A stretch of 64,000 nt of DNA from Candidatus Zixiibacteriota bacterium (GTDB lineage: Bacteria > RBG-13-66-14 > B26-G2 > WVWN01): the NCBI GenBank assembly GCA_030613505.1, contig JAUWLW010000006.1, positions 1 through 64,000 of the forward strand, written 5' to 3'. Below the pieces are notes generated by a model. It worked only from the letters and a program-made list of their open reading frames with translations. It made no database searches and had not been told where the DNA came from. Numbering within the stretch: position 1 is the stretch's first letter; each line of letters begins with the position of its first letter. The position numbers and the translations under genes are program-made. Shown here piece by piece: positions 1-64,000 of this stretch.

Positions 1-284
1 AAAAGCGCGGGCGACGCCAACCGGACCGTCCCCCGCCGCGACGCCCACCAAAAATACGCCGTAGCGGCCACCGCGAAGAAGGCCGTCGCCAAAAGCGCCA
101 ACCACAAGGCTTCGACGCCGAATAATATTTGAAAAAAATACCGCGGCGGCCCCCAAAACCGGCCGTCGCCCAGCGCCGCGCCCAGCGCGTACTCGCCGGC
201 AGCGGCCAGCACGCCCGCGACGCAACTCGCGGCCGCGACCTCGCCCACGAACCGGCCGTAATCCTTTAACCTTTCCGTCGCCAC
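1..284 (-). CDS. N-terminal part of a membrane protein, running off the window start
   Basis: Reverse-strand open frame from GTG at 284: VATERLKDYGRFVGEVAAASCVAGVLAAAGEYALG...FFQILFGVEALWLALLATAFFAVAATAYFWW; hydrophobic helices, no stop to base 1. Confidence 0.5.
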   Translation of the reverse strand, partial: MATERLKDYGRFVGEVAAASCVAGVLAAAGEYALGAALGDGRFWGPPRYFFQILFGVEALWLALLATAFFAVAATAYFWWASRRGTVRLASPAL

Positions 285-325
285 GCTACCCGGGTTCCAG
301 ACCCGCTTTCGTTAAACGTTCTCCG

Positions 326-880
326 CTACGGATACCAATAACCCCAACATACGGGGCCCATTTCGGTTATATCCTTTATGGCGTCGACCTCGAAAACCAC
401 GCCCATCATCGCCGGGTCCACCTCGTAATCCTTGATCTCGATCTTCTTATACTTCGTACCCTTGAGGTATCCCACGAGGATGCGCACGTTGTTATTTACG
501 AACGCCGAGTGGCCGCCGCACTTCTTCCACGCCTCCTCGGTGAGGTAGTCGTAAATCTTCAATTTGCTTACCTTGAGGGCCTGGGCGCAGCCGTTCACCC
601 GCTTGGCGACCACCGGGTCTTGCTTCTTGTCAAACTCGTTCCAGGTGGCGATGTCGTTCGGGTCCATCGTCTCCTCGAGCGTAATGTACGGCACGCTGAA
701 GCTGGCGTTGGGCGTTACGAAGGATATGACGGCGACGACGTGATTGTCTTCGTCGAATACGCGGACGCCGGGCCAACCGGTGGACGGGTTGTATTGCCCC
801 GAATACTTGCGCCAGGCCAGCGCCGACGGGACGGCCAGCGCCGTAATCAATATAAGAACGATCAACACCCTTGAAATCAT
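326..880 (-). CDS. Secreted hypothetical protein with signal peptide
   Basis: MISRVLIVLILITALAVPSALAWRKYSG...; the listed 476-aa ORF start is over-extended. Confidence 0.7.
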   Translation of the reverse strand: MISRVLIVLILITALAVPSALAWRKYSGQYNPSTGWPGVRVFDEDNHVVAVISFVTPNASFSVPYITLEETMDPNDIATWNEFDKKQDPVVAKRVNGCAQALKVSKLKIYDYLTEEAWKKCGGHSAFVNNNVRILVGYLKGTKYKKIEIKDYEVDPAMMGVVFEVDAIKDITEMGPVCWGYWYP

Positions 881-1090
881 CTCGTCTATCCTCCTCTGGG
901 CCGAAATCATAACGAAATATAACATAAATCGACGCGGCCGCCAATCGATTTGCCGCGGCCGTCGCCGGCCGTAGGACGCGAAATTTCCACGTGCCGGTAG
1001 GTATTTAGACCTTGACTTTGCCGGCCGTGCGTGGTAATTTCGCGTTTGTTTCCCGTCTTCTTTTTTATCTTCCATAGGAGGTTTCATAAT

Positions 1091-1600
1091 ATGCGTAAGG
1101 CAATAGTGGTCGCGGCCGCGATCGCCGTAGCGCTGGCGATTTTCGGTTGCGCCAAGAAGGCCGAGGAGCCGACAGCCGAAACCGCGGCACCCGCCATGAC
1201 GGTAGACGAAGCCAAAGGGCGGCTCCAGGCCATCCTGGAGGAAGTCGATAACCTGGACGCCGGCGCGGAGGAACCCACCGCCGAGTTGGCGCAAGCCTTC
1301 ACAGACAACGTCGCCAAGCTCGAGGGTCTCCACGACGAGCTGACTGAGACAGAAATTCCCGAGGCGGATGCCCTGGCGTACGCCGAAGCGGCCGCCAAGA
1401 TCGAGGCCGCGGTGGTAGGCGTCAACGGCCTGGCCAAACTGACCGCGGAAGAGATAGCCGAAGAACCGGTAATGACCGTGGAAGAGCGGGAAGAACTCAG
1501 CACCACCGCCAAGGCCGGATTCCTCGAGGCGTGCGAATACGCCGCGCCGGAAATAGCCGCCAAGATAACGGGCCCGCCGGCAGAGGAAACAACGGAATAA
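1091..1600 (+). CDS. Small acidic lipoprotein
   Basis: ATAGGAGG before ATG 1091; MRKAIVVAAAIAVALAIFGCAKKAEEP lipobox. Confidence 0.75.
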   Translation: MRKAIVVAAAIAVALAIFGCAKKAEEPTAETAAPAMTVDEAKGRLQAILEEVDNLDAGAEEPTAELAQAFTDNVAKLEGLHDELTETEIPEADALAYAEAAAKIEAAVVGVNGLAKLTAEEIAEEPVMTVEEREELSTTAKAGFLEACEYAAPEIAAKITGPPAEETTE

Positions 1601-1630
1601 CGACGAGGTTAAATAGAGGCAACTAGGAAA

Positions 1631-1655
1631 GGCGGCCCTCGGGCCGCCTTTCGCA
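1631..1655 (+). terminator. Rho-independent terminator
   Basis: GGCGGCCCTCGGGCCGCC followed by TTT, after the lipoprotein gene. Confidence 0.7.
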
Positions 1656-1718
1656 CGCAGCGTTGTTGTCGGTCTCCCGTTGCAAAGCCGCGACGGTTGT
1701 GTTATAAATTTCCGCGCC

Positions 1719-3155
1719 ATGCGCGTACTCTTTATATATAAAGACGTAACGCTCACCGAGCCGTTGGGGGTCCTCTACCTCGCCGCGGCGCTCCGCCGCG
1801 CGGGCCACGAGACGGCGCTGGCCCTCGCCGACCGCCGCTCCTTCGCGCAAGACGTGCAGGAGTTCGACGCCGACGTCCTCGCCTACTCCGTCACCACCGG
1901 TTACCACCAATACTATCTCGAGTTGAATCGCGAGCTCCGCGCGGCCCTTAAAAAACCCGTCCTCAGCGTGTTCGGTGGCGCGCACGCCACCTTCTTTCCG
2001 GAATTCGTGGAGGAGGAGGGCGTTGACGTAGCATGCCGCGGCGAGGGCGAGAAGGCCATAGTCGAGCTGGTTGACCGGCTGGCGCGCGGCGACGACTACC
2101 GCTCCATCCCCAACCTGTGGGTCAAGGAAAACGGCGTCGTTCATCAAAATGACGTCGGACCCCTCGTCGCCGACCTCGACGCGCTTCCCTTCCCGGCGCG
2201 CGACATACTCTACGACTACGACAAGTACATGCGCAACGTTACGATGAAGCACTTCTTCCCCATGCGGGGCTGCCCGTACTTGTGCACCTACTGCTTCAAC
2301 CACAAATACAACCAGCTGTATCGCGGCAAGGGCAAAGTTTTACGGTGGCGCTCGGTGGATAACGTCCTCGCCGAAATCGAGGACGTGCGCGAGCGGTACC
2401 CGCTCAAGTTCGTCCGCTTCCTCTCGGACAACTTCACCAACGGCAAGGAGTGGGTCGCGGATTTCGCGGACAAGTACCGCCGCCGGGTCGGCCTCCCCTT
2501 CCACTGCAACGTGCGCGCCAACATGGTAGACGAAAAGGTGGCGCGGGACCTCGCCCGGGCGGGCTGCGTCTCGGTATTGCTCGGCATCGAGACCGGCGAC
2601 GACGCCGTCCGCAACGAGCTGTTGAAGCGAAACATGTCGCGCGAGACGATCGTAGCGGCGTGCCGGTACCTGCGGGAAAACGGCGTCAACGTCTACGCCT
2701 CCAATATGATCGGCCTGCCGGGTGAAACTTTCGAGCAAGCCCTGGAGACGCTCCGGCTCAACCAGGAATGCCGCCCCGCCTTCGCCTGGTCCGCGCTGTT
2801 TATGCCGTACCCCAGAACCGAGCTCACGGAATACGCGGTGCAACACGGCTACTTCGACGGCGACCCGAACGCCGTCTTTCGTACCTTCCACGACCACTCG
2901 GTACTCCGCTTCGAAAGCGAAACGGAGGAGAGGATGCTCTCCAACCTCCACAAGCTCTTCGGCGTCATGGTGGAGTGGCCTTTCCTCGCGCGCCTCGCCC
3001 GGCCGCTGTGCAAGCTGCCGCCCAACCCGCTCTATAAGCTGATATTCACGCTGTGGTACGGTTATACCAACCGCCGCCGGATATTCCCGTACCCGCTGGG
3101 CCTCGACGGCTTCGTCGCCGGCGTGAAGCGGTTCTTACGGAAGGACAAAGCGTAA
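1719..3155 (+). CDS. B12-binding domain radical SAM protein
   Basis: N-terminal B12-binding-like region; radical SAM motif CPYLCTYC; GIETGDD, NMIGLPGET. Confidence 0.88.
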   Translation: MRVLFIYKDVTLTEPLGVLYLAAALRRAGHETALALADRRSFAQDVQEFDADVLAYSVTTGYHQYYLELNRELRAALKKPVLSVFGGAHATFFPEFVEEEGVDVACRGEGEKAIVELVDRLARGDDYRSIPNLWVKENGVVHQNDVGPLVADLDALPFPARDILYDYDKYMRNVTMKHFFPMRGCPYLCTYCFNHKYNQLYRGKGKVLRWRSVDNVLAEIEDVRERYPLKFVRFLSDNFTNGKEWVADFADKYRRRVGLPFHCNVRANMVDEKVARDLARAGCVSVLLGIETGDDAVRNELLKRNMSRETIVAACRYLRENGVNVYASNMIGLPGETFEQALETLRLNQECRPAFAWSALFMPYPRTELTEYAVQHGYFDGDPNAVFRTFHDHSVLRFESETEERMLSNLHKLFGVMVEWPFLARLARPLCKLPPNPLYKLIFTLWYGYTNRRRIFPYPLGLDGFVAGVKRFLRKDKA

Positions 3156-3371
3156 ATATTCCGCTTGCCGCTAAGCGAATTTTTTATTAAACTTATCCGC
3201 AGGAACGGTTAATAGCCTTAGTTACTATTAAACGGCGGTTAAACATAGGCTGGACGCGGCGTTTCTTGTCAAACCAAAACCGGGTATCGTTTAACTGCTG
3301 TCGGGTCTAGTTAACCACCGTTTGATAAAACGCTCAAGCGACGTTATTTATCACAATATCCCGAATACCGT

Positions 3372-4529
3372 ATGGATCCGAAAGACTTCAAGCCGGGCAA
3401 GAACGGGGAACTGATCCGGGTCGGGGAAGGGCCGCTCGCCTATTGGGCTTTCGTACCCAAGCCCCTGCCGCCGAAGTTGAAATACACGGCCGAGTTGACA
3501 AAGCTCGCCTCGCAAGCGGGGATGGCCGTCGGCTGCCTTAAAGGCGCCGGCGCTCAGCTGCCGAATCCCCATTTATTGATCACGCCTTATATACGACGGG
3601 AAGCGGTCTCGAGTTCGCGTATCGAGGGGACTCGGTCTTCGTTGTCCGACCTATTCTTTTTCGAGGCGGCCCCGTCGGATATCAACCGAAAACCGGACGT
3701 TAAAGAAGTAGTAAATTACGTCGCCGCTATGGAATATGGCCTACGGCGGCTCGAAGATTTACCGCTCAGTATAAAACTGGTACGTGAAATACACGCCGTA
3801 CTCGTAGAGGGAGTGCGCGGCGCCGATTTCACGCCCGGCGAGCTCCGCCGGAGCCAGAACTGGATAGGGGGCGCTAATTTAAAAGACGCCCTATACGTCC
3901 CGCCGCCGCATGAGGAAGTACAAAAAGCGCTGTCCGACTTCGAAAAATTTATCCATTCCCGCCCCGATATCCCTCCTCTGATCCTGGCAGCGTTTATACA
4001 TTATCAATTCGAAGCGATTCACCCTTTCCTGGACGGAAACGGCAGGGTCGGCCGTCTTTTAATAACTTTTTTCCTCTGTGAATCGGATACGCTCCCGTTG
4101 CCCCTCCTCTATTTAAGCGGGTATTTCGAGCGTTTTCGGAGTGAATACAACGACCTCTTGCTCGAAGTCAGCCGCGCGGGAGATTGGGACAGTTGGTTAA
4201 AGTTCTTCCTGACGGCCGTAGTAACTCAGGCTGAAGAAGCCTACGAAAACACGCAAAGGTTACTCGCCCTTCGCGAAAATTATCGTAGTATTTTAAGGGA
4301 CCTCGGGGCTACGCCGTCGACGTACGACCTCGTCGACGACCTTTTTAAAAACCCGTACGTAACCGCGCCCCGTTTTTCCGGCCGCATCGGCATTTCGTTT
4401 CCCGCGGCTCAAAAAGCCATAAATAAACTCGTAGAAGCGGGAATACTACGGGAAATTACCGGTCAATCGCGGAACCGCGTATACCTATGCGCAGAGATAC
4501 TCGAAAACCTGGAGGTCCCCACGGTTTGA
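3372..4529 (+). CDS. Fic family protein
   Basis: Fic motif IHPFLDGNGRVGRLL; Fic N-terminal SSRIEGT; C-terminal winged-helix-like segment. Confidence 0.92.
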   Translation: MDPKDFKPGKNGELIRVGEGPLAYWAFVPKPLPPKLKYTAELTKLASQAGMAVGCLKGAGAQLPNPHLLITPYIRREAVSSSRIEGTRSSLSDLFFFEAAPSDINRKPDVKEVVNYVAAMEYGLRRLEDLPLSIKLVREIHAVLVEGVRGADFTPGELRRSQNWIGGANLKDALYVPPPHEEVQKALSDFEKFIHSRPDIPPLILAAFIHYQFEAIHPFLDGNGRVGRLLITFFLCESDTLPLPLLYLSGYFERFRSEYNDLLLEVSRAGDWDSWLKFFLTAVVTQAEEAYENTQRLLALRENYRSILRDLGATPSTYDLVDDLFKNPYVTAPRFSGRIGISFPAAQKAINKLVEAGILREITGQSRNRVYLCAEILENLEVPTV

Positions 4530-4560
4530 TACGTCCTTTAACCCTATTACCGGGCGCGTC

Positions 4561-6240
4561 GTGTTAAAGGGTAATCGTAATTATCTATACGCCCTCCTCC
4601 TCGCCGCCGTCGCGGCCGCGGCCGGCGTCTTCCTCCTTCTCCAAATCAACCAACCGCTCGTCGCCGACGAGCCGCAATTCGTCGACGTCGCCTCCTCGCT
4701 GGCGCGGACCGCCCGGCCGATGGGCTTCTCCGGCTCGAGCTGGAACGCGGTCCTGAGCCACCCCCTCTTGTACCACTCGCTGGTCGCGGTCCCGGTGGGG
4801 TTGGCGGGAAAGGTCCCCTGGGCCGGCCGCCTCGTCGGCGTCCTGTGCTTCTACGCCACCGGCGTCGTATTGTGGCTCGTAACGCGGCGCGTGACGGGCG
4901 AACGGTGGGGGCCGTTCCTGGCCGTCTTGCTGTACGGCCTTCACCCGCTCGCGGTCCAGTCGGCGCTCTTGGTGGAGATAGACACGGCCGTGCTCCCCTT
5001 GATCGCCGTGGCCCTGGTTTGGTACCTCGCGCGCCGGGACTTCGACCTCGGCCGGGGCGGTTGGGTAGGGCTGGGCCTGTTGCTCGGCGTATCGTTGATG
5101 GCGAAGCTCACGACGCCGTCCCTTCTCGTCGGCGCGCTCGCCGTCTACTACGTCGTGGCGCGGCGGCCCCGCCGGTTGGCCTACCTCGCCGCCGCCTTCG
5201 GCCTGGGCGTCGTTGCGTTCGCCGCCTACTACCTGCCGTACTGCGCCGTCAAAGGGCTTCCCCTGCTAGAGCCCTTCAAGCACTCCTTCGGCCGCGCCGC
5301 GGCCTCCGGCGGCGCTTTCGGCGTTTTGATACTCAAGCGGGGGTTAAAGCTAGTCCTTTGGCTCGGCCTGCCGTTCCTCGTCGCGTTTTTCATCGCCTCG
5401 GCGCGAGATGTCCGGCGCCGGCTCGAGGGCGCCGGGCAGGCCGCGGCGTACGCCGCCGTCGCCTCGCTCGTCATCCTGCTCTTCTACCTTTTCGTAGGAG
5501 GCGACGGCTACGGCTTCGTCAAATACCACGCGCCGCTGGTGCCGCTGGCGGCGCTGGTCATGGGCGCCGCGTTCGGCCCCGCGTTCGCGGGGGAGTCGAA
5601 GCGGACCGTCTTGTTTCTCGGCGCGCTGGCTTTCGTTTACTACCTGCTCGTCGTACGGGACCCCCTATACTGGCCGTATATTGCGCGCGAGGCCAAGGAG
5701 GTCCTACTCGCGCCGTACGGCGACGTCAACAGGGCGCTCGCGCTCACGGCCGCCTTCGCAATTCTGCCTTTAATCGCTTTCGTAATTATGACGCGCCGGG
5801 GGGGAAGGGCGATGGCCTTCGTCGTATTGGCCGCGGCGGCGGGCCCCGCCCTCGACGTCTGGCACGCCCGCGTCGATTACGAACACCGGTACAACTACGG
5901 CGAACGCGGCCTGGCGGCGGTCGCGTCAACGCTGCGAGGCGTTCCCGAACACATGAATTTAGTAGTCCCGGTCGACGTCGCCTTCGCCGACCGGTACGCG
6001 CACCCGCACGTCGCGGTCGAGGACGTCCTCCGCGACGGCGAGGAGTTCCGCTCGTGGGTTCGCGACCGCTACACCGGCGCGGTCGTACTTCGGGACGCGT
6101 ATTTCATACACGACGCGTACAAAGCGGCGCTGGAAGACCGAAAAGCGAAGGCGATCCTCGAGGGCATGTACGACATAGGCCGCTACGGCTCGTTCACCGT
6201 CGCGCTGCGGAAAAAGAAACTATTACCCGAGGAGAAATGA
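4561..6240 (+). CDS. GT39-like membrane glycosyltransferase
   Basis: Many TM helices; ADEPQFVDVASSLA N-terminal motif typical of PMT/ArnT-like enzymes. Confidence 0.65.
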   Translation: MLKGNRNYLYALLLAAVAAAAGVFLLLQINQPLVADEPQFVDVASSLARTARPMGFSGSSWNAVLSHPLLYHSLVAVPVGLAGKVPWAGRLVGVLCFYATGVVLWLVTRRVTGERWGPFLAVLLYGLHPLAVQSALLVEIDTAVLPLIAVALVWYLARRDFDLGRGGWVGLGLLLGVSLMAKLTTPSLLVGALAVYYVVARRPRRLAYLAAAFGLGVVAFAAYYLPYCAVKGLPLLEPFKHSFGRAAASGGAFGVLILKRGLKLVLWLGLPFLVAFFIASARDVRRRLEGAGQAAAYAAVASLVILLFYLFVGGDGYGFVKYHAPLVPLAALVMGAAFGPAFAGESKRTVLFLGALAFVYYLLVVRDPLYWPYIAREAKEVLLAPYGDVNRALALTAAFAILPLIAFVIMTRRGGRAMAFVVLAAAAGPALDVWHARVDYEHRYNYGERGLAAVASTLRGVPEHMNLVVPVDVAFADRYAHPHVAVEDVLRDGEEFRSWVRDRYTGAVVLRDAYFIHDAYKAALEDRKAKAILEGMYDIGRYGSFTVALRKKKLLPEEK

Positions 6241-6291
6241 GGAGGACGGGTATTACGGAAGTTTTCTTCGCAACGGCCGCGGCGTCCGGGA

Positions 6292-7599
6292 TCAGGTGCT
6301 TTTAAGGTGTTTTCGAAAAAACGGCTCCAACGCAGCCCTAGTACCTCGGTCGACGGGGAACATCGCGCCGTACTCCACCACGGGTTCAGCCCGCACCCGC
6401 GCGCCCAGGCCCGTCCTCTCGAAGATACCGTTGGCCTCGCCGCGGTAGCGAACCTCGCCGGCCGGGTCGCCCTCCGCCGTCGCGAGCCTCGCGCGTTCCT
6501 GGAGCATCCCGGCGCGAAGCGTCGGGAAACCGTCGGCGGCCGATAGACCGTAGGCCCCGCGCCGGGCGGCTTCGTCGAGTTCACCCGCGCGCCGGTAGAA
6601 CCGCGCCGCGATCTCGTGGCAGGCCAAGTCGTAAACCTCGTATTTGCGGAGACCCTCCGTGCCGGCCTCCACTAACCCCCGCGCCTCGCCCAGGTCTCGC
6701 TGCAAACACGCCACGTCTCCCAGATAGAAAAGCGTCGTAACCAAACCTTTCTCGAAACCCGCTTCCGCGGCGTAGCGCCGGGCCTTCCCCCCCGCGGCCC
6801 GCGCCTCCGAAAAATACCCGATCTCGGTTAATACGTCGCCCATGCCGATCCAAGCGATCGCGAGATTGAAGGGGAGGGCCAGCTCTTCGAACAATTTAAT
6901 CGCCTGCGCTTGGGCCGCGACGCTCTCTCCGAACCGCGCGAAGTCCCGGTATACCATCGCGACGTTGGAAAGGGTTTTCGCGTGGTCACGCTTGGTATTG
7001 AAGTACTCGGGCCGGGCGAGGCACTTCTCGTACCCTTCCAACGCCCGGACGTTTCGACCGAGCAGCGAATCGATTGTCGCGAGGTTCTGCGCCGCGTTGA
7101 GGATTATACCGGCGTCGCCGAGTTTCTCCCCTATCTCGCGGGCCCTTTCGGCGCGGGCCGCCCCCTCGTCGTAGTTGCCCTGGCGCCACGCCGCGATGGA
7201 GAGCAAATTATACAACTGCCCCATATCCCGGAGCGGCAAATCCGGGTGCATCGTCGCCTTTATAAGCCTCTCGGCGAGGTCCCAATTATCGGAAGGTGAG
7301 AGTATCTGAAGCAAGTCCTTCTCCCTGAGGAGCGCCGCGGCGGCCCGCTGTTCCTCCCGGGTAGCGTAGACGTCGACGCCGTCGGGCACCGTGATATCCT
7401 CGAGGGAACATTCGAGATGCGCGGCCAGTTTTTCGGCGTTACGGCGGGCGATACGTTTAACCCTCCCGCTCAACCACCGGCCGACCGTCTTCCGGTCGAC
7501 GCCGACCATCCGCGCGAGCCACCACTGCTTAACGCCCAGCACCTCGACGCGCCGCGTTACGAAGTGGGTATCCAGTCGAACCGTTTCCGTCCTACGCAC
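6292..7599 (-). CDS. HTH domain plus TPR-repeat regulator
   Basis: N-terminal HTH (WWLARMVGVDRKTVGRWLSG) followed by TPR-like helical repeats. Confidence 0.75.
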   Translation of the reverse strand: MRRTETVRLDTHFVTRRVEVLGVKQWWLARMVGVDRKTVGRWLSGRVKRIARRNAEKLAAHLECSLEDITVPDGVDVYATREEQRAAAALLREKDLLQILSPSDNWDLAERLIKATMHPDLPLRDMGQLYNLLSIAAWRQGNYDEGAARAERAREIGEKLGDAGIILNAAQNLATIDSLLGRNVRALEGYEKCLARPEYFNTKRDHAKTLSNVAMVYRDFARFGESVAAQAQAIKLFEELALPFNLAIAWIGMGDVLTEIGYFSEARAAGGKARRYAAEAGFEKGLVTTLFYLGDVACLQRDLGEARGLVEAGTEGLRKYEVYDLACHEIAARFYRRAGELDEAARRGAYGLSAADGFPTLRAGMLQERARLATAEGDPAGEVRYRGEANGIFERTGLGARVRAEPVVEYGAMFPVDRGTRAALEPFFRKHLKST

Positions 7600-7766
7600 G
7601 CCGCGAATATAAGCTATGGCGGGGAATCCGTCAACCCGTCATCGCCGTTCCGTATCGTGTCCCCCAATGTCCCTTGACACCTCTCCGATATACCGTTAAA
7701 GTTGTCACCGCAGGGGCCAACCTAATTAACGGCCCAATATTAACCGCGGAGAGCGAGGTGGGAACA

Positions 7767-8645
7767 ATGAAATTAATTGCGTTCGGATTAACCGCTCTCG
7801 CGGCCGCGTTCGTCGTTGGCGCATACGGCGACGAACCGGCGGCCGAACCTACCGATTCCGAAAGGAGCGAAATGAACGCGAAACAGGAGTTCCCGGAAAT
7901 CCACTGGGACGAGATGCGAACGAGGATGGAGACCGGCGGCGCAGCCGCCGTGGCCGACTTCGTGGCCGGCTTCAACGACGAGGAACGGCGTAAGCTGTAT
8001 TCGTTCGCCCAGCGGGCTTTCTACGGCCGGGAGTGGGCGGGCAAGAGCTTCGACGGCTACGTCGAGGTCGCGAACGCCGGCATAGCCGAGGGCCTTCGCC
8101 AGGCCGAAGCCGCGACCTCCGCCGAGGATTCGGCCAAGCTCGTCGACTTCGCCAACGTCCTGTCGTATAACCTCTCGGCCGACCTGGCGGAGTGTTGGCC
8201 CGGCGATACTTTGCCCCGGGAGAAGCGCCACTTCGAAGCGGGCCTTAAAGCCGCGGAGGATTGCATCCGCTGGCGCCAGGAACAGGGCAAAGGGCCCGGA
8301 CCTTTCGCTATGGCTTATTGGGCCAAAGGGATGCACCAATTGTCGCGGGGCGACGTCGACGGCGCGGTAGAAAATTTCAAAAAATCGCTGGAATACAACG
8401 TGGAAGTCGCGAAAGAGGAGGGCACGGCCGCGGAGGTTTCGGCGGAGGCCGGATTCGGCCTAATACTCGCCGACGGCTACGTCGGCTTAGCCGAGTGGGT
8501 AAAAGGCGACGAGGACGGTAAGGGCCGCTTCGAAAACGCCTTGGCCGCCTTCCGCGAAGGCGCCGAGAAGTACGCGGATAAGAAAGACGATTTCCAATTC
8601 GGGATCGACCAATTGGAATGGGTAAAAAAGAAATTCATTAAATAA
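7767..8645 (+). CDS. Secreted TPR-like protein
   Basis: MKLIAFGLTALAAAFVVGAYG signal peptide; GDVDGAVENFKKSLEYN TPR-like. Confidence 0.65.
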   Translation: MKLIAFGLTALAAAFVVGAYGDEPAAEPTDSERSEMNAKQEFPEIHWDEMRTRMETGGAAAVADFVAGFNDEERRKLYSFAQRAFYGREWAGKSFDGYVEVANAGIAEGLRQAEAATSAEDSAKLVDFANVLSYNLSADLAECWPGDTLPREKRHFEAGLKAAEDCIRWRQEQGKGPGPFAMAYWAKGMHQLSRGDVDGAVENFKKSLEYNVEVAKEEGTAAEVSAEAGFGLILADGYVGLAEWVKGDEDGKGRFENALAAFREGAEKYADKKDDFQFGIDQLEWVKKKFIK

Positions 8646-8683
8646 CCCCCACCAAACGCAACGGTTTGGGGAAAGGAGCCCTT

Positions 8684-9058
8684 GTGCACGAAATATGCCA
8701 CGTAGAGATCCCCTCCACCGACCACGCCAAGTCGAAGGAGTTCTACGAGAAGCTCTTCGGCTGGAAGGTGGAGCTGATCCCGGAAATGGAATACGCCACC
8801 TGGGTGGCCGAGGCGGAACCGAGCGGCGGCTTCACCCTCGTCAAAGAGCCGTGCACGTGCGAGGAGGGTGGCTGCCTGGTATATATCCTCGTCGCCTCCG
8901 TCGACGACAAGGCCAAGGAGATCGAGGCCGCGGGCGGCAAGGTGGTCAAGGGTAAAACGGCCGTTGGCGACATAGGCTGGTTCGCGGTTTTCCAGGACTC
9001 GGCGGGCGGCGTCGCGGCGTTGTGGGAAGGCGCCAAGAAAGAACAAACCGCTTCGTAA
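8684..9058 (+). CDS. VOC (glyoxalase/bleomycin-resistance) family protein
   Basis: HEICHVEIPSTDHAKSKEFYEKLFGWKVE...GDIGWFAVFQDSAGGVAALWE; GAAAGGAG before GTG 8684. Confidence 0.85.
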   Translation: MHEICHVEIPSTDHAKSKEFYEKLFGWKVELIPEMEYATWVAEAEPSGGFTLVKEPCTCEEGGCLVYILVASVDDKAKEIEAAGGKVVKGKTAVGDIGWFAVFQDSAGGVAALWEGAKKEQTAS

Positions 9059-9389
9059 TAGCGAATTCGTGGGCCGGGGCGGCCTGCCGGGCGCCCCTTT
9101 AACCCCGGCTATACGGCGTAACCGGCCGGGTGAACGACGAGCTTTTCGCGCCCGCCGACTTAATCGTGAGCGGGCGGGTGCGCGACTTCGCAAAGAAAAT
9201 CTCCCCGCGCCCTAAGCGGCTCCCCCTCCGCGACGGGCGCGTTTGCGGGTCGGCCCATTCGGGCCGGCCCGCATTAAACTATTTACGGGCCGGACGGGTC
9301 GAAACGAACGCACCGGCCGACGCCGGCAACGTCGGCGCGTAAGCCTTGCGCCGTCGTCGACCCGCGCCGGGCCTTCGAAGGAGGTCGCT

Positions 9390-10304
9390 ATGCTCGCCCG
9401 AAAGGTCGCGTTCGCCGTACCGGTAGCGGTATTGCTGGCCGCCGCGGCGTGCAACATCAAAAACGTCGAAGTTCACGGCTCCTACCGCGACGCCGCCATC
9501 CATGAGACGGCCCATCCCGTCGTCGCGGAAATGTTCAACCTCGCGTTCAAGGCCGTAAAGCTCCCCGCGGGCTCGATATCCGCCGGCGACTACGTCGCCG
9601 TATACCGCCTTTCGAGCGGTAAGGCCGAAGGCGCGTGGTGGTGTTACTTCGCCGAGGACTGGATCGTCGACAAGGTACGCGCCGCCGGCGCGACGCCGGT
9701 GGAGCGGAACGCCGCCGCCACCCGCCTGCTGGAGGCCGAGGGGGCGTACTTCGAGCCGCCCGTCGGTGCCTCCCCCGCCGGCATAACCGCCCCCCATCCC
9801 GCCAAGCTGCGCGAAAAGAACGCCGCGCTCACGCGCTACCGAGCGACCCGCGCGCTGGCGCACCGCGTCGTCGCCGCCGAGCTGTGGTTCGACCGGTTCA
9901 GCTCCCACGGCCGCGACGGCGACCCCACCGTCCGCGCCAACGCCAAAGTAACGGTCAACCTCCGCACCCTCGACGTCCGGACCGGCGAGGTCCTGTGGTC
10001 GGGCGTCGCGACGGGGACCGCGCGCAAAACTATTAAAATCGCGCGACTGCTGAGTTGGTTCGGAATAGACGACTGGGACGTTTGGGACGACGAGCCCTTC
10101 TGCTGGCGCTGGGATTGGGATTGGGGCGACGGCCCGCCGGCCGAAGCCGAACCCGCCGACGACGTACCGGCGGATAAAACCGAGGACGAGGACGACGCGG
10201 CCGAGGAACCCGCCGACGACGTACCGGCGGACGAAACCGAGGAGGGGGACGCCACGGTCGAGGAACCCGCGGAAGCCGACGATTCTTGTTTCACCGCGCC
10301 CTAA
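9390..10304 (+). CDS. Lipoprotein with acidic C-terminal repeat
   Basis: GAAGGAGG before ATG 9390; MLARKVAFAVPVAVLLAAAACN lipobox; C-terminal (A)EPADDVPAD(K/E)TE repeats. Confidence 0.75.
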   Translation: MLARKVAFAVPVAVLLAAAACNIKNVEVHGSYRDAAIHETAHPVVAEMFNLAFKAVKLPAGSISAGDYVAVYRLSSGKAEGAWWCYFAEDWIVDKVRAAGATPVERNAAATRLLEAEGAYFEPPVGASPAGITAPHPAKLREKNAALTRYRATRALAHRVVAAELWFDRFSSHGRDGDPTVRANAKVTVNLRTLDVRTGEVLWSGVATGTARKTIKIARLLSWFGIDDWDVWDDEPFCWRWDWDWGDGPPAEAEPADDVPADKTEDEDDAAEEPADDVPADETEEGDATVEEPAEADDSCFTAP

Positions 10305-10330
10305 AAAAACCGGGCAAAGAAAACGCAGCA

Positions 10331-10362
10331 AGACGCCGGCCTTTAGGCCGGCGTCTTTTTAT
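10331..10362 (+). terminator. Rho-independent terminator
   Basis: AGACGCCGGCCTTTAGGCCGGCGTCTTTTTATT. Confidence 0.9.
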
Positions 10363-10410
10363 TAAGAAAACGGAAGTACTGGTTTGGGCCGTGCGCCTTT
10401 CGTCCGGGAG

Positions 10411-11031
10411 CTAAGTCGGCAAGTTATAAGACTTGAGATCGATCGTGATAGGATTATTATTTAAAGTCCATAAGCCGTAGTTCTTGGCCCCCATGCCACC
10501 TACCTTGGAAGGCCACCAGAAAGTCATGTTCCAACCGGAGGAGGTGTAGTCGATCTTGTAACAAACGAAGGAGCCGGCTGGTACCGGGATAGTCGGTTTT
10601 GAGGATACGGTTGCCGTATAGCCTTTTCCCGCGTTCCACTGGTTACCGACCTTCAAGGGGAACTTCAAGAGCATGTAGTAACCGGCGGAAGTTCTGTCGA
10701 GGTAGAGCCTCACGTCGGTATCGGTAACCTTGAGATATTGGGTGTCGTATTTTTGCCAACCGCCGCTGGCCCATACAAAGCTAATTAATTTCTGGGTATT
10801 GCCGGCGGACGGGTGTCCGTACGTGCCCGAGATAACGTACTTAATTAAATTGGCCCCTTCGAATGAGTAAACCCATTCCGAGCCATTGGCGTGGGGGTAG
10901 GTAAACGTCGGCGTCGTCGGGCCCGTGGGATCATCGTCCCCGTCGCACGATACCAACAGCGGGACCGCCGCCGCCAGTAAAATCGCCGAGATTACGATCG
11001 CGTAACGTCCCGCCAAAAACCGCTTCACCAT
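10411..11031 (-). CDS. Lipoprotein, tandem paralog A
   Basis: LLVSCDGDDDPTGPTTPTFTYPHANGSEWVYSFEG...; similar to the neighbouring gene. Confidence 0.75.
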   Translation of the reverse strand: MVKRFLAGRYAIVISAILLAAAVPLLVSCDGDDDPTGPTTPTFTYPHANGSEWVYSFEGANLIKYVISGTYGHPSAGNTQKLISFVWASGGWQKYDTQYLKVTDTDVRLYLDRTSAGYYMLLKFPLKVGNQWNAGKGYTATVSSKPTIPVPAGSFVCYKIDYTSSGWNMTFWWPSKVGGMGAKNYGLWTLNNNPITIDLKSYNLPT

Positions 11032-11132
11032 AAGATCAGCTCCTATCCTTTACGGGTTCGTTAGAACTCCGCGAGAACGACTCTGTTAAGCGTTTTTCTA
11101 CGCCATTGCACCAATCATGCTTACAGATACAG

Positions 11133-11161
11133 ACTATAACCGATAAGCCGGCCGGCCGCAA
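11133..11161 (-). promoter_or_regulatory. Putative promoter of paralog A
   Basis: Minus strand TTGCGG-17 bp-TATAGT, preceded by TTATCGG as in the paralog B promoter. Confidence 0.5.
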
Positions 11162-11224
11162 TAGTTATTTTGACGATGGCGCGCGGCGCCGGACGGGTCG
11201 AATCTAAAGAACCGGGCTACTTTG

Positions 11225-11839
11225 TTAAGTCGGCAGATTGTACCATCCGAGCTCGAGCATAATCGGCTCGCCGCCCAGGGCCCACCAACCGTGGTTTTTG
11301 GCGCCCCACCCGCCTACGCCGCTCGCCCACCAGACCGTGAACGTCCCCAAGCCGCCGGTATAGGCCACGCGGGCGCATTTAAAGGTGCCGGCGCTTACCG
11401 AAACCATCTCACGGGCGACGAACGTCGCCCTCACCCCCGGGCCCGCGTCCCAGCTTCCACCCCGCGTCAGCGGGAACTTGAGCAGCACTATGAACTGGTT
11501 CGCCTCGGCGTCGACGTATACCTTTACGTCGTCGGCAGTCACCTTGAGGTAGTAGACGAACGTCTCCTCCCAACTGGCCTGGCCGCGGATGTACTCGTAC
11601 AATTTCTGCGTCTCGCCGGCCGCGGGGTGGTCGTAGGTCCCGGCGATAACGTACTTCGCGAACTCCATGCTCTCGTACCCGTAAACCCACTCCGCGCCGT
11701 CGGGATGGGGGTAGTTGAACGGCAACGTGGGGCCGGTGGGGCCCTCCTCCTCGCCGCAGGAAAATAGAAACGGAATCGCCGCCGCCAACGCGACGCCCGT
11801 GATTACGGCGCTCCCTTTCGTTAAAAGCCGACGCAACAT
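11225..11839 (-). CDS. Lipoprotein, tandem paralog B
   Basis: MLRRLLTKGSAVITGVALAAAIPFLFSCGEEEGPTGPTLPFNYPHPDGAEWVYGYES; same architecture as paralog A and ends YNLPT. Confidence 0.75.
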   Translation of the reverse strand: MLRRLLTKGSAVITGVALAAAIPFLFSCGEEEGPTGPTLPFNYPHPDGAEWVYGYESMEFAKYVIAGTYDHPAAGETQKLYEYIRGQASWEETFVYYLKVTADDVKVYVDAEANQFIVLLKFPLTRGGSWDAGPGVRATFVAREMVSVSAGTFKCARVAYTGGLGTFTVWWASGVGGWGAKNHGWWALGGEPIMLELGWYNLPT

Positions 11840-11907
11840 ATGACAACCCAGCGGCTGCTCGCCCGAGCCGTTCCGACCCAACGACGCTACGACAAGGCCG
11901 CGCACCG

Positions 11908-11936
11908 AATATAACCGATAACGGCCGCTCCCGCAA
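11908..11936 (-). promoter_or_regulatory. Putative promoter of paralog B
   Basis: Minus strand TTGCGG-17 bp-TATATT. Confidence 0.5.
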
Positions 11937-11985
11937 CGGTTTTTGACGCTGACACGCCACGGCCTTATATGTTATATATTCCGAC

Positions 11986-12708
11986 GTGAGCTACGAGCAC
12001 TCCGCACGGTTTTACGACCTCTTCGGCGCCAGGGACGACGGCGACTTCCTGGCCGAGCTGGCAGCGCGGTGCGGCGGCCCGGCGTTGGTCGCCGGGGCGG
12101 GGACGGCGCGGGAGGCGCTCGTCCTGGCAGACGCGGGGTTGGAGGTGGTCGCCTTCGACGCCTCGCCCGCCATGCTGGCGGTAGCCGCCGGGAAGGTCGC
12201 CGAGCGTAAGCTCGCGCGCCGCGTTCGGCTGGTCCGCGCCGACGCACGTCGCTTTCACTTTCGGCGCCGCTTCCCGCTCGTCGTGGCGCTGAACGTGTTC
12301 GACCACTTCGTCGCCGACGGCGACGCCGCGGCGGCCCTCCGGAACGTCAAAGGCCACCTCGCGCCCGGCGGCCGGGCCGTGCTCAACGCGAACACGCCCG
12401 CTTGGCGTCCCAACGTCGACCCGACGGAGGAGGCGCGAACGCCGGGTAACCGCCGCGTCACCCGCCGGGTGAAATTCGCGCCCACGACGCGGCGCAACGT
12501 CTACGCCGTCGAGCTCTGGTTCGACGTATTCCGCCGCGACCAGCTCGTGGAGCGTCACCTCGAGAAGAGCGACGCGCGGCTGTTCCGGCCCGACGAATTG
12601 CGGCGGCTCGCGGCCTCGGCGGGGTTGACGGTCGAGGATACCTATTCCAACTTCGCCGGTACGCGCTTCAAGGCCGGCGACGGCCGGGCCGTATTCATCT
12701 TTAAATAA
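11986..12708 (+). CDS. Class I SAM-dependent methyltransferase
   Basis: ALVAGAGTAREALVLADAGLEVVAFDASPAMLAVAAGK...LNVFDHF; GTG start. Confidence 0.85.
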   Translation: MSYEHSARFYDLFGARDDGDFLAELAARCGGPALVAGAGTAREALVLADAGLEVVAFDASPAMLAVAAGKVAERKLARRVRLVRADARRFHFRRRFPLVVALNVFDHFVADGDAAAALRNVKGHLAPGGRAVLNANTPAWRPNVDPTEEARTPGNRRVTRRVKFAPTTRRNVYAVELWFDVFRRDQLVERHLEKSDARLFRPDELRRLAASAGLTVEDTYSNFAGTRFKAGDGRAVFIFK

Positions 12709-12736
12709 AAAAGGCGCCGCGGCCGGCGCCCGGTCG

Positions 12737-13342
12737 TCAGCCCACCCGGGGCCCGCGTCTGGTGTAATATTTGAACCCCATCAACTCGTCGAGGCGGGTA
12801 TACCGCGCGGCCAACTTGCGCAGCAGGTACGCCGGCTTCTTGTAGTACGCCGCCCAGTAGAGGAACAACAGCTCGAAGGCGCTCGACTCGACCCACCCCA
12901 CTTCCCTGGTATAACCCGCTACGGCAGACGCGCCGGTTTTCTTCAGGAATTCCTTGAGCTGGGCGTCGACCGCCCGCAGCGTCTTGCAGCTCCCGAAATA
13001 AACGAGTTTATCCTTGAACGCGCCTCGAGCGAGGTCGGCTATTTCGGCCAGCGTCACGTCTTCCTCGGGCGATATGCGCAGCTTGCCGCGCGCGCCGTGA
13101 AACGACAGATAGACGATATGGTAGTCGCGGAAGTACTTCCGCTGGCGCAGGTAGTACGCGAACTCGGACTTGGTCCCGCACCGGCGGTAGATGAATTTAA
13201 TCTCGCCCCGCCGCTGCAGCATCTGCAGTAGCGGCTTCACCGACTCCTCGCTGCGGATGTCCGGCGACCACTCGCCCTCCAGGCAGAGGATCTTATCGAG
13301 GACGCGGAGTTTCCTGCGAGCTTTTTTCGTACACTTCTTCAT
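12737..13342 (-). CDS. Caspase/CHAT-like (clan CD-like) hypothetical protein, DUF6642-like
   Basis: Candidate His-Gly (YLSFHGARGKL) and Gly-Ser-Cys (LVYFGSCKTL) motifs, then SAVAGYTREVGWVESSAFELLFL. Confidence 0.55.
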   Translation of the reverse strand: MKKCTKKARRKLRVLDKILCLEGEWSPDIRSEESVKPLLQMLQRRGEIKFIYRRCGTKSEFAYYLRQRKYFRDYHIVYLSFHGARGKLRISPEEDVTLAEIADLARGAFKDKLVYFGSCKTLRAVDAQLKEFLKKTGASAVAGYTREVGWVESSAFELLFLYWAAYYKKPAYLLRKLAARYTRLDELMGFKYYTRRGPRVG

Positions 13343-13380
13343 AACAATTATACCGGCGGACCGGCGTCTACCGCCCCCGC

Positions 13381-13965
13381 CTACTCACCTTTTAAATCCT
13401 GCACCGTAAACACCGCCCGAAACTCCAGCCCCGCCGCCTCGACGGCCTCCCGGGCGCCCTCGCCGCGGTCCACCAGCAGCACGACGGCCAGCGGCTCGAT
13501 GCCCGCGGCCCGGGCCGCGGCCGCGGCCTTGAGCGCCGACGCCCCCGTCGTCGCCGTGTCCTCGACGACGACGCACCGCTTCACGGGGTCCAAATAACCC
13601 TCGAGCTGGCGGCCGGCGCCGTGGCCCTTCGGCTCCTTGCGGCAGTAGACCGGGTAGAGCTCGTACCCGGCGGCCGCCGCGGCCGTCGCCGTGGCCGTGA
13701 TTATGGGGTCCGCGCCCAGCGTCATGCCGGTTATGCCGAGCGGTTCGCCGCCCTCCTCCAACAGGTCGCGTATCGCCTCCAGGAAGAGCACGCCCGCCAG
13801 GACCGCGCCGCGCTGGTGAATCGTTACGCGCCGGCCGTCTATGTAATACTTGCTCTTCTTGCCCGAGGCGAGCGTGAAATCGCCCTCGGCGTACGCCACC
13901 TCGCGTATGAGCGCCAGCATCTCCGCGCGCGCCTCCGCGAGTGGGATATCGAATATATTACCCAT
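13381..13965 (-). CDS. pyrE: Orotate phosphoribosyltransferase
   Basis: PRPP motif VVVEDTATTGASAL; FTLASGKKSKYYIDGR. Confidence 0.93.
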   Translation of the reverse strand: MGNIFDIPLAEARAEMLALIREVAYAEGDFTLASGKKSKYYIDGRRVTIHQRGAVLAGVLFLEAIRDLLEEGGEPLGITGMTLGADPIITATATAAAAAGYELYPVYCRKEPKGHGAGRQLEGYLDPVKRCVVVEDTATTGASALKAAAAARAAGIEPLAVVLLVDRGEGAREAVEAAGLEFRAVFTVQDLKGE

Positions 13966-13968
13966 ATC

Positions 13969-15036
13969 TCAAGGGGCGTCGTAGCCGCCGTCCTCCTCGA
14001 AGGGCAGCGGTTCGATTTCGGGAAGGTCGCGGGGCGGCTTCTTCCCCAGGTGCTCGTACGCCCGGCGCGTCGCCACACGGCCCCGCTGCGTCCGGCCCAG
14101 AAAGCCTATCTTGAGCAGGAACGGCTCGACGACGTCGGCCAGCGTGTCCTCCTCCTCGTTGAGCGTCGCGGCCAGCGCTTTCAGGCCCACCGGGCCGCCG
14201 TCGTAAGTTTCGATAATAACTTCCAGCACGCGCCGGTCGAGGACGTCCAGCCCCTCCGCGTCTATGCCCAATAGCGAGAGCGCCTCGGCCGCGGCCTCGT
14301 CGTCCAACTCGTCCCGCCCCTTGACCTGGGCGTAATCGCGGACGCGCCTCAACAGGCGGTTCGCCACGCGCGGCGTACCCCGCGCCCGCCGCGCCACCGC
14401 CTTCGCGCCGCCGGTCGTCAGCGGCACGTCCAATATTTCGGCCGAGCGAAGGAGGATCCGTTCCAGGTCCGCCGGCGGGTAGAACTCTAAGTGGTGGAAC
14501 AGGCCGAAGCGGTCGCGGAGGGGCGTGGTGAGCAGCCCCACGCGCGTCGTCGCGCCGACGAGCGTGAAGCACTTCAGGTTGAACTTCACGGTCCGGGCGT
14601 CGGGCCCCTTGTCCAGAATGAAGTCGATCTTGAATTCCTCCAGCGCCGGGTACAGGAACTCCTCCACCACCCGCGGTAGGCGGTGTATTTCGTCGATGAA
14701 GAGGATGTCGCCCTCCCCGAGGTTGGTCAGAAGGCCCATGAGGTCGCCGGGGCGCTCGAGCGCCGGGCCGGAGGTGGCGGTGATGTGCGCTTCCAGCTCG
14801 TTGGCGACGACGTAGGCCAGCGTCGTCTTGCCCAGGCCGGGCGGGCTGTAGAGGAGGAGGTGGTCCAGCGGCTCGCCGCGCTCGCGCGCCGCGTCCACGG
14901 CGATCTTCAAATTGTCCAACACCGCCTGCTGGCCCACGAACTCGTCGAAGCGGCGGGGCCGCAGCGGCGCCGTGAACGTGGCGTCCTCCGGCTTCTCCTC
15001 CCGGCCTATGAGCTCGTTGCGCGTTACTTCCGCCAT
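13969..15036 (-). CDS. ruvB: Holliday junction branch migration helicase RuvB
   Basis: LRPRRFDEFVGQQAVLDNLKIAVDAARERGEPLDHLLLYSPPGLGKTTLA; start overlaps ruvA stop. Confidence 0.97.
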   Translation of the reverse strand: MAEVTRNELIGREEKPEDATFTAPLRPRRFDEFVGQQAVLDNLKIAVDAARERGEPLDHLLLYSPPGLGKTTLAYVVANELEAHITATSGPALERPGDLMGLLTNLGEGDILFIDEIHRLPRVVEEFLYPALEEFKIDFILDKGPDARTVKFNLKCFTLVGATTRVGLLTTPLRDRFGLFHHLEFYPPADLERILLRSAEILDVPLTTGGAKAVARRARGTPRVANRLLRRVRDYAQVKGRDELDDEAAAEALSLLGIDAEGLDVLDRRVLEVIIETYDGGPVGLKALAATLNEEEDTLADVVEPFLLKIGFLGRTQRGRVATRRAYEHLGKKPPRDLPEIEPLPFEEDGGYDAP

Positions 15037-15656
15037 CACTTGGCCCTTTGGCCGGCGTAGATGAGCGCGAGCACCTCTTCCGCGGTGGCGCAATCGCGGG
15101 CGCCGTCGCCGAGGTTATCCATCAAGGCCCGTATCTCGGGGCGGCTGTAGCCGAGCTGCTCGAGTACCGCCTCCGCCTCCAAGAGCGCCTCCGCGGCGCT
15201 CGGCGCCGCGACCTCCGCCCGCGTCCGGCACAGCGCGGCCGCGGCGACCTTATCCTTGAGCTTGTGGATAATCTCCTCGGCGCGCTTGCGGCCTACGCCG
15301 GGTAGGAGCGTGAGGGCGGCGACGTCCTCCTCGATAATGGCCCGCGCCACGCGCGCGAAAGGAAGCGTTAACGCCCGCGCCCCGGCCTTGGGGCCGATGC
15401 CCGAGACCGAGATGAAGTGCTCGAAGAACTCGCGCTCGACGTCGTTAACGAAGCCGACGAGGAGAGGCGTAATGCGGGAGGGGGTCGCGACGAGGTGGTA
15501 CGAGATGACGAGCGAGACCTCGTCGCCCGGGCCGAATCTCTCGAGCTGCGCCGCCACCGCGCCCGGCAGCAACACGTCGTAGCCGACGCCGCCCGCCTCC
15601 AACACGACGGCGTCGCGCTTCTTCTTCAGTACTATCCCTCTCAGGTGCGATATCAT
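15036..15656 (-). CDS. ruvA: Holliday junction branch migration protein RuvA
   Basis: MISHLRGIVLKKKRDAVVLEAGGVGYDVLL; adjacent to ruvB and ruvC. Confidence 0.95.
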   Translation of the reverse strand: MISHLRGIVLKKKRDAVVLEAGGVGYDVLLPGAVAAQLERFGPGDEVSLVISYHLVATPSRITPLLVGFVNDVEREFFEHFISVSGIGPKAGARALTLPFARVARAIIEEDVAALTLLPGVGRKRAEEIIHKLKDKVAAAALCRTRAEVAAPSAAEALLEAEAVLEQLGYSRPEIRALMDNLGDGARDCATAEEVLALIYAGQRAK

Positions 15657-16144
15657 CGCGTATTGTTTCGGCGCGCGGACAGGAAGTGGCCGCACAGCGC
15701 GAGCGCCAGCGCGTCCGCCTCGTGCTGCGTCGCCGGCGGCTCCTTCAAATCCAAATGCCTTACGACCATCCGCGAGACCTGGTCCTTGGAGGCGCCGCCC
15801 GCGCCCACCACGGCCTGCTTGACCCGCCGCGCCGGAAACTCGAGCACCGGCGTCCCCGCCTCGGCGCAAGCCTCCAATATTACGCCCCGCGCCTGCGCCA
15901 TCTGGAGCGCCGTCTTGGGGTAGTCCGCGTGGGAGAAGAGCATCTCCACCGCCACCGCCTCCGGTTTGACGGCGCCCAGGACCTCGAGCGTGAAACTCCG
16001 AATAGCGGCCAAGCGCTCCGGCAACGGCCACTTGACGGGCGGCGCCGCGGTATCGCCGTACGATTTATAATACGCCCTGCCGCGACTCTCGACGCAACCG
16101 AAACCCGAGGCCGTCAAGCCCGGGTCGATGCCCAGGATCTTCAT
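15653..16144 (-). CDS. ruvC: Crossover junction endodeoxyribonuclease RuvC
   Basis: MKILGIDPGLTASGFGCVE; AVEMLF; HEADALALALCG. Confidence 0.96.
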   Translation of the reverse strand: MKILGIDPGLTASGFGCVESRGRAYYKSYGDTAAPPVKWPLPERLAAIRSFTLEVLGAVKPEAVAVEMLFSHADYPKTALQMAQARGVILEACAEAGTPVLEFPARRVKQAVVGAGGASKDQVSRMVVRHLDLKEPPATQHEADALALALCGHFLSARRNNTR

Positions 16145-16176
16145 TATAATATTAAAACGTACGCCGCTTTAACAAG

Positions 16177-16198
16177 ACCCGCCGTGCGGCGGGCCTGC
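16177..16198 (-). terminator. Hairpin/terminator
   Basis: GCCCGCCGCACGGCGGGTCTTGTT on minus strand downstream of the 16207 gene. Confidence 0.5.
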
Positions 16199-16206
16199 GT
16201 CGGCTG

Positions 16207-17286
16207 CTACTCCTCGGCCGCCAAAGCGTTCAGCGCCGCCGCCATTATGTCCGCGATGCGGTTGACGTACCCCGCGTTCTCGGGCGCGAACGAGAAGAAG
16301 GCCAACTTCCCGGCGCCCACCGGCCGCACCATGCCGTAACAGAGGCCGTCGCTCGGGCCCACGAAAAACGACGCCGCGTTCGCCGGAGGCCGGAACCCGT
16401 CGCCCCAGTTGCCGATTATCGTCAGGTCGTTCGACAGGCTGTACTTCTCCTGCGGCAAAGACGCCGCCGGCCCGGCCGCCACCTCGGCCACCTGCGTGTC
16501 GGCCTGGTACGACGTTATCCCCAAGACCTGCCGCGTAAACGGCGTACGGCCCCGCGACGCATCCGACAGGTAGTTTTGCGACACCAGCAACAGCCGGCCG
16601 CCGCCCTCGACGTACGACGCCATCGCGCGCTCGTCCGCCGCCGAGATGACCACCGGCCGCGCGTCCAGGCCGTTGAACCAGACGACGAGCGGATACGGGG
16701 CGAGCTCCGCCGCGGACGGGCCGTCGCGGCCGGCGCGCACGACGTACACGTCAAACGTTACGCCCAGCCGCTGTAGCGCGTCGCGGTACTTGCCGTCGAC
16801 GTCGACGCTGTACTTGTTGCCGTTGCCCGGGCCGTCGTCGTCGTCCACGAGCAACAGCTTGCGGTTCGATAAGAAGCGCTTGAAGAGGGGCTCGGGCCGC
16901 GGCGGCGCAAGTTCGAGGCGCCGGAAGACGTCGACTACTACGACCGCGGCCTCGCGGTGCGAATACGCCCGAAACGTGCCGACGTCGGCCGTAGTGGTTA
17001 TGATAAAGGTGGTCGCGCCCTTCGCCCGGGCAACGCGTATGTTTTGTATGCGACCCGCGGGCGCGGTTAATAACCCCTTCGGCGCGTCGCCGGCCACCGT
17101 GAGGACCAGCGTCCGCGGCTCGCCGCCGGCCTCGCACGTGAACGTCGTCGCCTCGTCCAGGACGACGGTCAGCTCCGTGTAAACTTCGTACGCGTCGACC
17201 GAGATGGAGCGAACCGAAACGGCGCAGGCGGCCGCGGCGACGAGAATCGGCGCAACGAACCAGAGCGGAGCCGCCGTCGTCCTCAC
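16207..17286 (-). CDS. Secreted protein with ThuA/GATase-like C-terminal region
   Basis: GTG start overlaps upstream stop; KLLLVDDDDGPGNGNKYSVDVDGKYRDALQRLGVTFDVYVV...YPLVVWFNGLDA...MASYVEGGGRLLLVSQNYL. Confidence 0.6.
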   Translation of the reverse strand: MRTTAAPLWFVAPILVAAAACAVSVRSISVDAYEVYTELTVVLDEATTFTCEAGGEPRTLVLTVAGDAPKGLLTAPAGRIQNIRVARAKGATTFIITTTADVGTFRAYSHREAAVVVVDVFRRLELAPPRPEPLFKRFLSNRKLLLVDDDDGPGNGNKYSVDVDGKYRDALQRLGVTFDVYVVRAGRDGPSAAELAPYPLVVWFNGLDARPVVISAADERAMASYVEGGGRLLLVSQNYLSDASRGRTPFTRQVLGITSYQADTQVAEVAAGPAASLPQEKYSLSNDLTIIGNWGDGFRPPANAASFFVGPSDGLCYGMVRPVGAGKLAFFSFAPENAGYVNRIADIMAAALNALAAEE

Positions 17287-17897
17287 TTCACGACCGCTAT
17301 CTTGCCGGTGTGCTTCTCGCCGTTGGGAAGCTCGACGACGAACATGTACGTGCCGGCCGCGACCATGTCGCCCCGTTCGTTGCGTCCGTCCCATTGGAGA
17401 GGGGAGCCCGAGACTTTGACGAGCTCGCGACCCTCCATGTCGTAGATGGCCGCGGTCGAGCCGGAGGGAGCGCCTTCGAACGTCAGCTGACCTATGCCGG
17501 TAGAGAGGTCGAACGGGTTGGGCGTGGCGTATACCTCCGGCAGCACGGGGGCGCCGCCTATGACGGTCACGTTCACCGACGCCTCGGAGCCCAGGCCGCC
17601 CGCCTCCTCGACGACGATGCGGTACGCGGGAAGCGCGTCCGCCGGGACCCGCCACATTATCATGCCGTTGGTTTCGGCGCTATATTCGCCGATCCTATTG
17701 CGGCGGCCGTCCCACTTCAACCATACGTCGACGGCGTTAGTGGTGAAGTTGCGCCACGTGATGCGCACCACCTGGCCCGGCTTGATCTGGGCATCGTCAG
17801 GCGGATTGGTAATGGTGAGCTCGCCGATGGCCCACGCCGCCGCGGCCGCGCCGAGCAACGTGCCTACAACTAAGCCGTATTTCGCGAAGGATTTCAT
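17283..17897 (-). CDS. Secreted protein with FlgD/Por-tail-like C-terminal domain
   Basis: Signal peptide; YATPNPFDLSTGIGQLTFEGAPSGSTAAIYDMEGRELVKV...WDGRNERGDMVAAGTYMFVVELPNGEKHTGKIAVVK. Confidence 0.75.
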   Translation of the reverse strand: MKSFAKYGLVVGTLLGAAAAAWAIGELTITNPPDDAQIKPGQVVRITWRNFTTNAVDVWLKWDGRRNRIGEYSAETNGMIMWRVPADALPAYRIVVEEAGGLGSEASVNVTVIGGAPVLPEVYATPNPFDLSTGIGQLTFEGAPSGSTAAIYDMEGRELVKVSGSPLQWDGRNERGDMVAAGTYMFVVELPNGEKHTGKIAVVK

Positions 17898-18032
17898 ATG
17901 CGTCTATCCCTCCCGGGCGTGTATCGGGAAGCCGGCGGTTTCTATTTCGTCTTCTAAAAATATAACATAGCCCCGGCCTAAGCGGCAAGCAAAAGCCGCC
18001 CGCGCTTTCTTTCAAACTTCAACGACAGAAGG

Positions 18033-18066
18033 TAAAAAAATGGGCCGACGCGTCGGCCGGCCCATC
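18033..18066 (-). terminator. Rho-independent terminator for the PorV-like gene
   Basis: Minus strand GGGCCGGCCGACGCGTCGGCCCATTTTTTT. Confidence 0.8.
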
Positions 18067-18088
18067 CTAAAATTAGCCGCTGCAATCG

Positions 18089-19009
18089 CTAGAACTGCAT
18101 CCCCAGCGATATCCGGTGCGTGGCGCCGAAAAGGCCCATGTCGGCATAGGCGTAATCGGCCAGGAGGCCTAGGTTGGCGGTGGGCGAATATTTGAAGCCC
18201 AGGCCGCCCGTCAGGCCGTCCTCGTCGTAATTCCCCTTATAGCCGGCGCGGGCGGCGATGGTCTTCATAAACCAGTACTCCACGCCGGTGTTGACCATAA
18301 CGTCGTCGCGGTCGTTGAACTTGACGGCGTCCACCGCGACGGTGAGGTCGTTCGATTCGCCGCCGAAGGGCAACAAGTACGCTACGCCGCCCCGCAACGC
18401 CAGCGGCAGCGGGTCGCCCTCGTCGATGAACTTCATCTCGCCGCCGATGTTGGAGGCCGAAACGCCGACCGCGAGCCCGGGCAGCGGCAGCTCCCCCACC
18501 GCGCCCACGGACCCGGCAAACGCGGAGGCGCTCTCGTCCTCGATCTTGGAGGATACGTATTCCGCCGCGGCGCCCACCGCGAGGAAGTTAAACAACCGGC
18601 GCGCGTACCCGAGCGAGAGCACCATGTCGCTGGCGCCGAATTCGCCGGTGTAGTTCCCCAGCTCGTCGCGGCCGGTGAGCTTACCCATGCCCACCCGGCC
18701 CGCCGAGAAGCCAATCGTCCCCAAGTTGAAAAGCGGGTACGAAAGGCCCAGGTACTCGTAGCGGACATCCTCGAGCCATTCGTTGTGGGTAAAGGATACC
18801 GCGCGGCGGCTATTCACCGCGAGGCCCGCCGGGTTCCAATACAGCGCTTCCGGGCCTTCGGCCGCCGCGGCCTGAGCCTCGCCCATGCCGACCGCCCGGG
18901 CGCCGACGCCGAGCTTCAGAAACGCCGCAGCCGACGAGCCCGCGTCCGCGGCGCCGGCCACGCACGCCGTCGCCAAAGCCGCAACTAAATAGGGTATTAA
19001 TCTCTTCAT
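18089..19009 (-). CDS. PorV/PorQ family outer-membrane protein
   Basis: AAAFLKLGVGARAVGMGEAQAAAAEGPEALYWNPAGLA signature; beta-barrel pattern. Confidence 0.88.
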   Translation of the reverse strand: MKRLIPYLVAALATACVAGAADAGSSAAAFLKLGVGARAVGMGEAQAAAAEGPEALYWNPAGLAVNSRRAVSFTHNEWLEDVRYEYLGLSYPLFNLGTIGFSAGRVGMGKLTGRDELGNYTGEFGASDMVLSLGYARRLFNFLAVGAAAEYVSSKIEDESASAFAGSVGAVGELPLPGLAVGVSASNIGGEMKFIDEGDPLPLALRGGVAYLLPFGGESNDLTVAVDAVKFNDRDDVMVNTGVEYWFMKTIAARAGYKGNYDEDGLTGGLGFKYSPTANLGLLADYAYADMGLFGATHRISLGMQF

Positions 19010-19046
19010 CGTAGTCCTCCACAGAAGCCGAGTGCGTCCCGGCCTG

Positions 19047-19718
19047 CTAACCCAGGCCTCGCCAAACCCGACGCGCTACCAAGCTCACGAGCGATAAAAC
19101 CAGAACCGCGCCTATTCCGTTCTCGACGGCAAGCGCGAGCTGAGCCCAAAAATTGTTCGCCAAAAAAACCGCCGTTCCGGGAAATAACCCCTCGAACCCT
19201 ATTACGAAATAACTCATATAAGATACGACCGCGTACGACGCGAACGCCCGTTGGCCCAGGAACCGCACCGCGAGGACGTCCAGGACGAAGTACAGCACCG
19301 AGAACCAGAACGCGACGTTGAACGTGACCCAGCTCAACCGAAGCGGGCTCGTCCCGTACCGGCTCGAGTAACGCCACAGGCCGAAGGCCCAACTGCGCGC
19401 CAGCGCGCCCACGTCCCGGTAGTCGCGGAACCGGAGGCGGAAGTCGCGACGCGTTAGCTCGAGGCGAGTGCGGTAAAACGCGTCCGCCTCCGCAAACCGT
19501 CCCCCCCGGACCAATAAGTGCTCCAGCCGACCCAAGCCGTAACGCAACGCGTACCGCTCGTCGTCCCCCATTTCTTCGTGGGCCCGCGCCGCGCCGCTTA
19601 AAAACGCCGTCAATACCTCGCGCGCTACGCGCCGTCCCGCGACTAACTCGCCGGCAAGCCTTTCGTACTCGCCGCGCAGTCCGGCCGGATCGGCCTCGCC
19701 TTCATTACGAGAGCACAC
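19047..19718 (-). CDS. Membrane protein resembling the C-terminal channel-like region of pentapeptide-repeat proteins
   Basis: FAEADAFYRTRLELTRRDF...FGLWRYSSRYGTSPLRLSWVTFNVAFWF...LAVENGIGAVLVLSLVSLVARRVWRG. Confidence 0.55.
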   Translation of the reverse strand: MCSRNEGEADPAGLRGEYERLAGELVAGRRVAREVLTAFLSGAARAHEEMGDDERYALRYGLGRLEHLLVRGGRFAEADAFYRTRLELTRRDFRLRFRDYRDVGALARSWAFGLWRYSSRYGTSPLRLSWVTFNVAFWFSVLYFVLDVLAVRFLGQRAFASYAVVSYMSYFVIGFEGLFPGTAVFLANNFWAQLALAVENGIGAVLVLSLVSLVARRVWRGLG

Positions 19719-19784
19719 TTGTATACGCGTTAGATATTAGCACTGCGCCGGCGGCCTGTCAAGCCGGCCGGCCCGAAAAAGCCC

Positions 19785-19813
19785 TTGACATCGTGTTAGC
19801 AATATGCTATATA
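19785..19813 (+). promoter_or_regulatory. Sigma70-like promoter
   Basis: TTGACA-17 bp-TATATA, with palindrome GCTATATA-T-TATATAGC (19806-19822) over the -10. Confidence 0.7.
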
Positions 19814-19850
19814 TTATATAGCACAACGAAAGGGGGTGCGGCATCTTCAC

Positions 19851-20003
19851 ATGCTTAAGGAATTAGTGCTTTACCTCGGCCGGCTGGCGCGCGAACGTTT
19901 CTACGGCTCGGTGGAGCTCAAGTTCGAGGCGGGTCGCGTCATCTTCGTACGCGTCAACCGGACGCTGAAACTCGAGGACCTCGCCGCCGGCGACAAAACG
20001 TAA
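19851..20003 (+). CDS. Small YezD/DUF2292-like protein, 50 aa
   Basis: MLKELVLYLGRLARERFYGSVELKFEAGRVIFVRVNRTLKLEDLAAGDKT; YGSVELKFEAGRVIFV pattern; upstream promoter; too short for the ORF track. Confidence 0.7.
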   Translation: MLKELVLYLGRLARERFYGSVELKFEAGRVIFVRVNRTLKLEDLAAGDKT

Positions 20004-20047
20004 AAAGCGCGCCGGCCTGCTCGGCCCTTTCCTCCCCCCTCGTCAGT

Positions 20048-20629
20048 CTATTGCGCGAGCTCCAAGCTGGTCCAATCGACCCAGAGGTCCGCGTTCTGTA
20101 AGTACTGCGTCCGGAGCTCGAATATGAAGGGCTCGGCGACGTCGAAGGTGATTCTGAACGTCTCGTACTTCTCCGGGTCCGGGAAATCTTTGGCGTACAA
20201 ACCCTTCGACATAATCATCTTAAAGTTTTCGCGGTCGGCTTTGGGGTAACCGGCGATGTCGATCCAGAAAACGGGCTCGTCGTTTTCGGGCAGTTTCGCC
20301 GCCTTCAGGCGCCAACGCGCAATGTAGGAGCCCGGCGCAATTTCCTCGTACGGCCCCCATGCGGCGTACTCGCCCAACTTGGCGCCCCCCCGCTTCACGA
20401 AGAGGGACATCTGGTTCGAGGCGGCCGGGTCCGACGTCACCTCGCCGCGCGATACCTCCGGGCCGAGTTCCTCCGCTTCGTACGTCTTGCGCAGCGGGTT
20501 GGCATCCGCCGGGATGGTCTTTACGATTTTGGGGGGCGGGAGTATTTCCTCCTCCTTGGGCCCCTTTTGGCAAGCCGCCATCAGCGACGATACCACGAGC
20601 AAGGCCACAACCGCCGTCACGTACCTCAT
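20048..20629 (-). CDS. Lipoprotein with carbohydrate-binding-module-like beta-sandwich
   Basis: MRYVTAVVALLVVSSLMAACQKGPKEEE lipobox; AGGTATAAA before ATG. Confidence 0.6.
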   Translation of the reverse strand: MRYVTAVVALLVVSSLMAACQKGPKEEEILPPPKIVKTIPADANPLRKTYEAEELGPEVSRGEVTSDPAASNQMSLFVKRGGAKLGEYAAWGPYEEIAPGSYIARWRLKAAKLPENDEPVFWIDIAGYPKADRENFKMIMSKGLYAKDFPDPEKYETFRITFDVAEPFIFELRTQYLQNADLWVDWTSLELAQ

Positions 20630-20668
20630 TTTATACCTCCAGGTGAGACCTTCCACTCCTAAGTTAAT

Positions 20669-21712
20669 TTAGCTTGCAATCTCCAGCGTCGGCGACGACG
20701 AAGCGAACACTTCGCCCACAACCGCGGCCGCGCCGCCTACCTCGGCCGCGTACGCCGCGGCTCGCTCCGGAGGCAGCGCCACGAGCAAACCGCCCGAGGT
20801 TTGAGGGTCGGCGAGCAGGTTCACCGTCGCCTCGTCGACGTCTTCCGCCACGTTGAGTTTCGGTTCGACGAACTTGCGATTGGTCTTAAGGCCGCCGGGC
20901 ACGTGGGTCGCGGCGAACTCGTGCGCCTGCGGCAACCGCGGTACGCGGGAGGCGAAGACCCTTATGCCCGCCGCCGAAGCGGTGGCCACCTCGAGCGCGT
21001 GCCCCAGAAGGCCGAACCCGGTAATGTCGGTGGCGCAGACCGCGCCCGCGGCCACCATCGCCGCGGCCGCGGCCTTGTTGCTTTGCAACATACTCTCCAA
21101 CGCCGCCTTCTCCGTTTGGGGCGGGCACTCGCCGCGCTTCACCGCGGTCTGAATCACGCCCGTCCCCAGCGCTTTAGTCAGCACCAGCGCGTCGCCCGGC
21201 TTCGCGCCGGCGTTGGTTACGACGCGGTCGGGCCGCACGAATCCCAACGCCGCCAGGCCGTAGAGGATGTCGGGCGACGTGACGGTGTGGCCGCCGGCCA
21301 ACAGGACGCCCTCCGCGGCGCACGTCGCGGCGCCCCCTTTAAGGGTGGTAATCAAAACGTCGTCCGGAAGCTTGCCGTAAGGGAACGCTACGACGTTCAA
21401 CGCCAGGAACGGCACACCGCCCATGGCGTAGATGTCGGAGAGGGCGTTCGTCGCGCCTATCCGGCCGTAGTCGTACGGGTCGTCGACGATGGGCGTAAAG
21501 AAATCCACCGTGGCGACCAACGCCTGGTCGTCGTTAATTTTGTACACCGCCGCGTCTTCGCCGTCCCGCGTCGCCGCCAAAAGCAGCGGGTGGTCCGGGA
21601 CCGGTAATTGCGCCAATATCTCGGCCAGCGCCTTGGCCGGAACCTTGGCCGCTCAACCGGCGGCGGTCGTACACTGCGTCAACCGGACGTATTTTCCTGA
21701 TTCGGCAGACAT
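20669..21712 (-). CDS. selD: Selenide, water dikinase with in-frame UGA (probable Sec20)
   Basis: ATG 21712: MSAESGKYVRLTQCTTAAG-U(TGA 21653-21655)-AAKVPAKALAEILAQLPVPDHPLLLAATRDGEDAAVY...; frame continuous with the listed 315-aa ORF. Confidence 0.9.
21622..21639 (-). promoter_or_regulatory. Candidate bacterial SECIS element
   Basis: 13 nt after UGA: CGGCCA-AGGCGC-UGGCCG, perfect 6-bp stem, G as second loop nucleotide. Confidence 0.65.
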
Positions 21713-21783
21713 ATTTCGCATATTTTATCACAAACCACGTTCTAAATCAAATACTCCCGTATGTGTCCCGCGGTCCCGTCGCC

Positions 21784-21813
21784 TTGACTGGGTACATCGT
21801 AATAAGGTATATT
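21784..21813 (+). promoter_or_regulatory. Sigma70-like promoter for the 21920 gene
   Basis: TTGACT-18 bp-TATATT. Confidence 0.55.
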
Positions 21814-21919
21814 AACCACATGCGTTGCGCCGTGCCCTCGCCATAATGGGACCCTCCTCCGCGCCGAAAGGTTTCCGGCCCTTTTCGTCGCCGGCGTTAG
21901 CGCAACCGTACGCCCGTTC

Positions 21920-22570
21920 ATGAAAGGCGACATCCTAAAAATCAAACCGCACCATACCGCCGCGGCCCGAGCCGTCTACGACCTACTCGCCGACGAGATC
22001 AAAAACGCCCGCGGCCGGTTCGTCGTCGCCGTCGGCGGCGAGTCGGGCTCGGGTAAATCCGAAACCGCCGCGGAACTCGGCCGCCTGGCCGGCGAAGACG
22101 GCGTCAAGGCGCTCGTCATCCAGCAAGACGACTACTTCGTACTGCCCCCCAAGGCCAACCACCGTAAAAGGCTCGAGGATTTCGCGTGGGTGGGCCCGGG
22201 CGAGGTCCGGCTCGAGCTGCTGGACGAACATCTGGCCCGCGCCCGCGACGCGAACGTTAACGAGCTCGAGAAGCCGCTATCCCTATTTGAAGAAGACGAG
22301 CTCGTCACCGAAAAGGTCTCGCTCGCCGGCGTCAAGTTCGTAATCGTGGAAGGGGCTTACGCTACGTCGCTTCATAACGTCGACCGGCGCGTCTTCATCG
22401 ACCGCGACTTCCGCGCCACGCGGGAGGCGCGCGCCGAGCGGGGCCGCGAAGGCCAGGACGACTTTCTGGAACGCGTCCTGGAGCGCGAGCACGGGTTCAT
22501 ATCCAAATTGAAGGACGGCGCCGACATCATAATAGGTAAGGACTACGCCGTGACGGCGGCGCGAAGATGA
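21920..22570 (+). CDS. Uridine kinase-like P-loop NTPase
   Basis: Walker A GGESGSGKS; QQDDYFVLPP; FVIVEGAYA. Confidence 0.7.
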   Translation: MKGDILKIKPHHTAAARAVYDLLADEIKNARGRFVVAVGGESGSGKSETAAELGRLAGEDGVKALVIQQDDYFVLPPKANHRKRLEDFAWVGPGEVRLELLDEHLARARDANVNELEKPLSLFEEDELVTEKVSLAGVKFVIVEGAYATSLHNVDRRVFIDRDFRATREARAERGREGQDDFLERVLEREHGFISKLKDGADIIIGKDYAVTAARR

Positions 22571-23799
22571 AGCTCGATCACCTCGGCATGTTCTCGGTCC
22601 ACGGCTACGTCGACGCGGAGCCCCGGCTGGGCGCCACCGACACCGGCGGCCAGGTGACGTACGTTCTGGAGCTCTCCCGGGCGCTGGCCGCGCTCGGCGT
22701 AGCGGTGGACCTCTACACGCGAGGGTTCGAGGGGCGGGCGGCCCTCGAGGCGGTGAGCGAGGGCGTCCGCATAATCCGCGTACCGTGCGGCCCGGACAAA
22801 TTCATCATCAAGGAGGAAATGCTCCCCTATTGGCCCGAGTTCGCGGACAACTGCGAGCGGCATATAAGGGAAGAGGGGCTGGCGTACCAGCTGTTCCACT
22901 CGCATTATTGGGACGCCGGGTACGTATGCCGGCTGCTCGCGCCGCGGCTGGGTATAAACTTCGTCCACACGTCGCACTCGCTGGGCGCCTGGAAGCGCGA
23001 GCGCATGGGCGGCGACCCCGCCGAGATGGAGAAGCTGTACCGCTTCGACGAGCGCATAGCCGAGGAGAAACGCGTATTCGCGGCCGCCGCCGGCATCACC
23101 GTCACCAACGCCGCCAGCGTCGAGAAATACAAGGAGTACTACGCCTTCGAGAGCGAGAACATGGTCGTCATCCCCCCCGGCGTGAACACGGCGCGGTTCA
23201 ATCCGGACGACGACGGCCGCGCCGTCGCCGGCACCGAGCGGCCATACTTCTTCTCGCTCAGCCGCATCGACACCAACAAGGGCCTCGACTCCCTGATAAA
23301 CGCGTTCGCGCGCGTCGCCCGCGAGGCCGACCTCGCCCTCGTCATCGGCGGCGGCTCCGTAGCGCCCGAGGAGCGCGAACGCCTGGTCCTGGAGGAGCTC
23401 CGCGACCTGGCCGCGACCCACGGCGTCGACGAGCGCGTCACGTTCGCCGGCTACGTTACGGACGAGGACCTACCCTATTTCTACCGGCGGGCGCGGGCGT
23501 TCGTGCTGCCGTCGAAGTTCGAGCCTTTCGGCATGACGGCGCTGGAGGCCATGGCGTGCGGGACCCCCGTCGTCGCGACTAATCTCGGCGGCCTGGCTCG
23601 CTACCTGCGGGACGGGTACGACGCGTTGCTGGTAGACCCTTCCGATAGGGAGGAGCTGACGGCGGCGATGCTGCGCGCGGCGGCGGATGAGGACCTCGCG
23701 GGCCGGCTCGTCGCGCAGGGCCACGAGACCATCGCCCGCGAGTTCACCTGGGAGGCTATCGCCGAAAAGCACGTCGCGTTTTACGAGAGGTTTTTCTAA
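22567..23799 (+). CDS. GT4 glycosyltransferase, sucrose synthase/sucrose-phosphate synthase-like
   Basis: DTGGQVTYVLELSRALA; HSHYWDAGYV; SKFEPFGMTALEAMACGTPVVATNLGG; ATGA overlap with previous gene. Confidence 0.88.
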   Translation: MKLDHLGMFSVHGYVDAEPRLGATDTGGQVTYVLELSRALAALGVAVDLYTRGFEGRAALEAVSEGVRIIRVPCGPDKFIIKEEMLPYWPEFADNCERHIREEGLAYQLFHSHYWDAGYVCRLLAPRLGINFVHTSHSLGAWKRERMGGDPAEMEKLYRFDERIAEEKRVFAAAAGITVTNAASVEKYKEYYAFESENMVVIPPGVNTARFNPDDDGRAVAGTERPYFFSLSRIDTNKGLDSLINAFARVAREADLALVIGGGSVAPEERERLVLEELRDLAATHGVDERVTFAGYVTDEDLPYFYRRARAFVLPSKFEPFGMTALEAMACGTPVVATNLGGLARYLRDGYDALLVDPSDREELTAAMLRAAADEDLAGRLVAQGHETIAREFTWEAIAEKHVAFYERFF

Positions 23800-23840
23800 A
23801 CCGGTTTATATCCCCCACGGCCCGAGGCAAAGGAGGACGT

Positions 23841-24056
23841 ATGGCCGCGCCGCAATGTATCTTCTGCAGCTGGAAGATGGAGAATTTTGGCAACCAGAAC
23901 ATAGACGACAACTGCCCGGAGGAGTGCTCGGTCAAGCAGCTCAAATCGCAGGCGACGCGCCTTAACCAGATGACGCTGGTCACAGGCCGCAAGTTCAAGA
24001 AGCTAATCGAAGTGCTCGAGGTCCCGCCCGAGAAGTTCGACGCGGCCGAGAAGTAA
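23841..24056 (+). CDS. Small Cys-rich protein, possible metal binding
   Basis: MAAPQCIFCSWKMENFGNQNIDDNCPEECSVKQL; CxxC and CxxxC pairs; AAAGGAGG before ATG. Confidence 0.7.
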   Translation: MAAPQCIFCSWKMENFGNQNIDDNCPEECSVKQLKSQATRLNQMTLVTGRKFKKLIEVLEVPPEKFDAAEK

Positions 24057-24146
24057 GGGTGGCGGGGGGCCGCCGGGGCGCTCTTAAAAAGACACCCCGC
24101 GGCAAACGAATTACGCCCCGGTGGGGCGTAGGGAGCGGGAGGACGC

Positions 24147-25601
24147 GTGTCCCGTTATCGTAGAATTCCGGGGTTGCTTCTGAATCCGTTTTTACTGGGC
24201 GCCTTGTTTGCGGTGGGCGTAGCGTTCAGGTTATTGCACCTAGACGACCCCGTCCGCTACGACGAAGCTTTCACTTACTTGAGCTACGCCGGCCGGCCCC
24301 TTTGGGAAGCGCTTACGGACTACGGCGCGCCTAACAACCACTTCCTCAATACGCTTCTCGTACGTCTAGCGACGTCGGTTCTCGGCGAACGGGCGACGCT
24401 GTGGCGACTTCCAAACTTGTTGGCCGGGGTGGGAACGTTAATCCTGGCCGGCGTAATCGCTAAAAGGTGGTTCGGCAGAGCGGCGGGGGTCGTCGCCTTA
24501 GCCGTAACATGCATTTCTCCCGTAATGGCCCATTTCTCGGTCTTAGCGCGGGGCTACGGCCTCTCGTTATTTTTCGGCCTAACAGCTTTGTATTTTATAG
24601 ATGTGAGACACGAACGGAAAGCCCGCGCCCTCCCTGTAGCCGGCGCATGCGCGTCTTGCGTCCTCGCGTGTTACGCGGTCCCTACGACCTTGCTTTTCGT
24701 CTTCGCCGTTTTCGCGTACGACGCTTACCTGACTTATCGCGAACGCGCCCGGTTTACGACGTTGATACCCTTATGGGTACCGGCGGCGTTGTTGACTCTC
24801 CTCCTGTACCTAGGACCGTTAATCACTTCGGGTTCGGAAACGTTCCTCACCAACATCGGCCTGCCCTCCGCGGCACCTTTCTCGCTTAGCGGCTTACAAC
24901 CTTACGGCAAGGCGTTACTGGACGAGAAAACATGGGGCCCCGGCGGCGGGTGGTTTTGGTTGCCGCTCGCGACCATTGGCCTTGTAGTAGGCGCCGCCAA
25001 GCGCCCGGCCTTCGGCGTGTTAGCGGCCGTCAGCGTATTGGGCAGTATCATATTACTCGCGGCGGGATACAGGCCCCCGGCGCGCGTCTTTATTTACCTT
25101 TTGCCCGTCCTGTCGTTCGGGGTCGGCGCGGCGGCGGAAGCGTTGTGGGAGCGGCTCCGTTACCGGTTTTCCGTTAGAAAGGCCGTCGGGGTCGCGCTCC
25201 TCGTCGCGGCCGTAGCCGCCGTCGTGGTCGCCGAAAGAGGGCGATACCTAAGTAATTCGCTCCGATCCGGCGCGGCCCCCACGGCGCTACCGATACTTAA
25301 ATACGTATCGGAAAATAACGCCGGCGAGATTTGTATAATAGCAATAGCCCCGTTAAACTACCCCTTGATGTACTACGTCGAACGTTCCCGATGCGGCGAG
25401 ATCCTAATAATAACGGGCCATTCTCCTAACGCGTTCACGCTCGAGTCCTTAGTAGCAGTCCCCGCCGGAGCCGCGTTGCGCGAAGTAGTACGGGAAGGAA
25501 CGCGCGGGGCCGGCGTCGTGCTCAGCGCAGACTTAGTTATCCGGATATCCGACGTTGGGATATGGAGGGCTTTAATAGCGTACCCCGACGCCGGGCCGTA
25601 A
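24147..25601 (+). CDS. GT39-like membrane glycosyltransferase
   Basis: VRYDEAFTYLSYAGRPLWEALTDYGAPNNHFLNTLLVRLATSVLGE; multiple TM helices. Confidence 0.75.
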   Translation: MSRYRRIPGLLLNPFLLGALFAVGVAFRLLHLDDPVRYDEAFTYLSYAGRPLWEALTDYGAPNNHFLNTLLVRLATSVLGERATLWRLPNLLAGVGTLILAGVIAKRWFGRAAGVVALAVTCISPVMAHFSVLARGYGLSLFFGLTALYFIDVRHERKARALPVAGACASCVLACYAVPTTLLFVFAVFAYDAYLTYRERARFTTLIPLWVPAALLTLLLYLGPLITSGSETFLTNIGLPSAAPFSLSGLQPYGKALLDEKTWGPGGGWFWLPLATIGLVVGAAKRPAFGVLAAVSVLGSIILLAAGYRPPARVFIYLLPVLSFGVGAAAEALWERLRYRFSVRKAVGVALLVAAVAAVVVAERGRYLSNSLRSGAAPTALPILKYVSENNAGEICIIAIAPLNYPLMYYVERSRCGEILIITGHSPNAFTLESLVAVPAGAALREVVREGTRGAGVVLSADLVIRISDVGIWRALIAYPDAGP

Positions 25602-25646
25602 GTAAGTTCCCCCATCTAATTGTCTTACACAATTGAAAGGAACGGT

Positions 25647-25946
25647 ATGCCTTCCATCTTCCGCCAGTTCAAAAATGTCATCAAGGAGTACAGCGTCTCG
25701 GGCGTGGCCGTCGGCATCGTGATGGGCATAGCCGTGCGCGACTACGCCGAGGCGCTAGTGGGCGACTTCATCATCCCGGTAATCAACGCCTTCGTCCCCG
25801 ACGTCGACTGGGCCGACTGGGTCCTGCGGCTGGGGTAGGCCAAGGTAAAAGCCGGCCACCTCCTCGCGGCCTCCATAAACTTCCTCATCATCTGCTTCAT
25901 AATATTCCTCTTCGCCAAGGCCGCGACGCGGGCGGCGAGGAATTAA
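25647..25946 (+). pseudogene. mscL: MscL-like mechanosensitive channel with in-frame TAG (nonsense, recoding or assembly error)
   Basis: MPSIFRQFKNVIKEYSVSGVAVGIVMGIAVRDYAEALVGDFIIPVINAFVPDVDWADWVLRLG-TAG(25836)-AKVKAGHLLAASINFLIICFIIFLFAKAATRAARN-TAA. Confidence 0.75.
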
Positions 25947-25968
25947 TCGCGACTATACGATAAGGATG

Positions 25969-25996
25969 AAAAAAGCCCCCGGTGGGGGGCTTATTT
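25969..25996 (-). terminator. Rho-independent terminator
   Basis: Minus strand AAGCCCCCCACCGGGGGCTTTTTT. Confidence 0.85.
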
Positions 25997-26014
25997 ATTT
26001 GAAAGGACCGGCGC

Positions 26015-26075
26015 CTACAACGCCTCACTCACCACCTTCGCTTGCGGGCAAAGCAGCAGGTAGTCGCGGCCGCCG
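26015..26075 (-). repeat. Diverged copy of the pruA 3' end (61 bp)
   Basis: 53/61 identical to 27424-27484; translates GGRDYLLLCPQAKVVSEAL* against pruA GGRDYLLLFTQAKLVSEAL*. Confidence 0.85.
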
Positions 26076-27326
26076 ACACGCGGCAAAAAGTTGAATGACC
26101 ACCGCGGCGTAAAGCAATAACATACCGAAGGTAACGATTTTTAACCGGAAAAACACGTCCTCCGTCGCGGTCCCCCAAATGTCGGCGGTGGTCAAAGTGT
26201 GAGCGGCGAACGAAAGGGCCACAAGCGCATAGCACGCGTTCCGCGCGCCGCCGGGCCCCCTCCGCCGCGCGTAGTATAAAACCGCCATATAGGGGAAAAT
26301 CGCGACTACGAAATGCTGTAGCCAAGTTAACGGTTGTAATAAAACACCTGTCAACACAATTAGACTTAATAGTAAGTTATCCCGGGCGGAGGGTCCGGCA
26401 CGCTTTTTTATAAAACCACACTTAACTACGAAAAACGCTATAACGGACGCGAAGAGCGCCATAGTAGCGGCGTTAACCCAACGGGAATGACGCCGCAGGT
26501 ACAAAAAACGCGTAAGGTCCCCCCTGTTAAATAACTTATTATATGCAGACACCGCCGCGGGCACCGACTCGTTGCGATCTAAAGTATAATAAAAATACTC
26601 AACTACCGCCGGACGTAAAACGACTTCGTACCAACGGCGATTTAAATCAACGTTACGACTCCATCCAACGAATACTGCAGACGCCAAGCATAACACCGCG
26701 GCGGCGATAACTACGCTTAACAAGGCGCGGTATTCGCGGCGGATTAACAAATAAAGCAGTATCGGCGCCGCCATTAACTTCGCTAATACGGCCGCCCCCA
26801 GTAAGGCGCCGCCCGTTACCTTCTTCCCGCGCTGTATGAAGTATACGCTCAGAAAAGCGAACGCCCATAGAGGTACGTTTATCTGCCCGGAGCCGAGGTT
26901 GTCCCACCATAACCTCGCGGAAACGACCGCCGTCGCGACTAACACCCAATTCCATTTGCCCCTGCCTAGGTTCGCCAACTTTCGCCTAAGCCACGGCGCC
27001 ATCGGCACGGCCGGCGACTCCAACAAGTAAAAAGAAACGCTAAAAAGGAGGATTAAAGACCCGAAATTGAAAACGAACCACAACGACGCGGCGACGACGC
27101 GCGGCATGAGCGCGAACGGAACCATCACTAGGGCGAAGAACGGCGCGCATAGATAACCGGAGAGGGCTAAACTGCTTCCGGCGTACGGGTCGCCGTCCGT
27201 CAATACAGCCTCCCCCGCCTCGAAATATCTTAGAACGTCGCCTCGCTCGGCGCAACGTTCAACCCACTCCACGGCGAACGCGACGAACGCCAAAGCAACT
27301 ACGAAAACGACGAGCCATTTCTTCAT
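26025..27326 (-). CDS. GT87/DUF2029-like membrane glycosyltransferase
   Basis: TM helices; YFEAGEAVLTDGDPYAG; lower GC than flanks; C-terminus overlaps the pruA-tail repeat out of frame. Confidence 0.75.
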   Translation of the reverse strand: MKKWLVVFVVALAFVAFAVEWVERCAERGDVLRYFEAGEAVLTDGDPYAGSSLALSGYLCAPFFALVMVPFALMPRVVAASLWFVFNFGSLILLFSVSFYLLESPAVPMAPWLRRKLANLGRGKWNWVLVATAVVSARLWWDNLGSGQINVPLWAFAFLSVYFIQRGKKVTGGALLGAAVLAKLMAAPILLYLLIRREYRALLSVVIAAAVLCLASAVFVGWSRNVDLNRRWYEVVLRPAVVEYFYYTLDRNESVPAAVSAYNKLFNRGDLTRFLYLRRHSRWVNAATMALFASVIAFFVVKCGFIKKRAGPSARDNLLLSLIVLTGVLLQPLTWLQHFVVAIFPYMAVLYYARRRGPGGARNACYALVALSFAAHTLTTADIWGTATEDVFFRLKIVTFGMLLLYAAVVIQLFAACRRPRLPAALPASEGGE

Positions 27327-27423
27327 ACCCTACCTCCAGCGGCACCCGCGACGGCCCGGAATAACTTTAAATACGGTCGGCCGTAAAACCGTACGCCGCG
27401 AAATGTTCTGCCTCCCCTACCCC

Positions 27424-28974
27424 TTACAACGCCTCGCTCACCAGCTTGGCCTGCGTGAAGAGCAGCAGGTAGTCGCGGCCGCCGGCCTTGGAGTCCGTCC
27501 CCGACATGTTGAAGCCGCCGAAGGGGTGGGCGCCGACCAGGGCGGCGGTGCACTTGCGGTTGAAGTACAGGTTGCCAACGTGGCACTTGCGCCGCGCCTG
27601 CTCGAGGCGCGAGCGGTCGCTCGAGTAGACGGCACCCGTCAAGCCGTATACCGTGTTATTGGATATCTGAACGGCTTCGCCGAAGTCTTTGGCGCGGATA
27701 AAGGCCACTACCGGCCCGAAGATCTCCTCCTGGGCGACGCGGGCCTTGGGACCGACGTCGGCGATAATCGTCGGGTTGATGAAGTACCCCTCGGCGGAGC
27801 GCTTGTCGCCCCCCAGTACGAGGCGGCCCTCTTTTTTCCCTATTTCGATGTAATCCAGGATCTTGGCCTCCGCCGCGGCGTCGATTACCGGCCCCATGAA
27901 GTGGGCGAAGTCGCGCGGGTCGCCTACGGTCACCTTCTCCCTGGTCCGGGCGACGACCTTCTCGAGGACCGAGTCGTAGACGTCGTCGGTGACGATGGCG
28001 CGCGAGCACGCCGAACACTTCTGCCCCTGGAAGCCGTAAGCGCTGGCGACGATGCCGTCCGCCGCGGCGTCGAGGTCGGCGGTGCCGTCGACGATTATGA
28101 AATCCTTGCCGCCCATCTCGGCGATGACGCGCTTGATCCAGATCTGGCCGCGTTTGGGCCGCGCGGCCAGGCGGTTGATGCGGAGGCCCACCTCCCTCGA
28201 GCCGGTGAAGGCGATGAAGCGGATGCGCGGGTGCGCCACCAGCGCGTCGCCCATGACGCCCCCCGGCCCGGGCAGGAAGTTCACCACGCCGGGCGGCAGG
28301 TTAACTTCCTCCAGGATCTCGAAGAATTTGTACGCGATGGCGGGAGCGGTGGAGGCCGGCTTGAGGACTACGGTGTTGCCGGCGACGAAGGCCGCGGCCG
28401 TCATACCCACTAATATGGCGCAGGGGAAGTTCCACGGCGGGATGACCGCGCCGGCGCCAAGCGGGATGTAGTACAGGTTGTTCTCTTCGCCGGCGTACGG
28501 GGTGAGCGGCTGCGGCTCGCCGAGGCGCATCATCTCGCGCGCGTAGAACTCGCAGAAGTCGACCGCCTCGGCGACGTCGCCGTAAGCCTCAATCCAGTTC
28601 TTGCCCTCCTCGATCACCATCCACGCCGCGAGCTCGTAGATGCGGCGCCGCATAATCGCCGCGACCTTGAGGAGGTAGCGCGCGCGCTCCTCGGGCGGCG
28701 TCCAGCGCCATTTTTCGAACGCGCGGTTGGCCGCGGCCACGGCCTTGCGCGCGGCCTCGGCGTCCGCCTTCGAGAAAACGCCCACCACCTCGTCTGTCTT
28801 GGAAGGGTTTATGGATTTGAATTTCTCGGCGGTGGTTACGCGCTCGCCGCCGATGACGAGGGGGTACTCGCGGCCCAGCTCGCCCCCGACTCGTTGGACA
28901 GCCTCTTCCATCGCGAGCTTCTCGGCGGCCTCTTTAAATAGTAATATCGGCTCGTTTTCAAATGGCGGTAGCAT
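27424..28974 (-). CDS. pruA: L-glutamate gamma-semialdehyde (1-pyrroline-5-carboxylate) dehydrogenase
   Basis: ALDH fold; FIAFTGSREVGLRI; VIAEMGGKDFIIVD; GFQGQKCSACSRAIV; NPSKTDEVVG. Confidence 0.92.
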   Translation of the reverse strand: MLPPFENEPILLFKEAAEKLAMEEAVQRVGGELGREYPLVIGGERVTTAEKFKSINPSKTDEVVGVFSKADAEAARKAVAAANRAFEKWRWTPPEERARYLLKVAAIMRRRIYELAAWMVIEEGKNWIEAYGDVAEAVDFCEFYAREMMRLGEPQPLTPYAGEENNLYYIPLGAGAVIPPWNFPCAILVGMTAAAFVAGNTVVLKPASTAPAIAYKFFEILEEVNLPPGVVNFLPGPGGVMGDALVAHPRIRFIAFTGSREVGLRINRLAARPKRGQIWIKRVIAEMGGKDFIIVDGTADLDAAADGIVASAYGFQGQKCSACSRAIVTDDVYDSVLEKVVARTREKVTVGDPRDFAHFMGPVIDAAAEAKILDYIEIGKKEGRLVLGGDKRSAEGYFINPTIIADVGPKARVAQEEIFGPVVAFIRAKDFGEAVQISNNTVYGLTGAVYSSDRSRLEQARRKCHVGNLYFNRKCTAALVGAHPFGGFNMSGTDSKAGGRDYLLLFTQAKLVSEAL

Positions 28975-29108
28975 AAAACGTTGCCTCCGTTTGATTTAAA
29001 TAAATACGTCTGAACGTTACCAACGGCCCATTTTACGCGGCCGCCGGCGCTATATCAAGCGAAATCAGGCGTAGGCGGCGACGTTTTGTTTGCGCGCCGC
29101 CCGCCGAT

Positions 29109-30596
29109 ATGCTAAAAATAAACAACCCGCGGCGCGGGCGAACGGCGGATACGACTATGGGTAGACTGAAAGCGTTTTGCGGCCGGTTCTGGGTGCAGGT
29201 CGGCGCGGTATGTCTCGTCGCCGTGCTGGCGGTAGCGGCGCGCCAACTATTACTCCCGGCCCACGGGCCGAGGGCGCAAATCAGCCCGTTCTTCTCCCTC
29301 GTCCACTTCCATTTTGACTGGTACACGTTCGTGCCGCCGCTGGTATTCGCGGCTTTTATGCTCCCCCTGCGCTGGGCGCTGCGGCGGCCGCCGGCCGCGA
29401 AATTTTTCTACCTCGCTCTCGCCTTCTTCGCCTTCACGACCACGGTCAATATGGCCGGCGGCGGCCCCATCAAGGTCCTGCCGGGAGCCCTCTGGCAGTA
29501 CGCCTTCGACGCCCAGAAACTCTACGCGCAAGGCAACTTCCTGCGCGACTACCACCTACACGTCGCGGGCATGCACTGGCACACGACGGTCCACCCGCCC
29601 GGCGTATTTCTCTACTTCTATCCGCTCTTAAAGTTGTTCGGCAACGTATGGATACCGGTCGCGCTGGTGAACGCCCTGCTGGCGGGCGCGGGCGTCGCCT
29701 TCGTCTACAAGGCGGCCGAGCTCGTCTACGGCGGCGACGCCGGCGACGCCCCCGCGGCGCTGTACGTGACGACGCCCAGCCTGATACTCTACGGGTCCAC
29801 CGTCGACGCGGTGTTGTGCGCGCTGGGAGCCGCGGTTTTATTCCTCCTTGCGCTGTACCTCTCCCGGGGGCGCTTGGTTCACGCCGTGCTGACCGGCCTC
29901 GCGCTAGCGGCGGGCACGTTCGCCGCGTACCAATTCGGCTTTATCTGGGTATTGGTGGTTGTATGGTCCTTACTCTACGTTCTGTACCGGCGCAAAAAAG
30001 AACCCGGCGACGACGCGCCGGCCGCCGGAAAGGTTCTGCCCGCCGGGAGGGTGGCGGCGCTGGGAGCCGCGGCCGCGGCGACGTTCGCCCTCTTCTTCGC
30101 CGCGATATACGTCGTCTCCGGTTTCAACGTCATAACCGAATTTCAGTACCAACAACGCGCCTCCGAGCTGTACTTCGGCGCCGGCGACAACGTCGTCTAC
30201 TGGATCAAACGCCTTTTCTTCGGCGCGCCGGCCTACGCGACGAAGCACCGCTCGTACCTGATGTGGGTGCCGGGGAACGTCGTCGCCTTCTTCGCGCTGC
30301 TGGGGCCGCCGACGACGGTGCTTTTCTTACGCAACCTATGGGGGGAATTAAAAACGAAAACGGTCCGGCGCCTTTCGTTAGTCTCACTGGCCGCGGCCGT
30401 AAGTTTCGTCCTAGTCAACCTATCGGGCCTAACCCTCGCCGAAACGGAGCGCGTCTGGCTCTTTATGGCCCCCTGGTTTCTCCTGGGCGCGGGCTATTAT
30501 CTGAAAGTCAAGGAAAGCCGCTTTTTCTATCCGGCGTTGCTCTTCAACCTCGCCTTGAGCTTCGCCTTCGTAATATTCTTCTACCACGTAAAATAA
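29109..30596 (+). CDS. Polytopic membrane protein, probable glycosyltransferase
   Basis: Many TM helices; HWHTTVHPPGVFLYFYPLLKLFG. Confidence 0.6.
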   Translation: MLKINNPRRGRTADTTMGRLKAFCGRFWVQVGAVCLVAVLAVAARQLLLPAHGPRAQISPFFSLVHFHFDWYTFVPPLVFAAFMLPLRWALRRPPAAKFFYLALAFFAFTTTVNMAGGGPIKVLPGALWQYAFDAQKLYAQGNFLRDYHLHVAGMHWHTTVHPPGVFLYFYPLLKLFGNVWIPVALVNALLAGAGVAFVYKAAELVYGGDAGDAPAALYVTTPSLILYGSTVDAVLCALGAAVLFLLALYLSRGRLVHAVLTGLALAAGTFAAYQFGFIWVLVVVWSLLYVLYRRKKEPGDDAPAAGKVLPAGRVAALGAAAAATFALFFAAIYVVSGFNVITEFQYQQRASELYFGAGDNVVYWIKRLFFGAPAYATKHRSYLMWVPGNVVAFFALLGPPTTVLFLRNLWGELKTKTVRRLSLVSLAAAVSFVLVNLSGLTLAETERVWLFMAPWFLLGAGYYLKVKESRFFYPALLFNLALSFAFVIFFYHVK

Positions 30597-30630
30597 AGGA
30601 ACGGGTGTCCCGCGCGCCGGGTCGCGGCTA

Positions 30631-31863
30631 TCAACTACTCCGGCCGGAGGAAGGACGCCGCAGCCGCTGCAGGCAGAACACCGCGAACGCCGCAGCGTAT
30701 ATTATCAATATGAACTCTATCGGGACGCGGAAGCGGAGGAGGGGTTTCAAAACGGTATGGGTGAGCGCCACTACGGCCACGGGCGCCAACAACGCGAACG
30801 TCCGCGACGCCGGCCTGCGGAACAACAAAACCCCCGCCCACGCCGCTACCGTCAACATTCCGCCGACGACGATCCAGGCGACGAACGCAGCCTTCTTCTT
30901 GGCCGACGGCGCCGGGCTGAAGAAATGCACGAACTTGCCGGGCAGCGAAAGGGCGAAGCGCACCCGGTACCGGCTCAGCAACTCGAAAGCCTTAGCCCGA
31001 TAGAACCGCTCGTACTCGATATCGGCGCGCGGCGTACCCCGGTAGGCCCCGACCTTCTCCGCGAACTCGGGCGACCGCCGCAGCGCCACCGACGTAGGGA
31101 CCTCGCCGCGGCCCAGCCGCATGTTCCCCTCGTAGAGGATCTGGCCCGCGTTTAACGTCGCCGGGATGAACGCGCCGAAGACGCGGTAGTTGCGGTACGT
31201 CCACAGGCCGGTTAACGCCAGAAAGGCCGCCGTGGTCAAGGCCACCGCGCGCACCCTCGCGGCCGGCCCGCCCATCCTGTAGAACGCCAGCCCCGCCGTC
31301 AATACCAACGCCACGACGAAATAAGACGAACGGCAAAGCGCCGCCGCCGCCAACAACAGGCCCGTAAATACGGCGTAGGCCGCGGAACCGCGCGACGCCC
31401 TGGCGTACGCCAGCAGCGCCGCCGCCAAGAGGAACGTCGCCAGCGTTTCCGAAAGGACGACGCGCGACATCCAGACGTAGACCGGGTGGAACGCGAATAT
31501 CGCCGCGGCCACGGCCGCCACTTTTTTATCGAAATAAAGCCGGGCCAGATAGTAGACCAGCACCGCCGTCGCCGCGCCGAGTACGACCTGCGCCGCCACC
31601 GCCTGGGCCAAGCCCGGGCCGAACAACTTAAAAACGCCCGCCAGGAATAGCGGGAAGGCCGGCGGCACGGAGCCCAAAAAGCGGCCGTCGGGAAGGACGT
31701 ACCCGAGGCCGCTCGCCAAGTTCTGCGCCGTGCTGAAATAGAAGACCGCGTCCGCCTGCAGCCGGTAACGCGTAAGCGCCGCTATCAGCACTCGCACGAC
31801 GAGGGCAAGACAAAAAAAACCGGCGGGGACCAGCCACGCCCGCTGCCGCTTAACGTCAACCAT
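30631..31863 (-). CDS. GT39 family glycosyltransferase
   Basis: YRLQADAVFYFSTAQNLASGLGYVLPDGRFLGSVPPAFPLFLAGVFKLFG. Confidence 0.8.
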   Translation of the reverse strand: MVDVKRQRAWLVPAGFFCLALVVRVLIAALTRYRLQADAVFYFSTAQNLASGLGYVLPDGRFLGSVPPAFPLFLAGVFKLFGPGLAQAVAAQVVLGAATAVLVYYLARLYFDKKVAAVAAAIFAFHPVYVWMSRVVLSETLATFLLAAALLAYARASRGSAAYAVFTGLLLAAAALCRSSYFVVALVLTAGLAFYRMGGPAARVRAVALTTAAFLALTGLWTYRNYRVFGAFIPATLNAGQILYEGNMRLGRGEVPTSVALRRSPEFAEKVGAYRGTPRADIEYERFYRAKAFELLSRYRVRFALSLPGKFVHFFSPAPSAKKKAAFVAWIVVGGMLTVAAWAGVLLFRRPASRTFALLAPVAVVALTHTVLKPLLRFRVPIEFILIIYAAAFAVFCLQRLRRPSSGRSS

Positions 31864-31924
31864 ATCGCCGTCGGACCGACCCGGGACGCCGCGGGCCGCG
31901 TTTTACGCCCGGGGCCCCACTCCC

Positions 31925-32602
31925 TTACCCGCCCATTTCTTCCAGGGCTTTAGCCGCCGCCTTGCGTACCTGCTCGTCGTCGTCGCCGGCCGCAACCCGT
32001 TCCAAGGCCGCGCGCGCCCCCCGCGCCTTCAGCTTCCTCAGCGCGCCGCAGGCCTCGAAGCGCGCCCACTTGTGGTCGTCGCTCAGGACCGCCACGAGCG
32101 CGTCCGTGGCCGCGGCGTCGCCGAGCTCGCCGAGGCCGTACGCGGCGCTCGCCCGGACGTCGCCCTCCGGCTCTTCCCGCAGCGCTCGAACCATGGGCTC
32201 GAGCGCCCGACTGTCGCCTATCTTGCCGAGCGCGCCCAGGACGAACCGCTTCACACCCGGCTCGGCGTAAGGCAGCTTATCGATTAGCGGGGAGACCGCG
32301 CGGTTATCGCCTATCTTACCAAGGGCCTCCGCGGCCAATAGCTGAACCTTGGTGTCGTTATCGTCCAGCGCTTTTATAAGCCCCGGCGTCGCTACGTCGA
32401 ACCCCATTACGCCCAACGTGCGGGCGGTGTCGCGCCGCTCCGAGACGTCGGCGCTCTCGAGCATATCTATCAAGTAGTACATGTCCTGGGGCGGTTTCTT
32501 TTCGGCGGCGGCCGTAGGTAGAACAAACGCCGCGGCCGCGGCGACCCAAAGACATCCCCGAAGTAACGTGGCGGCCTTCGAAGCCAACTCAGCTCCCGTC
32601 AA
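31925..32602 (-). CDS. HEAT-repeat protein with signal peptide
   Basis: Repeats of LIKALDDNDTKVQLLAAEALGKIGD type. Confidence 0.85.
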   Translation of the reverse strand: MTGAELASKAATLLRGCLWVAAAAAFVLPTAAAEKKPPQDMYYLIDMLESADVSERRDTARTLGVMGFDVATPGLIKALDDNDTKVQLLAAEALGKIGDNRAVSPLIDKLPYAEPGVKRFVLGALGKIGDSRALEPMVRALREEPEGDVRASAAYGLGELGDAAATDALVAVLSDDHKWARFEACGALRKLKARGARAALERVAAGDDDEQVRKAAAKALEEMGG

Positions 32603-33563
32603 ATAATTTGCTTATCGACCGGTTGCGGTATATGGCGTCGATGGCGGCACCGAAAAGCGCTGCCACCGAACATACTTCAATTTTCCCGCCCACGTCCTCA
32701 TGGAGCGGTATGGTATCCGTTACGAACAAACCCTCTAAACTGCTAGCCTCTATCTTGGCGGCGGCATCGCCCGCCAGTATGGGATGGGTAACTACCGCGA
32801 CGACGTCCACCGCCCCCTGCTCGCGCAGGAGTGCGGCCCCCTCCACCAGCGAGCCACCGGTCGACACGATGTCGTCTATCATGACGACGTGCTTGCCCTC
32901 CACGTCGCCAATGATACTCAGCGCCGCCACTTCGTCCGGGCTCTTACGGTGCTTATCCACCACCGCGAAATCAACGCGCCCCACTTCGCCCTTCTCCTCC
33001 CTCAGGCGCTCGAGCCTGCGTGCGAATGACCTGGCTTTCTTGACGCCGCCGACATCCGGCGACGCGACAACCAACCCATCGAGGCTAAGCGCCATTACCG
33101 TCTTCGCGAAAATTGGCGCGGCCGTCAGGTTATCAACCGGGATGTCGAAAAAGCCTTGTACCTGCCCCGCGTGCAGGTCCATCGTTAAAACACGGTCCGC
33201 GCCGGCGCGCGCCAAAAGGTTAGCAACCAACTTCGCCGTTATCGGGACGCGTGGTTGGTCCTTACGGTCCTGGCGCGCGTACGCGTAATACGGTATCACC
33301 GCCGTAACACGATACACCGACGACCGCCGGAGCGCATCCATTATTATCATCAACTCGAGCAGGTTCTCGTTTACCGGGGGACACGTAGGCTGGATGACGA
33401 AGCAGTCACGGCCACGGACGTTCACTTCTACCTTAACCGAAACCTCGCCATCAGGAAACCGCGAAACCGACATCCTACCCAGTTTGTCGCCAAGCGATTC
33501 CGCGACGCGATACGCGAATTCAGGATCGCCACTGCCGGCGAATATTAACCTATCGGGATCCAT
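32589..33563 (-). CDS. prs: Ribose-phosphate pyrophosphokinase
   Basis: MDPDRLIFAGSGDPEFAYRVAESLG; DLHAGQVQGFFDIPVDNL; VMIDDIVSTGGSL. Confidence 0.95.
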   Translation of the reverse strand: MDPDRLIFAGSGDPEFAYRVAESLGDKLGRMSVSRFPDGEVSVKVEVNVRGRDCFVIQPTCPPVNENLLELMIIMDALRRSSVYRVTAVIPYYAYARQDRKDQPRVPITAKLVANLLARAGADRVLTMDLHAGQVQGFFDIPVDNLTAAPIFAKTVMALSLDGLVVASPDVGGVKKARSFARRLERLREEKGEVGRVDFAVVDKHRKSPDEVAALSIIGDVEGKHVVMIDDIVSTGGSLVEGAALLREQGAVDVVAVVTHPILAGDAAAKIEASSLEGLFVTDTIPLHEDVGGKIEVCSVAALFGAAIDAIYRNRSISKLFDGS

Positions 33564-33594
33564 CGCACTTCCCTTGTTACGTGTAAAGTCAAAT

Positions 33595-33666
33595 CTGGGG
33601 CGGGTGGATTCGAACCACCGCATGCGGGTTCCAAAGACCCGTGGCTTACCACTTGCCGACGCCCCA
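33595..33666 (-). tRNA. tRNA-Gln (TTG)
   Basis: TGGGGCG...CGCCCCA acceptor, GGTTCGAATCC T arm, anticodon loop CTTTGGA. Confidence 0.92.
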
Positions 33667-33668
33667 GA

Positions 33669-33855
33669 GTTTTCCACTTTTGGGGAAATATATTATAACT
33701 ATTATTAATAATATATATAACTTTATGTTATTGATGTTTCAAGTAAAAATGCCACAACCGGTGCAATTCAGCTTTATAACTTCTTAGTTTAGGCCAGCGT
33801 TTCGCGGGGTTGGAGTGACGTTAGTAAAACGGCGCGTTGCTAGAAAGTGGAAAAC
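33669..33855. other. Candidate oriC/DUE segment
   Basis: GTTTTCCACT (33669-33678) and its inverse AGTGGAAAAC (33846-33855) flank an AT-rich tract (GAAATATATTATAACTATTATTAATAATATATATAAC). Confidence 0.4.
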
Positions 33856-33990
33856 TTGTTTTCCAAGGCTGTTAGCTATTTATGTAGAAGGCGGGGAGCG
33901 TTTTGTAGAAAACGGTGGTGGGGCGGTTAAAAACTTTAGCTTCGGCGCGCCGTCCTCCCTTTTTCAACGGCTTATTCGGGTCGGCGGGGC

Positions 33991-35349
33991 TTACAAGCTC
34001 AACCGCTCGAGGTTCTTTTCTATGTCGCGCAAGACTTTGGCAGTTTCGTCTTTATCTGCGGCGAGCTCGCCTTCGATTTTGGATATAGAGTACATAACGG
34101 TAGTATGGTCGCGGTTACCAAAGGCGAGACCGATGTCGGAGAGCGAAGAGGACGTTTTCTCCCGGCATAGGTACATCGCCATTTGGCGCGCGCGGGCGAT
34201 GTTGGCGCGGCGCGACTTCGAAAGGAGGTCCCGGCGGCTTACGTTGAAGTATCTGGCGGTAGCCTCTTGGAGTTGGTCGATGGAAAGGCTGGCGCGCCGT
34301 TCCTCCGGAGCAATCTCGCCCAGGATATCCTGAGCCAGCGCCATTGAGACCGGCGTCCCGGTGTGATGGGCGGTGGCAAAGAGCCTGTTCAACACACCTT
34401 CTATGGCGCGAATGTTGGTAGTGAGTCGCGTGGCTATGAGGTCGGCGACTTCGTCGCGGATGGCGATCGCCTTCAGGTCGGCCTTGCTCGCTATGATGGC
34501 CCGGCGGGTCTCGTAGTCCGGCGGCTGGATGTCGGCGATAAGGCCCCACTCAAAGCGCGTCCGAAGGCGGTCCTCCACCTTGGTAATGTCCTTGGGCGCT
34601 CGGTCGCTCGAGAGGACGATCTGGCTCCCCGCCTCGTAGAGGGTATTGAAGGTGTGGAAGAACTCTACCTGGGTACCCTCCATGCCGGCCAGGAATTGTA
34701 TGTCGTCGACGAGCAGAAATTCGACGTTCCGGTATTTCCGTCGGAAGGAATCGGTCCGGTTGTTCTTGACCGCGGCGATCATTTCGTTCATGAAGTGGTC
34801 GCACGAGAGGTACGAGATGCGGACGCCGTTGCCTTTTTGGATGGTCGCGTGGCCTATCGCGTGGAGGAGGTGTGTTTTGCCGAGGCCGACGCCGCCGTAG
34901 ATGAAAAGGGGATTGTAGCGGGCCCCGGGGTTTTGGGCCACGGCCCGGCAAGCGGCGTGACAGAACGAGTTCGACCGGCCCACGACGAAAGTATCGAACG
35001 TGTATTGGGGGTTCAATTTCGACAGTTTGGGCGCCGGGAATTTCGCCGGGCCGACGGCAGGGCCGGCGTCGCCGAGGAACAACCCCTCCTGGGCCACCGC
35101 GGCCTCGACGTCGACTTTGGCCTCCGGTCCCATAACCTCGCGCGCCTTCTCCTCCAAGACCCCCAAATATTTTTCTTTTATGAATTCCCGATAGAGGTTA
35201 TTGGGTACCTCGAGGAGGAGGACGTTGTCCGCGACGCCTTTGCACACCGCGGGCCGAAGCCACGTCTCGCATTCTTTGCGGCCCATTTCGCCTGCGACCC
35301 GGCGGAAGATGTCGCGCCACACTCGCGTTTCCGCTTTTACCGACTTCAC
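33991..35349 (-). CDS. dnaA: Chromosomal replication initiator DnaA
   Basis: NPLFIYGGVGLGKTHLLHAIGH; LLVDDIQFLAG; FGNRDHTTVMYS. Confidence 0.97.
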   Translation of the reverse strand: MKSVKAETRVWRDIFRRVAGEMGRKECETWLRPAVCKGVADNVLLLEVPNNLYREFIKEKYLGVLEEKAREVMGPEAKVDVEAAVAQEGLFLGDAGPAVGPAKFPAPKLSKLNPQYTFDTFVVGRSNSFCHAACRAVAQNPGARYNPLFIYGGVGLGKTHLLHAIGHATIQKGNGVRISYLSCDHFMNEMIAAVKNNRTDSFRRKYRNVEFLLVDDIQFLAGMEGTQVEFFHTFNTLYEAGSQIVLSSDRAPKDITKVEDRLRTRFEWGLIADIQPPDYETRRAIIASKADLKAIAIRDEVADLIATRLTTNIRAIEGVLNRLFATAHHTGTPVSMALAQDILGEIAPEERRASLSIDQLQEATARYFNVSRRDLLSKSRRANIARARQMAMYLCREKTSSSLSDIGLAFGNRDHTTVMYSISKIEGELAADKDETAKVLRDIEKNLERLSL

Positions 35350-35426
35350 CGCCCGGACCTCCTCTTAAAAAAAGCTGGCCGGTTCCGCGTCAGCCGTGCC
35401 CCCGCACGCGCCCGAACCGAACCGGG

Positions 35427-35435
35427 TTTTCCACA
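35427..35435 (+). promoter_or_regulatory. DnaA box-like TTTTCCACA
   Basis: Matches TTWTNCACA upstream of dnaA. Confidence 0.5.
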
Positions 35436-35719
35436 ATCGTTTCGGCCCAAGGCCGCGTTAGGTGACGGTTTGCTGCTGTTCCAAGAAGTGTGCATCGACG
35501 TAAGGGCTCTTAACCCAACTACCGCTTACCTGATATATCGATTCGTATACGAACGGTGCGCAAGGCAGTTAACGACATTAAAATCAACGCGTTATGGGCC
35601 GGGAGTGTCCATTGTTTTACGTTGGGTGGTCAAAAAGCCCTGCCCTTGGCATAGGTAGGCGCGTCGCGGGCTGTTATTCGGACGGCGTTGGGGCGTAGCG
35701 GAGGCCATTATCGGGAAAG

Positions 35720-35739
35720 TTATAAACAGCTTATCAACA
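35720..35739 (+). promoter_or_regulatory. Tandem DnaA-box-like TTATAAACA / TTATCAACA
   Basis: Two degenerate boxes at 11-nt spacing, upstream of dnaA. Confidence 0.4.
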
Positions 35740-35888
35740 AGCAAAATCAGGCACTTACGACGCTGCATAATATAGCATAACACGGGACGATTTCAAGGAA
35801 AAAATTCGCCCCGCGACGAGCCGAGCCGTAATTACACCGTTTGACTCGGCGCCGACGCCGTGTTATCGTCGTTTCGGACGCACGAGTT

Positions 35889-36836
35889 ATGGAACCGTAC
35901 CTCAGCCTAAGGCGTGTGAGCAAAGTATACCGTGGCCGCGTTTCGCTGCTAAAGATGTGGAAGCGTAGGCGGCGGATTACGGCGTTGCGCGACGTCGATT
36001 TGGACGTCGCCCCGGGCGAAGTGGTGTGCCTGCTCGGCCCCAACGGCGCGGGCAAGACGACGCTGTTGAAAATAGCCGCCGGCGCGGTAATCGCCGACGC
36101 GGGGGCCGTCGACGTCAACGCCGCGTCGGTGGGTTTCGTGGCCGGCGGCGAGCGGAGTTTTTACTGGCGCCTCTCCGGCGCGGAGAACTTGAGGTTTTTC
36201 GCGGTCCTATTGGGCACGCCGGGTGCCGAGGTTCGGGCCCGGGTGGCTTCCGCCCTCGAGCGGGTCGGCCTGGGCGGCCGCGCCGACGACCCGGTACGCG
36301 TCTATTCCGGCGGCATGCGGCAGCGGCTGGCCTTCGCCCGGGCGCTGTTGCCCGACCCGGCGCTGCTGTTGGTGGACGAATTGGCGGGCGAGCTCGATTA
36401 CCCGACGACGTTGGAGCTGGCCCGTTTCGTCCGCGACGACCTAGTCAAGGCCGAGCGGCGCGGCGCGCTCGTCGCCACCCACCAGTTGTGGCTGGCGCGC
36501 ATGATAGCGGACCGGATCGTGGTGCTGGTGGGCGGCCGGGTAGTCGCCGCCGGGCCGCCGGGCGAAGTGCTGGGCGCGCCCTCCGCGCGCTACGGCGCGA
36601 GGTTGGCGAGCGTCGACCCCGCCACGGTGGGTGCGCTGGAACGACATGTCGCTAACGTGCAGGTGGAACGCGGCCGAGATACTTCTTTCGTTTACTTCGA
36701 CGAGCCGGCGGACGCCGAGGCCCTTTCGGCCGCCTTCGGCGTGTTGGCCGGCGCGGGCGCGTCGCCCGCCATAAGGGCCCCCGAGGCGACGGAGTCGACG
36801 TATCTGGCGCTCTTGCAGGGGGGCGGGGATGATTAG
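35889..36836 (+). CDS. ABC transporter ATP-binding protein
   Basis: Walker A GPNGAGKTT; signature YSGGMRQRLAFARAL; LLLVDELAGELD. Confidence 0.93.
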   Translation: MEPYLSLRRVSKVYRGRVSLLKMWKRRRRITALRDVDLDVAPGEVVCLLGPNGAGKTTLLKIAAGAVIADAGAVDVNAASVGFVAGGERSFYWRLSGAENLRFFAVLLGTPGAEVRARVASALERVGLGGRADDPVRVYSGGMRQRLAFARALLPDPALLLVDELAGELDYPTTLELARFVRDDLVKAERRGALVATHQLWLARMIADRIVVLVGGRVVAAGPPGEVLGAPSARYGARLASVDPATVGALERHVANVQVERGRDTSFVYFDEPADAEALSAAFGVLAGAGASPAIRAPEATESTYLALLQGGGDD

Positions 36837-37644
36837 CTTCTTCCGGATATGGGGCGCGTTCGCGCGGCGGGACTTTTTGAATATCGCCTCGTACCGCTTT
36901 TCATTCGTCATGGGCCTGGCGTCGCTGCTGTTTTACCTCCTCATATTCTTCTTCGTGAGCCGCGTTTTCACCGGCCTCGGCTCGGCGTACCTTTCACGGT
37001 ACGGCGGCGAGTACTTCCCCTTCGTAATTATCGGCCTGGCGATGCAGAGCCTGGTGGGCGCCGGGTTGGGAGGGCTCTCACAAGTCATAGCGAACGAGCA
37101 ATACGTGGGTACGCTCGAGCCGTTGCTCGGCCGGCGGGGCGGCGAGTTCCGCATCCTGGCCGCGGCCTCGCTGTCCCGATACGTCGTGTCCGCGGGCCGC
37201 CTCGTGGCCTACTTCGTTCTGGGCGCGGTCGTGTTCGGCGTTTCGTTTAGGTTCGCGGGATTTCCGCTGTTTGCCGCCGTCGCCGCGCTCACGGTCGCGG
37301 CGTACTTCGGCCTGGGGATGCTGTCCGCGGCTTTTCTGCTCGTATTTAAGCAGGGCAACCCCATCAACCTTTTCTTCGGCCAGTTGGCGGTGCTTCTGTC
37401 GGGGGTATATTTTCCGGTGGAGGTATTACCCGACTGGTTGCGGGCGGTCGCCGCGTTTATCCCGTTGACGTACGCGCTGGACGTGGCGCGGTCGGCCGTT
37501 CTGGGGGGCGCCGCAGCCGGGCCGGCGACGAAGTCTATAATCATTCTGGGCGCCTTCGCCGTCGGCGCGCTGGCCGCCGGCGGCGCGGGTTTTCGGTGGG
37601 CCCTCGCCCGGGCCAAGCGCGACGGCTCGCTGAGCCAATATTAA
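36829..37644 (+). CDS. ABC-2 type transporter permease
   Basis: Six-TM ABC-2 pattern; overlaps ATPase gene. Confidence 0.85.
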   Translation: MISFFRIWGAFARRDFLNIASYRFSFVMGLASLLFYLLIFFFVSRVFTGLGSAYLSRYGGEYFPFVIIGLAMQSLVGAGLGGLSQVIANEQYVGTLEPLLGRRGGEFRILAAASLSRYVVSAGRLVAYFVLGAVVFGVSFRFAGFPLFAAVAALTVAAYFGLGMLSAAFLLVFKQGNPINLFFGQLAVLLSGVYFPVEVLPDWLRAVAAFIPLTYALDVARSAVLGGAAAGPATKSIIILGAFAVGALAAGGAGFRWALARAKRDGSLSQY

Positions 37645-38486
37645 TGCCGCCGCCCGACCGACAGCGCGCTATCCGGCTCATCGTCAACGCCGACGACTTC
37701 GGCTCGAGCGTATCGGTCAACGCCGGCGTAGAGCGGGCATGCCGCGAGGGAATAGTGACGTCGGCGTCGATAATGGCGGGGGGGCCGGCCTTCGACGACG
37801 CGCTGGCGCGGTTGGACGATTTGCCCCAGCTGGGCGTAGGCGTACACTTAACCCTCTCGGCCGGCCGCGCGGTCCTCGAGCCGCGCGCGGCCCCGACGCT
37901 GATAGGGCAAGGGGGCGCGCTCCCCAAAGACGCCGCGGCGTTCGCGCGCGGTTTTTTTTCGGGCAGGATTTCGCCGGCAGACGTGCGCGCCGAGCTCGCC
38001 GCGCAGCTCGCGAAAGTATCGGCGCCGGGGGTCCGCGTTACCCACCTAGACGGCCACCAGCACTTGCACAACTTCTCCGGCGTCGCCGGCGTCGTCGTGG
38101 AGCTCGCTCGGAAGTTCGGCATACGGGCCGTTCGCTCGAGCCGGTGCCGGTTGTGGCCGCCCGGGCGGCGTTGGTTTAGCCGCCAACTAGCGTTGCGTTT
38201 GTACGCGGAAGCCTTCGGCGCCCGGGCCCGGCGCGCGGGCCTTAAGATGCCGGAAGGCCTGGCGGGCCAGGAATGGGCCGGCGCGCTCACCGTCGAGAGG
38301 TTAACGACGATCGTCGCCAGGCTCGAGCCGGGGACGTGGGAGCTTATGTGCCACCCCGCCGCGGCCGACGAAGTCGACGCCGAGGGCTATGACCGCGCCG
38401 GCGAGTTGGCCGCCCTCACGGCGCCGGCGGTGCGCGCCGCGTTGGAGGAGAGGGGTGTTCGCCTCGTAAACTACGCCGGTTTGTAG
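37644..38486 (+). CDS. ChbG/YdjC-like carbohydrate deacetylase
   Basis: RLIVNADDFGSSVSVNAGVERACREGIVTSASIMAGGPAFDDA; GVHLTLS; THLDGHQHLHNF. Confidence 0.92.
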   Translation: MPPPDRQRAIRLIVNADDFGSSVSVNAGVERACREGIVTSASIMAGGPAFDDALARLDDLPQLGVGVHLTLSAGRAVLEPRAAPTLIGQGGALPKDAAAFARGFFSGRISPADVRAELAAQLAKVSAPGVRVTHLDGHQHLHNFSGVAGVVVELARKFGIRAVRSSRCRLWPPGRRWFSRQLALRLYAEAFGARARRAGLKMPEGLAGQEWAGALTVERLTTIVARLEPGTWELMCHPAAADEVDAEGYDRAGELAALTAPAVRAALEERGVRLVNYAGL

Positions 38487-38559
38487 CGCGCGCCGATGGG
38501 GCAAGCGGCGCGCCGCCGGGTGCGGCTCGCGCCTGAGGGCGTGAGCCATTTTTATTTAA

Positions 38560-39387
38560 TTAGCGGAAGAGGGCTTTGACGCGGCCGAGGCTAGCCGGCT
38601 CCACCGCGGCGGGTTCGTATTCGAGGGGGTCGGTCGAGATCTCGTATACGTACTTTTCGCCGGTGAAGGTGGAGACGAAGATGCTTTGGAGCGAGGGGCG
38701 GCCGAAACAAGCGCCGCCGACGTACTCGTCGTTGACCTTGAACGCGAAGCGCGCGACCGGGAAGCCGGCGGTCGTGTATTCACGCGCGTCGTAGTTCGGG
38801 CGCCCGGACACGACCCACAGGTTGCGGCCGCCGTACGCCAGGGCGTGGTTTTTGGGGTGGGCCGCGGCGAACGAGGCGACGACCGAGCCGACGCTGGTGA
38901 GCCGGTACACGAGGGGGGACTCGTACGAGGAGGCGTAGAGGTAGGAGCCGTCCCAGGTGAGGCCGTTGACGTGTTTGCCGACGGGGAACGGGCCGTCGAA
39001 CTTGTTCGTCAGCGAGCCGGTGTCGGCGTTGAGGACGATTATCTTCGCCCGGGATTGCGGCTTGACCAGGTCGTCGGCGACGTAGATGCGGTTGCGCAAC
39101 CCGGGCCGCCAGGCCAGGTCCATCGCCCAATTGACGTCGGCCGGGCAGTTGAACCGCTTCTCGACGCTGGCGTTCTCGCCGTCGAAGGTGAACCTGAGTA
39201 TCCGTACTTGCTTTGGGCCGCGGTTGTCGGCCACGGCGTATTCGGCGTCGCCGTCGAAGGCGAGGCCGCGGGGGCCGTTCAGCGAGAGCCCCGGGATGTT
39301 GAAGCTCGCTATGATGTCGCCCGGGACCGCGCGGGCCGCGGACGCCGCGGCCGCGACGGCGACGAGGCATTTCACGCACTCTAACAT
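38560..39387 (-). CDS. Secreted beta-propeller protein with conserved C-terminal tail
   Basis: Signal peptide; propeller-like repeats; ends VEPASLGRVKALFR. Confidence 0.7.
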   Translation of the reverse strand: MLECVKCLVAVAAAASAARAVPGDIIASFNIPGLSLNGPRGLAFDGDAEYAVADNRGPKQVRILRFTFDGENASVEKRFNCPADVNWAMDLAWRPGLRNRIYVADDLVKPQSRAKIIVLNADTGSLTNKFDGPFPVGKHVNGLTWDGSYLYASSYESPLVYRLTSVGSVVASFAAAHPKNHALAYGGRNLWVVSGRPNYDAREYTTAGFPVARFAFKVNDEYVGGACFGRPSLQSIFVSTFTGEKYVYEISTDPLEYEPAAVEPASLGRVKALFR

Positions 39388-39430
39388 TTCCTTAAGAGTA
39401 TAACATCGCGGCTGAGCCGCGTCCAGGCCT

Positions 39431-40693
39431 TCACGCCGGGCCGCCGGCGCGGACGTATTCGCCGGCGGCGACGTCGAGGGTCGAGAAGTCCGGCGGCCGC
39501 GCGCCGACCTCGACGCACGCGTTGCGGGCCAGGCGTAGCCCCGCCGGCAGCTCGCTCTCCCGGCCCACGAGGACCAGCCCCGACGTAAGTTGCTCGGCAT
39601 AGTGACGGTTGGGCGTATAGTCGTCGCCGTGGCCGAGGACGCAGCCGTCGCCCGCTGCGGTCTCTTTGTCGATTATAACCCGCTCCAGGCGGCAGTCGGC
39701 GCCGACGCGGCACTCGTCCAGTACGACGGAGGACTCGACGACCGCGCCCGGGCCTACGGTCACGCCGGGGAATATGATCGAGTTGCGGACGGTCCCGTAT
39801 ATCTCGCACCCCTCCGCGACCAAAGCGCGGGCCGCCGAACCGCCCGGGTAGAAGCGCGCGGGCGCGTAGTCGCGGCTGGGCGTGCGGACGGGCCAATCCT
39901 CGTCGTAAAGGTTGAAGTCCGGCAGGTCCGCGATCAGGTCCATATTGGCGTCGAAGTACGCGTCCACCGTACCCACGTCGCGCCAGTAGTCCTCGAAGAT
40001 GTAGCAGTAGACGCGCTTCTCGCCGATGAGCGAGGGTATGACGTGGCGGCCGAAGTCCGTCATCCCCTCCGGGACGCGCGCCATGGCGTCGAAGAACGCC
40101 TCGCGCGTAAAGAGGTATATCCCCATGGAGACCATGTCCGATTTGGGCTCGGGCGGCTTCTCCTCGAAGGCGACGATGCGGCCGTCGGGCGCGAGCTCGA
40201 GCGTCCCGAACCTCGTCGCGTCCGCCCGCGGCACCCGCAGCGTCGCCACGACGACGTCGGCGCCCTTGACGTCGAGGACGCGTCGCAGGAGGTTGTAATC
40301 CATGGCGTAGACGTGGTCGCCGGCGAGGACCAGCACGTGCGCGAAGTTGCGGGCGGCGACGTAGTGCCGGTTCTGGTAGCAGGCGTCGGCCGTCCCCTTG
40401 TACCAGTCGGAGTCGACGCGGCCCAGATGCGGCTGCAGCAGCTCGACGCCGCCCCAGCTGCGGTCGAGGTCCCAGGCGCGGCCTATGCCGACGTGTTTGG
40501 CGAGCGACCGCGGCCGGTACTGCGCCAGCACCGCGACGTGGAAGATCCCGGAGTTCACGCAGTTGGAGAGCGTGAAGTCGATGAGGCGATAGCGGCCGCC
40601 GATGGGGACCGCGGGTTTGGTCCGCCGTCTGCACAGTTCGGCGAGGCGTTCGCCTTTGCCGCCGGCTAGGATTAAGGCCAGGGTGTTTCGCAT
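39431..40693 (-). CDS. glgC: Glucose-1-phosphate adenylyltransferase
   Basis: LALILAGGKGERLAELCRRRTKPAVPIGGRYRLIDFTLSNCVNSG; GDHVYAMDY; FEEKP. Confidence 0.92.
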   Translation of the reverse strand: MRNTLALILAGGKGERLAELCRRRTKPAVPIGGRYRLIDFTLSNCVNSGIFHVAVLAQYRPRSLAKHVGIGRAWDLDRSWGGVELLQPHLGRVDSDWYKGTADACYQNRHYVAARNFAHVLVLAGDHVYAMDYNLLRRVLDVKGADVVVATLRVPRADATRFGTLELAPDGRIVAFEEKPPEPKSDMVSMGIYLFTREAFFDAMARVPEGMTDFGRHVIPSLIGEKRVYCYIFEDYWRDVGTVDAYFDANMDLIADLPDFNLYDEDWPVRTPSRDYAPARFYPGGSAARALVAEGCEIYGTVRNSIIFPGVTVGPGAVVESSVVLDECRVGADCRLERVIIDKETAAGDGCVLGHGDDYTPNRHYAEQLTSGLVLVGRESELPAGLRLARNACVEVGARPPDFSTLDVAAGEYVRAGGPA

Positions 40694-40736
40694 ACGGCCC
40701 TATTTTATACTACGACGTTCGCGATACAAGCAAAAA

Positions 40737-40870
40737 ATCGGCATCGCGGCCGCGGCCCCTACCGGGGGGCGGACTTCCGCCGCAAGGAGCAGGCCAAGGG
40801 TAGCTCGGCGGACGGGCAATACCCCATCGGCTTCGACCCCCGGCGCTTCGGCTACCTGGCGTTCGAGTAA
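40737..40870 (+). pseudogene. Possible 3' remnant of a CDS
   Basis: Open frame without start: RGRGPYRGADFRRKEQAKGSSADGQYPIGFDPRRFGYLAFE*. Confidence 0.35.
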
Positions 40871-40888
40871 AGCAAGGGTAATTTATGT

Positions 40889-40918
40889 AAAAGCGGCTCA
40901 GTTGAGCCGCTTTTTTTC
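40889..40918 (+). terminator. Rho-independent terminator
   Basis: AAAGCGGCTCAGTTGAGCCGCTTTTTTT. Confidence 0.85.
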
Positions 40919-40965
40919 GTAGCTGCCAATTTACATACCTAAATAAGTAATATATAAAAAAGTAC

Positions 40966-40993
40966 TTGACAAACAGAACGGGGGGGGTAGACT
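40966..40993 (+). promoter_or_regulatory. Sigma70-like promoter of the subtilase gene
   Basis: TTGACA-16 bp (G-rich)-TAGACT. Confidence 0.6.
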
Positions 40994-41058
40994 GTAAGGG
41001 TAAAGAAGAGGGTTCGGTTTCTAAATTGGGGTTTTAATTATTGACAAGGAGGACGGAG

Positions 41059-42753
41059 ATGCGGAAACTAATCTTGACCGGGGTCGCGGCGTGCCTTATA
41101 ATAGGTTGCGCCGCGTTAGTTAACGCGGTAGAGTATAACCCGGGGATAATCTGCGTGGAGTTCGGCGATAATGTTAACCTTGAGAGGAAACCGGGGACTA
41201 AGGGCTCGGGGCATCCGTCGCTGGACGTGCTCGCGGAGAAGTACGACGTTTACGAGGCGAAGGCCGTATTCCCAATGCCCAAGGCGCCTATAAAGCACCC
41301 GCACGGCCTGTGGGATTGGGAAGACTGGCAGCGGTCGGCGGCGAAGGCGCGGCTGAAATACGTCTACGTGTTAAGGTTCCGCGCCAAAACCGACCCCCGG
41401 TTGGTAGCCGAGGATTACAAGAAGGACCCGTACGTCGAAAACGCCGCGCCGGAGGGGCGGGGCGAAGCGTACATGTTCCCCAACGACCCCGATTTCGACC
41501 AGCAGTGGTACCTGTACCTCGATTACAACCGCGACTGCGACATCCACTGGCCCGAAGCTTGGGACCGCTTTATTTTCGCGCCACCGGACTGGCTTGACGG
41601 GTACCCGCTAGCCGGCATTATCGACACCGGCATATACACCTCGACCGGCGATCACGGCGGCATTCACCAGGATATCCGAGCAAACGTCGGCGTCGCCTAC
41701 GACATTTTAGGTGAACCGTTCCCGACGGATATTTCCGGCCACGGTACCGGGGTCGCCGGTATAATGGCCGCGGAGACCAATAACTGGTTGGGTATAGCCG
41801 GCGTGGGGGTAAACACCTTCAAGGTTATGCCCGTTCGGACGTTCTATTACAAACCCGTTGACCCGTATCTAGTGGGGTTCGGAATGGTGTACGCGGTAAG
41901 CAGGGGAGCCGACCTCTTGAACATGTCCTGGGGTTTTCCTTATCCCCCTCTCGAAATACAGATCGCGCTCACGCACGTCTGGAACCTCGACATCGTAACG
42001 GTAGCGGCTAGCGGCTACAGCCCGAACCCCGGGGACCCGGTCTACAACTACCCCGCGGCGGACGAGGACGCGCGCATGATAAGCATCGGCGGGACCGTAC
42101 GCGTCCCCAACGAGTGGTTATGGTGGGACCACAGCGGCTGGCACCAATCGACGGTCGACGTCGTAGCGCCCGCCACCCCGGACATCTACACCACCTGGCT
42201 CTATAACGACTACGCCGACAAGGAAGGGACCTCGTACTCCTGCGCGATGGCCTCCGGCATCGGCGCCGCCTGCCTCGTGATGTTGGAAGGGCCTTACCCG
42301 GGCATCGACGTCGACGTGCGCGAATGTATCCACCACGGCGGCGTTAACTGGGGCGGTTACCCGGTCGAGGAATGGGGCTGGGGAACCGAATACTACGACG
42401 ACGCGTTGGACCACGCGATCGCGATACGCGAAGGCGGCGGCGACGGCGGCTCGAGCGGCCCGGCCGCGGCGACGCCCGCGGTGACGCTCGCCCAGAACGC
42501 CCCCAACCCCGCGGCTTCTACGACTACGTTCCGCCTCGAGCTTTCGGCCAAGGGGACCACGCGAGCGGAGCTTGTCATCTACGACCTGAGCGGCCGCAAG
42601 GTCCGGACCTTCGACGTGCCGGTAAAGGACGGCGCCGCGGAGGTGGCGTGGGACCTGACGGCGAGCGACGGCGCCCGCGTTCCCCCCGGCGTATACATTT
42701 ATAGAGTGAACGCCGGCGGCGCAACCTCGGCCAAGAAGTGCGTCGTTCGTTAA
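41059..42753 (+). CDS. S8 (subtilisin) family serine protease with FlgD/Por-like C-terminal tail
   Basis: Asp IIDTGIY, His GHGTGVAGIMAAE, Ser GTSYSCAMASG; C-terminal NAPNPAASTTTFRLEL...LSGRKVRTFDV...VPPGVYIYRV. Confidence 0.92.
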   Translation: MRKLILTGVAACLIIGCAALVNAVEYNPGIICVEFGDNVNLERKPGTKGSGHPSLDVLAEKYDVYEAKAVFPMPKAPIKHPHGLWDWEDWQRSAAKARLKYVYVLRFRAKTDPRLVAEDYKKDPYVENAAPEGRGEAYMFPNDPDFDQQWYLYLDYNRDCDIHWPEAWDRFIFAPPDWLDGYPLAGIIDTGIYTSTGDHGGIHQDIRANVGVAYDILGEPFPTDISGHGTGVAGIMAAETNNWLGIAGVGVNTFKVMPVRTFYYKPVDPYLVGFGMVYAVSRGADLLNMSWGFPYPPLEIQIALTHVWNLDIVTVAASGYSPNPGDPVYNYPAADEDARMISIGGTVRVPNEWLWWDHSGWHQSTVDVVAPATPDIYTTWLYNDYADKEGTSYSCAMASGIGAACLVMLEGPYPGIDVDVRECIHHGGVNWGGYPVEEWGWGTEYYDDALDHAIAIREGGGDGGSSGPAAATPAVTLAQNAPNPAASTTTFRLELSAKGTTRAELVIYDLSGRKVRTFDVPVKDGAAEVAWDLTASDGARVPPGVYIYRVNAGGATSAKKCVVR

Positions 42754-42774
42754 CGATTTAACCGGAAACGAAAA

Positions 42775-42807
42775 CCCGCCCCCGCCCCGCCCGGGCGGGG
42801 GCGGGGC
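42775..42807. other. All-GC inverted repeat
   Basis: CCCGCCCCCGCCCCGCCCGGGCGGGGGCGGGGC between the protease and the tandem array. Confidence 0.6.
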
Positions 42808-42822
42808 AACCCCTAAAAAGCT

Positions 42823-43794
42823 ATGGTTAAAGCAAATACGTTCGCGACGGTTTTAGTATTTTTGGCTTTACTCGCGGCAGCGGTAAGCTGCGAGGACGTC
42901 CCGACTTATACTTTACCGGGCCCGTACGTGCCGCCGCCGGTGAAGGGGGATGACGGCCGGCGTTTATTATGGGAGCCCGGGCCGATGGAGGCACAGTGCT
43001 TCGAGCCGTCGTTTTCGCCCGACGGCACTAAGGTCGTCGTCAGTTACCGTTTCGGCATCTTCGCTCCTGCCGCGGACCTCGCGATATTAGACTTGACGAC
43101 GGGCAAGATAAAAGTCATCGTCGAGGGCAACGTCGCCAAAAGGCCGGCGTGGTCGCCCACCGGCGAGTGGATAGCATATCAGAGCGACGCGGGGGTCGGC
43201 CGATATATTTGGTTGTGCCGGCCCGACGGCTCGGAAAACCACCGGTTGGAGTTTAAAAATGCGTTTACGCCACGTTGGGGTCCTAAAGGCGATAAGATTT
43301 ATTTTTCTTACGTATATAACGCAAGGGAAAAGGATTACGGCGTTTACTATGACTTAGGCGAAGGAAAATTGGACGTTTTATACCGAGACCCGCTTAGGCA
43401 CGTTGGCGTGTTAATACCATCACCCGGGGGGGAAGAAGTAGCTTTTTACCTACTAGACAATATACATAACGGCAACGATATAAACCTCGCCGCCATCAAC
43501 GTGGATGGCTCAGGGTTCGAGGTGTTATGGCCCGCGGGCCCCTATAGGGTTTGGGCCGCGGCGCGTTCCTGGTCCGCCGACGGCCGGTATATACTAATGG
43601 GGTACGGCTACCCGGGTACTAGTATTGACGAGTTGGGGACGTACGAGCTAAAGACGGGGATATTCCGCCCGCTAACGATGTGTCCGCCGAGGCAGAAATA
43701 CGAAAAAATACTGTACGCGTCGTGGGGGCCTAACGGCGATATAGTATTCGGGAACCATTTGGGCCGGCTGTCCTTGATCAAGGCGCCGGAGTAA
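42823..43794 (+). CDS. TolB-like propeller lipoprotein, tandem copy 1
   Basis: Lipobox AVSC; SFSPDGTKVVVSY, WSPTGEWIAYQSD propeller repeats. Confidence 0.85.
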   Translation: MVKANTFATVLVFLALLAAAVSCEDVPTYTLPGPYVPPPVKGDDGRRLLWEPGPMEAQCFEPSFSPDGTKVVVSYRFGIFAPAADLAILDLTTGKIKVIVEGNVAKRPAWSPTGEWIAYQSDAGVGRYIWLCRPDGSENHRLEFKNAFTPRWGPKGDKIYFSYVYNAREKDYGVYYDLGEGKLDVLYRDPLRHVGVLIPSPGGEEVAFYLLDNIHNGNDINLAAINVDGSGFEVLWPAGPYRVWAAARSWSADGRYILMGYGYPGTSIDELGTYELKTGIFRPLTMCPPRQKYEKILYASWGPNGDIVFGNHLGRLSLIKAPE

Positions 43795-43795
43795 G

Positions 43796-44761
43796 ATGTG
43801 TCGGCGGCTGGCGGCGTATTGGCTCGGCCTCTTAGTTATCGGGGGCTTGTCAGGTTGCGAGGACGTCCCGACTTATACTTTACCGGGGCCGTACGTGCCG
43901 CCGCCGGTGAAGGGGGACGACGGCCGGCGGCTGTTGTGGGAACCGAAAGACGAGTACGAAAAACAATGTTACGAGCCGTCCTTCTCGCCGGACGGCACGA
44001 AGGTAGTCGTTAGTTATAGGAACGGCATTTTCGGGCGGGACGCGGACCTCGCGATACTTGATTTAAAGACGGGAAAATTGAATATAATAGTCAAGGGAAA
44101 CTCCGCCAAAAGGCCTACGTGGTCCCCCACCGGCGAGTGGATCGCGTATCAGGGCGACCGTGAAGCCGCGCCGTATATCTGGTTGTGTCGGCCCGACGGC
44201 TCGGAAAACCACCGCCTCGAGTTCAAGTGGGCCTGGACGCCCCGGTGGGGCCCGGAGCGCGATAGAATTTATTTCGCGTACGCATATGAACCGCGGAAGA
44301 TATACGGCGTGTATTACGACCTCGACGAGCAGGAGCTGCACGTTTTATACCGGGACCCGCTTCTCAACGTGGGGCCGCCGCTGCCGTCGCCGGGGGGCGA
44401 GAAGGTCGCGTTTTATCTTTGCGACGATTTACAAAATTATAAAGACGTTAACCTGGCCCTCATAAACGCGGACGGCACCGGGTTAGACGTGATATGGCCT
44501 GCCGGCCGGGCGAGGTATTGGGCTGCGGCGCTGGCTTGGTCGCCCAGCGGAACGTACATCCTTATGGGGTACGGCTACCCGAGCAGCGGCTTAGGCGAGT
44601 TGGGAACGTACGAATTAAAGACGGGGATCTTCCGGCCGGTAACTAAATGTCCGCCGAGGTTGGGTTTCGAGAGCATACAGTGTGCGTCGTGGGGCCCGAA
44701 CGGCGACATCCTATTCGGTAACCATTTGGGCCGGCTTTACTTAATAGAGGCGCCGGAGTAA
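43796..44761 (+). CDS. TolB-like propeller lipoprotein, tandem copy 2
   Basis: Paralog; previous stop TAA, 1 nt, ATG. Confidence 0.85.
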   Translation: MCRRLAAYWLGLLVIGGLSGCEDVPTYTLPGPYVPPPVKGDDGRRLLWEPKDEYEKQCYEPSFSPDGTKVVVSYRNGIFGRDADLAILDLKTGKLNIIVKGNSAKRPTWSPTGEWIAYQGDREAAPYIWLCRPDGSENHRLEFKWAWTPRWGPERDRIYFAYAYEPRKIYGVYYDLDEQELHVLYRDPLLNVGPPLPSPGGEKVAFYLCDDLQNYKDVNLALINADGTGLDVIWPAGRARYWAAALAWSPSGTYILMGYGYPSSGLGELGTYELKTGIFRPVTKCPPRLGFESIQCASWGPNGDILFGNHLGRLYLIEAPE

Positions 44762-44762
44762 G

Positions 44763-45728
44763 ATGTGGCGGCGGCTGGCGGCGTGTTGGCTTGGCCTCTT
44801 AGTTATCGGCGGCGCAGTAAGCTGCGAGGACGTACCTACGTCTACGCTGCCCGGGCCGTACGTGCCGCCGCCGGTGAAGGGCGACGACGGCCGGCGGCTA
44901 TTGTGGGAACCGGGCCCGGGCGAAAGGCAGTGTTATAATCCAAGTTTATCGCCCGACGGTATGAAAGCGGTGGTTAGTTACCGGTACGGCTTTTTCGCCC
45001 GGGCGGCGGACCTCGGGGTACTGGATTTAACTACCGGCAAGATAAAGGTAATCGTAAGCGGCAACTCCGCCAAGAGGCCGACGTGGTCCCCCACCGGCGA
45101 GTGGATCGCTTACATGAGCGACCGCGAGGCGGCGCCTTATATCTGGCTGTGCCGGCCGGACGGCGCGGAGCACCACCGCCTCGAGTTTAAAAACGCGTTT
45201 ACGCCGCGGTGGGGCCCGGAGGGCGATAAAGTTTATTTCACTTATGACCTCAACCCGAGGGAAAAGGGATATGGCGTGTATTACGACCTCGACGAGGGGG
45301 AGTTGCACGTTTTATACCGCGACCCCCTTCGGCACGTGGGGCCGCCGCTGCCGTCGCCGGGGGGCGAGAAGGTCGCGTTTTACCTCTGCGATAATTTACA
45401 GAGTTATAAAGACGTTAACCTGGCCCTCATAAACGCCGACGGCACCGGTTTTGAGGTAATATGGCCTGCGGGCCGGGCGAGGTATTGGGCCGCGGCGCTG
45501 GCCTGGTCGCCCAGCGGGAGGTACATCCTTATGGGTTACGGCTACCCGGGGAGCGGCTTAGGCGAGTTGGGGACGTACGAGCCCAAGACCGGGATATTCC
45601 GGCCCCTCACTAAGTGTCCGCCGAGGCTGGAATACGAAAAAATACTGTACGCGTCGTGGGGGCCGATAGGGGACATATTATTCGGCAACCATTTGGGCCG
45701 GCTTTACTTAATAGAGGCACCGGAGTAA
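44763..45728 (+). CDS. TolB-like propeller lipoprotein, tandem copy 3
   Basis: Paralog; identical TAA-G-ATG junction. Confidence 0.85.
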   Translation: MWRRLAACWLGLLVIGGAVSCEDVPTSTLPGPYVPPPVKGDDGRRLLWEPGPGERQCYNPSLSPDGMKAVVSYRYGFFARAADLGVLDLTTGKIKVIVSGNSAKRPTWSPTGEWIAYMSDREAAPYIWLCRPDGAEHHRLEFKNAFTPRWGPEGDKVYFTYDLNPREKGYGVYYDLDEGELHVLYRDPLRHVGPPLPSPGGEKVAFYLCDNLQSYKDVNLALINADGTGFEVIWPAGRARYWAAALAWSPSGRYILMGYGYPGSGLGELGTYEPKTGIFRPLTKCPPRLEYEKILYASWGPIGDILFGNHLGRLYLIEAPE

Positions 45729-45729
45729 G

Positions 45730-46692
45730 ATGTGGCGGCGGCTGGCGGCGTGTTGGCTTGGCCTAGTAATTCTCGGCGGCTTGGTAGGCTGCGAAGACGT
45801 GCCGACGTCGACGCTGCCCGGGCCGTACGTGCCGCCGCCGGTGAAGGGGGACGACGGCCGTCGCCTGTTGTGGGAGCCCGGGCCGATGGAGGCGCAGTGC
45901 TTCGAGTCGTCTTTCTCGCCGGATGGGACCAAGGTAGTAGTGAGTTATCGTTTCGGGATCTTTGCCCGGGCCGCGGACCTCGCGATATTGGATTTGACGA
46001 CGGGCAAGATAAACGTTATAGTCGAGGGCAACTGCGCCAGGAGGCCGACGTGGTCGCCGACCGGCGAGTGGGTCGCGTATCAGAGCGACGGCGAGGCGGC
46101 GCCGTATATCTGGTTGTGCCGGCCCGACGGGTCCGACAACCACCGCCTCGAGTTCAAATGGGCCCGGACGCCGCGGTGGGGCCCGGAGGGGGATAAAGTT
46201 TATTTCGCATATATTTACGAACCGGGGAAAGAATATGGGGTATATTACGACCTCAACGAAGAGAAATTGGGTATATTATACCGCGACCCGCTCCTAAAGG
46301 TTGGCCCGCCGCTGCCGTCGCCGGGGGGCGAAAAGGTCGCGTTTTACCTCTTCGATAATTTACAGAATTATAAAGACGTCAACCTGGCCCTCATCAACGC
46401 GGACGGCTCAGGGCTAGAGGTGATATGGCCGGCGGGTCGGCCGAGGTGGTGGGCGGGGGCGCTGGCTTGGTCCCCCGACGGGAGGTACATTCTAATGGGT
46501 TACGGCTATCCGGGGAGCGGCTTAGGCGAGCTGGGTACGTACGAGCCGAAGACCGGGATCTTCCGGCCCCTCACTAAGTGTCCGCCGAGGCTGGAATACG
46601 AAAAAATACGGTACGCGTCGTGGGGCCCGAACGGGGACATCCTATTCGGCAACCATTTGGGCCGGCTTTACTTAATAGAGGCGCCGGAGTAA
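45730..46692 (+). CDS. TolB-like propeller lipoprotein, tandem copy 4
   Basis: Paralog; identical TAA-G-ATG junction. Confidence 0.85.
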   Translation: MWRRLAACWLGLVILGGLVGCEDVPTSTLPGPYVPPPVKGDDGRRLLWEPGPMEAQCFESSFSPDGTKVVVSYRFGIFARAADLAILDLTTGKINVIVEGNCARRPTWSPTGEWVAYQSDGEAAPYIWLCRPDGSDNHRLEFKWARTPRWGPEGDKVYFAYIYEPGKEYGVYYDLNEEKLGILYRDPLLKVGPPLPSPGGEKVAFYLFDNLQNYKDVNLALINADGSGLEVIWPAGRPRWWAGALAWSPDGRYILMGYGYPGSGLGELGTYEPKTGIFRPLTKCPPRLEYEKIRYASWGPNGDILFGNHLGRLYLIEAPE

Positions 46693-46712
46693 AAAGGAGC
46701 GCGAGGAGTTAT

Positions 46713-47411
46713 ATGTTTAAATACTTATTTCCGGTAGTATGGGTGGTTTTAACCCTAACCGGCGTCGGCACGACTTGGGAATTAATCCCGGAGGTAAGCT
46801 ACGGCGTCTCCTTCCTGGACGGCGCGCCGTGCGCGTACGTCGAGACCGAGCCCGCGCCGGAGACGAACGAGCCGATGGGCGGGGCCCTTAGCGCGGACTT
46901 CGGCCGCTACGCCGTAGAGGTGTCGTACATACCGCGCTACGACCTGTACGCTGTCATCGGCGCGGTGCACGATTTTGCCGCGGTGGCGCGCGCCGCCCCT
47001 ATATCCCGCGAGCGGTGGGCCGTGTACGGCGAGGCCGGCGTGGGCGTATCCAAGTGCGCGGCGCCGATGGCGTTCTTGTTCGAGGAGGGGCCGGAGTATA
47101 TCTGGACGCCCGTGGTTGGGGCCGGCATCGGTTACGTGCCCTGGGAGTGGCTCGAGCTTGACGCCGGCGTCTCGTACCGTATCCGGGCGCAGGTCTTGCA
47201 GTACGGTACCGTGAGGTCGCGCGCGATCGATATATACGCGGAGTGTTTATTCGCGCCGCTACCGTACGTGGCCTTTGGCCCCTCTTTCCGCCAGATCCTC
47301 TACGGCCCGTACGACTATTACCTTTACGGCGAGACCCACCGAAACGCCGGTTGGGTTACCGGGAAGGAAACGTACGTTCTCGCCACGGTGGCTTTCCCGA
47401 TTCATTTTTAG
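46713..47411 (+). CDS. Outer-membrane beta-barrel-like protein
   Basis: GAGGAG before ATG 46713; signal peptide; alternating aromatic beta-strand pattern. Confidence 0.6.
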   Translation: MFKYLFPVVWVVLTLTGVGTTWELIPEVSYGVSFLDGAPCAYVETEPAPETNEPMGGALSADFGRYAVEVSYIPRYDLYAVIGAVHDFAAVARAAPISRERWAVYGEAGVGVSKCAAPMAFLFEEGPEYIWTPVVGAGIGYVPWEWLELDAGVSYRIRAQVLQYGTVRSRAIDIYAECLFAPLPYVAFGPSFRQILYGPYDYYLYGETHRNAGWVTGKETYVLATVAFPIHF

Positions 47412-47429
47412 GTGAATTGGATAAAAGAA

Positions 47430-47456
47430 AGCGGCCCTTGCGGGCCGCTTTTTTTC
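47430..47456 (+). terminator. Rho-independent terminator
   Basis: AAAGCGGCCCTTGCGGGCCGCTTTTTTTC. Confidence 0.85.
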
Positions 47457-47476
47457 AAACGTTGTCGGCGCGGTTG

Positions 47477-48436
47477 CTACCGCATCAGCGCCTTGATCCT
47501 TCCTACGGAGGAGGGGTCGACGCCCGGGAAGTTCCGGTACTCGTAAATTGTCCCGTTGGTGCCGACGGCCCAGCCGTGCGTGCCGTCCAACATGAAGAGG
47601 CCGGAGAAGCTCTCCGACGTGGCCGGTTTGGTGTTAAACTTTTTCCAGCTCACGCCGTCGTAGCGCAGGATAACGCCGTCGTCGCACACCGCCCAACCTT
47701 CCGTCGGGCCGGTGAACGCCATTTCGCGGACGGCGGCCGTGGTGGGCGTGGTGACCTGCACCCAGCTCACGCCTTCGTAGTGGAAGAGGCGGCCTGAAGC
47801 GCCGCCCGCCCAAACGTTATTCTCGGACAGGGCGTAGATGCAGTGGAAATTCGTGGTCGTCGCGGCGCTGACCTGGGTCCATTCCGATTCCGCGAAGTGG
47901 AAGACCTTGCCTTTGTTGCCGCATAGCCAGCCGTCGTTTGGGCTCGAGAAATGTACGTCGTGGAGGGCGGCCAGGATACCGATATTCCAGGAGCTCCAGG
48001 CGCCTGTTCTCCCGCCGGTCCAGCGGAAGACGGTGCCGCGCTCCCCTACGGCCCAAGCAACCGAATTTTGCCCGGGCGGGATCGTGACGCCCCAGATATT
48101 ACGCTTGGTCGGCATACCGGCGAACTTCCACTTGGTGCCGTTGAAGACGGCGCCGTTACCCTGGGAGCCTACGGCGAGGCCGAAGTTCGCGGTGCCGAAG
48201 TCGACGTCCTGGAAGTACTGCGTGGGCCACGTGAAGTTGATGTTCCACCTCCCGTTACGGTAGCGGAGGATTTCACCCCAGTAACCGACGGCCCAGCCGG
48301 TATTGTCGTTGACGAACGTTACGGCGTTAATGTCTTTTGCGGTGGGGGATTTGTATTTCAACCATCCGGAGCTGGCGTAGCTGAAACACGCCGCCACCAC
48401 TATAGCGACCGCGGTCGTTAAACATACCCGCTTCAT
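47477..48436 (-). CDS. Secreted YCF48/BNR-like beta-propeller with conserved C-terminal tail
   Basis: Repeats NTGWAVGYWGEILRY, EGWAVCDDGVILRY, HGWAVGTNGTIYEY; ends VDPSSVGRIKALMR. Confidence 0.82.
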   Translation of the reverse strand: MKRVCLTTAVAIVVAACFSYASSGWLKYKSPTAKDINAVTFVNDNTGWAVGYWGEILRYRNGRWNINFTWPTQYFQDVDFGTANFGLAVGSQGNGAVFNGTKWKFAGMPTKRNIWGVTIPPGQNSVAWAVGERGTVFRWTGGRTGAWSSWNIGILAALHDVHFSSPNDGWLCGNKGKVFHFAESEWTQVSAATTTNFHCIYALSENNVWAGGASGRLFHYEGVSWVQVTTPTTAAVREMAFTGPTEGWAVCDDGVILRYDGVSWKKFNTKPATSESFSGLFMLDGTHGWAVGTNGTIYEYRNFPGVDPSSVGRIKALMR

Positions 48437-48690
48437 CTCGCATCACCTCCGTTGGTGGGCGTTTAGCGGGTTAACCGTCCCGCGGCGCGGGACGGTTTCG
48501 TAAGTTTCTTTTCGTCGCCCCCCCGCTTAACGTTTCGATACACCTTGGCGGCGCGGCTAAATCTTCGCTCCGCCGTAATTTCATACCTGCCGATACGCAT
48601 AAAATTAGAATAATCGACGGCTTTTGTCAAGCATTTTTTCGGGAAAATACTCATATTGAGTGGATTACGGATGTTTATTTAAAAGCCTTT

Positions 48691-49965
48691 TTAATCGACA
48701 ACGCTCGCGGTAACGCCGTTGGGCATGGCGCCGTCGAAACGCGCCAGCGCGTTTTCCTGTACGCCGACGTCGAGCAGGCAGTTCCTCCCGACCGCGAAAT
48801 GCGCCGGTATTCGCACCCGCTTGCCGACCAACGTTATCCCGCGGCTCAGCTGTTCCGGAAAATCCTCGTTCGGCCGGGGTTCGCCGACGTCGTCGCCCAC
48901 GCGGGCGCCCGGCCCTACGCCGGCGAACTTGTCCAGTATCACGCGGTCCAACGACGCGCCGGCGCCCACCCGCGTCCCATCCAGAACTATCGAATCCTTA
49001 ACCCGCGCCCCCGCTTCGACGTAGACCCGCCGGAATAGTACCGAGTTTTCCACGCGGCCGTTTATTATGGACCCGTCGGCGACGAGGGAATTTACCACCT
49101 CCGCCTCCGGCCCGAACTTCACCGGGGGGTCGTCGGGGAGTCTGGTGTATATGGGCCAGGCCGGGTCGTCGAGCTTGCAGGCCGGGTTTTCGGCCAGGCA
49201 CTCAAAGGTTACGTCGTAGTAGTCGTCGACCGTGTCTATCCGGGCCCAATATTCGTCGTGCCGGTAAGCGGCGACGGCGCCCTCGGCGACGGCCGGCGCG
49301 ACGACGTCGGCGACGACGTCCGTGGCGCCCCGCGTCTCCGCCTGGCGTAATTTGTCTACCAGGAGAGAGCGGCCGAATACGTATATACCCGTAGACGCGT
49401 ACCAGGAGCCTTCGGCCGGCGCGGCGACGCCCACCGCGGCGACGACGTTGCCGCCGCCTATTTCGACCGCGTCGTTTCGGCCCGGTTGGGGCGCGGCCAT
49501 TTTCTTAACGACGAGCGTTACGCTCGCGGGCGAAACGGCGTGGAAGTCCAATAGCGGCCGGTAGTCCATTTTGTACACGCCGTCGCCCGAGGCCACGACC
49601 ACGCAATCGAAGCGTTCGTCGTCGACCACTTCCAGATTTTGGGCCAGCGCGTCCGCCGTCCCTTCGTACCAGTGGGTCTCGCCGCCGCGGTAGTAGGGCT
49701 CGAGCAGGCGGATGCCGCCGTCGCGTCGGTCGAGGTCCCACGGCTTGCCGATGCCGACGTGGGCTTTCAGCGACTCGGGGAGATATTGGGTGACCACGCC
49801 CACGTTGGTTATGCCGGAGTGAGTGAGGTTGGACAACGTGAAGTCGATGAGGCGATAGTGGCCGGCGAAGGGAACCGATGCCTTGGGGCGGACGCGGGAG
49901 AGGGCGAGCAGGCTGTCGCCCCGGCCGCCGGCGAATATCATCGCGAGGACGTTGCGCATCGGCAT
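48691..49965 (-). CDS. Divergent GlgC/GlgD-like ADP-glucose pyrophosphorylase homolog
   Basis: NVLAMIFAGGRGDSLLALSRVRPKASVPFAGHYRLIDFTLSNLTHSG; several catalytic motifs altered. Confidence 0.85.
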   Translation of the reverse strand: MPMRNVLAMIFAGGRGDSLLALSRVRPKASVPFAGHYRLIDFTLSNLTHSGITNVGVVTQYLPESLKAHVGIGKPWDLDRRDGGIRLLEPYYRGGETHWYEGTADALAQNLEVVDDERFDCVVVASGDGVYKMDYRPLLDFHAVSPASVTLVVKKMAAPQPGRNDAVEIGGGNVVAAVGVAAPAEGSWYASTGIYVFGRSLLVDKLRQAETRGATDVVADVVAPAVAEGAVAAYRHDEYWARIDTVDDYYDVTFECLAENPACKLDDPAWPIYTRLPDDPPVKFGPEAEVVNSLVADGSIINGRVENSVLFRRVYVEAGARVKDSIVLDGTRVGAGASLDRVILDKFAGVGPGARVGDDVGEPRPNEDFPEQLSRGITLVGKRVRIPAHFAVGRNCLLDVGVQENALARFDGAMPNGVTASVVD

Positions 49966-50808
49966 TTACGAGGAGCCCTTTTTTAACATAGCTTCCGCCA
50001 ATCGGTTGAGGTCTTCGGCGCTGTAGTAGTGGACCTTGACGGTGCCGCGCTTCGCCGAGCCGGTTATGGTTACCTTCGTCGCGAGCGACTTCTCGAGCCG
50101 GGCGGCGAGGTCGTCGAGGTACGGCGCGGCGCCCCGGCGGCGGGGGGCTTTGGGCGCCACCCGCTTCGCCAGCGCCTCGGCCTGCCGCGCCGAAAGGCCC
50201 TCCCGGCCTATGCGCCGGGCGAGCGCTATCTGGCGCGACTTGGGCTCGACGCCCACCAGTGGCCGCGCCTGGCCCGCGGTGAGCTTGCCCTCCCCCAGCA
50301 TGGCCAGCACCGGCGCCGCGAGCGCGAGCAGCCGTAGCGCGTTCGTGACGGCGGCGCGGCTTTTGCCCACCCCCCGGGCGACGGCCTCGTGGCTCAGGCC
50401 GTACTCGTCAACCAGGACCCTGAACGCCGCGGCCTCCTCCACCGCGTTCAGGTCCTCGCGCTGCAGGTTCTCCACCAGCGTCAGCGGCAGCATCATTTCG
50501 TCGGGGACGGCGCGGATGACGCAGGGGACGGCCCTCAGGCCCGCCTTGCGGGCGGCCAGCAGGCGACGCTCCCCGGCGACCACTTCGTAGCCCTTGCCGG
50601 CGCGGCGCACGACGAGCGGCTGCAGGATGCCGTGCTCCCGGATGGAAGCCGCCATCTCGGCCAGCTCGTCCGCGCCGAAGCGGCGGCGCGGCTGCCGCGG
50701 GTTGGGTTTTATCAGGTCTACGGCGATTTCGCGGACCACGGCGCCTTCCGCGGCGCCGGGCGGTATCAGTGCCTCCAGCCCCCGCCCCAGCACTTTCTTA
50801 GCGGCCAT
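49966..50808 (-). CDS. parB: Chromosome partitioning protein ParB
   Basis: [49 protein letters not shown]. Confidence 0.95.
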
Positions 50809-51562
50809 CTCCTAAAACCTCCTGCGCGAGCGCAAGGTACGCCTGCGCGCCGCTCGAGGCGGCGTCGTATAAAAGGACGGGCAGGCCGAAGGAGGGCGCC
50901 TCGGCCAGCCGCACGTTGCGGGGTATGACGGTCCGGAAGACGGCGTCGCCGAAGTAGCGCCGGATCTCCTCCGCCACCTGCACCGACAGGTTGGTCCGGC
51001 CGTCGTACATGGTGAGCAGCACGCCGTCCAGCTCGAGCGACGGGTTGAGCCGCTCGCGCACCAGCGCCAGCGTCTCCATCAACAGGCCCACGCCCTCCAG
51101 CGCGTAGTACTCGCATTGGATGGGGAGGAGCACCGACTCCGCGGCCACGAGGGCGTTGACGGTCAGAAGCCCCAGCGAGGGGGGCGTGTCGATGAGGACG
51201 TAGTCGTATTGGTCCGTGACCTCTTTTAATTTAAATTTGAGTCGCGCCTCGCGGTCCTCGGCGTCGGCGAGTTCGAGCTGGGCGCCTACCAGCCGGGGGT
51301 GGGAGGGCGCGAGCTTGAGGCCCGGGACGCCGACCTCGACGACGACGTCCGAGAGCGTGGCCCCGCCCAGCAGCAGCTCGTACGTAGTGGCCTGCAGCGC
51401 GTCGCGGTCGACGCCCAGGCCCGAGGTGGCGTTGGCCTGCGGGTCGCAGTCGACCAGCAGGACCGGGCGCTCCGCGGCCGCCAGCGCCGCGGCCAGGTTG
51501 ACGGCGGTGGTCGTCTTGCCGACGCCGCCCTTCTGGTTCGCGATCGCGACGAATTTCTTCAT
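50798..51562 (-). CDS. parA: Chromosome partitioning ATPase ParA
   Basis: [35 protein letters not shown]. Confidence 0.95.
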
Positions 51563-51573
51563 ATCAGCGTTTA

Positions 51574-51589
51574 CGTTTCACGTGGAACG
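51574..51589. promoter_or_regulatory. Degenerate parS-like site
   Basis: CGTTTCACGTGGAACG. Confidence 0.7.
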
Positions 51590-51599
51590 GCAGGGCCGA

Positions 51600-51615
51600 T
51601 GTTTCACGTGAAACC
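51600..51615. promoter_or_regulatory. parS site
   Basis: TGTTTCACGTGAAACC, near-perfect match to TGTTTCACGTGAAACA. Confidence 0.92.
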
Positions 51616-52268
51616 TACTCTTTTATTACCTCGACGAGGAGGCGCGGTTTCGTAAGCGTCGGCAAATTATATTCGTGAATGTTGGCCAACCGCCCTCCCG
51701 CGGCGCCCGCCTCTTTTTCGAGGCCCGTTAACCTCTTACCGGCCACGTCCCCCAGGAAGAGCACCGCCCGGCCTCCCGCTTTGACCAGCGGCAACGACAA
51801 CTTCAACGCGACGTCCGCTCGGGCAAACGCCTTCGCGCAAGCCACGTCGAAGGCCGCGCCCGCCAATTCCTCCGCCGGCCGCGCATCCACGGCGACATTC
51901 CCCAACTCGAGCTCGGCCGCGGCCAGCCGTAAATACTCCGCTTTGCGCGGGGACGGTTCTATTAACGTTATTTTTAAATCCTCCCGCACGATCGCGAGCG
52001 GCAACCCCGGGTAGCCACCGCCGGAACCCACGTCGGCCAGCGTTTCGGCCGTCCCGGGCGGCGCCAATTCTTGCAATTTCAAGCTATCCAAGACCAAATG
52101 GACGACGTACGCCTCGGCCTCGAGCAGCGCCGAAAGCTTCGCCCGTTTCCGGTATTTTTCGTGGAGCGCGGCGAGCTTTTTCAGCTTTTTCCGCGCCTTT
52201 TCGCCGGTTTCGGCCAGGTATTTATCCAAAAAGAAGCCGATGTCGGCTCTAGCTGTTCGCGCACCCAC
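51615..52268 (-). CDS. rsmG: 16S rRNA (guanine527-N7)-methyltransferase RsmG
   Basis: LADVGSGGGYPGLPLAI; between parA and mnmG. Confidence 0.92.
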   Translation of the reverse strand: MGARTARADIGFFLDKYLAETGEKARKKLKKLAALHEKYRKRAKLSALLEAEAYVVHLVLDSLKLQELAPPGTAETLADVGSGGGYPGLPLAIVREDLKITLIEPSPRKAEYLRLAAAELELGNVAVDARPAEELAGAAFDVACAKAFARADVALKLSLPLVKAGGRAVLFLGDVAGKRLTGLEKEAGAAGGRLANIHEYNLPTLTKPRLLVEVIKE

Positions 52269-52299
52269 GTCGGCATATTAACTCCGGCCGCGCGGCCTG

Positions 52300-54114
52300 T
52301 CAACCGCGTTTTCCCTTGATAAACCGCAATAGGACTATCAAATCCGCGGGCGTGACGCCCTGCAGCCGCGACGCCCGGGCGAGCGTCGCCGGCCGGACGC
52401 GTTTGAGCGTGTCCCGCGCCTCGCTCGAAAGGCCCGTAACACCCTCATAATCCAGGTTTTCGGGTAACAACGCCTCTTCGTAGGCCGCGAGCGCCGCGGC
52501 CTCCTCCTCTTGCCGCCGGACGTACCCCGCGTACTTTATATCCGTCTCGACGCGGGCCCGCGCCGCCTCGCCGAATTCGGATATTTCGGGCAACTCTTCG
52601 GTTAAATATTCCATAGTGACCTCGGGGCGCTTGAGCATTTCCGCCGCGGCCTTCCGGCTCGAGCCCTCGCCGACCTTCCGCTCCTCCAACGTCTTACGCA
52701 GGCCGGTTACTTCCTCCCGGAATCGGGCCAGCGCCCGGCGGCGCGCCGGTTTGACCAGGCCGAACCGATACCCGTACTCGAGGAGGCGGTCGTCGGCGTT
52801 GTCCTCGCGGAGGCGGAGGCGGTACTCCGCCCGGGCGGTGAACATGCGGTACGGCTCGACGTGCTCCTTGGTGATGAGGTCGTCGACGAGGACGCCTATG
52901 TACGCCTCGTCGCGGCGGAGCGTGAACGGCTCGTCGCCTCGGCAGGCGAGCGCGGCGTTGACGCCGGCGACGATGCCCTGCGCCGCGGCCTCCTCGTAGC
53001 CGGAGGTCCCGTTTATCTGGCCGGCGCAGTAGAGGCCGGGGACCGCTTTAGCCTCCAGCGTCGCCTCGAGCTGGCGCGGCGGAACGAAGTCGTACTCCAC
53101 GGCGTAGCCGGCCCGCGTCATCCAGCAGTCCTCCAGGCCGGGGACCGTCCGCAGCGCCGCCTCCTGGACGTCTACCGGCATGCTGGTCGCGAAGCCGTTG
53201 ACGTAGAACTCGTCGAGGCGGCGGCCCTCGGGCTCGAGGAAGAGCTGGTGGCGCTCGCGGCCGAAGCGCACCACCTTATCCTCGATTGACGGGCAGTACC
53301 GCGGCCCGACGCCGACGATGACCTTCTGGAAGAGCGGCGAGCGCTCGACGTTGTCCATCAGCAGCTGCGCCGTCCGCTCGTTGGTGTACGTTACGTAGCA
53401 GGGGAGTTGTTGTACCTTTAAATAAGGCCGCGTAAAGGCGGGGCAGGGTTCGTCGCCGAGTTGGACCTGCGTCTTGGCGAGGTCCACCGAGCTAGCCTTG
53501 ACGCGGGGCGGCGTGCCGGTCTTCAGGCGGCCGATGTCTATGCCGAGGTCCCGGAGCGAGTCCGACAGGCCCTCGGCGGGCGGCTCGCCGACGCGGCCTC
53601 CCGCCTCTTGCCGCATGCCGACGTGCAGCAGGCCGTTTAAAAACGTCCCCGGCGTGAGGATTACGCGGCTCGAGGGGAAGAAGACGTCCCCGGCGATCAC
53701 CCCTTCGACGCCCGAGTCGCCCGCGGCTATTGCCGTAACCGTCGCCTGGCGGAGGTCGAGGTTGGCCGTACCCTCGAGGAGCCGTCGCGCGCGGCGCCGG
53801 TAGTCGTCGCGGTCGCATTGCAGCCGGGTCCCGCGGACCGCCGGGCCCCTGGAGCGGTTCAACGTCCGACCCTGGACCGCGGCGGCGTCCGCCAGCAGGC
53901 CTATGGCGCCGCCGAGGGCGTGGACCTCCTTGACGAGGGGGCCCTTGCCTAAGCCGCCGACGGCGGGGTTGCAGGACATCAGGCCGACGGTGTCGAAGCG
54001 GCCGGTCAGCATCAGCGTCCGGCAGGCCATCGCGGCCGCGGCTCGAGCGGCCTCGACGCCGGCGTGGCCGCCGCCCACGACGATCACGTCGTACGATTGG
54101 GGGTAGGTCCACAT
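52300..54114 (-). CDS. mnmG: tRNA uridine-5-carboxymethylaminomethyl modification enzyme MnmG
   Basis: [44 protein letters not shown]. Confidence 0.96.
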
Positions 54115-54129
54115 ACCTCTATTTTGCGG

Positions 54130-54149
54130 CCCAGACATTCGTGTCTGGG
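54130..54149. terminator. Hairpin between pentapeptide gene and mnmG
   Basis: CCCAGACA-TTCG-TGTCTGGG perfect 8-bp stem, weak U tract. Confidence 0.5.
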
Positions 54150-54150
54150 G

Positions 54151-55707
54151 TTACCTACGGAACGCCCGCCGTAGCGCGAGGATGGCGAAAGTTAATAATG
54201 CGCCGCCGGTTAATTTCTGGGCTGTATTAATTAAGAAATCGATGGCTGGTGCTTCGCGGGGCGGTAGCGTTATAAAGTTTTTAAAAGCCGACCAAAATTT
54301 GCCCCACAAGAATTTGATCGGTTCTAAATTATCTATAGGGAGTTTTATTGATATATATTCCCAAGGATAGATGAAATTACCTTTTATTAAATCGGACATA
54401 CCTGCTATTTCGTTTGCGAAACTTACAATGGTTAGCATTACGAACGAAACGTACCAAAGGGTTAAAAGCCAACCCAAGGGCCTAATAACGTCTTCGCCGT
54501 AATTACTCACGTATTTATATATCCTTAGGAAGAATTTTTTCGAATCCGGGAATCTTGGGTCGGCGAGTAGCATTTCCATTTGACCTACGTGGAAATCGGA
54601 CGCTTGTTCAAAAGCGAGTCGGCTTTCGAAATTTTGCCTTATTAAGCGGTAAATTTCGCCTACTCTTTCATAAGTCATTTCTTCTTCGCCTATGAGGTCT
54701 TCTTCACGTACGGTTTTTCTTTTATCACCTTCGGTTTTCCATATGGTTTCTTCGAATCCGAAAATTCCCGGGTTTTTTATTGCCGTAGTTCCCGTAAAGC
54801 GCCATTTTCTTACTGATGTTTTATAAGTGTAGACTTCGCTTTTATCGTAGAAATGGCAATAGGTTAAATCTATTTCCGCTTCGGGGATTATTATTTTTAT
54901 ATTATTTTCTTCATCCCTAATGAATTCGCTTTTTGCGTCGCGGGCGTAATTATTAACCACCCGGTCTAAGAATAGATAGTTGAAGCATTCTATTCCTATA
55001 AATAAACCCCGTCGCCTAAACTCGGCTTCGGAAAAGTACGTTTCGCCTTTAAACGTCGCACGATGGAATAAGGTGGCTTCTTTAAACACGGCGGTTGTGA
55101 AACGAGTTTCCCCCAGGAACTTAGCGTTGGAGAAAATTGCTTTTCCTCCGAAAAAATTACCGCGGAAATCTGCTTCTTCGTGGAATTCGGCCCCCCTAAA
55201 ATTAGCCTCGGCCAAGAACCGGCCCTTTCGAAAATCCGCTACACAAAAAAACTTCGAATCCGCGAAATTCGCTTTTAGGGAAAATAAAGACTCGCTAAAA
55301 TCCGCGAAGCCTGGGTATTCTAACGTACCCATAGTGGTATACATTTTTATTAGAAGGAATTCCGGACACCGGCGGAATTCCGTTGCAACGAATACGACTT
55401 GCCCTTTAAATTCTAGCCCCGCGAATTCCGCATCTCCGTAGAAGACCGCGTTAGTAAAGGTAATATGAAAAGGTATTTCTTTAGGGAATCTCCATTCTCC
55501 GAAAGGCGGGAATACGAAATACGAACAATCGAATAATATAACGGCTTTGTTTTCCGCTTCCTCGTATTCCTTAAGTGTTTCTTCGAAGTATGTTTTGAAT
55601 CTTTCCCAAAAATCCTTAGGTTTCTTTTTATCTATAGGCGCATGGAAAATACAATCTCCTTCTTTCGTTTCCGCGTCCCTTCCGCACCAACAGTTTTTTC
55701 CGCTCAT
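54151..55707 (-). CDS. Pentapeptide-repeat-like protein with C-terminal membrane/channel-like region
   Basis: Repeats (ANFADSKFF, ADFRKGRF, ANFRGAEF, ADFRGNFF); C-terminal TM helices; GGAGGAAAG before ATG; low GC. Confidence 0.85.
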   Translation of the reverse strand: MSGKNCWCGRDAETKEGDCIFHAPIDKKKPKDFWERFKTYFEETLKEYEEAENKAVILFDCSYFVFPPFGEWRFPKEIPFHITFTNAVFYGDAEFAGLEFKGQVVFVATEFRRCPEFLLIKMYTTMGTLEYPGFADFSESLFSLKANFADSKFFCVADFRKGRFLAEANFRGAEFHEEADFRGNFFGGKAIFSNAKFLGETRFTTAVFKEATLFHRATFKGETYFSEAEFRRRGLFIGIECFNYLFLDRVVNNYARDAKSEFIRDEENNIKIIIPEAEIDLTYCHFYDKSEVYTYKTSVRKWRFTGTTAIKNPGIFGFEETIWKTEGDKRKTVREEDLIGEEEMTYERVGEIYRLIRQNFESRLAFEQASDFHVGQMEMLLADPRFPDSKKFFLRIYKYVSNYGEDVIRPLGWLLTLWYVSFVMLTIVSFANEIAGMSDLIKGNFIYPWEYISIKLPIDNLEPIKFLWGKFWSAFKNFITLPPREAPAIDFLINTAQKLTGGALLTFAILALRRAFRR

Positions 55708-55717
55708 CTTTCCTCCT

Positions 55718-57064
55718 TCACTTCCCAATACAAAACCGACTGAAAATCTCGCCGTAGATCTCCTCGATATCTATGGCGCCGACGATGCGGCCGAGGGCGT
55801 CGGAGGCCAAACGCAGCTCCTCCGCGCCCAGCTCCTCGATGCCGCTTGAGGCTAGGTGCTCGCGGGCGCGGTAGAGCGAGGCCGCGGCCTCCTCCAGCAA
55901 CCGCCGCTCACGAGCGGAGAGCGACAGCTTCCCCGGCCCCTCCTCGGCGGCGTCGCGCGCGGTCGCGCGGCGGACCAGCTCGGCCACCACCTTGTCTACG
56001 CCGCGGCCCGTCCTGGCCGATATCGCCAGCCGGTCCTTCCGCGCCAGCGCCTGCGGCCACCCCGCCGCTAACGGCAGGTCGCACTTGTTCACGACGTGGA
56101 TGAGCTTTTCCGGCGCGACCATCGGCTGCTTGCGCGGCGGCGGCCGCGAGCCGTCGTCCAGCCAGACAACGAACGCCGCCTCCTCCACGTACGCCCGGGC
56201 GCGGCGAATCCCCTCCTGCTCGACGACGTCGTCGCCCTTCGCGTCCAGGCCCGCGCCGTCGGAGAGGCGGAAGAGGATCCCGCCCGCTATGTACGGCGCG
56301 TCGATGCGGTCCGTCGTCGTGCCGGCCCTGGCCGTCACGATCGCGCGCTCCTCGCCCAGCAGGCGGTTGAAGAGGGTGGACTTGCCGACGTTGCGCCGGC
56401 CTGCGATGGCGACGGTGAGGCCCTCCACCAGCGCGGCGCGGTCCCGGCTCGAGGCCACGAGGGCCCGCGCGCCGGCCTCCGCGGCGGCGACCAGCGTCAG
56501 GACCCTTTCGCTCTTGACGTCCTGCTCGAACTCCAGCGCGGCCTCCACCAACGCCCGGGCGGAGAGGACGCGCTCGCGCAGGCCGTTTATTTTATCCGAT
56601 AGCTCGCCCGCCAGGCGGCGGAGGGCGTCGGCTCGAGCCTCGGCGGTGCGCGCGTCGGCCAGGTCCGCGACGGCCTGCGCCGCGGCGAGGTCGAGCTTGT
56701 CGTTACCGACGGCGCGCCAGGTGAACTCGCCCGGCTCCGCGGCGCGGGCGCCGGCGGCGTACAGCGCCTCCAGCGCGGCCTCCAGTACCGCCGGGCCGGC
56801 GTGGGTGGTCAGCTCGGCCATGTCCTCGCCGGTGTAGGAGTTGGGCGCGGCGTAGAGGACGAGGACGGCGCGGTCGACGACCTCCGCCGTCTCGGGGTGG
56901 ACGAGGTCGCCGACGCGGGCGACGCGGGGGGCGGCGGCCGCCCGGGCGCGGAAGACCTTGTCGGCTATCTCGCGCGTCGCGGGGCCGCTCAGGCGTATTA
57001 CGGCCAGCGCGCCCCGGCCGGGGGGCGTCGCCACGGCGGCTATGGTGTCGCCGTCTCGAAACAC
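55718..57064 (-). CDS. mnmE: tRNA modification GTPase MnmE
   Basis: DTIAAVATPPGRGALAVIRLSG; GRRNVGKSTLFN; C-terminal FCIGK. Confidence 0.96.
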   Translation of the reverse strand: MFRDGDTIAAVATPPGRGALAVIRLSGPATREIADKVFRARAAAAPRVARVGDLVHPETAEVVDRAVLVLYAAPNSYTGEDMAELTTHAGPAVLEAALEALYAAGARAAEPGEFTWRAVGNDKLDLAAAQAVADLADARTAEARADALRRLAGELSDKINGLRERVLSARALVEAALEFEQDVKSERVLTLVAAAEAGARALVASSRDRAALVEGLTVAIAGRRNVGKSTLFNRLLGEERAIVTARAGTTTDRIDAPYIAGGILFRLSDGAGLDAKGDDVVEQEGIRRARAYVEEAAFVVWLDDGSRPPPRKQPMVAPEKLIHVVNKCDLPLAAGWPQALARKDRLAISARTGRGVDKVVAELVRRATARDAAEEGPGKLSLSARERRLLEEAAASLYRAREHLASSGIEELGAEELRLASDALGRIVGAIDIEEIYGEIFSRFCIGK

Positions 57065-57096
57065 TTATGGGCTTTATCCGCGTAATTCATAAAGAT

Positions 57097-57119
57097 ATCC
57101 CGCCGTCGCCGGCGGGATA
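57097..57119 (-). terminator. Hairpin downstream of jag
   Basis: TATCCCGCCGGCGACGGCGGGATA. Confidence 0.55.
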
Positions 57120-57149
57120 CGATTTTAAATAATATCGGCTCGCCGGCCG

Positions 57150-57956
57150 TTAGGAGGGCGGTTGTTTCTTTTCGGGGCCGTCACCCTTGGGCTTGCGGCG
57201 GCGGCGGCGCGAGCTTTTGGCGCGCTTGGCGCCGGCCTTCTCGGGTTCGGACGTTTGCGCGCGCGGTCTACTGGGCGGCCGGGCGCGGCGTTCGCCCTTG
57301 GGTTTGCCGGCGGCCTCGGGCGCTCGTTTGCGCCTGGCGGCGGCGGGGTAGACGACTACGTGGCGCTTGTTGCCCGTGCCCCCGCTCTCGGTCACGACGC
57401 GGCCGTCGCGCTCGAGGGTCATGTGGACCGTGCGGCGGTCGCGGGGCGTCATGGGCGCCAGCGCCTCCTGCGCCCGGCCCGAGGCGATGCGGTCGGCGGC
57501 GGCTCGCGCCAGCCGTTGCAGCTCCTCCTCGCGCGAAATTTTGTCCTCCGCGAAAGAGGCCTTTACGGCTATCTTGTTTTTCGCGCGCCGGTTGACGACC
57601 AGCTCGACGACGTGGGCCAGCGCGTCGGCGAAGTCCTCCTCTTTCTGGAATTGGCGCAGTTCGTGGCCCGCGAGCTCGAGGTGAACCGTGTGCTTGTGCA
57701 TCTCGACGCGGGCCTCGACCGGGACCGGCAAGAAGGACACGATGCGATTAATTATTTCGGCGGCGTCCTCGAGGACGTTCTCCTCGACGATAGTGACGCG
57801 AACCGTAACTCGCTTGAACCCCAAGAAACCGAACATGCCGCGCGGTTCTTCTCGTAATACCTCGACTTTGACGTCGTCCACGTCGGCGCCCAGGAGCTCG
57901 AGGGCGCGCCGGGTCGCGTCTACGCGCGAATTCCCTTCCACTTCTACGGTACGCAT
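57150..57956 (-). CDS. jag: Jag/KhpB (SpoIIIJ-associated) RNA-binding protein
   Basis: Jag_N-like start; GMFGFLGFKRVTVRV; R3H-like LAPMTPRDRRTVHMTL; next to yidC. Confidence 0.88.
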   Translation of the reverse strand: MRTVEVEGNSRVDATRRALELLGADVDDVKVEVLREEPRGMFGFLGFKRVTVRVTIVEENVLEDAAEIINRIVSFLPVPVEARVEMHKHTVHLELAGHELRQFQKEEDFADALAHVVELVVNRRAKNKIAVKASFAEDKISREEELQRLARAAADRIASGRAQEALAPMTPRDRRTVHMTLERDGRVVTESGGTGNKRHVVVYPAAARRKRAPEAAGKPKGERRARPPSRPRAQTSEPEKAGAKRAKSSRRRRRKPKGDGPEKKQPPS

Positions 57957-59624
57957 TTAGTCGTTGGCCTCCAGTGGCCGCATGGACTTCCGCATTATGA
58001 ACATTTGGGCCATAGTGAACAACTGGTTGCTGGTCCAGTAGAGCACCAGCCCCGACGGCCAATTGTAGAAGAGCAGCGTGAAGATCACCGGCAGCCAGGC
58101 CATGAGCTTCTGCTGCTCCGACTTGACGCCGCCCTTGCCCGGCATGGTGAACTTGTTCTGCAGGACCCAGGTGACGCCCATTATTATGGGCAGCACGTTG
58201 ACGGAGCCGATGTTGACCAGTGGGATGGTGAACGGCAGCTTGAACAGGACGTCGGGCTGGGAGAGGTCGCTAATCCAAAGGAGGAACGGCGCGCCCTTGA
58301 GCTCGATGGCGTTGCGGAGGGCGTTGAACATCCCCCAGAAGATGGGTATTTGGAGCACGAGGGGGAGGCAGCCGCCGAAGGGGTTGATTTTGTACTTCTT
58401 GTACAGCGCCATCGTCTCGGTGTTCATGCGCTGCGAGTCGCCCTTGTACTTCTCGCGGAGCTGCTTGAGGATGGGTTGGATCTCCTGCATCCGCTGAGAC
58501 GATTTCAGCTGGATCCCGGTGGGCCAGTACGTTAACAATTTGATAATAAAGGAGAATATAATTATGGTGACGCCGTAGTTGTGGACGACGTCGTTGAGCA
58601 AGATTATCAACCGGAGCATCAGCGCCGCGATGACGCCGATGATGGACCAGCCGAGGTCGACCGTTCGCTCCAACCCGACCTTGAATTCCTTCAGACGGTC
58701 GTAGCCCTTGGGGCCGAAATAGATTTTGTAATCGCCGCCGCCCTTGAGGACGTACGTGCCGGCCAGGGCGTCGTTTTTGGTTCTGGTTACCGTCAGTTCG
58801 TCCCCTTGGGGCGCGACGGCGGCCAGGATGAAGTACTTGCTCCGCAGGGCGGCCCACGGGATGTCACCGCGGTAGTTTTTGACCTCGTCTTTGCCGGAGA
58901 GCTTGTCGTGGATTTTCTTGGTATCGACCAGCGCGTCGACCGATATTTCGCCCACCTCTTTGGGGTCGTCCTCGGCCTTGACGAAAGAGCCCATCGACAG
59001 CGCCACCGGGTCGTCCTCGTCGCCGGCGACTACGTTAGCGGCCACTTCGTAGTCGTCGCCGCGGAAGACGTACTCGGCGCGGGCGGCCACGCGCTCGCCG
59101 TCCACCAGCTTAAATACCAACTTGCCCGTCGCGCCGGGGCGGACGTTCAACGTTTTGCGGTCAACCTCCCACCGGGCGTTCTCGCCGGCCTCGACGAGGG
59201 GCGCGTACGGCGGCGCCGCGGCCCCGTCCAAACGCGCGAACAGGAGTTGGTCTTCATCCGGAGGGTATTCGGCGAGCTTCAGGTGGACGAGGCCGGCGTC
59301 TTCGAAGGTCGCGACGTACAGCGCCGTCGTCACGACGGCGCGGGCGCCGGTCTTGACGCGTTCGGGGGCCGTGGTGGGCCGGGGGGGCGCGGGTATTTCA
59401 GCTTCCCCGGTCGGCGCGGCCGTTTCGGGCGCCCCCGTTTCGGGCGGTGCGGTTTCGGGGGCGGTGGTCTCCGGAGCGGCCTTCGCGACGGTCTCGGCGG
59501 GGGCCGGTTGCTCGGGCGCTTCCTTTTTGTCGCGTTTCGGGCCGAAGAAGGTGGAATACGCGAACATCACCGCCGCGGCGACGAAGAGCGCCAGGATCAT
59601 GCGTTGTTGGCCCGAAAGTTTCAT
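57957..59624 (-). CDS. yidC: Membrane protein insertase YidC
   Basis: N-terminal TM, periplasmic domain, NPFGGCLPLVLQIPIFWGMFNALRNAIELKGAPFLLWISDLSQPD. Confidence 0.96.
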   Translation of the reverse strand: MKLSGQQRMILALFVAAAVMFAYSTFFGPKRDKKEAPEQPAPAETVAKAAPETTAPETAPPETGAPETAAPTGEAEIPAPPRPTTAPERVKTGARAVVTTALYVATFEDAGLVHLKLAEYPPDEDQLLFARLDGAAAPPYAPLVEAGENARWEVDRKTLNVRPGATGKLVFKLVDGERVAARAEYVFRGDDYEVAANVVAGDEDDPVALSMGSFVKAEDDPKEVGEISVDALVDTKKIHDKLSGKDEVKNYRGDIPWAALRSKYFILAAVAPQGDELTVTRTKNDALAGTYVLKGGGDYKIYFGPKGYDRLKEFKVGLERTVDLGWSIIGVIAALMLRLIILLNDVVHNYGVTIIIFSFIIKLLTYWPTGIQLKSSQRMQEIQPILKQLREKYKGDSQRMNTETMALYKKYKINPFGGCLPLVLQIPIFWGMFNALRNAIELKGAPFLLWISDLSQPDVLFKLPFTIPLVNIGSVNVLPIIMGVTWVLQNKFTMPGKGGVKSEQQKLMAWLPVIFTLLFYNWPSGLVLYWTSNQLFTMAQMFIMRKSMRPLEAND

Positions 59625-59642
59625 ATTTTACCTCGCCTTGAG

Positions 59643-59885
59643 CTACGGCACCGGGTCGTAGCCGCCGGCGTTAAGGGGGTTGCAGCGGAGTATGCGGAGC
59701 GCCGCGAGCGCGAACCCGCGCCACGGCCCGTGCTTGCTAACGGCCTCCAGCGCGTACCTGGAGCACGACGGTTCGAACCGGCAGCTCATCGGCATCAGCG
59801 GCCCCAGCGTGAACTGGTACGAGCGTACGAAGCCGACGAGGAGTGCCGTCGCCGTCGCGTCAGTCGCTTTCCGTAGGGGCATCAT
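59643..59885 (-). CDS. yidD: Membrane protein insertion efficiency factor YidD
   Basis: YQFTLGPLMPMSCRFEPSCSRYALEAVSKHGPWRGFALAALRILRCNPLNAGGYDPVP. Confidence 0.95.
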   Translation of the reverse strand: MMPLRKATDATATALLVGFVRSYQFTLGPLMPMSCRFEPSCSRYALEAVSKHGPWRGFALAALRILRCNPLNAGGYDPVP

Positions 59886-60249
59886 TTTTTCCGCCTGTCA
59901 ACTCCGCCAACGCTGCTAAAACATTTTCCTCCAGCGTCTTGAAATCCTTTTCCGCGATGGGCGGCTTGGCCACCGCTACGAACCAGAGGCCGTCCCGGAA
60001 GTGCTCCGGGTGGGTCCGGAAGAGCTCGCGGAGGCGCCGCTTTACGCGGTTCCGAACCACGGCGTTGCCGACGCGCCGGCCGCATACTACGCCGAGCAAC
60101 CTCCGCTCCCCGGGGACGGCAAGGCAATGGATGACGAACGCCTCCCGGGCGACGGTCCGGCCGTCGCGGATGGTGCGCGCGAAATCCCGCCGGCGCCGCA
60201 TGCGCGCGGCGCGCGGGAAGCGGAAGCCTCGTTCGTCGTTACCGGCCAA
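59860..60249 (-). CDS. rnpA: Ribonuclease P protein component
   Basis: GVVCGRRVGNAVVRNRVKRRLRELFR. Confidence 0.94.
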   Translation of the reverse strand: MAGNDERGFRFPRAARMRRRRDFARTIRDGRTVAREAFVIHCLAVPGERRLLGVVCGRRVGNAVVRNRVKRRLRELFRTHPEHFRDGLWFVAVAKPPIAEKDFKTLEENVLAALAELTGGKNDAPTESD

Positions 60250-60256
60250 GGCCGCG

Positions 60257-60394
60257 TCATACCGTTAGGCGCTTGCGCCCCTTAGCCCGGCGCCGCCGTA
60301 AGACGCGGCGGCCGCCCGGTTTGGCCATACGGCTCCTGAAGCCGTGAACGCGGGCGCGACGCCGCCGCGACGGTTGATAAGTCCTCTTGGGCAA
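60257..60394 (-). CDS. rpmH: 50S ribosomal protein L34 (TTG start)
   Basis: (M)[59 protein letters not shown]; missing from the ORF track. Confidence 0.95.
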
Positions 60395-60424
60395 TATCTA
60401 ACCTCCTTCTCGAGCCGGCGACCG

Positions 60425-61429
60425 TTAACCCAAAACGGCGTCAACGGCGCTTACGACGTCGGCCGGCAAGAGGTCCACCATGCAACGAAAATGTTTCTCT
60501 GGGCACCGTCGGCCGCCGTGGGCGCCGCAAGGCCGGCACGATAGCTCGGGCACCTCCGCCACCGCCGACCTGCTCGCCAGCGGCGCGAACCCCTGTGCCG
60601 GGACCGTAGCGCCGAACACCGCTACCGTGGGCGTGTCGAACGCCGACGCCAGGTGCACCGGCGCGCTGTCGTTGGCCACCAGCAGCGCCGCCTCCGCCAC
60701 GAGCGCGGCCAGCTCGCGGGTCGTCGTCTTCGCCGCCAGGTTGGCGGCGGGCGCTTCCATGGCCGCGGCCACCGCGGCCGTTTCTTCCTCTTCGCCCGGG
60801 CCCCCCGTTATTACGACGCCGTAGCCGCGCCCGGCGAGGTAGTCGCCCACCGCCGCGAATCCCTCGGGCATCCACCGCTTCGTGGGCCAGACGGAAGACG
60901 GCGACATTACGACGTAACGTTCGTTGCCGGCGGCGCCGCGGGCCGCCGCCCGTTCGTCGTCGGCCACGGCCAACGTCGGCCTCCGGTCGCCGTGGCTACT
61001 CCCCATCGCTTCGGCCAGCGCGAGTATCCGCTCCGTTTCGTGTCGGTCCGCCGGCCGCGCGATGCGTTCCGTGTACAGAAACGACAACGCGCTCTCGCGG
61101 TAGCCGACGCGCCGCGGCGCGCCGGACGTCCGCGCTATCAAGCTCGAGCGCGCCGAGCGGTGCGGCGATACGACGACGTCGAACTTCTTAGCGCGCACTT
61201 CCCCCATTACCCTCCCGAGCTCGCCCAGGCCGCCGGCGCGTTTGTCGTGTATTATTATTTCGTCCAGCGCCGAAAGACGTTCCAAAACCGGCGCGGTCTC
61301 CGGTATTACCAGCGCCGCCAGGTGCGAGGCGGGCCACAATTCTTTCAGGGCCCGGAACAACGGCGTCGTCAATACGACGTCGCCCAGGAACGCCGTTTGG
61401 ATGACGAGCACCCGCGGCCCGGTCGTCAC
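60425..61429 (-). CDS. GT9 (heptosyltransferase-like) glycosyltransferase
   Basis: GPRVLVIQTAFLGDVVLTTPLFRALKELWP; ALLVANDSAPVHLASAFDTPTVAVFG. Confidence 0.9.
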   Translation of the reverse strand: MTTGPRVLVIQTAFLGDVVLTTPLFRALKELWPASHLAALVIPETAPVLERLSALDEIIIHDKRAGGLGELGRVMGEVRAKKFDVVVSPHRSARSSLIARTSGAPRRVGYRESALSFLYTERIARPADRHETERILALAEAMGSSHGDRRPTLAVADDERAAARGAAGNERYVVMSPSSVWPTKRWMPEGFAAVGDYLAGRGYGVVITGGPGEEEETAAVAAAMEAPAANLAAKTTTRELAALVAEAALLVANDSAPVHLASAFDTPTVAVFGATVPAQGFAPLASRSAVAEVPELSCRPCGAHGGRRCPEKHFRCMVDLLPADVVSAVDAVLG

Positions 61430-62424
61430 GCCGCCCTCAGCATCTCGCGCGTCGCCCCGGCCACCGCCGCCGGTCGGATATCCTCCATACAATAGCGCCG
61501 CGCGCGCCAGCAAGGTCGCCGGCCGTGTTTGCTGCACGGGCTGCACGGCAGCTCGAGGTATATCGTCCGGTCGCGCGCTCCCCACGGCGCGAAGCCGAAC
61601 CGCGGCGACGTGGGCCCGAAAAGGGCCAGGCACGGCACGTCCACCAACGGCGCAAGGTGGTTCAGCGCCGAGTCGTTACTCACGAGCAGCGCGGCGCCCC
61701 GGAGGGCTTCGGGGAGCTCGCCGACGCCGACCCGGCCCGCCAGGTTGACGGCGCCGTCTGTCGCCGCGGCGACCTCCTCGCACAACGGCCGTTCGGGTGC
61801 GTCCCCCAAGAGTAAAAGTTGACGTCCCTCGGCCGCGAGCGTCTGCGCCAGCTCGAGCCAATGCGCGGCGGGCCAGGCCTTGGCGGCGTGGCGCGCCCCC
61901 GGCGCGAGGGCGACCCTACCGGGCGTCAGGCCGTCATGCCGGAGCTTCTCGGCCGCGGCTGCGTCTTCCGCCAGCCGGAACGACCAGTCCGGCCCCGGGA
62001 CCCCCCACTTCGCCGCGGCGCGCACGTACAGCTCGGGCACGCTTTTCGTGGGGCGCGGCAAAAGGTCTATCCCCAAAGCCGCCAATAGCCAGCGCCGGAC
62101 GCCGTGCTTGGCGTACCTGAATTTCTCGTACGCGCTGACGTGACTCGCGACGTACCGCGCGAGCGGAACGCCGTGCCAATCCAATATTATATCCGGCTTT
62201 ATTTCTTCGTTCAGCCGGCGTACCAGCTCGTTGACCGCGCCCTCGGCTTTTTCGCCTCGGCTCGGCAGCGTAGCGACGACATCCACCGCGACGTGCCGCG
62301 CCGCGAGCGGGGCCCACTCCTCCCGCGTCACGTATGCCAGCGAAGCGCCCGTCGCCCTCGCCACCGGCCCCAGAGCCGGCAGCGTCAACAAAACGTCGCC
62401 CAGCGACGAGAGCCTTATTATCAC
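61426..62424 (-). CDS. GT9 (heptosyltransferase-like) glycosyltransferase
   Basis: MIIRLSSLGDVLLTLPALGPV; ALLVSNDSALNHLAPLVDVPCLALFGPTSP. Confidence 0.9.
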   Translation of the reverse strand: MIIRLSSLGDVLLTLPALGPVARATGASLAYVTREEWAPLAARHVAVDVVATLPSRGEKAEGAVNELVRRLNEEIKPDIILDWHGVPLARYVASHVSAYEKFRYAKHGVRRWLLAALGIDLLPRPTKSVPELYVRAAAKWGVPGPDWSFRLAEDAAAAEKLRHDGLTPGRVALAPGARHAAKAWPAAHWLELAQTLAAEGRQLLLLGDAPERPLCEEVAAATDGAVNLAGRVGVGELPEALRGAALLVSNDSALNHLAPLVDVPCLALFGPTSPRFGFAPWGARDRTIYLELPCSPCSKHGRRPCWRARRYCMEDIRPAAVAGATREMLRAA

Positions 62425-62457
62425 GCACGTTATCGGGCTGCGATTAATCGTTTTCCG

Positions 62458-63267
62458 CTAATAGTGGCCGCCGACGAACAAGGCCGTAAGGAACACGTCG
62501 GACAATAGGATGAGGATGCAGGAAGTGACGACCGATATCGTGGTCGCGCGGCCCACGCCCTCCGCGCCGCCCCGGGCCTTGAAGCCCTGGTTGCAGCCTA
62601 CGGTCGCGATTATTATGCCGAAGACGACGGTTTTCAAAAGGCCTATTAGGATGTCGCTTACGTGGACCAGTTGGTTCATTTTTTCGATATAGACGCTCGG
62701 GTTTATACCCAACGTCGTCGTCGATACGGCGTAGCCGCCGGTGATGCCGATGAAGTCCGCCAGCGCGGTGAGGGTTGGTAACATAATGAAGGCGGCGACG
62801 ACGCGCGGCGTTACTAGGTATTTGATAGGGTTGGTGGCCAGCGTCTCCAGAGCGTCGACCTGCTCGGTGACCTTCATCGTCCCGATCTCCGCGGCGATGG
62901 CGGCCCCCACCCGCCCCGAGACCATGAGCCCCGTGAGCACCGGCCCGAGCTCGCGCGTCATCGATATGCCGACGATGCCGCCGATGTAGATGTCCGCGCC
63001 GAACTTCGCTATCTGGTACGTGGCCTGGAGCGCGAGGACCATGCCGGTGAAGACGGCGGTCAGCATTACCACGGGCACGGAGTCTACGCCGATCCGCACC
63101 ATTTGTTCGAATATGCGCGCCGGTTTGAAAGGCCGCTTGAAGGCATAGTAGACGGCTTTGAAGAAAAGGATGGTAGAGCTGCCTATATCCTCCAGCAAAT
63201 ATACAATTACCCGGCCGAACCGCTCGAACCAGAGAAGTAGGAACATAAAGCCGCCGTTCTTCGGCAA
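62458..63267 (-). CDS. mlaE: MlaE/YrbE-like ABC transporter permease
   Basis: GVDSVPVVMLTAVFTGMVLALQATYQIAKFGADIYIGGIVGISMTRELGPVLTGLMVSGRVGAAIAAEIGTMKVTEQVDAL. Confidence 0.94.
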   Translation of the reverse strand: MPKNGGFMFLLLWFERFGRVIVYLLEDIGSSTILFFKAVYYAFKRPFKPARIFEQMVRIGVDSVPVVMLTAVFTGMVLALQATYQIAKFGADIYIGGIVGISMTRELGPVLTGLMVSGRVGAAIAAEIGTMKVTEQVDALETLATNPIKYLVTPRVVAAFIMLPTLTALADFIGITGGYAVSTTTLGINPSVYIEKMNQLVHVSDILIGLLKTVVFGIIIATVGCNQGFKARGGAEGVGRATTISVVTSCILILLSDVFLTALFVGGHY

Positions 63268-63330
63268 ATTTTAAAGAGTTTAAGTCTAACATACGCGACG
63301 ATTCGTTTCAACCTCAAACGCCGGCGCGCC

Positions 63331-64000
63331 TTATCCCCGCGTTAAGTGTTTATATACGGAGCGCTTAGCGACGTTGAACGTGCGCGCCGCTACGGCCGCG
63401 GCCCGCGTCGCCGGCAATCCCTTCGCCACGAGCTCGCGCGCCAGCTTGACGGCCGCGCCCGCGTCCGCTTCTTCGCGCGCCCCGGCGACCACCAGCGTCA
63501 TCTCCCCTTTGCGCGGCCGCGCCTTCACCTCTCCCCCGATCTCGCCGAGCCTCCCGCGGATTACCTCCTGGTGGACCTTCGTCAGCTCGCGCGCCAGCGC
63601 CGCGTCGCGGTCGCCCCACACGTCGCGCGCGTCGGCCAGCTCCGCGGCCAGCCGGTGCGGCGTTCCGAAGACGACGAGCGTGGTCGGCAGCGCCCTGTAG
63701 CGCTCCAGGAAAGTCCGCCGTTCGGCGTGCCGCCGCGGGAGATACCCGAGGAAGGCGTACGGGTAGGGGGGCAGGCCGCTCAGCGCGAGCGCGGCGTGCA
63801 CCGCCGACGGCCCGGGTACGTAGTCCACCGCGACGCCGGCCGCGAGCACCTTCTGCATGACGACGTAGCCCGGGTCGGCGAGGAGCGGCGAGCCGCCGTC
63901 GGTGACGAGTGCGACCGTCTCGCCGTGCTTGAGGCGAGCGAGGATTTTACGCGCGGCCGCGGCCTCGTTGTGCTCGGCGTAAATAAGCAGGCTCTTCTGA
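63331..64000 (-). CDS. rsmI: 16S rRNA (cytidine1402-2'-O)-methyltransferase RsmI, N-terminus beyond window
   Basis: Frame is open past the listed start to the window edge: LLIYAEHNEAAAARKILARLKHGETVALVTDGGSPLLADPGYVVMQ...VDYVPGPSAVHAALALSGLP. Confidence 0.9.
   Translation of the reverse strand, partial: QKSLLIYAEHNEAAAARKILARLKHGETVALVTDGGSPLLADPGYVVMQKVLAAGVAVDYVPGPSAVHAALALSGLPPYPYAFLGYLPRRHAERRTFLERYRALPTTLVVFGTPHRLAAELADARDVWGDRDAALARELTKVHQEVIRGRLGEIGGEVKARPRKGEMTLVVAGAREEADAGAAVKLARELVAKGLPATRAAAVAARTFNVAKRSVYKHLTRG

Follow-up and report, generated by a model that had tools for sequence, protein, structure and literature searches.

Two exported proteins encoded in the window (the whole 64,000-nucleotide stretch of DNA that was analysed) end in the same kind of short peptide. 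More than 100 otherwise unrelated exported proteins of the genome carry this ten-residue tail, and variants of it occur in bacteria bearing a type IX secretion system (T9SS), so that it looks like an undescribed address label for the cell surface. We regard its role as a sorting tag as nearly certain and its dependence on the T9SS as likely; a direct part of the peptide in T9SS transport or anchoring is an inference. On the reading we favor, and hold to be rather probable, Sec-exported proteins of bacteria with a T9SS use the tail as a short C-terminal signal for sorting or anchoring, which is most likely read by the outer-membrane machinery of that system.

Two exported propellers with a common tail

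Contig C23 of a 2.86 Mb metagenome-assembled genome of Candidatus Coatesbacteria contains the window. The loci L093-L095, L100 and L102 (WVWN01), labelled Candidatus Zixiibacteriota A-C077, group with the window's genus, in Coatesbacteria; the label is probably misassigned. The first of the two genes (38560..39387, minus strand) encodes an exported beta-propeller made up of a signal peptide, the propeller, a flexible linker and the tail, whose core SLGRVKALFR, with the stop codon, occupies 38560..38592 (minus strand). The open reading frame (ORF) extends over 38560-39600 on the minus strand and ends in ...VEPASLGRVKALFR, and its true start is likely 39375 (GTG) or 39387 (ATG), which yields a Sec signal peptide. 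The second gene (47477..48436, minus strand) encodes an exported propeller of the YCF48/PSII-BNR type, assigned from sequence and Pfam; its product ends in ...VDPSSVGRIKALMR, with the core SVGRIKALMR and the stop at 47477..47509 (minus strand). Both cores were placed by the sequence, the genome pattern search and the alignment of C-termini. The sister genome (L094) has an orthologue of the first protein that is 74% identical and retains the tail. Genes of the GlgC type (glucose-1-phosphate adenylyltransferase-like, judging by sequence) lie at 39431-40693 and 48691-49965, each near one of the tail genes.

The original prediction had stated that the two proteins share a tail on different bodies, and both parts hold. 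The body of the first protein has no Pfam match; its AlphaFold model (mean pLDDT 80) is a propeller, and Foldseek gives NHL domains and glutaminyl cyclases as the best PDB matches. In this model nearly all of the last 19 residues have a pLDDT below 50, and a short helix is predicted over the tail. The model of the second protein, built without an alignment, is poor, and the fold assignments do not rest on it.

The tail had also been described as unlike the FlgD/Por-like tails at 17283 and 41059. These do exist and are a different module: Pfam identifies a subtilase with a FlgD/Por-type C-terminal domain (41059..42753, plus strand), an example of the known kind of T9SS-like signal that this genome has besides the tail, and a small exported protein with a CHU_C/FlgD-like C-terminal domain (17283..17897, minus strand). 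The best reading is that the tail is used alongside such domains. A weak Pfam match marks a PorV/PorP-like outer-membrane barrel, a candidate shuttle, at 18089..19009 (minus strand). In contrast to the two tail proteins, four tandem and very similar PD40 propellers (42823..46692, plus strand; sequence and Pfam) are lipoproteins, with lipobox ..GC/SC-EDVPT, and carry no tail.

Conservation of the tail within the genome

The likeness of the two window tails is not due to chance. When the core S-x-G-[RK]-[VI]-K-[AG]-x-x-[RK]-stop was back-translated and searched in the 2.86 Mb genome, we obtained 116 matches, against none for the reversed pattern; within the window the core pattern has three matches where 0.09 are expected, the third not being at a gene end. 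Genome searches, together with the stretches around the matches, gave 116-125 ORFs ending in [AG]V.P[AT]S[LVF]G[RK][VI]KA[LI][FY][RK], which is also the consensus of 116 aligned C-termini. In this alignment the glycine is invariant, and the proline, serine, lysine and alanine each exceed 90%. The glycine is encoded by all four of its codons and the serine by both TCN and AGY, and synonymous sites vary freely; this variety of codons indicates that the constraint acts on the peptide. The motif is strictly terminal, with exactly one residue following it in 102 of 102 occurrences (ORFs of at least 60 amino acids in the stretches read).

A preset test of the original prediction asked for enrichment of the tail at the C-termini of exported proteins, and such enrichment was observed. 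By a heuristic, signal peptides are present in 72 of the 78 intact tail ORFs versus 66 of 194 other ORFs (odds ratio 23), and none of the 102 motif occurrences is interior. The bodies belong to unrelated folds, including NHL propellers (about 30 of 99), YCF48, cupredoxin, Omp28-like and MAM-like proteins; FlgD_ig, Por_Secre_tail and CHU_C do not figure among the 25 commonest families of 99 tail proteins. The tail itself matches no Pfam or NCBIfam model, and neither a transmembrane helix (last 50 residues) nor an LPXTG or PEP motif near the end was found in any of the 116 tails. A lipobox is ambiguous in three of 93 tail proteins.

Distribution in Coatesbacteria and other bacteria

Strict matches number 79-128 per genome in the window's own genus, 3-9 in the sister order and class, and 0-2 in the remaining family of Coatesbacteria; relaxed patterns give 84-132, 12-27 and 0-5, respectively. 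An apparent confinement of the tail to Coatesbacteria proved to be an artefact of requiring [RK] at position -7 and L, V or F at -9, and was overturned when -7 was relaxed and W allowed at -9. Relaxing -7 also recovered tails in a Krumholzibacteriia metagenome-assembled genome and in one further bacterium. We then surveyed 386 genomes spread across bacteria, permitting W (or F) at -9. Multiple copies, 6-51 per genome, were found in at least eight families outside the phylum (f30, f71, f74, f104, f139, f163, f178 and f219), the reversed control matching hardly anywhere, and where these loci outside Coatesbacteria were read the tails likewise terminate proteins with signal peptides. Copy number ranges from 0 to about 130 per genome.

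Association with type IX secretion

The original prediction had also asked for co-occurrence with a specific transporter, and we found it for SprA, the T9SS translocon. We searched the same 386 genomes for it; outside Coatesbacteria, 42 of the 46 genomes with a tail encode SprA, as do 54 of the 326 that have none (Fisher p ~4e-24, kinship ignored). All 15 genomes with at least six tails, from eight families outside Coatesbacteria, possess it. Of the four genomes that have tails and no SprA, three contain chance-like matches, and the other (G116) has an SprA-positive family-mate. Against a link to the T9SS stand the 54 SprA-positive genomes outside Coatesbacteria in which the pattern used detects no tail. 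Within Coatesbacteria, also against it, SprA_N had no match in two tail-bearing genomes, G003 (89% complete) and G005 (78% complete). Since SprA is restricted to certain phyla, its co-occurrence with the tail may in part reflect shared ancestry, and the main weakness of the association is that the two could share a phylogeny with no direct functional tie.

The window's own genome has sprA at G000:C76:35811-41672, and upstream of it, in divergent orientation, are two NHL genes that bear the tail; in the sister genome G004 three tail genes lie upstream of sprA, the nearest being adjacent and divergent. This arrangement is seen in the own genus only, none of the non-Coatesbacteria SprA loci read (L203-L210) having tail genes nearby, and it could be due to chance, because an estimated ~5% of genes carry the tail. 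Directly downstream of sprA, three genomes of the genus have two ExbB-like and two ExbD-like genes (L121:16256-18762 (G000:C76), L199:11048-13542 and L200:502-3008); these possibly form a proton-driven motor that replaces GldL/GldM-PorL/PorM or works beside it.

C25/PorU-like proteins and proteins with FlgD-type C-terminal domains (CTDs) occur in all 14 Coatesbacteria genomes. In another family of the group, a C25/PorU-like gene stands beside two PorV-like genes (G011:C104, G009:C153, G007:C230). Counts of PorV Pfam matches revealed no tail-specific shuttle or receptor, the matches being weakest in the tail-rich genus. The suggestion that the tail could be a second sorting or attachment signal working with PorV-like machinery is supported: export enrichment, co-occurrence with SprA and a single-copy form next to or near porD speak for it. 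A PorV-type, tail-specific shuttle was not found.

A single-copy FN3-like protein ending in the tail

Many other genomes have exactly one tail, T-W-G-S-I-K-A-[ML]-F-R, which ends an exported FN3-like protein of 130-145 amino acids. In the phylum of G216, probably Bacteroidota, about 90 of 396 genomes gave one match. Members of this family are ~90% identical in the tail and ~27% in the body. The gene immediately follows porD, on its downstream side, in families f6 and f56 and is ~800 bp from porD in f229, and in f56 it is also near porQ. PorD, which binds PorW, belongs to the T9SS (PMC8754138). Many T9SS-positive genomes have the FN3-like protein (L262-L268, L177, L179-L185, L190-L192). A PDB search with the protein gave no match, and no Pfam family scored above the cut-off. 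The FN3-like protein is a possible unrecognised component of the T9SS, and its ending TWGSIKA[ML]FR may be the original form of the tail.

Discussion

We propose that a Sec signal peptide, recognizable from sequence, would first take the tail proteins to the periplasm. There the folded body, often a beta-propeller, would expose a flexible linker whose end reads P-x-S-[LVFW]-G-x-[VI]-K-A-[LM]-[FY]-[RK]-COOH. The tail would form a short helix on this disordered linker; its conservation comes from the alignment, and the helix is predicted from a low-confidence region of the AlphaFold model. The peptide could then dock at a component of the SprA translocon or at a PorV/PorQ-type shuttle, in parallel to the Ig-like FlgD/Por CTD, and the protein would be handed to the outer surface or retained there. 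In Coatesbacteria, and likewise in several further lineages, the tail has spread to between tens and more than 100 proteins. The evidence is evenly balanced on a broader proposal, in which the tail would define a new class of sorting signal: a soluble C-terminal peptide of ~10 residues, with neither a transmembrane helix nor a folded CTD, recognised by a putative T9SS-associated receptor, derived from the ancient single-copy T9SS-linked FN3-like protein (TWGSIKAMFR) and acquired independently in several phyla by tens to more than 100 proteins.

One observation fits the tail as another way to locate soluble proteins at the envelope: NHL homologues without the tail in relatives are often lipoproteins, whereas a tail-bearing one has an ordinary signal peptide. 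The exclusion of lipobox and tail is not absolute, as an SGNH-like protein of f5 (L148/L164) seems to have both. We looked for replacement of a FlgD domain by the tail among orthologues and saw none, the tail-less NHL homologues often being lipoproteins instead. If signal-peptidase-I proteins with the tail and lipoproteins without it are alternatives in this way, a sorting or anchoring signal independent of the T9SS might explain them, for instance a basic amphipathic peptide that binds lipopolysaccharide, the outer membrane or a dedicated outer-membrane receptor, the T9SS being incidental. The tail end is indeed short, basic and amphipathic, as judged from hydrophobic moments, and predicted to be helical, and the four lipoprotein propellers of the window lack it. 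We nevertheless find this explanation unlikely, given that SLG.[VI]KA.[FY] is conserved far beyond the needs of membrane binding and that the association with SprA is strong and the single-copy form adjoins porD. The conservation of that single-copy form beside porD, with its near-invariant tail on a fast-changing body, would also suit a peptide that docks on a scaffold in a periplasmic or surface complex. In that case the FN3-like protein would belong to the T9SS and be fixed there by its tail, and the multi-copy proteins would be clients of the same site and not cargo. More than 100 diverse clients per genome suit cargo sorting better than a single complex, and we hold the docking peptide to be quite improbable.

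The strictly C-terminal position of the tail would suit a periplasmic degradation or quality-control tag recognised by a PDZ protease. PDZ domains prefer a hydrophobic C-terminal end, whereas the tail closes on a conserved Arg or Lys, and its carriers form large, maintained gene families with a link to the T9SS, which makes a degradation tag very improbable. Tandem paralogues are frequent among the carriers, less than 400 bp separating 46 of 61 neighbouring pairs, so that the tail might merely have arisen through recent gene duplication or from a DNA element repeated at 3' ends. This explanation is hardly credible and was rejected, because different folds carry the tail, synonymous sites and serine codon families vary freely, and the tail is present in several lineages.

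If our preferred reading of a T9SS-read sorting signal is true, the type IX system has a second, much smaller export or anchoring code. The tail would then allow large surface proteomes to be predicted in uncultured phyla in which only FlgD-like tails were recognised, and it singles out a T9SS-linked protein, present in single copy and so far unstudied, as a possible component of the system. Being so short, the signal should lend itself to reporter fusions and to modelling with its receptor.

A text search of the literature for the tail strings found no paper, and we do not assign the tail to the PEP-CTERM-like, LPXTG or T9SS A/B/C signals, because their defining features (the transmembrane helix or the folded CTD) are absent. 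LPXTG/sortase anchors are likewise C-terminal anchoring tags with a basic end, but the tail has neither the LPXTG motif nor the transmembrane helix (0/116). Lipoproteins fix the same kinds of propeller at the envelope by another route, N-terminal cysteine lipidation, and tail proteins do not show the lipobox that this involves (3/93 ambiguous). PEP-CTERM, GlyGly-CTERM and MYXO-CTERM, the tags of exosortase, rhombosortase and myxosortase (PMC1569441, PMC3237569, PMC11980579), resemble the tail in being short C-terminal homologies common to many unrelated exported proteins of one genome, with lineage-specific expansions traceable by phylogenetic profiling; they differ in having a transmembrane helix that is cut by an intramembrane protease, which none of the 116 tails has. 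The CTDs of T9SS substrates are folded domains of roughly 70-235 residues (PMC12618676, PMC10202324), and those of type A have been described as having a C-terminal motif that is essential (PMC11285876). The tail differs from types A (TIGR04183/PF18962), B (TIGR04131) and C in being a peptide of 10-14 residues after a linker, with another consensus and no Pfam or NCBIfam match, and the AlphaFold model of the first window protein predicts a disordered linker with a short helix in place of a folded Ig-like or longer CTD. Like these types, it is a C-terminal signal on proteins with a Sec signal peptide (72/78, by heuristic) from genomes with SprA (42/46 outside Coatesbacteria, with G003 and G005 as exceptions inside), and tail genomes likewise carry C25/PorU-like proteases and FlgD/Por-type CTDs.
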